Positions 1-64,000 of a DNA stretch of 64,000 nt are shown here, piece after piece. Source of the DNA: Paragorgia papillata (lineage: Eukaryota; Cnidaria; Anthozoa; Scleralcyonacea; Coralliidae). The stretch covers positions 864,001 to 928,000 of the forward strand of contig JAWNZC010000261.1 of assembly GCA_035771165.1 (NCBI GenBank). Direction: 5' to 3'. Below the pieces are notes generated by a model. It made no database searches and was not told where the DNA came from. It worked only from the letters and a program-made list of their open reading frames with translations. Both the position numbers and the translations under genes were made by a program. Numbering within the stretch: position 1 is the first letter of the stretch; each line of letters starts with the position of its first letter.

Positions 1-680
1 TGAACGAGATGAGATATTTACAAACCACAAACGCCGTTCATCCTCATTTTAAATCTACTTTATGATTATATCAGAAAAAGACTGACGATTTTTCGTCTTA
101 GTGACACTTTAAATGCGGCATTCAGTCTAGCCACTTTCCAATTATTATACACTATACCTTTAATTAAACTTCGCTAGTATAGGTTTGGCCAGAGGTGTTA
201 CTACAGCCATTCCTGCCAATTTTAAGAGCTTAGGTGAGATTCCATCTGGTCCGATTGCTTTTGCAGGTTTCAACAAAGCAAGCTTCTTTTCAACTTCACT
301 TCTCATCAACTGAGCTTCCGATATGCACGGGGCTGGTATCACTTGTGTGCAGTGTAATAGTTGCGGTTCAAAGTTCCTCGCCAATGTACGGTGGAAAAGA
401 AACAATTCATCAGATTAGCTTTTTCTTTGTCATCCACTGCAAGGCTTCCGTCGTCGTCGAACGGCCCAATAGCCTTCCTCTCTTTAGGCTTGGTAGCTTT
501 AGTAAGTAAGTTCCAATAACGCTGCAGTGGTTTTAACTTCATAAAGTTTCTCTTGGAAGTATGCTGCCTTGGCTTTTCTGATCTCAGACGTTACTTCATT
601 CCTAAGTTTCTTGTATTTGGTTATATCTCGCTAGCCTTTGTTTCTATCGCCTTCTTAAATAACTTATATCTGCGATTCAT
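1..680. repeat. Direct repeat copy 1 (identical to 11,609-12,288)
   Basis: Every base I compared from 1 to 680 matches 11,609-12,288 (offset 11,608), and the peptides encoded in both copies are identical. The copy begins before the window. It contains the last 108 bases of an 805-bp TTAA MITE, the TTAA at 109-112, and a LINE relic. Identity stops after GCGATTCAT: copy 1 runs on into LINE-like sequence, copy 2 runs into the satellite. It may be a recent duplication or an assembly duplication caused by the satellite. Confidence 0.95.
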
Positions 681-770
681 CTTCTGTCTATAATCGAGTT
701 ATTTATCCAGGGAGTTGATATACTTTGCACTCAAGATAAGTTCAGATACTTAGCTCACACTTTTATCTTC
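113..770 (-). pseudogene. LINE reverse transcriptase relic, N-terminal part
   Basis: Read on the minus strand, the segment gives MNRRYKLFKKAIETKA, then MKLKPLQRYWNLLTKATK, then ALLKPAKAIGPDGISPKLLK. This is the linker and first conserved block (A-x-GPDGI) of a CR1/Jockey-type non-LTR retrotransposon reverse transcriptase. A plausible upstream piece, TPWINNSIIDRR, lies at about 690-740 in another frame. Several stops and frameshifts are present, so it is dead. The TTAA MITE at 109 interrupts it. It ends shortly after the GPDGI block, where the retrotransposon would normally continue outside the window. Confidence 0.8.
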
Positions 771-2105
771 CCAAATTGTGATTTACAATAGTTTACATAT
801 TCATTTCAAAGCTTTTCTTGCGAACATGAGTTGATCGAATTACTCTGTTTTCAACGAAAACAGCAATTCACGATTTGACGAAGGATAGCAAAAAATCTAG
901 CCGTTCGCATTACCTTCAATATAGCTTTAACGCAGTTTATTTTTATTCATCTGTTTTCCTGAATCAATATTTTCTTTGGGAAAAATGGGTAACACGTTCA
1001 AAAATCGCTCACGATGACCCATGGTCGGCCCAAGTAGAATATAGTGGGTTTGAAGACTGAGCAAAAAAACACTTCTTTTTGTTAACAGCAACTTTTGAAG
1101 ACACTTTGACGATTATATCTTTTTCCACATTCCACATTTTATCACACATCATGCTTATTGTGTATTTCTGGGAAAACGTCGTTTTCAGCCGTTAATTGTG
1201 GCGAAATTCAATGGCAAATATAGGAGAAATGCAAAAATATCTCTAAATCTAGACGTTCGCATTAATTTCAGACCGTGATTTTAATAATCTTTGATGGGCA
1301 ATTGAACTGCTTAGTCGGTAATTCATTCGGTAAAAAAAAGGGGCCTGGTAGATTAATTCGACATTGAATATAGCATTTTGTTTATTTCCTTTCCAATTAT
1401 GTCGCGGACGGGAATGTGTCCCGCGAATTTCACGAACTCACCCGAAATCCCCGCATTCTTGCCGCGCATGTGCAGACAAATTGCCCACCTGTTCTTGCTG
1501 GAGTTTAATATGAATTAAGGAGTGCTGAGCAAAAGGCCTGGGTAAGAAGATGGGAAAATAAATCAAACCTACTTGTTTAAGTGAGATATTTCTCAAAACT
1601 GTTATGGCTATGGAAGTCAAACATTCAACAGTCTTAAGTTTAGATTTATAGCAGGGTTTGTTCTGATTAAGGTCATAGTAAGGTACTGTAGATCTGATGC
1701 TTTGTTATGTTGTAATTCCTTTTGTATTGATGCATCACGAGAGGGGGGAGTCTGCATTTTTAAGAATATGTGCAAGGGGGGTCATGGAATTTTATTTTTG
1801 TAATATATAGGGGGGTCAGAACATTTTGTTCAAGTTGTTGATGAATCTTGACAGCCCCTACCCGGGCATAAATAATGAATGGTCCCTTACTCTATATAGA
1901 CTACAGCAGTGGCTCTATATCACATAGAGTTCAATGTGCTATGACAAAAGAAAACAAAAAATCTTTGCAGTGGACTCTATATAGACCTAGACCTCCTGGC
2001 GGAGGTAACAATTAGACAATGCAACTCATTATTGCTCATCAGAAAACTCGGGCTCATCTAATTGTTAATTATATGTATTTATCTCTGTTTGTCTGTCATC
2101 TGTGT
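771..2105. other. No gene seen; AT-rich intergenic DNA
   Basis: I see no coding exon. Two near copies of a short direct motif (TAGnCGTTCGCATTA) lie near 898 and 1,246, and G-runs occur at 1,741-1,812. Short open frames here have no recognisable composition or splice context. Confidence 0.5.
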
Positions 2106-2108
2106 GAA

Positions 2109-2222
2109 TGTATGAATGAATGAATGAATGAATGAATGAATGAATGAATGAATGAATGAATGAATGAATGAATGAATGAATGAATGAATGAATGAATGAA
2201 TGAATGAATGAATGAATGAATA
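2109..2222. repeat. Tetranucleotide microsatellite (TGAA)n
   Basis: About 27 almost perfect tandem copies of TGAA. On the minus strand this reads as a stop-free SFIH repeat in several frames, which is not a gene. Confidence 0.97.
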
Positions 2223-2226
2223 GATG

Positions 2227-2356
2227 AATGTTCCTTTTTGTAACATACTGGGGTTCCTTTTTGCAACATAGCATGTTTCTTTTTGTAACATAGCATGTTC
2301 CTTTTTGTAACATGGGTTACTTTAGTAACATTTAGTTAGTCCTTTTTGTAACATGC
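2227..2356. repeat. Interrupted tandem motif TTCCTTTTTGTAACAT
   Basis: Five or six copies of a 16-17 bp motif (TTCCTTTTTGTAACATA and variants), irregularly spaced. Inverted copies of the same motif are found at 18,617-18,675 and one direct copy at 19,021-19,037. Confidence 0.85.
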
Positions 2357-3145
2357 AATTATACAATTTTGGCTATGTTAATTTTAAGCCTTTTTAGCAA
2401 GTTTGTTTGCTTTTAAATACAGCATAGCTAAGAATATGATTAGTTTAGGAAATATTTTATTCAAAAATGGATAATTTAATGATATATTAAATATCATAAA
2501 TTGTAATGAGAGATGTTATTACAATACATTTTACCATATATTGCTGAAATTAATAGACAATAAGATTCAAATACATTTTTTGTCACTTGCAGCTGACTTT
2601 TAACAGCAATTTTGAATGCTCAATTTTTATTAATAGTAAAATTTAGTTTTAGTAGCATAAAGCAGTGTGTAGCTCGTCGAGTGTGTCTCGCAATAAGTTT
2701 ATCTTTACATGTTAATATGACAGAACATTGCATGACCACTTGAAAACTGGACTTTTGTCCTGTCTTGACAATGTTCCTTAGTGATTTATTTTGATAACTC
2801 AGAGAAATTATCATTTGGCACATTTGCTAGTTCATACTGAATGGTAGGTTCCAGGTGGGGTATGGATCTTTTCTGTGCTATCCCAATAAGAATTAGTTTA
2901 AAAGTAGTTGTAGTTATAGTTTAAAATTTAATTCATCACATTCAAAATGTGATCGGCTAATTTAAAAAAAGTTTGGACTACCAATGACACTACAATACTT
3001 TTGTTTGTCCAAAATTTTGTGACAGCCAATCATGTCCCTCCACACAACTAGTCCACACACTTCATATTGAAATTGGTGTATTAATTGCATGAACATAAAA
3101 TGTTTTTAATATTACTATCAATACTAAAACAAAATGCTCATTTAG
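2357..3145. other. No gene seen; region upstream of the SAMD3-like exons
   Basis: AT-rich DNA with no exon I can defend. The 5' exons and promoter of the gene that starts being visible at 3,146 could lie here or upstream, but nothing marks them. Confidence 0.4.
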
Positions 3146-6100
3146 ACAAAGTTGGTAAAAGATTTAGCACAAAGTGTTCGAAATCATAAGAGGCTGGCAA
3201 AAAAGAAGTCAACAACCGATACCATTGTGGACAACGCAAAAGAGATAGTAATCGATACAGACACTCAAGACAATGTTATTGATAGAAATTTGCTTGAAAG
3301 GACACTTTCTGAGTTGAAGAAGGAGTCAAAGAAGAACAAGCCCTCCAAGGTACATGTACACCATCTGCTATAGTTGCAACATCTACACATTTTGGTATTG
3401 AGCTAAAAAATGGCAATATTACTGTAGCTGGTCATGTGACTAGAAGAATTGGTTAATGTATGCATGGCATGCAAACAAAAAAACCAACATGCAAACAGAT
3501 AATTAATACTAGTCTCTTTTTTAGGAACACATCAAGCAACTTCTGACAGCAATAGTTGGGAATTTCACTGATTTTATCAACACAATGCCAACAATTACCA
3601 CAATCCTGGAAAGTTACCCAGTTTTAACCAATCCATGTTGGGTATGTACTGTATTTTTTAGAATATTTTGTATGCAGCTGCTTTACAGTAGAGAGCCTGC
3701 TCGCAGGCTTATTAATGTACTTTACAATTTTCTCCTGCATCCTGTGAAGTGAGGGGAGGGTGTGGTTCCAACTGGAGCATGTGATTGTGATCATGGTCAA
3801 ATAACAAAAGCTGCTAAGTTGCTACTCAGGTACCAATAAAATTATAAGAATTGGTACAAATAAATAAATAAATATTTATTTTACTTGTTTGTATACTATA
3901 TATTTTGCAGATGATTTTTCAAGCAAGTTTGGTACTAGAATTTCCAAATTTTGAAGATTATGTACGGGAGAATATTAAGCTTCTATTTGTCAGGTAAATT
4001 AAACAAAAACACCAGTTGCTGCAATTGTCATGTCTCATTACATGTATTTTACAGCAGTTACAGTATCTCATTTACTTATTTACAGTGAGAATGAGATTAC
4101 TAGGTTAAACTGTGACCTTCCAACCTTCACTACAAAACCTTTGTGAAGGTTTGAGCCTTTGTTCTAGTTCCACTTCCCTACATATTTTTCTAGTATTAAA
4201 ACAATAAATTAATATATATCTCACAAATGTAGAAAGTTTTAACTCTTTTGTGACTGAGGGTTCTCCCCCTGATGAGGAAAATCATCTAGCGCAAAATACT
4301 AAAGTCAGCATTGGACTTGAGAGTCTGATACGGACATAAAGAGTTAATTATATATATATATATTGGTGAGCAATTACCTCCTTACATCTGTGTGACAATA
4401 TTTATATATGTATGCGTTCTCTTCTTAGTACTGTTTTAATTCAACATGATACATTTTTCATTCCCAGCATCCACAATCTCATGGTTGGAAATAATAAAGA
4501 AGCTAATGTAGATGAAGAGCTCACTGAAAATGAACAACTTCAACTTATCCAATATATGGAAAGCCAGGTCAATGGCAAAAAAAACACTTCAATATTTACT
4601 ACCATTCAGGTAATTGATAAAAATTAGTACATAGAATTGAATAGTTGTTAGTTGAACTTAATACCCTGGCACGCATATGTATTATTTTTCACTTCGCATC
4701 TGCACATTAACAATGTGATACAGTTGAACCCCTCTTATTAAGGTTTATGGCATCCCTCTTATTAATGCATGGTACTCCTCTTAACTTTAGTGTGCTAATC
4801 CCAGAATATATTCTGGGAGCCACACTGAATAGAGTATGATGTATCTATCCTGTAATTTTCCAGGATTGGAACTACTAGGGTTACAGTAACTAGTAAGCAG
4901 CATAAGCTCTATTATGATGACATCACCTACCTAAGTGGTTGGACACCCCTCTTAAATTAACCAGGCTCTTCTAAAGCAGACCACCAAAAAGTGGTGTCTG
5001 TTTAATAGGGGTATGATCCCATAGGTTACTTTCATCCTTATATTAAATGGTGTATTTCTGTCAGAAATGCTTGATCTTATGTATGCCTTTACATTGTGGT
5101 TATAATGTATTTGTATCAATTAATTATAAGTTATATGTATCCTTTGGCAAGTTTTTCACCAAACACTTCATTATTCCGAATGCTATGGCTCAAATTGCTC
5201 ATGCTTAAAGCACTTTGTTTAGTTGTTTAATGGGCCAAATGGTTTGCCAGCAAGGATCTGAAAAAAACTTCACTGTCCAGTCATTCTATAAATAATTATG
5301 CAAAGCGCAATATTACAATTCCACACTTCAAATGCTTTTTCAGCCCAAAATTATATCATATGACCAGCTTTTTTTATCGCGAGCACTTAAATCATTGTCA
5401 TACAGTATATATGGCAGTGGATGAGGTGCAGGTCAGGTAAAATCCATTTCACATTTTAACAAAATAGCTGAGTTCCACCCACCAGGCCAGGTCCTAGGTC
5501 AGGCTTAGCTAGTCAGGTAAAACTTGTTCACACCATAAAAAACCTAGGCCCACTAGGTCAGGCCTTAGTTTCAATGTAGCTATAAAGCTGCATTCACACT
5601 ACAGACCTACACATGTAGGCTTGGCATGTAGGCCTGACATGGGCCCAGGTGGTTGATGGTGTGAACAGGTTTTACCTGACCTGGGCATGACCTAGGCCAG
5701 GCAACCCACTGTGACCTCAATTTTTGCAAATGGATGGGTTTTACATAACCTACTGTACATGGTTGTACACTGTATCTGTAGGCCTGACCTGTGCCTCGTT
5801 GCCATGAGAATATCAAGCGCTCATGATAAAAACTGGCTGATTACAGTGTATAAATAATTTGGAAGGAAAAACATTTGAATCGTGAAATCATAAAATTGCA
5901 TTTGACATGTTTGTAGAATGATGGGATGGTGAGGGTTTTATTCAGATCCTTGGCAGCAAATATTTAGTCCCTTGAACAAGAAAATGAAGTGAAGCTTTTG
6001 ATCATGCTTTGAAGGAGCTTGAAAGCCATACCATTTGGAACAATGCAGTGTTCAGTGGGAAGCTTGCCAAAGGAAACATGCTGTGGCTGATGGATTTAAC

Positions 6101-7708
6101 CGCAATGTACAGAACATCAGTTCTAAGATCAAGCATTTGTGGGAGAAATACAGCATTAATATACTTTTTAAAGGATAAAATAACTAGATCTGGCACGTGT
6201 TCTTCCAACCGGTCAACATTTGCAGGAATAGATAATGAAAGTGTTTGGAACAGGACCATGGAGCAAACAATGTTTCTTTTCAACCGGCCATAGATAAAAC
6301 TGCAAGGAAAACTTGTAGATTCTCGTTGATATTATGCTTGCATTGAGATACCAACCCCCCGGACTAGCTGTGAAAAATGCAATTATCAGGCCTTCCAGCT
6401 GGGAATTGAACCTATAACCCTGGAAATTCAGGTCTCAAAGTATATAAGGCCACTATTTGTTGCATATTAGTTTCTCATCAGGGCCTTTTGGCCTTTCCCC
6501 AAAGTTGATGTGGGCAGGCTGTCATTACCATTAATCCCATTATAGAGGGTGTCACTTTTGTCCCCCTTCCATGGTATTTTGGAAAGAAATTTGGTAAAAT
6601 TTGGTTTGTGAAAGTTCTAATGCTCTTTTTTTGTATTAAATGGTCGATAATGGCGATCGAGGTGGCTGCCTAGAATAGCATGCAGGTGGGGGATGAGAAA
6701 CTAATGTGCAACAAATAGTGGCCTATACTCACAATTTTCTAACATCATCATTATCGTATTTATGCAAATATCAGCCAGTTTTACATGGCTTATTAGACCT
6801 GGTCTGGGTTTCTAATGTGGATGGGTCATGTTTTACCAAGGCCTGGTCTAGGTCACTCAATAGTTTGAAAGCGGCTTAATTAAGATGGGTGTAACTGTAT
6901 TTCTTGTTTCCATCACTCAGTATACTGTATATGTAAATATAATATATACAGTACTACAATTACTACTGAAGGTCAAGCCAGCTCAGGCAAAATTTTATTT
7001 CTCTGATACAGTGAATGAATGTTTTTGGTATACATGTATTCAGTGAGACCACATTCATATGGCCACGGTGAAGCAATTTAAATAATTATAATTATCTAAA
7101 TATCTATAACTTTCTGACCTCGATAGGAACAGAAACGAGGCCTCCTTCGATCTGTCCTGATGCATATATTAAATGTACTGTACATAAAATAATAGTAATT
7201 TAAATTGCTCGCCTTAATTTGAAAAAGATCTATACTGTTTTACTCAAATAAAACGTTATGGATTAGCTCATACCTCAGATATAATTGTTGTATTTATTCA
7301 ATTATTCCCACTGACCATTAACTTATTTTGCAGCCAGGAGAGAGTATGGAGTCCAGTATTGTCAATGCACCCTGCATAGTGACAACACAAACTGCTACAG
7401 GGATCGATCAGGCATTTATGTACGTCGATGCAGTTCTTATATGCGAAGTAACGAGCCCGACTGTTGTTGGATTGTTGACGCTATGGCTGGCAACCCACTA
7501 CGTGTTGAACATCCAATATGGCAAGGAAACCAACAACATAGCAATGGTTTTGGAGGATTGTGTGTTGATGGATAGGGGCCAAAATAGCATCCAAAACCTG
7601 CAGAAGGGAAAGGGAAAGGCAAAGTCCAGGAAAATGTCAAGATGCATTAAGTTGCAGACCTTTTACGGACGATTGAAGGCCGCAGGATTAAACTTTAATA
7701 TTTATTAA
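3146..7708 (+). CDS. SAMD3-like uncharacterised protein, C-terminal exons
   Basis: Five exons join without a stop: 3,146-3,349, 3,525-3,641, 3,911-3,993, 4,468-4,609 and 7,334-7,708. All have AG acceptors and GT donors, and phases agree at each junction (0, 0, 2, 0). The peptide has about 305 residues. It opens with lysine-rich sequence (SELKKESKKNKPS), then helical segments (IVGNFTDFINTMPTITTI; FQASLVLEFPNFEDYVREN). It ends in a compact beta-rich block (PCIVTTQTATGIDQAFMYVD, then ATHYVLNIQYGKE) and a basic tail. The order and spacing recall the C-terminal region of SAMD3-like proteins common in fish and cnidarians, judged from memory of the family. No initiator Met is evident, so 5' exons, including any SAM domain, are missing or upstream. 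The last intron (2.7 kb) is packed with inverted-repeat elements. Function unknown; it may be host or transposon-derived. Confidence 0.6.
4236..4346. repeat. Short dispersed element with TTAACTCTTT ends
   Basis: Ends TTAACTCTTT and AAAGAGTTAA are perfect inverted copies, enclosing about 90 bp. Related copies lie at 17,812-17,915, 31,607-31,676, 60,444-60,540 and 62,275-62,345. Sits in an intron. Confidence 0.65.
4720..5015. mobile_element. MITE, pogo/Tigger-like ends
   Basis: Left end CAGTTGAACCCCTCTTATTA after TA. The right end, reversed, reads ATACCCCTATTAAACAGACA. The start CAGTTGAACC with internal 'CTCTTA' runs is typical of pogo-like MITEs. No coding sequence. Lies in the last intron of the SAMD3-like gene. 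Confidence 0.55.
5035..6190. repeat. Large imperfect inverted repeat with AGGTCAGG-type keyword core
   Basis: The left arm (about 5,035-5,440) pairs with the right arm (about 5,780-6,165), for example AAATGCTTGATCTTA with its reverse complement near 6,130, and CCTTTGGCAAG with CTTGCCAAAGG at 6,063. The core (5,410-5,790) is crowded with CAGGTCAGG, CCTAGGTC and TGACCT in both orientations. Probably a foldback-type mobile element inside an intron. Confidence 0.65.
6443..6727. mobile_element. MITE with TATAAGGCCACTATTTGTTG ends
   Basis: Terminal inverted repeats of about 36 bp: GGCCACTATTTGTTGCATAT on the left, and ACAAATAGTGGCC followed by TATA on the right. About 285 bp, no coding sequence, TA-rich flanks. 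Confidence 0.75.
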
Positions 7709-7757
7709 TATGTAACATCTACATATTATACGAGATCTACCTCATTGTTTGCTATAT

Positions 7758-7784
7758 TAAATATATATATATATATATATATAG

Positions 7785-7846
<62 letters not shown>
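7758..7846. repeat. (AT)n microsatellite
   Basis: Nearly uninterrupted TA dinucleotide tract just 3' of the SAMD3-like stop codon. It produces meaningless YIYI open frames. Confidence 0.97.
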
Positions 7847-7852
<6 letters not shown>

Positions 7853-7937
7853 GCTTTGCTCTTTTTCATCAAAGTCGTCATGTCGTTTGTTCACCTTCAC
7901 TCTTGCTGTCGCCTGTCAGTAGTGTTCTTTTGAAGCT

Positions 7938-8290
7938 TGCAACACGCTTTGTATAACACGCTAAACGTGTTGATTTACAACACGGCATTTTGTCCCCTAT
8001 AGTAACACGCCTATTGGGCATGCATGTTTTAATAACACGGCGCGTGTTATCATAACACGTTTAAGATATTAGCTAATGTGTTCTTACAACACGCTAACAT
8101 TTGGAACACGCTAATCGTGTAGAACACGCTAGCTTTGAAGAACACGCTTTTAGCGTGTTGTTATAGCAACACGCTAGGATATAGAACACGTCTATTTTCA
8201 GAACACGCCACCGTGTAGAACACGCTTTAAGCGTGTTACTATAGGGGACAAAAGTGCGTGTTCTTACAACACGTTCGATTTTCTAGTGTA
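7938..8290. repeat. Foldback element saturated with AACACG/CGTGTT
   Basis: I count 22 copies of ACACG or CGTGT on the two strands in about 350 bp. An inner inverted pair, TTTGTCCCCTATAGTAACAC at about 7,988 and its reverse complement at about 8,235, folds the centre. The right end reads (reversed) TACACTAGAAAATCGAACGT, like the ends of other keyword elements in this window. Confidence 0.75.
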
Positions 8291-9617
8291 TAGGGGAATA
8301 CTTAATACTCCTCCCCGCATAGGCACAGGTTATACTATGTCCATAGCTAGGGGAACATTCTATACTCTCCCGCAAGGCACCATACAACCCAATGCAACCA
8401 GATAATCATATTACAAGGAAAAATAAAGAAAATACTGTACATATCAATAAAATTTAAAACAATCTTCATGCCTAGGTGCACTTTGCACAGATTCCGCCTC
8501 AAAATTTATAAACCTTAGGATGCCTGCTGTCTTTATCCTCTTACCAAGGGTGGTAACATTTGTTACAGAGTCATCAAGGTCTGCAGAGATCGCATTCCAG
8601 ATAACAGAACCCCTATACGTAATTGAGTTCTTCATATAATATGTATTGAAGCGCGAAACATTTACTTTATGTGCATTACGGAGACTATACTTATTTTTAG
8701 ATTTTGTTATTATATGGGTCATACTTAGTGGTGTAATAATGTTGTTATACATCTTATAAGCTAATTGTGCCAGTCTTATCTTATACATTTGATTGAGTGT
8801 ATCCCATTTGACCTGCTCTAAGACCTCAATAGAGGGCATTTCACGTGATAGACTAAATATCACTCTGGCAGCTCTACAATGTAGAGATTCCAAAGAATGA
8901 AAGCCTTCCTTATTGGTACACCCACCCCAATTTGGCATCGCATATGTTATAGAGGATATAATAATATTAAAATACAAACCTAGGAGCATTTGCCTTGATA
9001 AGAATATGCTACATTTTATCATGTTCAGTTTGTTAGCGAATCCTTTTTTGTTTCTAATATGCATGTCGAAACCATGTTAATTTGTCATCAATCGTAACTC
9101 CTAACAACCTTGAATGAGCCACCCACTTTACCTGATGTGATCCAAGCGTTAGTATATTCAATGGGCCTGTAAAATTTCCCCTATGCATTATCATAGCCTC
9201 GCACTTCTTTTGGATGAGGTGCTAGAGAATTTAATCGACATCATTCCATTAGCTCGCCAAGGGCTTTATTGAGCAGTGAAGTCACCTCGTCAATAGTTTG
9301 CGCCACACAATAAACTGTGGTATCGTCTGAGTACATATATACAGAGCCTGAACCAACTGCACCAGGTAAGTCGCTCGTATACAAAGTAAACAGTGTCGGC
9401 CCAAGGACTGATCCCTGAGGAATGCCATAAGTGACTTCAGCATAATCTGGTTGCTATCCATTAATAACGGTGAATTGTTTTCTCTCACTAAGATAATCTT
9501 TTAACCAGGTCAGTAGATTTCATTTAACACCAAAATTGTGTTCCAGTTTATGAATCAGAATCCTATGTGATACACTGTCGAATGCTTTCTGAAAGTCAAT
9601 GAATACTACTCCTACAA

Positions 9618-9878
9618 CTACGATCATTGACAAAAATAGTTGGCACGACACTGCGGAGTTGTGTTGAAGTCCTATATTGCTGGAAAATTTTAATTTATCC
9701 CCTGTTTCCCCCCATCCCCCGTCTCAATGTTGGTCCCATTACGATGATAGTGTGTCGAAGGGCATCACAACACCAATAGCGCATCATTTAGTTGCTATAC
9801 AACATTGAAATGGGGGGAAGGGGGGTCCGCACCTGCTAAACGTGTAATGTGTGCCAACCATTTTGTCAACGATTGTAG
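9618..9878. mobile_element. MITE inside LINE (TA-type)
   Basis: About 27-bp imperfect terminal repeats: CTACGATCATTGACAAAAAT on the left and, reversed, CTACAATCGTTGACAAAATG on the right, ending in TTGGCAC. It splits the LINE reading frame exactly between an IDSM-type block and FIDFQKAFD. TA at both ends suggests a Tc1/mariner-type target. Confidence 0.8.
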
Positions 9879-10003
9879 CATAGAATCAATTGCATGCCTC
9901 CAGATCTCAGTTAATTGGGCTAGTAATAACTCCGTGGAATGTCCTTTACGATAAGCCCATTGTTTGTCTGTGACAAGCTGGTTATCAGTAAAGACATGCT
10001 TAA

Positions 10004-10808
10004 AGTGTCACTAAGACGAAAAATCGTCAGTCTTTTTCTGATATAATCATAAAGTAGATTTAAAATTATGATGAACGGCGTTTGTGGTTTGTAAATATCT
10101 CATCTCGTTCAAGAGATATTCACGTTTTTGAAATATGCAAATTATATGGCTGATGACGTTATTTTCTCCAAACGAGCGAAATGAAAATCGTAAAATTAGG
10201 AATATCTCTAGAAATAAACAATAGAAAGTGCTCAAATTTTGCATGCTTATAGTATTAAATAAAATACGTTTCACTGTGGAACTTTAGTTGTTTTCGTGGA
10301 AACTGCTGGTTCCTGGCCCCATCCAATGTTAAAATTAAATTTTCTTATTTATCAGCAATCAAGTAGCGTTTACTCCAGCGAGTAAATGTGACGATTAGGG
10401 CTTGTGTAGGCATTGTAATTCAAATGTTTAAATCTTTCTATTTTTAAACAATGAGGCAAAAATGATAACTCCCTTTTTAAGGTTTAGAGTAACCTGAGAG
10501 CATGCGCTTACCATGGCAATCACAAAAGTTCCACAGCGAAGTGTATTTTATTAGATACTATAAAGCATACAATGTTTAAGCACGTTCTATTGTTTATTTC
10601 CAGAAATATTCCTTATTTTACGATTTTCATTTCGCTCGTTTGGAGTAAATGACGTCATCAGCCATACATTTGCATATTGCCAAAACGTGAATATCTTTTG
10701 TACGAGATGAGATATTGACAAACCACAAACGCCGTTCATCCTCATTTTAAATGTACTTTATGATAAGATCAAAAAAATGACTGACGATTTTTTCATCATA
10801 GTGACACT
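10004..10808. mobile_element. 805-bp TTAA MITE, copy A
   Basis: TTAA at 10,000-10,003 and 10,809-10,812 is the target duplication. Ends are AGTGTCACTAAGACGAAAAA and, reversed, AGTGTCACTATGATGAAAAA. The two halves are themselves inverted for about 285 bp, so the element is a long-TIR MITE. It contains no transposase. The start TTAA-AGTG matches the Kolobok-type element at 28,483. Confidence 0.9.
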
Positions 10809-10911
10809 TTAACTAGTGTGTCGGCAACGCACGATTCAAGAATTTTACTTGGTACACTTAAGATTGACAGCGGTCGATAGTTTCCCCTCTCAGACTCATC
10901 ATCTTTCTTAA

Positions 10912-11716
10912 AGTGTCACTATGATGAAAAAATCGTCAGTCATTTTTTTGATCTTATCATAAAGTACATTTAAAATGAGGATGAACGGCGTTTGTGGTTT
11001 GTCAATATCTCATCTCGTACAAAAGATATTCACGTTTTGGCAATATGCAAATTTATGGCTGATGACGTCATTTACTCCAAACGAGCGAAATGAAAATCGT
11101 AAAATAAGGAATATTTCTGGAAATAAACAATAGAACGTGCTTAAACATTGTATGCTTTATAGTATCTAATAAAATACACTTCTCTGTGGAACTTTTGTGA
11201 TTGCCATGGTAAGCGCATGCTCTCAGGTTACTCTAAACCTTAAAAAGGGAGTTACCATTTTTGCCTCATTGTTTAAAAATAGAAAGATTTAAACATTTGA
11301 ATTACAATGCCTACAAAAGCCCTAATCGTCACATTTACTCGCTGGAGTAAACGCTACTTGATTGCTGATAAATAAGAAAATTTAATTTTAACATTGGATG
11401 GGGCCAGGAACCAGCAGTTTCCACGAAAACAACTAAAGTTCCACAGTGAAACGTATTTTATTTAATACTATAAGCATGCAAAATTTGAGCACTTTCTATT
11501 GTTTATTTCTAGAGATATTCCTAATTTTACGATTTTCATTTCGCTCGTTTGGAGAAAATGACGTCATCAGCCATATAATTTGCATATTTCAAAAACGTGA
11601 ATATCTCTTGAACGAGATGAGATATTTACAAACCACAAACGCCGTTCATCCTCATTTTAAATCTACTTTATGATTATATCAGAAAAAGACTGACGATTTT
11701 TCGTCTTAGTGACACT
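10912..11716. mobile_element. 805-bp TTAA MITE, copy B (inverted)
   Basis: Same length and nearly same sequence as copy A but in the opposite orientation, with 103 bp of LINE sequence (including both TTAA sites) between them. TTAA at 10,908-10,911 and 11,717-11,720. Both copies encode the same chance 75-codon frame with one or two differences. The end of a third copy lies at 1-108. Confidence 0.9.
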
Positions 11717-12288
11717 TTAAATGCGGCATTCAGTCTAGCCACTTTCCAATTATTATACACTATACCTTTAATTAAACTTCGCTAGTATAGGTTTGGCCAG
11801 AGGTGTTACTACAGCCATTCCTGCCAATTTTAAGAGCTTAGGTGAGATTCCATCTGGTCCGATTGCTTTTGCAGGTTTCAACAAAGCAAGCTTCTTTTCA
11901 ACTTCACTTCTCATCAACTGAGCTTCCGATATGCACGGGGCTGGTATCACTTGTGTGCAGTGTAATAGTTGCGGTTCAAAGTTCCTCGCCAATGTACGGT
12001 GGAAAAGAAACAATTCATCAGATTAGCTTTTTCTTTGTCATCCACTGCAAGGCTTCCGTCGTCGTCGAACGGCCCAATAGCCTTCCTCTCTTTAGGCTTG
12101 GTAGCTTTAGTAAGTAAGTTCCAATAACGCTGCAGTGGTTTTAACTTCATAAAGTTTCTCTTGGAAGTATGCTGCCTTGGCTTTTCTGATCTCAGACGTT
12201 ACTTCATTCCTAAGTTTCTTGTATTTGGTTATATCTCGCTAGCCTTTGTTTCTATCGCCTTCTTAAATAACTTATATCTGCGATTCAT
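11609..12288. repeat. Direct repeat copy 2 (identical to 1-680)
   Basis: Right end of MITE copy B plus the LINE relic, identical to the left edge of the window. Ends exactly where the satellite begins. Confidence 0.95.
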
Positions 12289-15200
12289 TCAGTGCGGTGC
12301 AGTAGAGCACAGTGCAGTGCAGTAGAGTACAGCACTGTGCAGTAGAGTACAGCACAGTGCAGTAGAGCACAGTGCAGTGCAGTAGAGCACAGTGCGGTGC
12401 AGTAGAGCACAGCGCGGTGCAGTAGAGCACAGTGCGGTGCAGCAGAGCACAGTGCAGTGCAGTAGAGCACAGTACAGTAGAGCACAGCGCAGTGCAGTAG
12501 AGTGCAGTGCAGTAGAGCACAGTGCAGTGCAGTAGAGCACAGTGCGGTGCAGTAGAGCACAGTGCGGTGCAGTAAAGCACAGTGCAGTGCAGTAGAGTAC
12601 AGCACTGTGCAGTAGAGTACAGCACAGTGCAGTAGAGCACAGTGCAGTGCAGTAGAGCACAGTGCAGTGCAGTAGAGCACAGTGCAGTGCAGTAGAGCAC
12701 AGTGCGGTGCAGTAGAGCACAGTGCAGTGCAATAGAGTACAGCACTGTGCAGTAGAGTACAGCACAGTGAAGTAGAGCACAGTGCAGTGCAGTAGAGCAC
12801 AGTGCAGTGCAGTAGAGCACAGTACAGTAGAGCACAGTGCAGTGCAGTAGAGTGCAGTGCAGTAGAGCACCGTGCAGTGCAGTAGAGTACAGTGCAGTGC
12901 AGTAGAGCACAGTGCAGTGCAGTAGAGTGCAGTGCAGTAGAGCACAGTGCAGTGCAGTAGAGCACAGTGCAGTGCAGTGCAGTAGAGCACAGTGCAGTGT
13001 AGTAGAGCACAGTGCAGTGCAGTAGAGCACAGTGCAGTGCAGTAGAGCACAGTGCGGTGCAGTAGAGCACAGTGCAGTGCAATAGAGTACAGCACTGTGC
13101 AGTAGAGTACAGCACAGTGAAGTAGAGCACAGGGCAGTGCAGTAGAGCACAGTGCAGTGCAGTAGAGCACAGCGCGGTGCAGTAGAGCACAGTGCGGTGC
13201 AGCAGAGCACAGTGCAGTGCAGTAGAGCACAGTACAGTAGAGCACAGTGCAGTGCAGTAGAGCACAGTGCGGTGCAGTAGAGCACAGTGCGGTGCAGTAG
13301 AGCACAGTGCGGTGCAGTAGAGCACAGTGCAGTGCAGTAGAGTACAGCACTGTGCAGTAGAGTACAGCACAGTGCAGTGCAGTAGAGCACAGTGCGGTGC
13401 AGTAGAGCACAGTGCGGTGCAGTAGAGCACAGTGCGGTGCAGTAGAGCACAGTGCGGTGCAGCAGAGCACAGTGCAGTGTAGTAGAGCACAGAGCAGTGC
13501 AGTAGAGCACAGTGCGGTGCAGTGGAGCACAGTGCAGTGCAGTAGAGCACAGTGCAGTGCAGTAGAGTACAGCACAGCACAGCACAGTGCAGTAGAGTAC
13601 AGTGCAGTGCAGTAGAGCACAGTGCAGTGCAGTAGAGCACAGTGCATTGCAGTAGAGTACAGCACAGTGCAGTAGAGTACAATGCAGTGCAGTGCAGTAG
13701 AGCACAGTGCAGTGCAGTAGAGCAAAGTGCGGTGCAGCAGAGCACAGTGCGGTGCAGTAGAGCACAGTGCATTGCAGTAGAGTACAGCACAGTGCAGTAG
13801 AGTACAATGCAGTGCAGTAGAGCACAGTGCAGTGCAGTAGAGCACAGTGCGGTGCAGCAGAGCACAGTGCGGTGCAGCAGAGCACAGTGCGGTGCAGCAG
13901 AGCACAGTGCGGTGCAGTAGAGCACAGTGCGGTGCTGTAGAGCACAGTGCAGTAGAGCACAGTGCGGTGCAGCAGAGCACAGTGCGGTGCAGCAGAGCAG
14001 AGTGCAGTGCAGTGCAGCAGAGCAGTAGAGCACAGTGCAGTGCAGTGCAGTAGAGTGCAGTGCTGTGCAGTAGAGTGCAGTACAGTGCAGAAGAGCACAG
14101 TGCGGTGCAGTGCAGTAGAGTGCCAGTAGAGCACAGTCCAGTGCAGTACAGTGCAGTACAGTGCAGAAGAGCACAGTGCAGTGCAGTAGAGCACAGTGCA
14201 GTGCAGTAGAGTACAGTGCAGTGCAGTGCAGTAGAGCACAGTGCAGTGCAGTGCAGTGCAGTGCAGTAGAGCACAGTGTAGTGCAGTGCAGTGCAGTGCA
14301 GTACAGTGCAGTGCAATGCAATGCAGTAGAGCACAGTGCAGTGCGGTAGAACACAGTGCTGTGCAGTACAGTGCAGTGCAATACAGTGCAGTGCAATACA
14401 GTGCAGTACAGTGCAATACAGTGCAGTGCAGTGCACTGCAGTGCATTGCAGTGCAGTACAGTGCAGAAGAGCACAGTGCGGTGCAGTAGAGCACAGTGTA
14501 GTGCAGTAGAGCACAGTGCAGTGCAGTAGAGCACAGTGCAGTGCAGTAGAGCACAGTGCATTGCAGTAGAGCACAGTGCAGTGCAGTAGAGCACAGTGCG
14601 GTGCAGCAGAGCACAGTGCGGTGCAGCAGAGCACAGTGCGGTGCAGCAGAGCACAGTGCAGTGCAGTAGAGCACAGTGCATTGCAGTAGAGTACAGCACA
14701 GTGCAGTAGAGTACAATGCAGTGCAGTAGAGCACAGTGCAGTGCAGTAGAGCACAGTGCGGTGCAGCAGAGCACAGTGCGGTGCAGTAGAGCACAGTGCA
14801 TTGCAGTAGAGTACAGCACAGTGCAGTAGAGTACAATGCAGTGCAGTAGAGCACAGTGCATTGCAGTAGAGTACAGCACAGTGCAGTAGAGTACAATGTT
14901 GTGCAGTAGAGCCCAGTGCAGTGCAGTAGAGCACAGTGCAGTGCAGCAGAGCACAGTGCGGTGCAGCAGAGCACAGTGCGGTGCAGCAGAGCACAGTGCG
15001 GTGCAGCAGAGCACAGTGCGGTGCAGCAGAGCACAGTGCGGTGCAGCAGAGCACAGTGCGGTGCAGCAGAGCACAGTGCGGTGCAGCAGAGCACAGTGCG
15101 GTGCAGCAGAGCACAGTGCGGTGCAGCAGAGCACAGTGCGGTGCAGTAGAGCACAGTGCGGTGCCGTAGAGCACAGTGCAGTAGAGCACAGTGCGGTGCA

Positions 15201-16655
15201 GCAGAGCACAGTGCGGTGCAGCAGAGCACAGTGCAGTGCAGTAGAGCACAGTGCATTGCAGTAGAGCAGTGCAGTAGAGCACAGTGCAGTGCAGTGCAGT
15301 ACAGTGCAGTACAGTGCAGAAGAGCACAGTGCGGTGCAGTGCAGTAGAGTGCCAGTAGAGCACAGTCCAGTGCAGTCCAGTGCAGAAGAGCACAGTGCAG
15401 TGCAGTAGAGCACAGTGTAGTGCAGTAGAGTACAGTGCAGTGCAGTGCAGTGCAGTGCAGTAGAGCACAGTGCAGTGCAGTGCAGTAGAGCACAGTGCAG
15501 TGCAGTGCATTGCAGTGCAGTGCAGTGCAGTGCAGTGCAGTGCAGTGCAGTGCAGTGCAGTGCAGTGCAGTGCAGTGCAGTGCAGTGCAGTGCAGTACAG
15601 TGCAGTGCAATGCAATGCAGTGAAATGCAATGCAGTAGAGCACAGTGCAGTGCGGTAGAACACAGTGCTGTGCAGTGCAGTACAGTGCAATACAGTGCAG
15701 TACACTGCAATACAGTGCAGTGCAGTGCACTGCAGTGCATTGCAGTGCAGTACAGTACAGTGCAGAAGAGCACAGTGCGGTGCAGTAGAGCACAGTGTAG
15801 TGCAGTAGAGCACAGTGCAGTGCAGTAGAGCACAGTGCAGTGCAGTAGAGCACAGTGCATTGCAGTAGAGCACAGTGCAGTGCAGTAGAGCACAGTGCAG
15901 TTGCAGTGCAGTGCAGTGCAGTGCAGTGCAGTGCAGTGCAGTGCAGTGCAGTGCAGTGCAGTGCAGTGCAGTGCAGTGCAGTGCAGTGCAGTGCAGTGCA
16001 GTACAGTGCAGTGCAATGCAATGCAGTGCAGCACAGTGCAGTGTGGTAGAACACAGTGCAGTGCAGTGCCGTGCAGTGCAGTGCCGTGCAGTGCAGTACA
16101 GTGCAATACAGTGCAGTACAGTGCAGTGCAATACAGTGCAGTGCAATACAGTACAGTGCAGTGCATTGCAGTGCATTGCACTGCAGTACAGTGCAGTGAA
16201 GTGCAGTACAGTACAGTACAGTACAGTACAGTACAGTACAGTACAGTACAGTACAGTGCAGTACAGTACAGTACAGTACAGTGCAGTGCAGTGCAGTACA
16301 ACGCAGTACAGTGCAGTACAGTGCAATACAGTGCAGTACAGCACAATGCAGTATAGTGCAGTATGATACAGTGCAGTACACTGCAGTATAATTCAGTGCA
16401 GTGCAGTACAGTACAGTGGAGTACAGTGCAGTGCGGTATGGTACAATGCAGTATAGTACAGTATGGTGCAGTATAGTACAGTATGGTACAGTGTAGTACA
16501 GTACAGTACCATATGGTACAGTACAGTGCAGTATAGTGCAGTACAGTGCAGTGCCATGCAGTGCAGCACAGTGCAATACAGTGCAGTACAGTACAGTGCA
16601 GTACAGTGCTGTATGGTGCAGTATGGTACAGTGAAGTACAGTACAGTACAGAGGA
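12289..16655. repeat. Pentamer-derived satellite, main unit 20 bp
   Basis: Tandem array of about 4.4 kb. The dominant unit is AGTGCAGTGCAGTAGAGCAC, which is four pentamers: AGTGC, AGTGC, AGTAG, AGCAC. Runs of pure AGTGC occur at about 15,500-15,600 and 15,905-16,000; AGTAC dominates from 16,200 to 16,650. A longer duplication is visible: the unusual string AGTGCCAGTAGAGCACAGTC occurs near 14,119 and again near 15,347, about 1.23 kb apart. The minus strand has no stop codons in any frame over more than 4 kb because the unit contains none, so giant open frames there are an artefact. Confidence 0.97.
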
Positions 16656-17486
16656 TCACTCGATCTTTAGGTTCAATGGTTATAGATCCAACATTAACAT
16701 AACGCATGCACAATTTACCATTTATTTTCACATTGTTTAGTCTTTTGAGTTTTGACCAAAAGGTCAGTAAGAAAACTCAACTGGTGTGGAAAATGTATTC
16801 ATTACTGATGTTTCTTGTCTGAAAGACACATCGTTGTCAACATCCTCAGTCTTTCAACCTCTCAAATGATTAAAGTTTAAAAGATAGTATTGATATTTGA
16901 CAGAACCTATACAGTACCTACACCTAAACCCTAAACATGCTTCCATACACATCCAGTCTGATTCAAAACAGAAAACGAAATCTACAGATTGAGTGACTTA
17001 AATTCAATCATGACCACAAGTTCATCAGTTCAGTAACCACATTTAATCTTCCCATTCTATAATTTATTACAGCACCATATCAGCCTTCGTAAGTGTTTAG
17101 GCTTTGATGCCTTGATGATCTATTAAGACTAACTGAGTGATAATGTCAGACCTTGTACTGATTGTTGAAAAGATCTGACAAGTAAAACTCAAATTAAACC
17201 ATATTGTGCATGTGTTATGTCAATGTCAGATCTATACCCATTGAACTTAAAGATCCAGTGTCAGAACTATAACCATGATGTAACCTTTAAGGCCTTAATG
17301 TTATGTGTAACAAAACAGTATGTGTAAATTCAAACCACTTAAATACTTTTTCTTAAATACATCCACTGTTTCTTCAACATTGTACAGGTATAACCATAAT
17401 CCATTACAGAAGAGGTGTTTGAATTTACACATATTTATAAACACTAAAATTGTAATACAGATATTTGTTTAAGCAATAATATCTAA
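16656..17486. other. No gene seen; AT-rich intergenic DNA
   Basis: Unique-looking AT-rich sequence, no exon, no clear repeat. Confidence 0.5.
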
Positions 17487-17750
17487 TACTGTCGTTTGCA
17501 CCTAAGTGGAAATACCACCTGTCAAAACAATGTTTATGTTTAATTAAAACATGTTCAAAACTTACAATGTAACTGTTTTGAAATTGTCACTGGGTGGCCG
17601 TGGGGTTGGCAAGACTTGATTGGCTAAGAGCACAAACATATACGTATCGAAGGGAAACATAATATGTTTCCAAGGAAAACTTTTATGTTTGACATTGAAA
17701 TAGAACATGTTTTGATGGGCAGTGTTTCCACTTAGGTGCAAACAACTGTA
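17487..17750. mobile_element. MITE with GTTTGCACCTAAGTGGAAA ends
   Basis: Left TACTGTCGTTTGCACCTAAG; right, reversed, TACAGTTGTTTGCACCTAAG. The inverted repeats run on through GTGGAAA and CAAAACATGTT-like sequence for about 45 bp. Non-coding, about 264 bp. Confidence 0.8.
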
Positions 17751-17811
17751 ATGTACTACTTTGTTGAAATTATACTACTATGCATGTACATGTACATTAG
17801 AAGCAGAACAT

Positions 17812-17915
17812 GTTAGCCCTTTGAAGCCTGAAGATGAGTCTTTAGTATTTTATTCTGGCTAATGCCAGACGGTTTTATTCAGCACAGCGAGAGGTCCAGG
17901 CCTCAAAGGGTTAGT
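17812..17915. repeat. Short dispersed element, copy 2
   Basis: Ends GTTAGCCCTTTGA and TCAAAGGGTTAG are inverted. The inside holds TAGTATTTTATTCTGGCTAA and GCCAGACG, shared with the copies at 31,607, 60,444 and 62,275. Confidence 0.75.
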
Positions 17916-18614
17916 GATTTAAATAAAATCATTAATAATTTGACATGTTCTGCTTTTACAGTAGTATAATTATCAAAACTTCTGAGTTCTGACTGATTCC
18001 TGCATGTAACTGATAAATTTAATTGCATTGACCATTAAACCATAACTCTTCAATTCTCTCCTTCTGTACATAATGATCAAATTGTAAAAATATAATAGTA
18101 AATTGCCTCAAATAAGATGTTTTCAGTATTAAAAGACTGTCCAACAATTTTCACCTAACCTTCATTTCATTCACAAGTTATTCATAATTATTCACAAATA
18201 TTTAGCTTACCTTGACTGGAAGATAATAAAAAGCAATCAGAACGTCCAAATATTAAAGTAATCCTCAGAAATAACAAGAAATTCCCTTGGTTTTCTCACA
18301 AAAACATGGCGGAAAATGTTTCGTCTCAGTCCTTTCGCTCGGACACTACGAAATGGGAAAATATCTTAATTATTTTCAAAAAATTTTTTAATGAAAACAC
18401 TTGTGCGTATTATAATATTGTTTTGATTTTAAATGGGAAAACTGTAAGTTAACTTACCTAAAGTGGTAAAAAGCCAATAAATCAAAAACTTCTTCTGATG
18501 ACAAAATAAGCAAGATACAGCTGCAGCCAGGGTATCTCTACATTGTCAGAAACAACTAAATACATATGAGACCTAAATAAAACCTTTACAATTACTCGTT
18601 TAAGATTTATTTTT

Positions 18615-18680
18615 TTTCATGTTACGAAAAGGAACATTTATGTTACAAAAAGGAACCAGTTCCTTTCTGTAACACGACTT
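18615..18680. repeat. Inverted copies of the TTCCTTTTTGTAACAT motif
   Basis: Three copies of the motif seen at 2,227-2,356, mostly in the opposite orientation (ATGTTACAAAAAGGAACC). They might mark the far end of a large, decayed element or be independent repeats. Confidence 0.6.
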
Positions 18681-20801
18681 TTTGCGATAAAAAGGCAAAT
18701 AAAAATAAAAGTATTTACCGTAAAATGATAAAACTTTCTACGAAGCATTACTGGTGCCAGATACAAATGCTCGCTAAATATAAAGTCATTTGAGCGAGAA
18801 TTAAACGAAAAAAGTTTTCGCTCTAACAATTTTTGCTCCTTTTTAGAGTGGCAGGTCTTGTAAAGGTATAACAAAATTACCACGAGATTATTTCTCCTCG
18901 TAATTTTTTAACCAAATGTGTAGGATGGACAAGGGTATAATAGCATCGATAAGGATGCTTGCTACCGTTCATGCGTATTTCGGGGGGAAAAGGTGAAAAA
19001 TTGAGCGATTACGCGGCCTGGTTCCTTTTTGTAACATTGGCGTTGTATTTCTTAAAAATCTTCACGGTTTTGCTATGGAGCAGATATGTTAAAAAGTACT
19101 ATTTTCCAAGTGCTTTACCAAAGTATCGGAAATATTTATCAAATTTTGAATAATAAGGGTGCATTTGAAACTGATGTCACAATAAGGACCACCGGTTCAT
19201 CTAAGAATGAATGAATGACTTTATTTAAACTTGGATTTATAAGTAGCTCATGAAGCTAGACAGTCCAACAGTCTGTTATCAGGATAACTCACAAAATACC
19301 CCACAGGCCACAGGTTTTGGTAAAAGTTTGTGGAAAGGATCAAACCTTTCAATTTGGGTACGAGTGCAATCAAGTATTTTCAGTTCATTCATACATGTGT
19401 AAGCCTTGTCAGCCATCAGTTGGTTCGTTTAATACAAAGGGAGCTTAAGTAAATATAACGCCAACGCCAAACGACGCGCCGTCCTTATTACAATAGAATT
19501 TTCCTCATTCAATACTACGTAAATGGATTCCTCGTTTCTGCTAGAAAAAGCTGTCGTCGTCCTATAGCTTTATTTGAGCTCCTTATTTTTAACTACTAAC
19601 AACAATCAACATAGTCATTTTAGAGATTTCCCTTGGTGCTGCACGATAACTAAAGAAGTAGAGTTTCCAAATGATGCACATTTGGCGTGGTTTTCATGTA
19701 CAATATTGAAACGATATAATTATTTCCACTCATTTATAAAGATGCCAATAAGTTGAAAGAAACTGAAACATTAATTTTAGCCAGTAGTTTACATCACCAA
19801 ATCTTGTCAATTTTGAAATAGCTTTTGTTTACATTTATTTTGTTTTAAACAAATACCAATAAACAATCTTACTGTTAATTATTTTCATTATAACCATTTT
19901 GTAGCCATTTTTGTTTTCTGTAGAACGTATTTGGCTTCCCTAAACGTTCAATTTCTTCTGTCATTTGCCTACTCCATTAAATTTAGGCGCCATTGTTGTT
20001 GCTAATTAACAGAACAACCGCTGGCTCTATACAAATCATTATTCGTTACATACTTAATTACACGTTTTGTGATTGGTCAATTTGGTTAAAAGTAAGCTTT
20101 TCGTTGCCTTATCACCAAAAGTTTCTTTTAACAATTAGTCTGAGTTTTCTACAAGCTGATAGACGAGGCGAAGACGAGTTGACTATCTTCTCGTGCATGT
20201 GCAGATAGTGAACATCTAAACAAATTTTCTATAATGTTTTAAAAGAAGTTTTATCAAACATTGTTCCAAAATTTCAGATAGTTTTAACCATTGCGTTTGC
20301 AGAAGTCCCCTCATACAAGTTAATAGAGTATTCGATGACATACGATAAATAATCACAGCACAGCACAGCACATGCTGGCTATTCTATTCCCTTCTCTTCC
20401 ATTTCTCCCCCTCCCCCCCCCCCCCCTTCCCGTGTGACATAAACTCGTCGTTTTCAATGTTGTTGCTCTTGTTGTCATCGATATCGCTTTCGGAATCCTA
20501 AAACTCGCTTCCAGATTGCTCATCGTCCCACTCATACATAATTTAGTCCTCAGGTTGTTGAATTCACAAAATGTTTGCGGTTTTCTTTCATAGTTTAGTT
20601 GCAAACAAACAATCGATCCGCACGCGACACGTCTGGGCCAATGAGAACACACGATTTCCATGGAAGTAACCATATAAGTATAGCGGATAAATACCGAGAA
20701 CGGAGGCTTTAAGCCAGATAGATCCCGAGGGCCGAAGGCCCAAGAAGGTTTTCTAAAAGATAGCATTTACCGAGTGTCGAAGGACATTGTTATGTCAAAT
20801 C
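18681..20801. other. No secure gene
   Basis: Contains one more GGTTCCTTTTTGTAACAT copy (about 19,020), a (TGAA)3ACTTTATTTAA string at 19,207 that resembles a LINE 3' end on the minus strand, and a poly-C tract at about 20,405-20,427. Open frames of 60-137 codons show no family features. Confidence 0.5.
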
Positions 20802-21589
20802 TTAAAGTGCCTCTATGGCCTGTGGGATCTTTACATATTTAAATAACTTAGGTTAAAAGAAAATGTTCCCCGAAAATTTTTCTCAAAAATATTAAATCCC
20901 CGTCCAGCTACAACGCTCCAAAGTTGGCATCTCTGTAACTGTGACCGTGCCTGTTAGGGACCTGGTGCGAGTTTACTGTGTGACGTCACGGTCGGAACGG
21001 AACTTGCCTTGCAACCAAAATAAAAATAGGCACGCGCTAGCGTGCATGTGTCTACTGCATGTATCATCATGACATCATTATATCAACAAATGTTTTCATG
21101 AAATGACGATTATACTAATCCTTTCCCCAACCAAAGAAATTACTGAACAATGAAAGTAACCCTAATTCGAACCTTAACCCGAAAAGCAGAAAAAATAAAT
21201 GACAAAATGGTGCCATGTCAGTTTGACAGATGGAAACTAGTATTTACCATAGTGGAACATAGTCATCGTAGCTAGAATCTTTGGGTCACATCTTCGGAAC
21301 CAATCAAAGCCCTGAAAATCCCTGATTCGAGAACACCTCCGAATACTTCGGTAATGGCCGTTTGCTGTCATTTACTGTATTCGTGATATAAATGTTTTTC
21401 ACAAAAAGACTTTTTACCGGTGAGTATTTTTTGGATTTTTAGGTTTAGTTTTTCTAAGTTAACCCTTTGTTGCATGACCCCTTTATCCTCGATGGATTTT
21501 GATGCCATTTGGTATTTGTTTGGGGTCCAATCGGAGAAAAAACAGTCAAATTTTGCCAACTTCTACTAACTAGGGTGGGGCCTGGTTAC

Positions 21590-22560
21590 AATTGTAACCC
21601 CCATGCATGCCCAGAACACCAGTGGCCAAAAATAGAGGCGAATTGAATAAATGGTTTATTTGCCAAAACCAAACTATTTACAATATAAAGAAAAATACAA
21701 GTTGGTGAGGAGACCTCAAGAGGCTAAACTTGTGTAAAGGTCACCTCGTTCACAGAATTAAAGTTCAAATAATTAGATACAGAGTACAGTTTACCATAAC
21801 AATTAACATTGTTAAACAGCTAGCTCTGATGTTATGACCATGTTCAACTATATTCAAATATAATAATTAAATAAGTAATCACATAATTGTTTCTCAAAAG
21901 AAGAGATAGTGTTTATAGCAGTAATATATAATGGTAAGGAATTACAAATATAGAGGCAAAAACAACAAAGTTAAAAGCAAAATTACATTATTTACAAACA
22001 GAACGAAAATAACAGAACAGTACTTAGCTATATTACATTAGTAGTTTCGGTATTTACATAGATATAGAGAAAATCTTAGTTTGTATCAACATAAGTAGCA
22101 ATTTTTCGTTTAAAGCTTGAAAAGGATTTACTATCTCTTATGTTTGATGGTAGGGAATTCCATATTGAGGTGCCATCAAACATAAGACTTTTCATATTGT
22201 TTGTTCATGGTTGTGGCAAACACACTTTAGAAGAACTGTCACGAAGATTGTGACTTAAGACGTCTTGCCTGAAAGTAAATAGTTTGTTCAGACATTCTGG
22301 CCCCATATTGTTTAATATCTTAAACATGATTTTAGCTTTTGCCTTTTCCCCATTTAAAGCAGTTTCTTGGCTTACTTCATTGGGTAAATCTGCTATAATA
22401 CGAGCAGCCCTGTTGTGAAGTTTTGTAAACGTGTAGACTGGGTTTCACCAAACACATTCCAAACTTCACAACAGTAATTAAAGTATGGTTGTATTATAGC
22501 ATTATATACTGATAAAAGTGTTTTCCTGTCAACAAATTATTTTATTCTTTTATATCTATC
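21590..22560 (-). pseudogene. LINE 3' fragment (C-terminal ORF2 and 3' UTR)
   Basis: On the minus strand, in two frames: YFNYCCEVWNVFGETQSTRL, then HNRAARIIADLPNEVSQETA, KIMFKILNNMGPECLNKLF, HNLRDSSSKVCLPQP and MFDGTSIWNSLPSNIRDSKS. This is the domain downstream of the reverse transcriptase in CR1/L2/Rex-type LINEs. It is 5'-truncated with a frameshift and a stop, and it is inserted in the left arm of the TTAA element. Confidence 0.85.
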
Positions 22561-24042
22561 TGCGTTACTTTAAGTTTTTGGCTTGTATATTTTCTATAGC
22601 ATGTTTATAACTTTGTTACATGCTGATATTTTTTATATGAATGTTGTGAAATACTTTTATTAAACTATGAAAGCAAATAAACAGACTCGCCTTCTCCTCG
22701 TTCGTGCCGCCATCTTGAAAAAGCTTGATTCCGTTCCTATATATCTCCACGTAAATAGCGCCTGAGTCGCCTGACCGAACTCTTGGTTAGTGCGAACACA
22801 ACCGCTCCGATAAACAAAAAAGAATTAATACTTTATCGTGCACGGTTTTGAGCAAACGAACAAAATACGTTTGACGACCTCGACACCTCGTGAGCAAAAC
22901 AAAATGGTGACCTTTCGGGCCAGTTTCGGCGAACTTTCGTCGCGTTCCGTTCGTTTGTGACGTAGTGATACAAGCAAACTCAACAGCTCATGGCATAGTG
23001 TGCTACTGCGCATGCGCAGTAGACACAAAAAGGACAGATAATCTTCGATCTGCGCGCAGTTTATGGAAATTATTTTGAAATAGAAACTTGCCATCAAGAT
23101 TTTTAAACTGTATTCGTGGAGCGACTAATAATTTAAAGGTAAGTATACATTCGATTATTTCTGTATTTTCATTAAATAGTGAGTTAAATTGCAGACTTTT
23201 GATGTTGTTATTGTTAAAATGGCGCATGTAACAATCATTTCCGAAACACGCAGTCAAAACTAACCCTGTAACTCAAAAATAAACATGTTTTGTGCTTTTT
23301 GGTCGCAATATTTGGAATCCCAAGTGGAATATCTACAAAACTGTCGGTAATTTTACATCAGTTTACTCGCCTATTTGACAAAAATGCTCATTGGTCTGAC
23401 GAGTACGACATCATCGCCATTGTTATTGTCGAAGCTCGGCGTAGCTCGCAGCATAGAAAATCCAGAATATATTGTCTTCTGGATTGTCTATGCTTGCAGT
23501 CAAGACTAATCCTTGCCTCAGAATCTTGTGTGCACAGTTTGCAAAACTGACTCTATTTGTAAACCAGTATATGTTACATATGTAATCTACTATAACCTAA
23601 TGTCTACATGTATCACTCACTGATGATGTATGTGCATGTACAGAAAATCTAACTAATACCATATTCATACTTATTAAAAATTCTTTCTAAAGAAGAAAGA
23701 AGCCATTTGGAAGCCGAATTATTGTACCACTATGGAAAATAAGGAGACCAATACGCAGGTAAATTAGCCTAAATACTCCATCTTAAATTGTATAAATATT
23801 ATTTGATAATCCAGCATGTACAGTATTGTATATATTAAGAAAAGAAAGCTTATAATTATATTTTAAGCTTTATCATATAGATATTGACAAAACACATTGT
23901 TAAATATCTTCATACACAAAAGATTGCTAACTTTTTCTTCATATTTTAAATGGATCTCAGGATCTCCAGATACAAACTTTAATTTCTTGCATTATATTGT
24001 TAATATCCTTGTCCATTCTCTTCGTTCAATTTAGTATATATC

Positions 24043-24521
24043 AGGGGTGCAACTAGAAAATTTCGAGGGCAGGGGTTGAACGCAAAAAAAGGGCAAAGTT
24101 ATTCAATATTCTAAACAATTTGGGAGTAGAAGCCAAGCAGAGATTGTAGGGGGGTCCGGGGGCATGCCCCCCGGAAAATATTTGAATTTTGGGTCTCTGA
24201 AACAGCATTTTCTGCATTTTGAGGACGCTTTTCTCGTATTTTCAATTGCGGAAATTTTTATTTTGGTCTCGCATTATTTAAAATTTATCATAATTATATT
24301 CACCCTAGCTGCCGCCCAGGCCCACTGCTAGAAACCTCTGAGTGTCGCCAGATTTGCGGAGAATTGTATTGCGTACTACAACAGACGATTAATTATCTGT
24401 TTATCTAATGTCTAACCTAGTATTAGAGGTCTCACAAAAAGGGCAGGGGTTAAAAAGGGCAGGGGTTGCAACCCCCCCCAACCCCCCTAGTTGCGCGCCT
24501 GTACCCCCCCTAGTTGCGCGC

Positions 24522-24524
<3 letters not shown>
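24043..24524. mobile_element. hAT-type MITE
   Basis: Left CAGGGGTGCAACTAGAAAAT, right (reversed) CAGGCGCGCAACTAGGGGGG. The CAGGnGnGCAAC ends, about 480 bp length and G/C-runs fit hAT MITEs. The target site is blurred by a TA microsatellite, so an 8-bp duplication cannot be fixed. A second CTAGTTGCGCGCCTGT unit is tandemly repeated at the right end. Confidence 0.8.

Positions 24525-24556
<32 letters not shown>
24525..24556. repeat. (TA)n microsatellite
   Basis: Perfect TA tract directly at the hAT MITE right end. Confidence 0.95.
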
Positions 24557-24563
<7 letters not shown>

Positions 24564-26079
24564 TCGCACACATACAGAACTTACATGTATGGCATCCATA
24601 TTCTCAAGTTCTATTCGTAGATAGTCACTGTCAATGAGGTGCACAATAGTCCACTAGTTGGTTTATACTATTACTTTATAGCAATGTGACTAGGTATGGT
24701 ATAATACCTTAATGATGACTATCCAGACAATAAAAAAAATTCAATTTTGGTACATTAAATGAAATTGCTTTTAATGTTTATCCTTTTTCAGACAGAGACA
24801 GTCCCCCTGTCTTGGTACCAGTTTCAATGGGTGAAATACTTAATGACAGAACAAGCTTATTTGAATAATACCAACAGCAATTGCACTGGAGACAACTACA
24901 TATGTCAACCACTTGCTGCACCTATAAACAGTTATCCAACCACAAATCCTTAAAGACTTAGTTAACACCATTAATAGCGTTGGTCTTCCTTTTGGTTGGA
25001 CATTAGTGAAAGGCGATGAAGAATCTTTAAGAGTTGTTTACTTGCAACAAAGAAAGAAAGACTGTGCCAAGGGTCCCATGATAACAAAGTCAGTGACTGT
25101 TTACAAAGATCATTCCTCGACACTTAGAATTCTTGATAAAGTTATTCAACAGTTTGATAGTCAAGGATTAGAAGGCTTAAAGCAGCAAATAATAAAATTG
25201 ATAAAATTAATAAAATTGATATCGTATTAGTTAGATATACTGTACATGCACATACATGTAGACATTAGGTTATAGTAGATTACATATGTAACATATTATG
25301 CTGGTTTACAAATAGAGTCAGTTTTGAAAACTGTGCACACAAGATTCTGAGGCAGGGGTTAGTCTTGACTGCAAACATAGACAATCCAGAAGACAATATA
25401 TTCTGGATTTTCTATGCTGGCTTGCTGCGAGCTTCGACAATAACAATGGCGATGATGTCGTACTCGTCAGACCAATGAGCATTTTTGTCAAATAGGCGAG
25501 TAAACTGATGTAAAATTACCAACAGTTTTGTAGATATTCCACTTGGGATTCCAAATATTGCGACCAAAAAGCACAAAACATGTTTATTTTTGAGTTACAG
25601 GGTTAGTTTTGACTGCATGTTTCGGAAATGATTGTTACATGCGCCATTTTAACAATGACAACATCGAAAGTCTGCAATTTAACTCACGGTATTTAATGAA
25701 AATACAGAAATAATCGAATGTACTTACCTTTAAATTATTAGTCGCTCCACGAATACAGTTTCGGCAAGTCTCTATTTCAAAATAATTTTCATAAACTGCG
25801 CGCCGATCGAAGTTTATCTGTCCTTTTTATTTTGGTGGATTGTCTTATGGTCTGACTTCCGTTCCGACTGTGACGTAGCTCTATCAATTAGAGCCCAGGC
25901 CCTAGACAAACGGTCTACTTTCAAAATGGCGCGATTTGGGCTGATTTGGCCAACTTTGGAGCGCTGTTACTGGGCGATGATTTAATATTTTTGAGAAAAA
26001 AATTCGGGAAACATTTTCTTTCAACCTAAGTTATTTAAATATGTAAAGATCCCACAGGTCATAGCTAGAGGCACTTTAA

Positions 26080-28478
26080 CGGGATTTTATGAAATAATAA
26101 GACTCCAAAGCAGTTTATTAAACAAACTTGAGAAGTATACGTAAGTCTTCATTGAACACATACACAGACTTCTACAAGCTTGTTTGATAATAATTAGTCA
26201 GATGAATAATTAGCACCAGATATTATTACAGCATTGGGCATGCGTATTGATGCATCAATCCCACATTTTATGCTTAACGTTCAGTGTAATAAAGTGCTGA
26301 CTCAACCAACAGATTTTGATGATTTTCATTGGTTTGCCTTCCTCTCGTAAACAACGTGAGCGAAAAGCAAACCTTGCTCTCCTTCTCGTATGTGGGCGCT
26401 ACCGGCGTTACCATACGAGATACTTGCAGCGGGCACCCTATGAATTTATAATGAGGGATTTATGGGATATAAATCCCTCAAAAGAAGAAAGAAAACCGAC
26501 TTGATCGTGTTTTAATAAATTATTGCTGCCGAGCGTCAGCGATCAAGGCAGCACACTATTCTTGACGTTGCCTCGTGCCCAGTCCTTTTTCCGAGCTATG
26601 TATAGCCGACCAAGATCTCGATTTGTTAAATTTTGCGTTTGTTTGTCGGCATTACGTCATCCATATATGAGCTGATGTGACTCAGTGGACATGTTCCGCT
26701 ACCGGTTCAGTGATCTTCCTCGACAGAAAATTCACGGTAAGAACAAATACATCATCTCTTTACTTTCTCGTGGAAGTATTCATCAAGGTCATGAAGGTTT
26801 CACTGGCCAGTCTCGAGGAAAGCAGTGCTCTTTCATGAGTTTATCAGGGCTGTTAACAGCACAAACTATCGAGTGGAACTCGACAGCGATGGATGACTTT
26901 ATAATAGTTGAAAGCACACTGTTTGCCGCTCGAATTATTCTTTTCTTCTTAAATTTCGGTCAACAAAAACTCGTGAATTCCAGGAAGCTGGGTTATGTTT
27001 GTCTCTTCCTGTGATTTTGGTAGAAGAAACTGCGCGGAAGCTTCTGCTGTTGTTACTTCTTGAACCAGAACGTCTTTAATATATATTAAAAGCGGCTTGG
27101 AAAGTTTATGGCTTCTTTATTACCGCAATACCTGATTTCGCTAGCTTTTCGGAATTATAGAGGTCTCTATGTAACAAGTATTCAAAACACTTTACCTGAA
27201 GTGGTTCTAGACAATACGAAGAAAAGTTGACGTTATTGAACGCTAAACAAGCACAGTCAATTTCCTCGAAGATACCAAATGTATTATAATTTATTACACC
27301 CAGAATTTCTGGGTGTAAAACCCACGTAAAACCAGCCCAGCCTGGTTCCCAGGCCTCTCTTTTTAACGTCGAGCGGCAGACCGAATTGTGAGAGGCCTTG
27401 AATAAAATGTTTTGCTTGGCCCCAAATCTGGCCCCAAAACTGGCCCCAACTTATACAGGCACCAAACGGCCGTTTGGCGGAAAACCAAGGCAGATAACAC
27501 TCACGTCGGTCTGCACAATTCTTTATAACATCATATAGCAAGGTTGGTCTACTGCCGAAACGTTAAAATAGCATATTTCGATTTGTATAAATGTGTTTCA
27601 ACACAATCACTTCCCACGCCGAACACTACTTTATAAAGCCTCGTATGTAACAACCTTTTAACGTAATGTATATAAAACAAAGAAACCTACTCATTTGCTG
27701 TCTGCTCTCAAGAAGAAGTTTGTTTAAGTGCCCTCGTTCATAAAGATTAAAGAATCCGAGCTCCAGCAGGATTCATGTGATGATAGATAAAGATGAACAT
27801 TTTCCGCTAGTCCTCTTGCTCGATCCCTATTCTGTGACGTCACCAAAATACGTTCGAGAGAAAAGAGGACTAGGAACTAGTCTGAAACCAGCCATAGCCA
27901 CTGGAAAGGGAGAGGGCTGTGAAACTCCGCTCTGAAACAATAGAACGTCCGGTTTGATGTTAAAAATTTCACGCCTGAGCGTCACGTGATCTTGAACCGG
28001 CATGGCCAGTGTATTCTTTCATATGGCTTACATTAGATTATAACCTTGTTCTTCGTTAAACGGCACGATGTCGGTTATGGTGACTTCTAAAAATCCGCAA
28101 GAAACATGATATTTACAAGTCCAAAGGAGTACCCTTGTATTTCGTTAACAAATTTCGGTAGGAATTCGGTTTTTGACGACCTACGAACTTAAGACAGCGA
28201 CAGTGCTGTATAGTGTATACTGTAATCCGTCATTTTTATGACAAATTCTATATTTTACATTGATTCTGCGTTAATTTTAGATATTAGTTTATTCAATAAT
28301 ATGATTGTGTGCACAAAGAAATCACCTCAAAAAGATCGGATTGGTTTTAACAGGACCGTGAGAGTTTTTAAGTCGCGCATTTCTCAAATGCGCAACAAAC
28401 TCGTAAACAAATATATATGGTGGTGCATCGTTGTGTAGATGATCGGCGTTCGGTTTCATGATGGACTTTATCGTGACA
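26080..28478. other. No secure gene between the two TTAA elements
   Basis: Open frames at 26,316-26,504 and 26,685-27,014 have no family features I recognise; the second contains a GT donor context after 16 codons. A segment at about 27,888-28,005 is partly inverted-repeated at 36,483-36,590 (GCCACTGGAAAGGGAGAGGG), so both may be remnants of one older element around the Kolobok insertion. Confidence 0.5.
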
Positions 28479-28502
28479 TTAAAGTGCCTATGCAGCCCTT
28501 TC
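28479..28502. repeat. Left TTAA and terminal inverted repeat of Kolobok element
   Basis: TTAA followed by AGTGCCTATGCAGCCCTTTC. Confidence 0.95.
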
Positions 28503-28794
28503 CGTTCTTATATTTCTGTAAAGTTTACTCATAGAAAATAATAATATTAAAAAAAATAATTCAAAAAGGTAAAATTAAGTCGGATTTATTGCCGCTCAAA
28601 CTTTCCGACTTATCCAAAAATTCCGCAAAATGTAGAGGCCTGGGGCGAGTACCCTCTGGCGTCATTTAAGAGAGGCTTGTCAATTTGTAGCACTGATTTC
28701 TAGTCTAAAAGGCTTAGCAGAGTCTGGTCTTCTAGTGTGTTTGGAAGTTTTTTTCGCTATTCGCATCTCTTTAGTAGCGTTATACGTTTTAAGA

Positions 28795-29811
28795 ATGTCC
28801 ATGGCAGATTCTGAATCGAGTTCAGGATCTGAAATCGAACCATACGAAGATATCGACGAGGAAAAAGGCGAAGTAGAAGGCGAAGAATACACCAAACATG
28901 TTGGAGCTGAGTCGGACGTGAGAGAAGCAGATTGTATTCCTTATGTTGACGAACCCCTTGCTGATGAGGTCTGGTTGGCTGAATACTTAAAAAATAAAGA
29001 GAAGGAAGAAAAGCAGGTGGAAGAATATCAGAAACGGCTAGAAGGGCTGACGCCGACGGATTCATGGTAAGAACAAAACTTCGACAGTGTGATTGTAATA
29101 TTTATAAAAATGTGACATAATTTGAATTATAAAAAAATGTTGCTTTCTATTTTAATATATTTTAAGGTGTAAATGTGGAAACTGTAACACAGAATTATTA
29201 ACGAATGCTAAGGAAGTTATTTGCTGCAGGGAAATCGAAAGATGCGTAAATGCACTACGAGAAGAAAGGGTCATTGTGAAAGTTGGCCAAGAACCAGATT
29301 GTATTATAAACCATCCAGGCTTTAGATCAGTCTGCCTAAATGTGTGGTCTTTGAAGTTATCTGCCAGCATGTTCAAAACTCGGCAAAAAAGAAAATATCA
29401 AAAGGATGGCTCGGAAGAAAGGTAAAAAATGTCGATTGGTTGCTTGTTATTGCAGTAAAAGGTAATAGTGTGGCTTTTTATAGCTAGCTTGTTTTGACAA
29501 AAAAGGTGGGGTTTTTTAATACATTAACAAATAAATTTCTAATACAACTGTAATAGCAAACTGTACAGGTGACATGCACGCCCACCTTAATTTATCATAT
29601 ACATATCTTAAAAAAATGCAATAACTTAGTACTGTTTCAATTCCACAGGTTTCTTCGTAGTGTTTCATACAGGCAGTTCACAAGAATGGTTCATGGCATG
29701 CTTCGTGATAAAAGAATTCCACTACCTGCATGTGCTTACCATGCTATTCGTACAGCCTTTAAATGTGCTGATGAGAATTTTGAAGGATATGATGAAGATG
29801 ATAGTACATAA
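28795..29811 (+). CDS. P2X7 intracellular (ballast) domain protein
   Basis: Three exons, 28,795-29,066, 29,167-29,421 and 29,649-29,811, with standard GT/AG sites and compatible phases, give 229 residues and a TAA stop. Start chosen at ATG 28,795 (A at -3); a second ATG follows at 28,801. Residues 1-60 are acidic (EIEPYEDIDEEKGEVEGEE), 60-85 charged helix, then W91-C-K-C-G-N-C97. A CC pair near residue 111 (VICCREIERC) and the block YRQFTRMVHGMLRDKRIPLP with C-AYHAIR follow. The W-C-x-C-G-x-C / CCxE / YRxF...IPLPxC order is that of the zinc-binding cytoplasmic domain of P2X7 (P2RX7_C). No transmembrane segment or ATP-binding ectodomain is present, so it is not a channel. It lies inside the Kolobok-type transposon, opposite the transposase, and may be an accessory DNA- or protein-binding factor (inference). 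Confidence 0.88.
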
Positions 29812-30167
29812 ACAAATTAATGTTCAGGTACATTAGCTCGACAGTCTACATTCAGGAGAAATTGCATTTTCTCCTAATAAAATGTTTTGTTATTGTAGTG
29901 CAGGTCTGATCACTTCATTACGTTCCAATGCATTATGTACAGCTAGTTTTAGTAATATTAGTTTTAATAGGGTTATTAAGAATATTTATGAAAGTGGAAA
30001 AATATATACTGTATATTAAATAAAAATACTATAAAGAAATTGTGATGGGCAGAGTGCACTTAGGAGACCCACAAGTTGATAGTGATTAGCTACTGTAGTA
30101 ATAATGCAATAATTTAATGTGTCAGTAATATTATCTGCGTATCCACCAAAATACAAATACAGTCACA

Positions 30168-33100
30168 TCACTTTTGGTTCCTGGGGCAAGTTGTGATATT
30201 CTTGTGGCCTTTCATTGGATTTTTGCATATGGAACAATGTGGTCTTGCTCTTTCTTTATCCTGAGAAGCTGCAGGCTCTCGCACTGACAATCAATAAAAA
30301 TTAATTAAAATAGATGATATTATTACAAAAACAATTCTTTATTTATTTATGGCATGGATTTATGAAATAATTTTTTAAAAATGTCCTGATTTTCGACAGA
30401 CATATATTGTGAACAAACACATTTTGATTTTTCTGATGAAAATCTACATGTATTTTTATGCACTAAAAATGGAGCAACAGTTATTTCTAACCTGGGTTAG
30501 TAGAAGGTATATCAACAGCTTTCATACTCCATCTAGCATTTTGTTTTTTGATGGCCTCATCCCTTGATTGTTTCTCTAGCATACTGTGCATAGGCAAAGG
30601 AGTCATTAGTTGCAGTTCTGTTTTGGCTTTATCCAAGGTTTTGTCTTGAATGGCACACAGTGCTGTCTGGTAAATATCTTCAACATAGTCTACAGTAAAC
30701 GTTAAGGATGATATAAACCAGCAGCAATCTTTGCCTTAATTAGCTTTTGCTATTTGTAGGGTATTGTTAATTTTGTAAAAAGAATGCATAATTATTTTGT
30801 AAATAAAATTGTAAGTGTACACTTGTGAAAATATTACCAAAATTCTGGGTGACTGTCACCTTCCTTACAACAGCCTCGCCATTCTTGAATTTAGGATAAT
30901 CCACTTTAACTTGGTTAACACCATTGATTTTCTTTACATTTCTTCTCAAGTTGTTGTTAAAATGAATAACGGCAAAGGCATGTCTAGAAAAATAAATATA
31001 ACAGAATGACTTGACGGTTTTGTACTGTAGTTTCTATATGGTTTCTTATGATTTTATCATTTTACTTGTTGAGAAAGATATGCAGAAATGGGTTGTTGTT
31101 CAAATACTGTACACCACCTGCAGAACATCCCAGGAAAGGAATAGCTGATCATTTTAGGTGAGAATTGATTTAACACGGAATGAAAACCTTCCAGGCAGCT
31201 GGTCTGATCCAATGGAGAGGCTTTCATAATTCCAGCAATAAGACTTCGCTTAGTCAAGGCAGCATACATCTCGTTATAAGCAATAGAATCTGGAACATTG
31301 AAAAATTAAAAACATTATAAATTAATAACTATATTAGTACATGTACTGACAGTACTGTATACTGTATATAATATTAATGCCTTTTTTGTAGGGAATTAGC
31401 GGTAGGCTTAAAAATTTCAGCTTGCTATAAAATAAACAATTCACAGTTAAAAAACAAGTTGGAGGCTGACAGAAGTAACATTCTTGGTGATTTTGGGATC
31501 ATTTAAAGTGATCAACTTCTGTACAATGTCTTTTGTATACCAATTACGTTTTATTATCCAGTGGCAAATAATCTAATATAATCATTACTGAAGGGGGGGG
31601 GGGATTTTATAGATGAACGTCTGGCATTAGCCAGAATAAAATACTAAAGACCAGTTTGGACAGGAAAGAGTTAAACCTTAATTGGTTAAATTAATTGTTA
31701 CCTTCATTAAGCCATTTGCGATCTTTGATATGCAAATCATGTGCACACTTGTCGAACAGCCTATCTGGTAATCCACTGTGTTTGTTTATAACGTGGCTTA
31801 AAAATGACTTGAACTTTGCCCATATTACCAATCCATTACCACTGAATGTCGATGTTGCACTCCAAAACAAGTGGTTGGTGCATGGTTTGATCCATTCCAA
31901 AAGTGACTCACATCCACTTTCCTTTGCAAGTTTGGTCAAGACTTTGTTCACCTCTAAAAGGATAATACAATACAATACAATACAATACGAAAACTTTATT
32001 TTTCATCTGTTATCAACACCAAACATAGTTGGTAGTGCAGTTCATTCCAAGGATCTGAATACTGTATTTTTTTATATTAAAATAATTTAATATAATACTT
32101 TTTAATTCCTAAATACATTTAGACATAAGCCTTACTTTTTTTTAAATGCCAAAGATCAAAATAATGGACAATATCTCTGTTCTTTTCTCTCATATGTTTG
32201 GCAATAGATGTATGTCTATCGGATACAAATGTTGAAATACCAATATCTCTTGCAAGGAGGTAGTCTAGTGACCTTTTAAAGCCTTCATATTCCATCCCAG
32301 AACTACTTCCTACTTCATTTTTCTTTAAAAAGACAAAGATAAATTGGCTGTCATTGTAAAACTGCCACATAATAATTTTAAAAATAAATATGTTACAGTA
32401 ACAAATATGATAATAAATGGTTGGTCTGGAAAAATTACTGTATTTCCCCCATTAAACCCCTTAGGGGGGTTTTATAGATCCAGGCCATCAAGAGAAGGAA
32501 AGGAAGAAAGGAGCATATTCAATTTTCCAAGTCAGAGTAAGCAAGAAACTGTAAACTACATATACAGTACAGTATAACCCATTTTTTATTATATACACTG
32601 TAGTTACAGTATAATTGTAGACAGAAAATACAACATACTTGGAGGGAGCTCAATAAAGGAGATTTATTTTTATTTTTTCTACAATTGAAGGACAAGGTGG
32701 TCTTGTTGGAAAAAGGCATGATAGAGGAAGGATTTCTATTTAAATTATGACATGAAAATCTATAAATAAACATTAATTAAAAATTATTAGTTACAGTATT
32801 AGTTAACTGTTACAGTATATGTACTTAGTTAATAAGGTAGTCTGTATGAAGTACTGTATTAATTACCTGAACAAGGGAAAATTGAATAATATTCGGGTTA
32901 TTACAACAGAATGTTGTGTAGGCACAGTATTTTGCACTGTGCCCCATTGAGTCATGTCTGCCATCCCCAGCAATAACCAGACCTTCACCAGATGCCTTTA
33001 ATTTTTCAAGCAAATCTGACTGGTACTTCTTCCAGTGCAACAGTACTGAAGGAAACAGCTTCTCCTACAAATAGGATATAGAAGTATGTAGGACAAGATT

Positions 33101-35096
33101 TGGTGACATTCAACTCAAGGTTATAACAAGTTTTCCTAAACTACAGTAGGAGAAATGTTGTCATTATCACATAAGCAAAGTCTAAGACCATAAGTTAGAG
33201 GACATTTTAAACCTTCCACCTTTCAAAATAAATTGTTTCGTTCTACTTACACTTTGGTGATAGAAGAATGTACGTAATGAAATACAAGCAACTCCCATAT
33301 GCTGAAAAACTCTTAAAACTTTTCTTGCAGAGGTTCCTGCAACAAGGATAGCAAAAGAAAGCAAGAAATTTCCAGCTGGTATCTGAGTTCCGGTCATAAG
33401 TGGTTGACTATTCCAAGTGAAGTTCTTTCTGCTACATGCTGGGTTGTTACAAGTCGATTTAACCCGGACCATGGTACCATTTTGACACACTTCAGTAAGG
33501 AGATTATCTGCCTTGCAATTAGGACAACCTTTAACAGAGCCAACAACTGTGTAAGAAACACAATAAACTTTGGCTCTGTTCTTAAAATACTGTCCTTAAT
33601 AAACACCCTGCAATCAGAAAATATAACAGCTTTTAGATTGCTTTTTCTCAGATCAACTACAGCACTGTTAGTACATGTAGTATTTGGTATACTATATACT
33701 GTACATCCTAGACTATTACTAACAATAACCACAAGTCAATGATGAGTAATATGATAAACATTGTATGTAGAGAACTATAAAAAACATACCTTCTATGTTT
33801 TTCCTCGCCTTCGCCATCATCCATGTCAGATTCAGCAGTTGAATGTGCTTCATTTTCAGTGTCATAAAGGGATTCATTTTCATCCTGATCCATAGGTTCC
33901 TCTTCAGATTCTTCGGATTGGCAGTTGTCAGATTCTGAGTCATTCGAGTCAACAAGTTTCTCGTGACACTTCAGCTGATCGTCATCCTCATCATCTTCAC
34001 TGTCAGTGAAACTTGAGTCACCTGTCAATTTCAAAATAATAATTAGAGCAAAATTGTAAATTGTGAATATAAATTATACAACGCATAACTCAACTGTGCA
34101 AAGTCCGGACAAAATTAAACCAGAAATAAGTACGTATTTTTTATACCATTGACTCCATTGATTTTATATAAAGAACAACGTTTTTTTTACTCTCGTCTCT
34201 CCATTAAAAAGATGTTTGAACAATGGACTCACCTGATTTAGTTTTACATTTGATTAGTTCAGATCGGCAAAGATTGAGTTTATGCTTTGCTGCCATCCAC
34301 ATGTTCCTGAAATGTCGACTCTTTTTCTCGAGAGATGCACAAGACAAACAATCAGTTTCCCATTGTATTTCAACTGCCTTGAACTATGAAAGATAAACAA
34401 AAATACCGTATATTGAAATATATCTTTGCCAAGCACAAACAATTAGTAACACATATAATATTTACTACAGAAACTAATCCTTACCAAAGGTTCTTCCTCA
34501 ACGAACTGTTCTTCAGGTATGTCTGGTGCATCTGGGCTCTCTTGCTGATTTTCTTTGTTTGATTCTTTGGGTTCTTCATCTAGCTGTATTAAGTCTGGAC
34601 TGTGTGGCTGTGTTTGACAGGCGCTGCTGCTTGAAGTAAACCGCTCAGAAAACAACTTTTTTTTACTAAAACAAAATACAAAGGTTGAAATTAAAATATC
34701 TGCAAAGCTGAGGTAATATAAAGATAAACTGGCTTTACTCACCATTCTAAGATCTCGTGATGAGATTGGTTGATTTTTAATTTTTGCTTTATGAATTGTT
34801 GGAAAAGCCACGACGCCAAATTCATCTCTAATGAGCCTTGGACTATTCTCCTTTTGCCCAAAAAGACTGCCAAATCTCCGCTGGAAGGCTTCAGGAGAAA
34901 AATGATCGGAACATACTGCCGAGTTTATTGTTGGCACAAACTTAGCACGAGTCATCTTTACAAAATTGACCCAAAGCTTCCTCCTTCTCTTTGCCTCAAC
35001 TCTGACATCATTGAAGAAAGGAATACGATGAACAGATATGTCTTTTTCCAAATTCGCTTCATTCGAACATCCGTAAACAGCGCATCTATCAGGCAT
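30168..35096 (-). CDS. THAP-domain Kolobok-type transposase (12 exons, frameshifted)
   Basis: Exons: 34,743-35,096; 34,485-34,665; 34,233-34,383; 33,790-34,021; 33,251-33,607; 32,867-33,064; 32,138-32,322; 31,702-31,953; 31,118-31,289; 30,838-30,983; 30,492-30,689; 30,168-30,283. Start at MPDRC because THAP fingers begin at the N-terminus: C5-x4-C10, C62-x2-H65, P26, W42, and a VAFPTI box. Exon 4 is acidic. Exon 5 has CPNC and CNNPAC followed by TWNSQPL and PAGNFLLSFAILVAG. Likely DDE residues: GDGRHDSMGHSAKY (exon 6), SDRH (exon 7, with HYFDLWH) and SCLEGFHSVLN (exon 9). The last exon ends in a zinc knuckle, CSICKNPMKGHKNITTC. Phases agree from exon 5 to 12. Two defects: exon 5 needs a one-base shift near 33,528 between LLALLK and GCPNC, and the exon 1/2 phases do not match (an A8 run is adjacent). 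The role is cut-and-paste at TTAA. Confidence 0.87.
31607..31676. repeat. Short dispersed element, copy 3 (in transposase intron)
   Basis: GTCTGGCATTAGCCAGAATA, then AAATACTAAAGACC and GACAGGAAAGAGTTAA. This is the reverse of the motif at 17,840 and 60,470. A run of nine or ten G lies just before it. Confidence 0.75.
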
Positions 35097-35362
35097 GTCG
35101 AGATTTGCATAAACACCGGTGAATATTAAATTACATGGAGGAAGGTTCGTGTTGACAGAAATTTTTACTCCTCTCTTAAATGACGTCACAGTTAGGTTCC
35201 AGACTCCAGAAACTTGTTTTCGGTTTTTTATTGCTGAGCTGGAAAATTTGCCGGTTTTTGTCAACTTTGATCTAAAATATCTCGAAAACGAAATATGCAA
35301 ATTGAATTCTGTAAACGGGGATCTTATTATTTTTTCTTTCACGATAAAAATGTGTTAAATCT

Positions 35363-35386
35363 GAAAGGGCTGCATAGGCACTTTAA
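35363..35386. repeat. Right terminal inverted repeat and TTAA of Kolobok element
   Basis: GAAAGGGCTGCATAGGCACT followed by TTAA, the exact reverse complement of the left end. Confidence 0.95.
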
Positions 35387-36482
35387 AATGATCATCCCTT
35401 GAACATTACACAATCGTATCAAGCGCTAACTCATGCATGGCTCACTCAAATAATTCACACTCTGGCATTGTGAGCAAATTAGCCGTAGCGTGAACTATTT
35501 TCTCCCCGCCGGACTAATTATTGTAAACAAACATTTATAAGATTATCAGCTACAAAAATCTGGGAAAATATTCCCAGTGATTTAAAAACCCTTTCTGTTT
35601 CAATGTAAAAAATATTAAGTCACCAAGGTTGATCTGAATTTCATTCTCGTATTATACAATGTTTATTTTCTTACTTCGACACGATCTTAATATTTCATCC
35701 TCTGCTGATCCCCAACTTATTTAAAATATGTCAAGGCAGTGATTAAACTCGAAAGCTTTATACTTCAATTACACTCTCACATATGTATATTCTTTCATAA
35801 AATATTTTGTTTTATATTTAACTCAGATTTATTTATGTATCACTATGTAGACTTTGTATTTTTCATTGTAAGTATTAAAAATAGTGTGAATAAATTGAAA
35901 TTATCATAAATCGCCGCATCTCTACAAATTATTAAAAGAAAACCAAGGAACAACGCAGTCGAAAAGCATTTGTCGTCTCCGTGCCATTATTAAATCGGAG
36001 TTTTGCACTTTTGTTGTCGGATGGCAATGTTTCTTAATACTTTAGTTATTCTAATAAACTGATACGCATACGACAATTGCCAGTCCTCGCCGTTGTTTAT
36101 GAAACGCAATACACCAGACATTTAGTGCATTTAATATTCAATGAAGGCAACTCAACTTACGACATATAATTTAGCACAATCATTCATATTAAGACAAAAG
36201 CGAATTTTAGTTTTAGTTGTACTGTTGGCAAAACAGTATTGTATCATTATTTTACCTCGGCTCTCACCGTGTTCGGTCCGACCATTGATCGTTTATTCGA
36301 ATTTACTGCACTTTATTTAATATCCTTTGCAAAGGGAGTTTTCATAAGGGACCATCTATGAATATAATGTCCAAATAAAGTGGAATTTATATCGAAACCA
36401 TCACGGAAGAACTTCGTTGTAGCAGTTGTAGGTACGCGCCTCGCTGCTCTAATGTAAAATCTTGCTTTTTAGTGCTCAATCA
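35387..36482. other. No gene seen
   Basis: AT-rich sequence without exon, terminal repeat or tandem array that I can identify. Confidence 0.5.
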
Positions 36483-36650
36483 TGCAGGTTCAACGTCACA
36501 TGATCTTGAATTTGGCGAACAATAACATAAATCTCTGTCACGCCCATTTTCACAGCCCTCTCCCTTTCCAGTGGCTATGAACCAGCCGACGCCAGGGCCT
36601 TTTCGCGCTGCCTCAGGGCAAAAGGCCCTGGGGACGAGGTTGACACTTTG
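36483..36650. repeat. Segment inverted relative to 27,888-28,005, with a hairpin
   Basis: TCACAGCCCTCTCCCTTTCC then AGTGGCTATGAACCAG is the reverse of 27,888-27,923. It is followed by a hairpin, AGGGCCTTTT and AAAAGGCCCT, at 36,594-36,626. Confidence 0.6.
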
Positions 36651-36716
36651 TGGGGAATGGAAGTATAGCTGACGTTTGGCGGCGATCCGCACTTCCGTTT
36701 TCGAGTTATTCGAGAA

Positions 36717-37797
36717 TGAAAGTAGCCTCCTTCGCAGGCGTTCTTTGCGGGCCTCGATATTTTCGTCCCCCATGCACTAACGCCTGCTCAAACGAGCAAC
36801 ACATTCCGTTCCGAGAAATTGACCAATCAGAGATAGGCTCCTAAAATCTGGGCGGCTGACCTTCACCTTGGCCATATATACAACATGACCGAGCTTGATG
36901 AAAGTTAACCGATCTAAATTCATATGAAAGGGAAGGGTTGGTGTGGTATATTTATAATTATAGTGAAGATGGAGTATTTATATAGGACCGATACAAAGAA
37001 CGCAATATGACTACTGCGACGGATTCGTTGGACAACGAAAGAAAATCTGAATCGGCTAATCCGATACCAACCTTGAGGCTTGAGCTGACCGTTTTAACCA
37101 ATATTTCAAAGACTATTGCTTATACGGTTTAGTAAAAATTTTGCGTGAATAGAATCAGTAAGATGATGTTGTAACTGTGAATCGCGATATGAATACATGC
37201 ATGTGCATGAAATAAAGTTAAAAGCGTCACTGGAATATATGAAGCTGGCCAGACATCCAGGTAAATAATTATTAGCCGCCAGATACATTTCCCGACACTT
37301 GTAGCTTTTTTAAAGCTTTTCGCGCAGATTTATTTACACGACCAGCAAGAACATATTCATAATACCATCCTTCGTAAATTTTGTAAAGCTCTGAGCTATA
37401 GTAAGCGAAATATTAGCTTTCAAGTCAAACTAATTTGGGCAGTCGCTTCAGACACTAGAAGACACCTTAGCTTTGAGCTTTTGTTTACAATCTTAAATTT
37501 CTCTTACGCTCTTACGCTCTTACCCTCTACACTAACTTTCACGCTTATTTGTTTGCATGGGCAGCAAGAACATAGTCAAAACAGTTTTCTTCGTAAATTT
37601 TGTGAAGTTCTAGGCTAAACTTTTCAAAATATTAGCTTTCGACTAAACAAATTATACATAACAATACCAGCCCAACGGTGTAATTTCATTGGTCCATATA
37701 CACAAAAGGAACGGAATGTGTTGCTCGTTTGAGCAGGCGTTAGTGGGGGACGAAAATATCGAGGCCCGCAAAGAACGCCTGCGAAGGAGGCTAGAAT
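36717..37797. mobile_element. Non-autonomous element with about 105-bp inverted ends
   Basis: Left arm 36,719-36,822 (AGCCTCCTTCGCAGGCGTTC, then TTTGCGGGCCTCGATATTTT) is the reverse of 37,690-37,796. Between the arms is about 870 bp of non-coding DNA. A shortened relative of the end (GCCTGCTCAGGCGTTCACTC) is at 44,592. No transposase. Confidence 0.75.
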
Positions 37798-38144
37798 AAA
37801 AGAGGACACACACACACATAGCAGCATTATTGAATAGATTATATTAGAAAATGTCAAGACCGCCAAATGAGTATACTTTTCAAAGAGAGAACGTACCTTC
37901 AGCAAGCCTAGGCATGGGTAAACCCCTTTGCTGTTAATCACCTACTAGACTGTTTTACTCATCAAGGGGAAACCCCATCCTAGTCAAAATTAGAGTTACG
38001 GTATCCACATCAACAATTTTAGGGAATTCCCCAATATATATGAAGCGACTCGTGTGATTTCTCTATGAGTCATGTAATAGTCCCTATAAGCATCTTTCTG
38101 TAATTCTTACACACTTAAAAGTGCGTTGTAGCAACACACATGAT

Positions 38145-38686
38145 CAGGGGCGGCGTGGCCCACCGGGACACCGGGAAATTTCCTGGTGGGCCCCGATGAT
38201 CTGTATACCTTGTGGGCCCCCAACAATTTGTGACTGGTGGCCCAAATATTTCGGTAGATGCTTAGCTGGTTGGCCAATAATTTTTAACCACTAGTACTGC
38301 AGCATAAGCTAAGGTCTTAGAGAAACGAACAATTCATTTCAAAAAACCTTTAGTATTTCGAAATTTTTTTCCAATTCAACGTTGCCTATGCAGCACATTT
38401 ATTTCATAGTATTTTATAATATTAATCCGTGTATTGAAAATAACAAGACTGCATGCATGCAACTATTGTACACGTTAGATTATAAATATTGTATCGTTGT
38501 TTTTCTGTTTTTAAACTTTTAAAATTTTGCTAAAAGGTGTTGTCGGAACTTCATTTCAGACACCCAAATTTCAAAAATTTTCCGGGGGAGTATGCCGGCA
38601 GTTCTAAATTCTTATGATGATGACCCCTGAAAGTGGGCCCTAGAATGTGATTTCCCGGGCCCTATTTCAGAGCCACGCCGCCACTG
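38145..38686. mobile_element. hAT MITE with perfect 8-bp target duplication
   Basis: CACATGAT at 38,137-38,144 and 38,687-38,694 is the target duplication. Ends are CAGGGGCGGCGTGGCCCACC and, reversed, CAGTGGCGGCGTGGCTCTGA. 542 bp, non-coding, and rich in GGGCCC-type runs near the ends. A textbook hAT non-autonomous insertion. Confidence 0.95.
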
Positions 38687-39238
38687 CACATGATGATTGT
38701 GTGTACTTTTTGCGACAAAAAAATGTGTGTAGTAACAGCACACCTATTTTAAGAGGGTATGTTCTTCCTGTAATTCCTTATAAGGTGGTACTGATACGCA
38801 AGCTAAATGGAAATCCAGCTTTATATTTATATTTATTAAGGCCCGTTTTAAGCGTCGCACTTTTGGCCTTCTGCTATGTCGAAACAGAAGTGGTAGTGCG
38901 AAGCCAATCTTATCTAATAAATTCGACAGGTTGGTCACCGTTCGCGCGGCAGAGGTTACGTCAAATTCAATTCATAAACTATGACATAGTTAAAAAAATC
39001 TCCAATTTCAATTTCTTATTCCTTTTCTGTTCCTTGGCGTTCTATTCCATCTCGAGGCAGTCAAGAAGAGTTTATCAGGGTACTATAGTTTTCTCCTATA
39101 CTAGTAACACTGGACAAATGAAGGATCTCGAGGAAGGACAGTTAATAGATACGACTTATAGAGTTCAGTATAAATGTTAGTGTTTGAATTACATTAAACG
39201 TTTGAAACAGCAGTCGCATTCAGTTGCATCTCATTGGC

Positions 39239-39462
39239 AATTGAACACACGACTTTCGAATCTCAGTTCTGAATCGGGATAAAACTCATTTCAATTCATA
39301 ACATCAGGCAAGGACTGATAGTAATCATTTGCATTGCATTTAAGTTCCGAACTCAATTATACGGGGACCTCAGCTAGATGTTATGAACTGAAATGAGTTT
39401 TATCCCGACCCAGAACGCGTCATACTGATGGGCAGTTGAGATTCGAAATTCGTGTATTGAAT
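39239..39462. mobile_element. Foldback MITE with about 80-bp arms
   Basis: ACTTTCGAATCTCAG and GATAAAACTCATTTCAATTC on the left pair with GAACTGAAATGAGTTTTATC and GAGATTCGAAATT on the right. Non-coding. Confidence 0.8.
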
Positions 39463-39539
39463 CTAGGAAACTAGGCAAATTTGGTAAGACCGTTATAGCT
39501 AACTGATAACAGCCAAGTGAAGTTAAGCCGCTGCTACAG

Positions 39540-39790
39540 TGTTACACGCGATGCAACGATTTGTGCGGAAACCTGTGTGGCAACGCTATTGCGAGACAGG
39601 TTTCAAGACAGCTTGGAAGGTGTAACACCCCCAGGTTTTATGAATTTGTGTTGCTCGGCTTTCTATTGCGAGACAGGTTTCAGAAACCATTGCGCGAAGT
39701 GAAGTGCATCCTACTTTGATAAAACCTGCCTCGCAATGCAAAGCGGCACAGTTCATAAACAAGAGAGTGTTGCAACCTGTCTTGAAACTA
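39540..39790. repeat. Keyword repeat GCGAGACAGGTTTC / AACCTGTCTTG
   Basis: TTGCGAGACAGGTTTCA occurs twice directly (about 39,590 and 39,666), and reversed forms (AAACCTGCCTCGCAATGCA, CAACCTGTCTTGAAAC) follow. Likely a foldback element of the same style as those at 7,938 and 49,440. Confidence 0.55.
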
Positions 39791-40142
39791 GCCTGCGTAG
39801 CCGGTATCTTGACAGTAACCTGTTTTGCACATGCGAGGTTTCACGAATAATTACGTCGTGTATACTAAAGAATCGTATAATAGCGGCTTTAAAAGCGACA
39901 GGTCCGCCGTAGCTATTGCCTATACAACATGTGATCTAGATGGATTTCAGAACCAAGCCGACTACTTTGTTCTCTTCGAGCAACGATGTACTTGACTAAA
40001 CACATTGCATACGTCTGTGATTTTGAAATAAGTGATTGCGCATGCATTTGCTGTTAATCTCTCTTATACTGATCCAACCCCAATTTCAAACCTTTGTTCG
40101 CGCTATAACTAAACCAGACTTGTTTTAAGGTCAATGCCAATG

Positions 40143-40382
40143 CATTCGATGACTAGTGAAGTTTTTGGTTGATTGTCTTTAGTTTGGGGGAAACCCCGAT
40201 GATTAAACTTTGGGGGAATCCCCTTCTTATATGCCTCTCCTCGCATAAATTATTTCCTTCAGTGCTTCTGACTGGGTCATCAATACCGCTGCATATAAGA
40301 AAGGAATTCCCCCAAAGTTAATCATCGGGGTTTCCCCAAACTAAAGACAATCAAACAAAAACTTGACTAGTCATCGAATTGC
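40143..40382. mobile_element. Foldback MITE with about 95-bp arms
   Basis: The left arm, ATTCGATGACTAGT to TTTGGGGGAAACCCCGATGA, pairs with the right arm, TCATCGGGGTTTCCCCAAAC to GACTAGTCATCGAAT. A G-run and C-run pair within each arm gives a second small hairpin. Confidence 0.85.
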
Positions 40383-40398
40383 GTCAGGGCGCTTATGT

Positions 40399-41215
40399 AT
40401 CACTGTAAAATGAGAAACCATGAAATTCCTGTGAAATTTTTAATGCAAAAACCACAGCATTTCCATGGCTTTTTAAGGAGTTTATTATGATCAAAGTTAA
40501 TGGAGTTTTGATGTTGTAATAACATGAAAATATCATGAAAAACCCATGAAATAACCATGAATTTCTTCGAACTAATGGCCCATGAACTGTGCCAAAATCA
40601 CTGAGGGATCAATGGATTTCCCCTAAAAATGCCATTAATTATTTTTGGGAATTTTCATGTGTAATTTTTCATCATATGAAAAAGCCATGAAACAGAAATA
40701 TCAAAAATTTCATGGTTACTGAAATTAACGAGTATTTCATGGAGTGAAACAAATTCATGACCCATTAACACCCCGTTAATTCGAATTTTTTAATGGCCCA
40801 TGAAAGTTTTCAGGATATTTTCATGGTATATTCACGATATTTTATGGTTCATAAGAATTATTTTAATGGTCCATGAAATCTGCGCTGTTAAACTATTCTC
40901 TTATTTACATGGTACAAGAAAGTTAAACCAAATAAACCATGAAAATAGCATTAAAAAACATGAATAATATATCCAGAAGCGAATATTTTTTCATGGCCTT
41001 TTCCCCATGTTTTCACGACTATTAAAAATTTTCATTAGCGTTTCACCATATTTTCATGGCCTTTTACAACAGATATGGTTTCAAAATATTTTCACGACCA
41101 TTTTCCCATGTCTTATGGCTTGTCACCATAATTTCATGGGCTTTTCACCATGTTTGCATGGCTTTTTGCAGCATATTTTTATTGCCTTTTTACCGTGTTT
41201 TCATGGCCGTAGAGA
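40399..41215. repeat. Element saturated with CCATGAAA / TTTCATGG
   Basis: More than thirty CATGA or TCATG words in about 800 bp, in direct orientation in the left half and mainly reversed in the right half. The left end TATCACTGTAAAATGAG resembles the TACACTGTAAA ends of the element at 50,182. The right end is not resolved. Frames through it are chance. Confidence 0.7.
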
Positions 41216-41417
41216 CAAAATAATTAGAAATGTTTGAAAATCTGGAACTGATTATCAATTTTTTTTTCTTTAATTTTTTACAATCTCAAGTGACATGAAC
41301 AAAAATAGCGTTGTACGTATATTTGAAACGTATGTTCATTTTATTTGAATAACAATAACATATTTGAATATTTCAACTCTACAAAAAACATGTACAGAAC
41401 ATGTACAAAACATTTCT

Positions 41418-44400
41418 CTACGAAAACATGTATTGTTCATTATACTCTTGAAAACATTTTTTTATCCCTTCCTCATTGGTCACTACGAATAGATTACCAT
41501 CTTTTTCGACTTTAGGGCTTGAGTAAAAAATATATTCATTACTTACATTGTCGGTATCTTTCTGCTTTGGCTGCTTATAAATGTTACCTTTCACTTTTTT
41601 TAGAAAATTAATACTCGCGGATTTTTCTGCAATATCTACTGCCATAATTTCCCCTACATAGTAGGCACCATCGTACGCTACAACCACCCACTGGCCAACG
41701 TTTAAAGATTCACCATCATAACCCTGCAATAAAATAACCATTTCAAATAGATTCAGATAAAGATATTGTAACTGCATTATGTACAAAACTAAATATTTTA
41801 ACCATTTAATGTTTTCATGTCCCCTACAAAAAACGTAAACAAGAAAATATTACCTTTATCGATGAAGACGTCCGAGGGTCCTTTTGCTCCTTGCCCAGCT
41901 GCTCAACAGTCTTAATATCTGGAAAATGTTAAACCACAGTTAGGATTGAGAATAAGCTCTAAATAGATTTAAAATACTACTTTAATTGTACTGTTAGTCA
42001 TCATAGGCCTAATAACCGGGTGGCTGCGAGGTGTGTGTTTTAAAATTAACTGAAATCAAATATTTCCCATGACACGCAGACCAAGCAATTTTTACCTTTG
42101 AGCAATATAGACAAATATGGCAAACGCTTGTTTATACCCAATTAACAATTTTGGATAAATCACATGCCAGCTAGTAGATTACGGAAGGTATTTATTAGCG
42201 ATACTTTTAGATTAACAGTCTTAATGTATAATAAAACACTCATATTCCAGGATATAATATTGTTCTAAGTTTACTTGAAATATATCTAATTCTTATTTTA
42301 TTATATGGATGGAGGTACTTTACTAGGAACTAAAACACCGATGGAATATACAGTATACTGTGATTCATTTAATAAGCCTGGTCTAGGGACCTTATTTGCC
42401 TGTTATTAAACGATATTTTTCACTGTGAGTTTGGGTCGAGCAAGCATGGCAGCAGCTTTCATATATAAGATTTGAAGACAAGAATTTGACAAGGGTTAGA
42501 CACTTTTTAAGCATATGATAGGTTGGAAATACTTATAAACAAATTCAAGAATCAAGTAAGACCAATTAACGATTTATTGTGAACACTGATCATGTGCTTC
42601 ATTAATGACCCGAGGCTGAGTGATTGTCGAGTCCAGCCTCACTTATCTTGCAATATTAGGCTGTGCCTGTCCAAATTAAAAACATCATATTATAGGGTAC
42701 TACACTCTTTTCGTGCTGTGGAGATCATTTCTATGCAATTATCAGGGTATAATAGCTAGCTATCTGAAATTTTTATACGCTACTCGCTGTCTATTCGTCG
42801 ACACATATCGAATAGCGTGTGTGAAAAATGCTGGTTTAAAGAGAGCAAATTAAAACGTCTTTATAAGTAATTAGGATCTACAAAATTTTGATTTTTGATT
42901 ACCTTTTGTCTTCTGCGAACGTTTTTCAGTGTTCTAAAACGAGCACGAAATAAAATTAGTAAGGCACGAAATAATTATATATATGTAGCCTGTATAGTAA
43001 ATCACATTCGAAATGTAGCAATGATTATAATTACTTAGCTTGAGAAAATAAAATGAATAGCTATTACTTTTAAAAAGGAATGTTTTCTATGTCGCGTAAC
43101 GTGGGCTCAAGACTGACAACTGCTGATTAACAATAAGTATGAAATTTAATAATTTATCGACATGTTTCTCAATCCCCAAATGCATCCGTAAAGTATGTTC
43201 ATTATATTACAGTAGCTAAACATTATCGTGACTAGTAAGCAAGAACAAAAATTATCTTCTAGTAAGCAAGGCTGTAAAGTAAAAAAGAAATAAAGAGGTT
43301 GGAGTAGCTAATCAAAACGAGAATTCTGTTTAAACTCCTGTCTTTAAGGCAAATATGGCGGATAATCCCACTGCGCATGTTCAGAAAAAATATTTTCAGC
43401 AAAGAAAATTTGTACGCAGTTATTTTGGAGGTAACTATACCTCTTTTTACCTTGTATTTTCTTTTTAGCGAACCAGCAACTCCAAGCTTGCTTGTTTTCC
43501 AGACAAGATTTCATTAACCTATATTCGCATTTTATAACACATTAAATTACATCAATGAAGACATATGTAAAGCCCCTGTCACATTTGTACGAATTGAGAT
43601 AGTTCGACATGAAAATCTTGGGCAATCACAGGTTTAACTAAAGATAGTTAAAACTTTCGTACGCGTATCCCGATCTACCAATAATACACTAGAATGGTAA
43701 CGAATTTACTACGGATATACATGATTCCCAATAATTTCATTTCGTACAAAAAATCGATATGATAGAGGCCGGCTTAAGCCTTAATACTGTATAAATGATA
43801 GAGGCCTAATACTGTATAAAACTAATAAGCAATTATTTATTAAGTACCGTGACTGCATTGAGGGTTGTGTTTCCTTCTGATGTAGCTGATAGTAAAGATA
43901 TCTCTTCATCACTTATGAAATGATTGGCCTTTAACTGAACCATAGAATACATATCTATAGAAACAACAAGACAAATAACCGTCAAACGTAAAATATGAGC
44001 CAGTTCGGAGTTTCCATGACTGCGTATCAAAGTTACGCGTCAGGAGCAGCATGGGATAAAAAGGTTTGTCGTAATTATAACATATTGCATGGCATTCGGA
44101 ATAAGTTACGGAATAAAATTGCGTGACGTTGTTTTCGCGTAAAAGTAAAATGAACGTCTTCCTGTGGAAATTTCAATAAAAATTAACATCCATACCTGGG
44201 ATTTTCAAACTTTTCTCGAGAAATTACTTTATTTTCAAGCCATCCCACTGCACCATGAAATTTCCTTGCCTGGAAAATCTAATATGAATTTCCCTGACAG
44301 GGGTGCAGTTATTAACCGGAATACCCTGCACGTTTCTGCAGTCTGCACGTTTCTGCAGTTTGTAAAAAATAGGTACGCAACGCGTACATGTGTCTGCTGA

Positions 44401-47400
44401 TATTTGAGCAGAGCAATGTGAGACAATCCAAATAGTGAAATAAAAGTAGCGTGCTGCGTAGGTAGCGTTGAAACAACAATCGAAATATAGTAAGGTTATA
44501 CTATATTTTGATTAATGTGAGATAAGTAAATTCATTGGACAATGCAAGTTAAAATATGAAACCAACATAGAAACGCAACTATTGTATAACAAGACGCCTG
44601 CTCAGGCGTTCACTCGGGCTACTGATTTCTGAAAGCTTGGCGTAGCCTGTGCGTACTTTAGCAAGACTATATGGCAATGGCAATTAATGCATAATTGCAT
44701 ATATTTTGACAAATAGAATCTATGGTCTTATACGAACTGCAGCATTGCAGGAAGCGCAGGTTTGCTAATGTACATGTATTAAAACAACAAGGCCGTTTTT
44801 CTGAAAATTAAACAACGGATCTAATATATTAGTAGACAAAACCTATAGCGTCGGATTCGGCAGATTCAAGCGATCATTTTGAAATGATTGGTTCGGCGTC
44901 ATTCGCCTGTGGACGTGAGTAAAATTGGTCGCAAAAAAATGTCGGAAGAAAATAAATGTCGTGTCTGACTAAAAATGTCGTGAAGAAAATGTCATGGAAT
45001 TTCATTCCGCAACTCATTCCGCGCATTCAATTCCGCCTTTTGCATTCACTGCGACTGACGGCCCCGAATGAAAAACTGTCGAATCATGTTGTAAATATAA
45101 ATATTAATCCGATTTAATGTTTTAATTGCAAGTAGGACTTAATTAAACATAGGAAATAGACGGCTAGCAATAAATTAATTACCATCTTTATCTTTTCCAT
45201 TGTTTGGACCAAGGTAGACAGCTGTAGCGACTTTCATTTCCTTTAAATTTGTTTTGAAAACATTGACCTCTTCCCTAAATGATAAAAATAAGCACAGTAC
45301 TAACTGAATGCAACAGTAAAACAGTGAGACAGCCAGTAAGATAAGTGACCATCATTTACATAGTGTTTACATTAAAAATAATCATTTCCATTTAACATAC
45401 CCATGTGCAAATGGCAGCATCAATGTCTTATCATTATTAGCGGATGTTTTATCAGTGATGTCTTTTTCAGTGTTCTTGCTGCAATATACATTGGAATAGA
45501 ACAATGAAGGGCTCATATTATCGATGGAAAAATTATTAATATACTAAAAAATAAAATACTAAAAGAAATACCAAAAAACGAAACCAAACATAACTGTATA
45601 TTATGTGAATTTGAGTGCATTGCCAAGGGTGATTTCTTTAAAACTTGAAATTTCCCCACATGCCGTGCATGTGCTTGCATGTATCATTACCCCGGCAGGG
45701 TTTTGGCCCCAGAGAGCCAAAACCCGAGGAGGCATATATAGAAGTCCCCGCGTATATAAGGTCGATATACGGGAGAAGATTTCGGTTTGCTTATCTAAGG
45801 CCGCAAAGGGTTATTGGGTAATAGCCGGAAGTAGTATCGGGAAGGAAAGCTGAGAACAGAATTGTGGGATCCCTTGCAGTTTTGCGTGAACAAGCTGGAG
45901 CCCGACACTCAGCCTGTGTTGATATAGAAACTGCATAAAGGTATAGGGTAAATGTCATGAATATCAATTGAAGTAAACAAAGCTTTTACAGTTTATAGAA
46001 GTGGTCAGCCAGCCAGCTAAGAGCTAACCTGAGGACAAATTTGAAGGCCAACTATACCACGAGAATTCCGTCAGGAACATCAACCTCAAATTCGACGTAT
46101 CAGATACTATTATCGACATACTGTATTTTGTGAAATACTTATCGCGCGGCGCCGTAATACGATATTATATACGTTAAACATACAATTTCGCGTCGTTTAG
46201 ACAACGCCAGCTTGTGACGCCGTGTCAATGCTTTGCTTGAAACTAGCTTAACGTAATATAATGAAATTGGTTTCAGTCTCAACGACGTTTGCTTTATGAC
46301 TCTCAAACACATCAAAATCACACATGCACAAATCGCGAACTGTTTCAGTCCTGAAGAATTTATTTCAAAAGTATTATTTTGGTCGTTTTATGCCTTTTCT
46401 GTCATGCTTTTCTTAAGCTCCATATTAATAACACTCGCGTCCCTGTTGTATCGGATAACATTCTGCTCGACCTTGTATATCCGATGCAACACGGCCGCTC
46501 ATGTTGTATATATTACTTAAAAGTTAGAATAGTTGGTAAGGGCAAAGCCTGATGTCTTTCACAGATTTCTATATCAGCAGAACATCAGCTTGCGGGGGCA
46601 GATTTAGTGTCAACTATTACTAGTGTTATATATAGACACATGCGACGATTTTCGATTAGTTAAATATGATAATATCAGTTTGAAAGAATAGATAACAATA
46701 CTCACCTCGAGAGACTTGGATGTTGACCTTTGGAAATTTTGCTTTCTTTTTGTAAGTAATATGTAATGGATTTTTCTTTTGACATTTGACCGGCGGTGGC
46801 TACAGGATTCTCAATCTCATTCCTGCAGTTTTAAGATACATCAATACTATAACATGATTTAAACCTATTATAGCTGTCACACTTGTCATTTATAGATTCT
46901 TAATACTTTTATATATATTAAGACTTTTTATCGTTGCAAGGCCAGCATAATTTGCGTTTACTTGCTTCTTTTGTGAATTAAATAAATCACTAATTTGCAC
47001 GCGACACGTTTTTTAATTTCTTTAATTTGTTTCCTAATTTTATTTTTGCCATAAGTTCTGTGGTTTACATTAATTTACTAAATGAAAAACTATAAACAGA
47101 ATTAATACTGTAGCTTACCCAATCTTTATCTTCCCCTTTCTCTTTCCCTGTTTTAGGTCATTTGCATATTTGCTTTTGTTTTGTAGTGCCTGACCAAGGC
47201 GCACTCTAATATCAGTCTTATAGGGTGCCAGTTGTGGAGCAGATGTAAAAACCTGTATAAATTGAATGAACTTGTGTAAGCAGTCTACTATAAAAGTAAT
47301 ATCTATTTTATAGAGGGAACCGACTCAACCGAGGTTTTATATGTGTTTTTCATTGAGCAATCAAATGCGTTTTAACAGTTCAATGGTGCTGGTGGACAGC

Positions 47401-49056
47401 CGACGAATAAATATCACTTCTACTGGCCTCTATTAACTTCGCACCGTTGAACCCAGCAAAACGTTAACCCACAGCTTGCACAGAAACACTTTTATTATCT
47501 GTCAGCAGCAAGTTTATTACTAGCTTCTTCAGGCGCGACATGTGACGTGTATGTCGCCACCATGCACTAATTATGTATACGCCGCAGTGGCCAAGCTGCG
47601 CATATGTAACAGAATAACAATAATTAGCGCGCGGCAACTGTATGTCTCTTTGAGTATGGGGAAAATTTGATGGCTGTCTGCTGTTAAGTATATAAAGTGA
47701 CGGAGTTTGTTATGTAGAATGGCTGTGGGATATATCAGGTGTTAAAGACTATTCTGGACTGAACCTTTTTTCTTCTATGGACGAAACATACTTCCTTAAG
47801 GGACGCGATGCCCGCCGGCCAGTTTGCAAATATTCTTATTAACTTTCATCACGTGAAAGGACCATCGAATTCAGGAGTAAAGGAAAGATAACTTATAAAG
47901 GTAACATTTTTATATTAAGTCAGTGAAATTTGTTAGCCTTTATTGAGCATTGCTCTACTAAGGCTGCCCTAAAACCCATGTTTTTTAAGTTAAATTTGAC
48001 GTTTTTTCGTGAATTTCATTTCAGACTCCGGACAGTCTCAATTCAAAACGGATTCACCTGATAGTAAATTAAATATTAATTTCAATTTTATAACTTAATT
48101 TTAATTCTAAACTACTTTCATTACTTACCAATTCAAAGAACACTTGCATTTTCCCATCCGGTATAGATGGAAAAGGATAGGCCTTCGTCCATATCTTTGG
48201 TTGCCGAGCACAATCCCGGAGCAAATTCTACAGTACACATATAGAGTTTAAAACTTTAAATTGACCGAAAAATAAAAATATTTGGAGTGCTTCTCACCTT
48301 AAAATATAGTTGGGCACTGGTGTTTTTAGTATTAGGAGTACTTTTCTGAAGCATATCTCGGGCATCGTATATGGGAGAACATACATCAGGATTTTCCTGT
48401 CAGGATTTAAACACATATGTAATAAATTTCAGTAAAATTTTATAAGGCTCTCCAATTCACAGTAAGGAAACCTGAAATATCAAACTATATGTAACCAATT
48501 CTCTGTAATTTTCGTTGTGAACAATAAATAAAAAAATGTTTTAAAATGGGAGAGGGCTTTGTCAATAGAGGGGCTTAATTAAGACTGACCATGAACACTC
48601 TTTTCTACACTTTTCCCATAAGTATAAATAGGATTAAGACAAGTAAAACGTTTTTTATCTCTTAGAATTTGCCATCGTCCTTACCAGCTCATGACTCCTA
48701 AATTACTACACTGTTTAATCCATTCATAAGCAAGGGCACATCAGAGTCACTTAAGTGTATGAAAAAAAAATACTGTAAAAGTAAAGATGCCATGGAAGTG
48801 GCAGAAAACAATAAGTTTATCAAAAATTTAAAAAGCTGAAAGCACATCTTACTTGCTGAATAACATCATCAGTAGCTTCTGATACTTTTGACTCAGCGCT
48901 GTTTAACAAATTTGCATACAGATTCTTGGCTCCAGTCTTCCATTCCTCTGTTGATTGGCTTAGTACTTTCCGAATTTTAATAATATCCCCTATTTTTAGG
49001 CCTGCTTGGCGCAAATCAACTTCATTTGCTCCTCTTAGGGTATCAATATCATCAAT
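41418..49056 (-). CDS. Uncharacterised multi-exon gene, SAM-domain half at 5' end
   Basis: Exons on the minus strand with GT/AG sites: 48,853-49,056; about 48,298-48,399; 48,129-48,230; 47,119-47,252; 46,707-46,822; 45,398-45,479; 45,182-45,276; 43,848-43,953; possibly 42,903-42,936; 41,854-41,918; last exon 41,418-41,723 with stop. The first visible exon (IDDIDTLRGANEVDLRQAGL, then KIGDIIKIRKVL) looks like the second half of a SAM domain. The exons at 48.3-48.1 kb read SPIYDARDMLQKSTPNT and WTKAYPFPSIPDGKMQVFF. The middle is low-complexity and lysine-rich (KQGKRKGKIKIG). The last exon, SLNVGQWVVVAYDGAYYVGE, with FLKKVKGNIYKQPKQKD, is a small beta-barrel-like unit seen in many uncharacterised invertebrate proteins. 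5' exons lie upstream. Function unknown. The introns hold TATA-bearing repeat remnants. Confidence 0.65.
44592..44640. repeat. Fragment of the GCCTGC..GGCGTT element end
   Basis: GCCTGCTCAGGCGTTCACTC, a short relative of the arm at 36,719 and 37,796, located in an intron. Confidence 0.4.
45690..45960. other. TATA-bearing GC-richer intron segment
   Basis: GGCATATATAGAAG and GCGTATATAAGG occur within a locally GC-rich block that begins with a TTTTGGCCCC..GCCAAAAC hairpin (about 45,702-45,723). It resembles a promoter from a retroelement, but no partner LTR or coding region is present. Confidence 0.3.
47500..47790. other. LTR-like promoter segment in intron
   Basis: GC-richer block with AGTATATAAAGTGACGG near 47,687 and a possible polyadenylation region downstream. 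It could be a solo LTR, but no duplicated flank or primer-binding site was found. Confidence 0.25.
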
Positions 49057-49139
49057 CTATGTCAAAATAGACCAAGCATTCTGCAGAGTTAAACTTTGTA
49101 TCACAGTACAGCAATTACATGTATTTGTAAAAGTTTAAG

Positions 49140-49438
49140 TCTTCTTTACCATTGTTCTATTCATAGCAACGAAAATACACCTTCCTAATGTACTTTTCCC
49201 CTACACTATATTTTTGTTGGGTTCTATAAATATCAAAATATCAAATATCAAAATTATTGAGATCCCTTTCTCATGTTTTCTTCGGTGAAATTTTTTCAAA
49301 CTTTGTAAACTTTAAGGTAACCATAAAACGCAAAAAATTGCCTATTTGTAAACAAATCGTCGGAGCAGAATTTTTTTATGTTTAAAACATGATCTTTTGA
49401 AAATTAAAAAATGACTCCTACAATTTTTTTAAAGCCTC
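49140..49438. other. Intergenic or intronic AT-rich DNA, no feature
   Basis: No exon or repeat structure recognised. Confidence 0.4.
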
Positions 49439-49439
49439 T

Positions 49440-49828
49440 TACACACCTAAAAATCTCACAGGCTATAACATGGTTGTTGGCTCAACAACCCATGAACAGC
49501 ACTGCTAACATGCTAGAACAGGATTGGTGAAGTAACAGCATTGTTCATGCATGTTTCAACATGTTGTTACAGCTTGGAGAATCGACAAGGCTTGTTCATG
49601 CATGTCACAACAAGCAAAAGCTAGCTTGATAAAACAACCAAGTTCATGGTTGTTGTATCATGACTGTTCAATCTTGTTGTTTCATCATGCCCGAACAACA
49701 TGTTGTATCATGCATGAACAACATTGTTGATTCATCATGATAGTTTTAGGTTGTTCAAACAGGCATGAACAACGTTGTTCGTTCGACAACATTGTTCATG
49801 CCTGTTGCGAGTGTTCGTATTTTTAGCG
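49440..49828. repeat. Foldback element saturated with CAACA/TGTTG and CATGAACAA
   Basis: About 390 bp in which CAACA, TGTTG and TGAACAA words alternate in both directions. Left end ACACACCTAAAAATCTCACA; the right end reversed has CTAAAAATACGAACACTCGC. The left 20 bp differ at only one position from the right end (reversed) of the element at 58,108-58,455. Confidence 0.8.
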
Positions 49829-50181
49829 AGGAACACGCGAGGGTTCTCGAAGTGTTCTCGACACTTTCACGCAACCCGCCATATGAACCAAAACACATGG
49901 CGTTCAGTTCAAAGTTAGCGGTTTAATATTGTTTCTTTTTAAATGTAATAACACGAACAAATGAAACGTACAATTAATGTGGTAAGTAATGCTTTCAGTT
50001 ATGAGATCTTTATGTGCATCATGTTGAACCAGCAGCTGTAAAAAAACGATTATTGCATAAAAGTAGTTGTTCTTCACTTCATTTGTGTATCCGCATTTCT
50101 GCTAATTCTGCACGCGCTTCGCCGCTTCCTTGACATTAAACCAAATTTCGTTTATAGAAACTCGATGGATACAACCTAAGG

Positions 50182-51848
50182 TACACTGTAAATTTCAAGG
50201 GGCAAAATTTACCCCATTTTGGGGGTAAAAGTGCTATTTTTGGGGGGGTGAATGATAAAGGGGTAGTAATTACCCCTTAAATAAGGGCAATTCTTCTTTT
50301 TGTCGCGCAGAATTACCCCTTTTACGGGGGTAATTTGTTGGAGCAAATTTTTTACCCATCTCGGGGTAAAAATGTAAAATTTACCCCTGAATAAGGGGTA
50401 AAAATATAGGGGGGTAAAATTATCTAGGGGTAAAATCTACCCCCATTTTGGCCCTTGTAAGGGGTAACTAATAGTGGGGGTAAAAACTCCCCCCTACGTT
50501 GGGGGTAACCAGAACTGCAAGACAATGTTTTCGAAAATGGCGATTTTTTTTCGAAAGAGTGACATGAAGACATAACTACAATTATCGTTAATATAAAAGC
50601 GTATGTAGGCAATTTTTTTTTAATTTTCTTGAATAGTTTTTGTACACAAATGTGTATAATAGTTAAAAATTAAGGTGAAGATTGTTTAGCAGATTGAAAT
50701 CGACCTAAAGTTTACTTCCGTAAGCTTGTAAACATCGTCTGTGTGTAAAAGCTCAAAGGTGACTTAAACACAACCTAAGACTGCTCACAAAAATGAAATT
50801 ACTCTGGATTTGGTTTTGAATGTTGTTGTTTTATATTGGATTAAATTGGGGTACGTAAACAAGTGTTATTTCCTATATGTTTTGCTCTACGACAATGTCT
50901 TTAAGTTGCTATTGAAATGAATTACTTTGAATGATTTTACACTTTTCTTGTGTCAAAAACAATGCGAAAACGTTTGAACAAAAGAACTTAGCTCATTTAT
51001 TTTTTGACTCGACAAAAGTTCATTGCTAATATATATCATGAACTTAGTTGAAACTATAGTATTTTCGGCATTGTCTGTGTATCAAAGCTGAGGAGACAAG
51101 ATTAAAATGGGCTGAACTGACTTTGAATCTAGTTCTTAACGTTGCAACGATTTAGTTTCTTTTCCCATTTTGCTGGAAATTCGTATAGGTAAACAAATGT
51201 TTGTACATATTTTTGGCCTACAACAGTGTTTTATAAACTGTTATCGAAATAAATATTTTGTTTCTTCATCGTATGATACGGAAACTGACCGGCTATTAAC
51301 TCATAACATTAGTTCTATGTGGCAAAATTAATGTAAATGTTTTTGATCTGTCACAACTAGTCAACACAAATGGTTTTTTTTAATGAAACCCTTCCAAACC
51401 CATCACAAATGTCGTGAAACGTTATAAAATAAACGTGTTAAGAAAAGTAAAGAAAATATGAACTTAACAATGTAATATTAAAGAAAAAACTCGGTTATAT
51501 ATCGTAAATTTCAATAATAAATATGAAGAGGCGGTTGGCGCAGTGGTAAGGTAAGCAAACTAATGCAAGGTAAGTTAAGCCCGGGAGGTTAGGGTTAGTA
51601 CTTGGATGGGTGACCCATTGGGAAGGTTAAGGCTCATAAAAAAGCATAAGAAATAGAGGACTGAGACTGAGGCTACTCAATTTTTACCCCTTTATTTTTA
51701 CCCTTAATTTTCACCCCACATTCCGGAGGTAAAAATTACCCCTTTTCAAATTGATTGAAATTTTACCCCCCAAAAACGGGGCGTTCTGTGGAAAACATGT
51801 TACCCCCACATTTTGGGGTATTTTTTACCCCCTGAAATTTACAGTGTA
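50182..51848. mobile_element. Element with TACACTGTAAATTTCA ends and GGGGTAAAA keyword blocks
   Basis: Perfect 16-bp terminal repeats: TACACTGTAAATTTCA at 50,182 and TGAAATTTACAGTGTA ending at 51,848. TA at both termini may be the target. Subterminal blocks (50,200-50,520 and 51,680-51,835) are filled with GGGGTAAAA and TTTTACCCC in both orientations. The 1.1-kb centre is AT-rich and non-coding except for the 5S-like piece at 51,530. Confidence 0.85.
51530..51650 (+). repeat. 5S-rRNA-derived SINE-like piece
   Basis: GGCGGTTGGCGCAGTGGTAA is followed by AGCCCGGGAGGTTAGGGTTA and GTACTTGGATGGGTGACC. The last string is the 3' internal promoter region (box C) of eukaryotic 5S rRNA; the first part is tRNA/SINE-like. 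Not a working 5S gene because the 5' half and 3' stem are absent. Probably a SINE head. Confidence 0.6.
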
Positions 51849-51849
51849 C

Positions 51850-52700
51850 ACGCAGTATATGTATGGGACCACAACGTTGTCAACGGCAAAGATCTACTTT
51901 AATACTGAGGAAGACAAAAAAAACTCAAAGGTAAATGTCAATTTATTCTAATTTTGAATAAAATGTTTAAAACAGCAAAACGTTATACACATGTAAACGA
52001 ATAGGCTACAGTACATCCTTTTAATGGCTAATTGTTCATATTCCGAACATATGTTTTTGTCAAATATTAAAAACCTGAATGCTTCCATTTAACCCGTGAT
52101 TTAACATAATTTTAACATAAAAAAATAGATAAGTGAAAACATTTTAATGCAGCATAAAATATCTATTAAAATGTAAGATCCAAAAGCAGGTTTACTTAGT
52201 CTTATAGAGACTATTTTTTACATGTACCTGATGAATGACAGCAGGCATGATGCCTAATTGTTTATATCTTGAGATTGTTTAGCAATATACACTGATTCAT
52301 AGCTATGATACTATGATACGTATAATTTTGACTCCCACATGAATATTGACAAGGTGGAAAGAAAGAGGCAATACTTGAGTTACAGTTAAAAAACGAGAAA
52401 AATTATTGATGGACTTAATATTGACTTGTCAGATATTCAACAGGTGGATAGTAGTCCCTACAAGACCATTTGAGGGACTGCTTTTGGACTGATCATATCC
52501 ACACTTCCCCTTTGAAGAAATTTGTTCCATTCGAAGAAGAGAAGGGGGTATAATAAACTTCAGATTTCACAGCAACAGTTTTAGGGTGTTCTGAGTACAG
52601 AAAAAATCAATTTCCATTTCTTTATAAGGGGTGTGGACATGTTTCTGGAACGTTAATAATGATTGTATACTTTAATAAAAAAAATTTTTTTATTCTTGTG
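51850..52700. other. No gene seen
   Basis: AT-rich DNA between the keyword element and the minus-strand coiled-coil gene; A/T homopolymers at about 52,675-52,692. Confidence 0.45.
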
Positions 52701-52710
52701 CTCCTCTGTA

Positions 52711-54600
52711 GGTGATGGCATCAGTTCTCCTCAAGACCTCCCATTGCTGCTCACTTGGTCCTCTGACCCCATAATGCGCTTCTTTCCACTGTTTATAATG
52801 GACCCAGAACTGCTCGTCTTTTCGACACTGGGCCAATCCCTCATTGTTTACAAAGGACCGCTAAATCACAAAAACAATAATTATAACTACTGGAATGTAC
52901 AGTACATTGAAAATTATGGAAACAGAAGTTGTTGTAAATCATCTGTTATTATGGATTATCCAAATCTGACATGCCATACCATACTATACCACAAGTACAA
53001 GGTCCTCGTACAATGCATCTTCTAAGATGGAATGGAACTTTACTCCCAGGAAAGAGGCAATTTTGGAGGTGATCTCCTTGGTGGTGGCATTTTGGAGCTG
53101 GGCCCAGCAACCTGTGGCCAGTACCTAAAACCCAGTGAAATTATAAAGATTAAACAATGGAATATACAGTATTCAGAATCAGGACAGAACAATGGGGACA
53201 TTAGGGAGTCAGGTTTTTGTAGTTAGTGGACTGAAGCCTTATTCATTGAGAACTAAACTTTCATTTATGTTATGTAATGGTGAAACAAGCCCTTTAGTAT
53301 ATACACAGCAAAAACTGGTCAGTATGAAGCATAAAACCAGTTATTGTATATCTATATGGGTGAGTTCTTACACGCCGTTTTTCTTCTGCACGCCAGTACA
53401 TTAACTTTGCCTTCTCAAAAGTTCTGGTGTGCCCAAGAAGATCCTGTTCACTTAAGCTGTATGGAGTGTTATGGAATTCTTGTTTAAATTTTTCCTAATA
53501 ATGTTAACAAACACAGAGGGTTACAAGTATGTTTACCAATAATGGACAAACTGCAAGACTACCTAATTTACTGTAATCGCAAAATAACAATATTTTATGA
53601 ATATTACTGTTTGGTATAGAATACTTACTGTCTTGCTGATGTTTTCAACAGGATTTCTCCCCAACTGAATATATGCCTTGGCAAATATGTTAATCAAATT
53701 GGCTTAAAAGAATAAGGAAGTGTGAACAATATTTTATAGTAAATGTAAACTAATGAGTATATAAGGAAAAAAATTAAAAATATATGTATGGTACTCACAG
53801 TATATCTTAATTTGGAAGAAATGAAAATGTTACCGCATGAGTTGACTTAGTCAAGTCAAAATTTTTTAGTAAAATTTCCTTTTTTAAAAGGTTTAATGTA
53901 GTCTCCATTTCCGTCTGCTGTTTCATCACTAATTGCACCATTTCCTTAATTTCCCTCAGTTCTGCTCTTATTCTATCATCTCGACCAATGTTCTCATCAA
54001 TGTTCACATCTTGGGTTTCTAAATCTAAACCAATATTACTTATATTAAACCTGGTGATCGTATATGATTTAGTGTGACCAGCATAAGATAGTGTGGCAGG
54101 GAACCCATGAATTCGTCAGTTATAAATTCACAGAAATGGGATATAACTTTTGACCCTGTAAACCAAATACAAGTAATGCAAAATAGTACTAAGCTCGTCT
54201 CACCTAAAAAGGGTAAAAATTGTGCTTTTCAGCAGTTTACTTCAGCAGATAATTTTGCTTCTCAAGAATAGCAGGGGTGAAAGTTTAAAGATTTCTTTTA
54301 ACTTGGCATTGGTGATGACGTGAATAAAAAAACAAACATGTAGAGATATAAAATACATCGAGTTTAATTACCTTCACTTGCAATTGAAAAACTTTCTAGC
54401 CTTCTCCGTTGACTCAGCGGTTGTTGAAAAATATCTTCGGCACTGTAAGCGCAATTTAGTTTTTTGAATAAGACAACTGCGATGAAAACTCAACCTTTCA
54501 AAGGTTACTTATTATCGAAGAAAACGTAAATTATCAATAACTGTACTTACTTATCCAGACCAACTACAGGCTCTAACACACGTCTGGTTGTACGTGAACA
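52711..54600 (-). CDS. Uncharacterised coiled-coil gene, divergent from the Plavaka-like gene
   Basis: Likely exons on the minus strand: about 54,545-54,600 (VLEPVVGLDK), 54,371-54,440 (AEDIFQQPLSQRRRLESFSI), 53,824-54,025, 53,631-53,704 (NLINIFAKAYIQLGRNPVEN), 53,372-53,497 (EKFKQEFHNTPYSLSEQDLL, then FEKAKLMYWRAEEKRR). There may be a further one at 52,711-52,862 (DEQFWVHYKQWKEAHYGVRG). The exon at 53.8-54.0 kb forms a coiled coil (RIRAELREIKEMVQLVMKQQ). Splice sites GTAAxx/AG are present, but I did not prove all phases. Start region unclear. The head-to-head arrangement with the transposase gene at 54,867 suggests both may be parts of one transposon. Function not recognised. Confidence 0.45.
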
Positions 54601-56164
54601 TGAAGGGTTGTTCATATTGCAAACTTGTTAATTTTTTTTCTCACAAAAGTCAAAAAGATAAGCAAAAGAAAAATCACGAAGACAGGTTAATATTGCTTCA
54701 AAGTTGCGCAACACTTTGTGACCGAAGAACCAATCAAAATGAAGCTTTAATTATAGACAGCCAATCAGAATGCAGTACGTCGCCTAATGATTTCCGTCAA
54801 AACAAACATTTTAATTGCGGGGCTTTCCTTTTCTTGTGGCGGGGGATTTAAACAAATTAAAGCGCAATGAAGAAGAGAACGTGTCGCTATTACTGCAGAA
54901 CTTGTCGCTTGAGTTTCGAGGATACGAAACGATACGATATACATGTAACGTCAAGGCGGCATGTTATTGAGGAGCTTTTGTCAGACAACACAGCCAGGGA
55001 AACGTTGCTTGTTCAGGATGAAAATGAAGAACCCTTATTTGTGTGTACAGACTAAGGAGAAGATGACGAGTTCAACGAATATTTTACTCAGGATGAAATG
55101 GAGGGACACCCAACGGAGAACCATCAGCTTGGAAATACAATAGAACAATTTTTCTCTCCAGATGAAGTTGAACGTCAGTTGTCCCAGGAGCTTATAAACG
55201 ACGAGTCAGAAAACAGTGAGGAGTTTGGAGATGGAAATGAAAGCGACGACGACAGCGCCGATTTCTATCCATTTCCGTCAAAGATTTTCTTTTTGCTTTA
55301 TTGCTATGTACATAACATTTGTCGACCCAAGGTACAAAGGTAGTGAATTTCACTGCTAATGGCAGTACAAACACAGGAAAACTTATGCGCTTTTTTACAA
55401 AGGTATTGTATCATATTAATATACAAATTTATAACTTGTACGACACTTAACATAATTCCTGACTCATGAAGAGTTGCAATCACCCCAGAACAAATTGCTC
55501 ATATCAACACTAGTGGAGCTGTTAGAAATGCTTCACCACAGGTAGAATAAATATTAACTAGAAATTAGATTGTGTAAACATACATACATAATATGTTGGA
55601 CATTTACAGCAACAAAACAAAGTGTAAAAATTATGATAAAGGGAGTGGTTGAAAATGTTTAGTTCAATGAAATATAAAATTCCAATAATATATTGTACCA
55701 GCATTTTTACTACTTATTACTGTATTACGAGAAACTGGAATTTTTGAAAGTTCATGACAGCAAAGAAAAAGGAAATGGAAAACACGCTGTAGTGCTACCA
55801 CTTGTTGTTTTTAGTGATGAAACAAGTGGTAACACTACAAATAAATGGAACAGATTAGAGACATACTCGATGGTCATGGCTGGACTACCTCAAAAAAAAG
55901 CGAGAAAATTTGAAAATATCCATCTCCTTACTGCATCCAATATCGTCAGTTCATCAAGTTTAGGACAAGCCCTTGCAAAATATCTGAAAGGTTATAAAAA
56001 CAAAAAATTACACAATGCACGACAGTTTAATATATGGCTATAAGAGTAATTTCACTAGGCACTAAATTAAACACATCACTTTACATGTAGGCTACGTCCT
56101 ATACGGTTTAACAGTAGGCAAAAGTTTATACAGTATAATTATATATAGGTACTGCATTAATATA

Positions 56165-56620
56165 GACAAATATTCGTCTCACCTGACCAGGATCCCAGTT
56201 GCTTCAACTGGTCAGGTGGGATGTCCCAGTCTCCACATAAAAGGTAACTTGGAAAACAACAAATATTATCTACAAGCTGAGATCCCAGTACACTGGGACA
56301 TTCTGGTATACCACTGGGATATCATATAAACAGGCCCTAAAAAGGGTCAATTAACAAATAAACCATAACCCTGGTCAAACATCCTTGTGACATCAAAGTG
56401 CAAATCATCAAAAGAGTGACCCAACAATTTTGGCCAGGATTGTAAACTACATGTAAATTAGGGGGATTTCCATGTCCACAGTTAGACTGGTCAGTCCAGT
56501 GAAATGGAACACAAGACTTTGGGTGGTCAGACGGGAAAATTTGGTCATATGTAATCAAAAGCAAGTCCAATCTGGCAGGACTGACCAGTCCAACCCTGTA
56601 TATTGGAAAGCTCCCTAAGA
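56165..56620. repeat. Element rich in CTGGTCAG / TCCCAGT keywords
   Basis: CACCTGACCAGGATCCCAGT, ACTGGTCAGGTGGGATGTCC, GACTGGTCAGTCCAGTG and GGACTGACCAGTCCAA alternate in orientation. Lies in an intron of the Plavaka-like gene. Same style as the elements at 7,938, 49,440 and 58,108. Confidence 0.6.
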
Positions 56621-58107
56621 CTACCCAGGGTAATTTATCAATTGTATAGTAGGTTCTAGCATAATGTATGTAAACTTGTTTTTTAGAACTGGAAGAAGGC
56701 AAAATAATGTATGACTCCTTGACAGATCAAGATGTGCTATGCCCTGTATTGTGTGTCACAGCAGACAATCCTCGTGCATCTGAGTTTGAGCACCATCTTG
56801 GAAACAGTGCTAAGAGATATTGCAGAAAGTGTAATGTATGTAAAAGTTGTATGTATACAGTAAATTTTGTAGATTAGTAAACGTAATTATTAGTATAAGC
56901 TAGTATTATTATTCACAGTAATTGTGGCCAATCTTTTGTTGTCAGGCAACATCAGAGAATGGAACACATTTAATAGCTCAAATTCAAAACAATTGTGAAA
57001 GTCAAGCATACTTTTCTAATCATTTCTATTACTCTATTTTACAGACTAGTGTATTCTAAACAGTAAACACTTAACTTATCATTAATGCCATCTTCTTATT
57101 TTTATATTTTTAAAGAAACGAAAGTCAGCGAAAAAAAGTAAGAAAAGATACTGGTGTGACAGAAAAGGGTGGTGCCTTTGATTGTTTATCAGCTTTTTGC
57201 GGTTACACGTAAGAATATTATACCATTGACAATTGCAAATGTACTGTACAGTAGTGTTGCTATGCTGTACAGTAGGTTACTTGTCACTTTGCAAGTCAAC
57301 CATTAAATGACAAATTGTGCCTTTCTATACTCTGTAATACAGACGAATAATAGCATAATAATTATTATAATAGTAAACTTACCTGGTAATCCATTCCCAT
57401 TTATTTATAACCTTATTTTTCAGGAAGACACCAGAGGAAATACTACATACAGTATTGTTGGGCCCAGTGAAGTATCTCCTCGGTGCAACAATCAAGTCAA
57501 TGACATCTGAAAAGAAAAAACAGATGAATGCTAAAGTTGTCAGCTTGGATATGACTGCATTTAGTCGACGAATCAAATGGAATATTACAAAAAAAAATGG
57601 GTCCTATGTGGGCAGAGATTTTAAACTCTGGATGCAGGTAGCTGTTTTCATTTTGGAAGGGCTTCTCCCAGCTGAGTCTCACAGTGTGGTCTTTACTTGG
57701 TGAGGTATTGTATATACACAGCACTGTATATAGCAAATGTACATGTGGGTAACTGTGGGATAACCCGTGGGTTATCTCTTAATTTTGCTAGGAAACATAA
57801 TTAGTGCGCGTAATAGGGTGGTGCGGGTAATCTGTTGAATTATTAAGACGACGCCATCATGAAGACTGGAGACCAAGGATTCTACTTGCATCTTTCAACT
57901 AATGGTACTGTACTTTTTTTAAATGTTGTGGCCCCAAACCAAGGGAGCACGCAAGACTGACCTGTATTTCTTCTTCTTTGTTCGGCGTTCCTTCATTTAT
58001 ATTCAGCCATTTTGAATAATGCAGTTTATTATAAGCATGCTATCGGATATGAGCTTTTGCGTAATCTGATTGGTTCCCTACTTCCAGGCTATCAGCTCAT
58101 ATCCTGC

Positions 58108-58455
58108 TACACACGTAAAAACGCGCAAGCTGTTACATACCTGCAAGCAAGTTGTTACAAGGCTGTTCAACAGGCTGTCACCGTCATGTGTTCGCACTGG
58201 CTGTCCCAGTCTGTTAACATGTCTCTAACAGGTTGTTGACAACTTGCAACAAGGCTGATGACTCCAACAGACTGATGACAAGTTGTTCCAACAACCTGTT
58301 ACCACTCTGCACTTAACAAGTTGTTAACAGGTTGATGCTAACAAGGTTGTAGCAGCTTCTTGAATGAACAGTGTTGTTACAACTTGTTCCCAGCCTTGCT
58401 ACAAGCCTGTTGCGAACACATCCTGTTGACAAGCTGTGAGATTTTTACGTGTGTA
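58108..58455. mobile_element. Foldback MITE saturated with TGTTG/CAACA
   Basis: Ends TACACACGTAAAAACGCGCA and, reversed, TACACACGTAAAAATCTCAC. In between, GTTGTTACAA, CAACAGG and TTGTTAACAGG words alternate. TA at both ends. A close relative is at 49,440. Confidence 0.85.
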
Positions 58456-59221
58456 GTACCATGGAAGTACACTGGTGGTACTATCCATGGTAGTACACTG
58501 GTGTAGTAGAGGAAAAACAAGATGGCGGCATGTTTTTTAAAGTGCCGAAAAGAGTGGAAATTGACGGATTTTGTATACAGAAAAACATCAACACCCTCAA
58601 ACAAATGTGTAAAAAAACAACATTGTGTAAAAATACATTAAGAAATACACAATTTAGCATGTCAAATGGTAAAATTCACCTAAAAATTACGTCTTTTTAC
58701 TTCAAAAACACGACTAAACTAGCGGGTTGATATTAATTTGTTGCCAAACAAAGAAACTCACGGTTAAAATCAAGCTTACAACACACATTTCGTAGGAGAT
58801 CGCCAGTAAAGAGACTTTTTATTTAGATAAGCATTTGGAGTAGTAAAAAGCATGTTCGGTTTTTCAAAGACAACCAACTAAGTAATTTAGTTTCACTGCC
58901 GAAGGTGTTTCAGTTTCATTTTTGCATGAAATCAAAACCTTTTTCACGACTGCAACGCTATAAATATAAACAACTGACCCACCTTTTGACTTCATAAAGG
59001 TACCTTTTAATCTTTTTTGTTGATCTGCTTAACACATTTTTTGCCTCTCGAGCAACATTTATGCAACATTTCAAAGCTGTTTACCGAACAGCTCAGCGAG
59101 AAACTCTATGTGAATGCATCATTACGCATGGCGGAAGTATTAGTTGCCTATGCCGGAAGTTTGTTGTTTCAAACCTTTCGCTGTAATTTTGTCTCTTGTA
59201 CAGTGCTTGGCTATATAATAA

Positions 59222-59437
59222 AACAGTTATACCATTCGCTCTCGTCGTATACGAACTAATAGCCAACTCGGCGAAGCGCCTCGTTGGCTATGAGCTCATA
59301 TACGACTCGAGCTCATGGTATAACTGTTAAATATTCATTAGCATATCGTAGGCGCAGGCTGCGGCCCGGTTATTTCATTTTCGGAACGCGCTCAGGTTTC
59401 CTTCGGCCCCGTAGCCCGCGCCTGCGATACGCTAATG
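59222..59437. repeat. Two adjacent perfect-looking hairpins
   Basis: Hairpin 1 (about 59,222-59,330): CAGTTATACCAT..GTCGTATACGA, with loop-side GCCAACTCGGCGAAGC, pairs back to ATGGTATAACTG. Hairpin 2 (about 59,337-59,437): ATTAGCATATCGTAGGCGCA pairs with GCGCCTGCGATACGCTAAT. Each stem is tens of bases long. Confidence 0.75.
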
Positions 59438-59602
59438 ATATATACTCACTGACCTATATATATATATATAACTGGACTGCGTGCTCCTATTACCTTTGAG
59501 TTAGGAAAAGTGTCCCCAAAATCGTTTTCAAAATGGCGGCATTTATGGGTCCTTTTGCTAATGGTGAAGGTCGCTGACCGATACCTAAGAATCTCTAGTT
59601 CG

Positions 59603-59954
59603 TGTTGGACATGTTCGGTATTTCGCTTTTTTAAGAAAACTAAGCTATTTAGTCGGATAAACTGTACGTATGTTGTAGCCAGATGAATTATCTTTCTTCC
59701 AGTATATTTGATAGCTTCTACAGTGGTTTATTTCTCGAGAAAACATTCGGAGAAGACATTATAATACATACTGGGAAAAATTTCAAAATAGCGGCCGCTA
59801 TTATGATTTGGACATGTTTGGTATTTCGCTTTTTTTATGGAAACTAAGCTATTTGGTCGGATAAACTGCACGTATGTTATAGCAAGGTGAATTATCTTTC
59901 TGCCAATATATTTTATAGCTTCTACAGTGGATTATTTCTTGAGAAAACGTTTGG
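59603..59954. repeat. Tandem duplication, about 203-bp period
   Basis: 59,603-59,754 and 59,806-59,954 are about 88-90% alike by eye (GGTATTTCGCTTTTTT, then AACTAAGCTATTT, TATAGCTTCTACAGTGG and similar). Diverged, non-coding. Confidence 0.8.
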
Positions 59955-60443
59955 AGTAGACGGACTAGGCAAACTTTGTCAAATTTTCTGTCAGAATTTT
60001 CGCCAAGTCAGCATAATATCGTCCTGGTCTCGAGTTTGTGTAAACAAAACATTTGTTGAGCGGCCCGGGATGTTTTCATGATAAGAGTCTCATTGTAGTT
60101 CTGAACTATAATAATAATAATCCTAGACAATTACTGTTGTAGCTTTCTAGCAGTCTGAATTAAAGACGTGCCGGCCGGCGGTACCGCACGAAAACTTGGC
60201 AATAAAATAAACAAGACTGTCAATACACATGGTCATGGAAATCTACAAACATTTCGTTTTGTGAAGTCGCCAGCTCTATAAAGAACCGCTGAAGATCACG
60301 AGAAAATCGTAAAGAAGCGAGGCGTACCGAGTTCTTAGGGGCTGTTTACATGGGAGGCGATATTCCTATTTGGTCAGACAAATAATCCAGCAGGCATCTT
60401 GAGTTGTTCCACAAGAAATTAACAATGACCAAGCTGCATGCAT

Positions 60444-60540
60444 TAACTCTTTCCTGTCCGAATTTATTGGTCTTTACCCTTTAGTATTTTGTTCTGGCTA
60501 ACGCAGTAACGCCAGACGATTTTATTCACCTCTGGGGAAG
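60444..60540. repeat. Short dispersed element, copy 4
   Basis: TTAACTCTTTCCTGTCCGAA, then TAGTATTTTGTTCTGGCTAA and GCCAGACG. Same family as 17,812 and 31,607. Confidence 0.75.
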
Positions 60541-61325
60541 CCCTCGCATTGGAACGATTTATTAATAAAGTAAGAAAATCGCTTTGTATTTACATAAATA
60601 TTCTTTTTTCCTACGATAAGTATGTCAGTGGTCGCTACCATTAGCAGAAGGACCCATAAATGCCGCTATTTTGAAAGTGAAAATGGGGACACATTTTTGG
60701 CCAGCACCTGCAGTCCAGTTATATATATATATAGGTCAGTGTATATACTGCATTATTCAAAATGGCTGAATATCAAGGAACGCCGAACAAAGAAGAAATA
60801 CAAGTCAGTCTGGTGTGCTCCCTTGCCCAAACCTATTATTAGCAGCTGCGGGTTATCCGATGGTGCGGGTAATGCGCTTATTTATTTTTCCAAAAGTGAC
60901 ATTTTTGTTGCTGTGTGGGTTATACGCTGTGCGGATTATCGCCCAGAGAATACGGTAACCCTACTTAATTTAACCTATTATCTACCTGTATATATGTGTA
61001 TGAAGTACATGCAAGTGATAACGGTAAATGTTAATGAAACTGTTACTGTATTATAATTATTGAATTTCTATTGCTTGCAGATATTTACTATGGCTTATAC
61101 AACAGCCTATGTACCAGGAACCATGCAACAATTTTATGAACTGCTAGAAAAGTTCAGTAGAGCTGTAGAAGCAACATATCCAGATCTACTGAAAAAGCCT
61201 AAAATGCATCTGTTGCATCATCTTCCCTAGGATATGACTGACTTGGGTTCAGCAACGGGTTTCTGTACAGAAAGGTTAAAAACTGAAATAAATTTATTTA
61301 CAGTCAAACTGAATTTTCTTTAGCA

Positions 61326-62015
61326 TGTAACTTGCAATATTATCTTGCAATACAGTGCAATACAGTGCTCAAAGAAAATGTCAACCAAACTTGAGCGCCT
61401 TCAGAATCAGGCCATGCGCTCGATACTTAAGGCTAAGAGACAAACCTGCACCCAGACCATGCGTAATAAATTAGGATTGCTCTCTTTGTCCAATCGCAGG
61501 CGGTTCCTTCGCTTTTTACTAGTATTTAAAATTGTAAATAGGTTACAATGTCCGGAACAATTAATAGACTACTTGCAACTTCGTTCAAATATGCATAGCA
61601 GGAATCTCCGTGACAATACTCTGTTACACCTCCCTAAAGTTAAGTCATCTATGGGCCAGTCCACTTTCCAGTACTCAGCAGCTGCAGACTGGAACAGTTT
61701 GCCTAGGAGTCTTAGGGAATTTAAGTCATTAGCTGCGTTTAAGTATGAGATATACAGCTATTTGAGCGACCTTGATCGCACTACGCATCAATGTTCATGT
61801 AATTAGATTGCTTATATCATTGTTTTGAATTTTATAGTTATTTAATATTTTATATACCATGTAATGTAACCGATGATGATTTTTTTAAGGGTTTTTCTAT
61901 AGATGATGTATTTAGTTTATAGCTGCACATGGGTTGATACCAGTCGGTACTTTTGTACCAGCTGATCCATTTCTTGCAGGGTAAATAAAGGTTTTATTAT
62001 TATTATTTTTTTATT
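61326..62015 (+). pseudogene. 5'-truncated LINE 3' end
   Basis: Open frame 61,345-61,806: KLERLQNQAMRSILKAKRQT, then MRNKLGLLSLSNRRRFLRF, NLRDNTLLHLPKVKSSMGQS and AAADWNSLPRSLREFKSL. This is the domain after the reverse transcriptase in CR1/L2-like LINEs. The 3' UTR ends in a short ATT-rich tail (about 61,993-62,012). Only the last part of ORF2 is present, with no inactivating change in it, consistent with a young 5'-truncated insertion in an intron. Confidence 0.85.
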
Positions 62016-62274
62016 AATATTCCAATTGTGACGTGTAACAACAGTTGTTACATTAGATTCCTTTCCTACAGTACCTTTATTGTCAGTTTCAGTTCACTTT
62101 TCAATGGTTCAGAAGTTTATTGCCAAGTTTCAAAATACATTTCTAAATTCAGAAGTTGATAACAAAGTTCAATTTGATGTTCAATTAACTTAAAGTTCAC
62201 CTTTAGTTACGTAAAACCTTAGGTCGATCAGACTAAGATCGGATTTATTTTGGAAAATATGCTAAATTACCGGT

Positions 62275-62345
62275 AACCCTTTAACTATACTAGCTGTTGG
62301 GGTCTCTTAGTATTTTATTCTGAGTGGCTAAAGCCAGATGAAATT
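62275..62345. repeat. Short dispersed element, copy 5
   Basis: TAACCCTTTAACTATAC, then TTAGTATTTTATTCTG and GGCTAAAGCCAGATG. Same family as 17,812. Confidence 0.65.
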
Positions 62346-63294
62346 CATGTTAATCATTCTGCAATTTCAAATTACCAACTGCGTAGTCAAAAATGATCAT
62401 TTGAACATTTGCACTTCAAATAAAACTTTGTAATCAGCTTCTAAATTTGTGAATGTAATTTGAAACTTGGCAACAAACTTCCAAACCACGCATTGAAAAG
62501 TGAATTGAAATCAACAATACATTGGAATAGGACTTCACATTAAATCTGATAGTGTGCCAAAGCTTAAAAAATATTGCACTGCTGTCGCAGTATATGCTAT
62601 TATGATAAAAACTATGTGAAAGCTAAAATATCATGTACCTATATGTATTATTTTTATATAGATTTGAGGCATTCAATGCAATTGTTCGTAGTCTAAATGT
62701 GAACAGCAATCGCCATGCGACAAGCCTTGATATAACCAAAGCAAGTGCTACAATGGAGAAACTTCGTTTTGTGTTGAAAGGAGGAGTGTGGCACACAAAC
62801 GACATAAGGTACATGTCCTTGTAATAAACTGTATTAAATCATATCAGTTTGAGAAAACGTGTACAAAGGTTTCTGACATGATTACAATTAATTCATATAA
62901 TTATAGTTACAATTAATATACCAATATATGCACATGTACTATACCAATACTGGGTATCTCCTATTTAGCCTATTCTCATTAACTTACCTGATAAGTACAG
63001 TAGATACACCTTTTTGCTTATGCACACTGTTCTTTATTGTTCAACAGGCAACAGGCAACTTGCAATCTCACTGACCTCGGCCACGACCCCAAGATCCAGA
63101 GGTTTATTAACAACATTCCAGCTAAAGAAAGTATGTCAAGCAAAGAAATATATCAACATGGTAAATTGAGAAAGGTACAGATCTTTTCACATAATCAGCG
63201 CTTGAATTTAGTGATTGCATCAGCAACCCTGAAAATCATTGTAATATTCAAGGCCCTTTAATTCCTAAATTCAAAATCTGCCCAATTCTTTATA

Positions 63295-63553
63295 TACCAT
63301 ATTTCACTGTGTATAAGTCGATTTTCTAGGACTTAAAATTGATGTCTAAAAGCCAACCTCGACCTGTATAAAGAGTCATAACATTATGCATGAAACCAAT
63401 GATATTATTAAATTTTATGTGAATACTATGGTATTCTGTGTATAGTAACTATTTCATTATACTCAGGGTATCGCAAAAATCACAATTTGTTTGGTCAAAA
63501 ATAGGGAGTCAACTTATATGCAAGGTCGACTTATACACAGCGAAATACAGTAC
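63295..63553. mobile_element. MITE with CACTGTGTATAAGTCGA ends
   Basis: Left TATTTCACTGTGTATAAGTC; right, reversed, TATTTCGCTGTGTATAAGTC. Non-coding, about 260 bp, in a Plavaka-like intron. Confidence 0.8.
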
Positions 63554-64000
63554 TGTACTTACAGTACCTTTTCATCCTTGATAACTGAACAATACCCTTA
63601 GGACTCTTTAAAGCATTCTTTTTTCAGAATAAATACATCTAGTAATTATTTTAGGGAAGATACAAGAATGGCAGACTGTAAGGTTGTTTGCTAAGTGAAA
63701 TGTTCACAGCAGAAATTCTGAATGGATCAGGAATGAATGCCAACCCTGGTGATTACTGCTATCCATTTGATGCCATGACTGGAAAAAATCAAGAATTGAT
63801 AAATAAGGATGCCACAGTGACATATATAGATAACCAACAAAACGTACAATTACACGTTTCTTATATCTTATCTTCATATATACGATTGTACATTAATTTA
63901 AAATATTTAACAATTAAGATCTGAGTTGTATTCAATCATGTGAAAACACTGAACAATAAAATGCTAATTTATACCAGAACAAAGAGATTAAATGAAAGTA

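What the first reader, a model, noticed from the sequence alone, without database searches (positions are those of the whole stretch)
28483..35382. Kolobok-type transposon that carries a P2X7-domain gene opposite a THAP transposase
Seen: TTAA duplications, 20-bp perfect terminal repeats, and exactly two spliced convergent genes. One encodes a THAP-DDE protein; the other a 229-residue protein whose only recognisable domain is that of the P2X7 receptor tail. Known: P2X7's cytoplasmic zinc-binding ballast domain is unusual among P2X receptors, and stand-alone P2X7-C proteins are numerous in cnidarians. Inference: those stand-alone proteins may be transposon accessory proteins, and the vertebrate receptor tail might descend from such a gene. 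I cannot tell whether this pairing has been described.
Basis: partly seen in the sequence, partly recalled or inferred. Interest (0 to 1): 0.88.

Follow-up and report, generated by a model that had tools for sequence, protein, structure and literature searches.

The report
Kolobok transposon with its KolX gene
This is one copy, in what looks like a coral-like animal, of a known type of jumping gene that carries two genes, one of them related to the tail of the vertebrate P2X7 receptor; that link was already published in 2022, so the find is real but not new.

Summary
At 28483-35382 lies a 6,900-bp element with perfect 20-bp terminal inverted repeats, TTAA on both sides, a three-exon + strand gene for a 229-aa P2RX7_C ('ballast') protein, and a convergent multi-exon THAP-DDE transposase gene. 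Correction: compared with relatives, the transposase gene has a reading-frame break inside one exon near 33,529, so this copy's transposase is probably broken; the P2X7-C gene is open.

Kojima & Bao 2022 (PMC9587614, passages) state that the Kol0 lineage of Kolobok transposons encodes a transposase plus 'KolX', that KolX has the P2X7 ballast fold, and that the P2X7 tail, and probably Nanor, descend from KolX.

Added here: a subterminal inverted repeat (17 of 18 bases) upstream of both start codons; KolX and transposase relatives on contigs of identical length in two octocorals (2 of 47 KolX rows); and in KolX only two of five GDP-contact residues of P2X7 are kept (25 of 25 each), which agrees with Rump et al. 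2020. The window's own genome and structure prediction could not be reached.

The parts
28479..28482 (.). TTAA target-site duplication, left
   Evidence: read directly
28483..28502 (+). left terminal inverted repeat, 20 bp
   Evidence: exact match to the reverse complement of 35363-35382
28657..28675 (+). left subterminal inverted repeat TGGCGTCATTTAAGAGAGG, 120 bp upstream of the KolX start codon
   Evidence: best 18-base match 17/18 to the right copy; 0 of 200 shuffles of the two ends (first 22 bases left out) reach 17
28795..29066 (+). KolX (P2RX7_C protein) exon 1: acidic N-terminal part
   Evidence: splice model; tblastn with P0001 and P0002
29167..29421 (+). KolX exon 2: WCxCxxC, CC and CIxxHPGF motifs
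29649..29811 (+). KolX exon 3: LRxxxYR ... PLPxCxY motifs, stop codon
29876..29881 (+). AATAAA, possible poly(A) signal of KolX
   Evidence: script; motif only
30171..30283 (-). transposase last coding exon (C-terminal CxxC...C zinc-knuckle-like motif)
31118..31289 (-). transposase exon with the catalytic E (CLEGFHS)
   Evidence: E676 of P0020 nearly invariant in A3
31702..31953 (-). [quoted passage not shown]
32136..32322 (-). transposase exon with the second catalytic D (SDRH) and the DLWH (C/DxxH) motif
   Evidence: D531, D552, W554, H555 of P0020 invariant or nearly so in A3
32867..33064 (-). transposase exon with the first catalytic D (AGDGRHD)
   Evidence: D464 of P0020 nearly invariant
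33251..33609 (-). transposase exon with a reading-frame break at about 33526-33532 relative to P0015 and P0020
34743..35096 (-). transposase exon 1, THAP domain
   Evidence: Pfam PF05485 E 7.2e-12
35170..35188 (-). right subterminal inverted repeat TGACGTCATTTAAGAGAGG, 73 bp upstream of the transposase start codon
35363..35382 (-). right terminal inverted repeat, 20 bp
35383..35386 (.). TTAA target-site duplication, right

Best explanation
A copy of a Kol0-lineage Kolobok DNA transposon, about 6.9 kb, inserted at a TTAA site in an anthozoan, probably octocoral, genome. The THAP-DDE transposase is inferred to bind the ends through its THAP domain and cut and paste the element into TTAA. The convergent gene encodes KolX, a small protein with a strongly acidic N-terminal part and a cysteine-rich P2X7-type ballast domain. 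I think KolX most likely acts as a zinc-stabilised accessory protein of the element, helping the transposase or its regulation in trans. Shown: ends, target duplication, two genes, conserved catalytic and zinc-type residues, a shared subterminal repeat. Inferred: mobility, DNA binding, zinc binding and every step of what KolX does. This copy probably does not make an intact transposase but could still supply KolX.
For: TIR and TTAA; P2RX7_C and THAP matches; DDE and DxxH residues invariant or nearly so over 37 relatives; 19 of 37 members of A3 match Pfam Mutator-like transposase PF20700 and 18 of 37 match THAP; ballast cysteines at 22 to 25 of 25 rows; KolX and transposase relatives with consecutive LOC numbers (114539600 and 114539599) on contigs of the same length, 310,116, in D. 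gigantea, and on contigs of the same length, 70,185, in P. clavata; Kol0 definition and KolX = ballast fold in PMC9587614; TTAA, AG ends, THAP and DDE as Kolobok marks in PMC6004289.
Against: No second copy was seen: none in the window (the one further near-match of the end, 38381, has 3 mismatches and no TTAA beside it), and the own genome was unreachable. The transposase has a frame break. Only 2 of 47 KolX rows shared a contig length with a transposase row; that list is thin, so this neither proves nor disproves a general pairing. A single-sequence search against solved structures matched P2X7 only weakly (best E 0.028; 0.0036 with a 13-row profile).
Confidence: 0.88

Rival explanations
1. 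KolX is mainly a regulator: a zinc-containing protein with an acidic tail that tunes transcription or silencing of the element, for instance through the subterminal repeat shared by both promoters, rather than taking part in the cut-and-paste reaction.
For: N-terminal part charge -19 to -29 in the 8 proteins scored (window plus 7 relatives); subterminal repeat lies upstream of both start codons; Rump et al. cite a guess that Nanor acts in transcription regulation (passage).
Against: No DNA-binding domain was recognised in KolX (Pfam); acidic tails are not specific; no functional data.
Confidence: 0.3
2. KolX supplies a guanine-nucleotide site in trans to the THAP-DDE transposase, playing the part that the built-in GTP-binding domain plays in the P element transposase (P element facts recalled, no call).
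For: P2X7's ballast binds guanine nucleotide (PMC7016195 and PMC9859053 abstract listing); the equivalents of R546 and R578 are R in 25 of 25 KolX rows and Y550 is Y in 24 of 25.
Against: The equivalents of H547, R574 and K583 are absent: H 0 of 25, R 0 of 25, K 0 of 25 (the next column has K in 8 and R in 1 of 25). Rump et al. 2020 report the same loss in invertebrates. No P element transposase chain appeared among 48 rows at E up to 10 with the transposase profile.
Confidence: 0.06
3. KolX here is a host gene that happens to lie inside, or was recently picked up by, one Kolobok copy.
For: Only one complete copy could be examined.
Against: Same pairing suggested in two other octocorals; the pairing is the published definition of the Kol0 group; symmetrical subterminal repeat before both genes.
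Confidence: 0.03

Closest known systems
Kolobok superfamily, Kol0 lineage (Kolobok-1_XT and relatives; Kojima & Bao 2022, PMC9587614)
   Same: TTAA duplication, AG...CT ends, DDE transposase with C/DxxH motif, second protein KolX with the P2X7 ballast motifs.
   Different: No difference found. The passages I read do not state the orientation of KolX or mention THAP (0 occurrences), so convergence could not be compared.
Xenopus XKol elements (Hikosaka et al. 2018, PMC6004289)
   Same: TTAA targets, AG ends, THAP plus DDE transposase.
   Different: The term search found no mention of KolX or P2X in that paper; end sequences differ.
P2X7 receptor ballast domain / ZCD and Nanor proteins (Rump et al. 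2020, PMC7016195)
   Same: Cysteine motifs, LRxxxYR and LPxC...IR motifs.
   Different: KolX has no channel part; it lacks the H547, R574 and K583 equivalents.

Membership tests
Kolobok superfamily | 4-bp TTAA target-site duplication | tested here: met
   28479-28482 and 35383-35386
Kolobok superfamily | termini 5'-RR and YY-3' | tested here: met
   AG at the left end, CT at the right end; rule from PMC9587614
Kolobok superfamily | DDE transposase with C/DxxH between second D and E | tested here: met
   AGDGRHD, SDRH, DLWH, CLEGFHS in the window, invariant or nearly so in A3
Kolobok superfamily | THAP domain in the transposase | tested here: met
   PF05485 E 7.2e-12; listed as usual for Kolobok in PMC6004289
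Kolobok superfamily | H2CH putative zinc finger between second D and E | tested here: inconclusive
   H and C residues are there by eye (exon 31702-31953), but I did not align them to the published motif
Kol0 lineage | second protein KolX with the P2X7 ballast fold | tested here: met
   PF20478 E 1.2e-7; cysteine motifs. The fold itself was not modelled (structure prediction busy in seven tries).
Kol0 lineage | transposase groups with Kol0 in a tree of Kolobok transposases | not tested
   published reference alignment not held here; no tree built
Kol0 lineage | several copies with the same ends in the genome | not testable with these tools

The most novel reading that the evidence does not exclude
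KolX is a trans-acting nucleotide-responsive cofactor of a THAP-DDE transposase, a split version of what the P element transposase carries in one chain, and the subterminal repeat in both promoters couples its dosage to the transposase. If so, the guanine-nucleotide site of the P2X7 tail would be a relic of a transposition checkpoint. The half-kept GDP site (2 of 5 contact residues) speaks against it without excluding it.
Probability: 0.05. Interest if true: 0.75.

Novelty: new member of a known kind. Interest (0 to 1): 0.17.

Why it matters
It confirms, in one well-delimited copy, the published view that P2X7-type ballast domains live in Kolobok transposons. It gives a clean pair of genes, ends and promoters for testing what KolX does, which none of the passages I read settles. 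By itself it does not change the picture.

Tried and rejected
Ends searched elsewhere: 0 matches of a 22-mer (TTAA plus end) in viral contigs; 50 matches of a 16-mer in genome contigs, below the roughly 120 that my own arithmetic expects by chance in 257 billion bases, so not followed up. A near-match at 38381 (3 mismatches; 3 matches in all against a chance mean of 0.30) has no TTAA beside it and was dropped. The search for related loci in viral contigs: 18 pattern stretches for KolX and 77 for the transposase, none confirmed by tblastn. The continuous transposase model was rejected as a faithful product. The only four solved-structure sequences up to E 1 were three P2X7 and one MmeI for the single sequence, and four P2X7 for the profile. 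The transposase profile gave only THAP domains at E below 1e-3. Tree of P2RX7_C with vertebrate P2X7: not built, because no vertebrate P2X7 sequence came back (the protein search admits only lengths of 0.55 to 1.75 times the query).

For the residue counts I used 24 of the 49 rows plus the window protein; the 25 dropped rows were short, partial or near-duplicates. For alignment A3 I used 37 of the 66 rows. For one search I used the 47 of 49 KolX rows and 60 of 66 transposase rows that print a contig length.

Full report
The element. The sequence at 28483-35382 is bounded by a perfect 20-bp inverted repeat, and TTAA stands on both outer sides. Each repeat occurs once in the window. The element is 34.5% GC, with 39% to the left and 36% to the right.

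The KolX gene. On the + strand three exons (28795-29066, 29167-29421, 29649-29811) join to an open 229-aa protein. It matches Pfam P2RX7_C over residues 72-223, E 1.2e-7. The best is Dendronephthya gigantea at 55% identity. The host is therefore most likely an anthozoan, perhaps an octocoral; this is inference.

The transposase gene. On the - strand, exons from 35096 down to 30171 match relatives in order. The first exon is a THAP domain. The catalytic triad and the DLWH motif are present and conserved. Sixty-six relatives were found; of 37 aligned, 19 match the Mutator-like transposase model and 18 match THAP. The longest near matches include P. clavata P0016 at 74% over 79% of the searched part and D. 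gigantea P0015 at 63% over 96%.

Subterminal repeat. A second inverted repeat, TGGCGTCATTTAAGAGAGG at 28657-28675 and TGACGTCATTTAAGAGAGG at 35170-35188 (reverse strand), matches at 17 of 18 bases; 0 of 200 dinucleotide shuffles reached 17, mean 13.4, largest 16. The copies lie 174 and 194 bases inside the ends and upstream of the two start codons. They may be promoter elements or transposase binding sites; no call tests this.

Pairing elsewhere. Both species are octocorals. These are the only matches: 2 of 47 KolX rows against 60 transposase rows. The listing shows one contig per 90% cluster, so the other 45 rows are not evidence of absence. Strand and distance were not visible. No such loci were found in viral contigs.

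Prior art. Kojima & Bao 2022 (PMC9587614; abstract and outline; Background; [quoted passage not shown] that KolX resembles residues 476-595 of human P2X7, the cytoplasmic ballast; that this had not been pointed out before; that P2X7 arose by fusion of a P2X4-like gene with KolX; and that Nanor is likely a domesticated KolX. Rump et al. 2020 (PMC7016195; passages) described the ballast domain in stand-alone proteins across animals, without any mention of transposons under the terms searched. The term KolX together with Kolobok occurs in one paper of the held library. THAP, TTAA and AG ends as Kolobok marks are in Hikosaka et al. 2018 (PMC6004289; passages). The finding is thus a new copy, perhaps a new family, of a described kind; whether this family is in Repbase was not checked.

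What KolX may do. Of 25 aligned KolX proteins, ten cysteine columns are C in 22 to 25 rows, in line with zinc binding. Of five P2X7 GDP-contact positions, R546 and R578 are kept in 25 of 25, H547, R574 and K583 in 0 of 25, the pattern that Rump et al. report for invertebrates. A nucleotide role is thus weakly supported. The N-terminal part is acidic in all 8 proteins scored. I favour an accessory or regulatory zinc protein; the split between reaction and regulation stays open.

Not reached.

Noticed in passing
12272-16666: A 4.4-kb tandem array (units of about 20 bp, CAGTGCAGTGCAGTAGAGCA) leaves three - strand frames open for more than 1,300 codons each; these are repeats, not genes.
   Followed up: no
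17838-17871, 31618-31651, 60443-60504: A 34-bp stretch in an intron of the transposase gene is identical, reversed, to one at 17838-17871 and 76% like one near 60443-60504. Around 17817-17912 the sequence begins CCCTTTGAAGCCT and ends AGGCCTCAAAGGG, so it may be a small inverted-repeat element, with a relic inside the transposon.
   Followed up: partly
8444-9076 (-) and 61324-61806 (+): Two open frames that by eye resemble the C-terminal part of non-LTR reverse transcriptases; Pfam gave no match at E 0.01.
   Followed up: partly
1-64000: No Rfam family reached its gathering score anywhere in the window.
   Followed up: no
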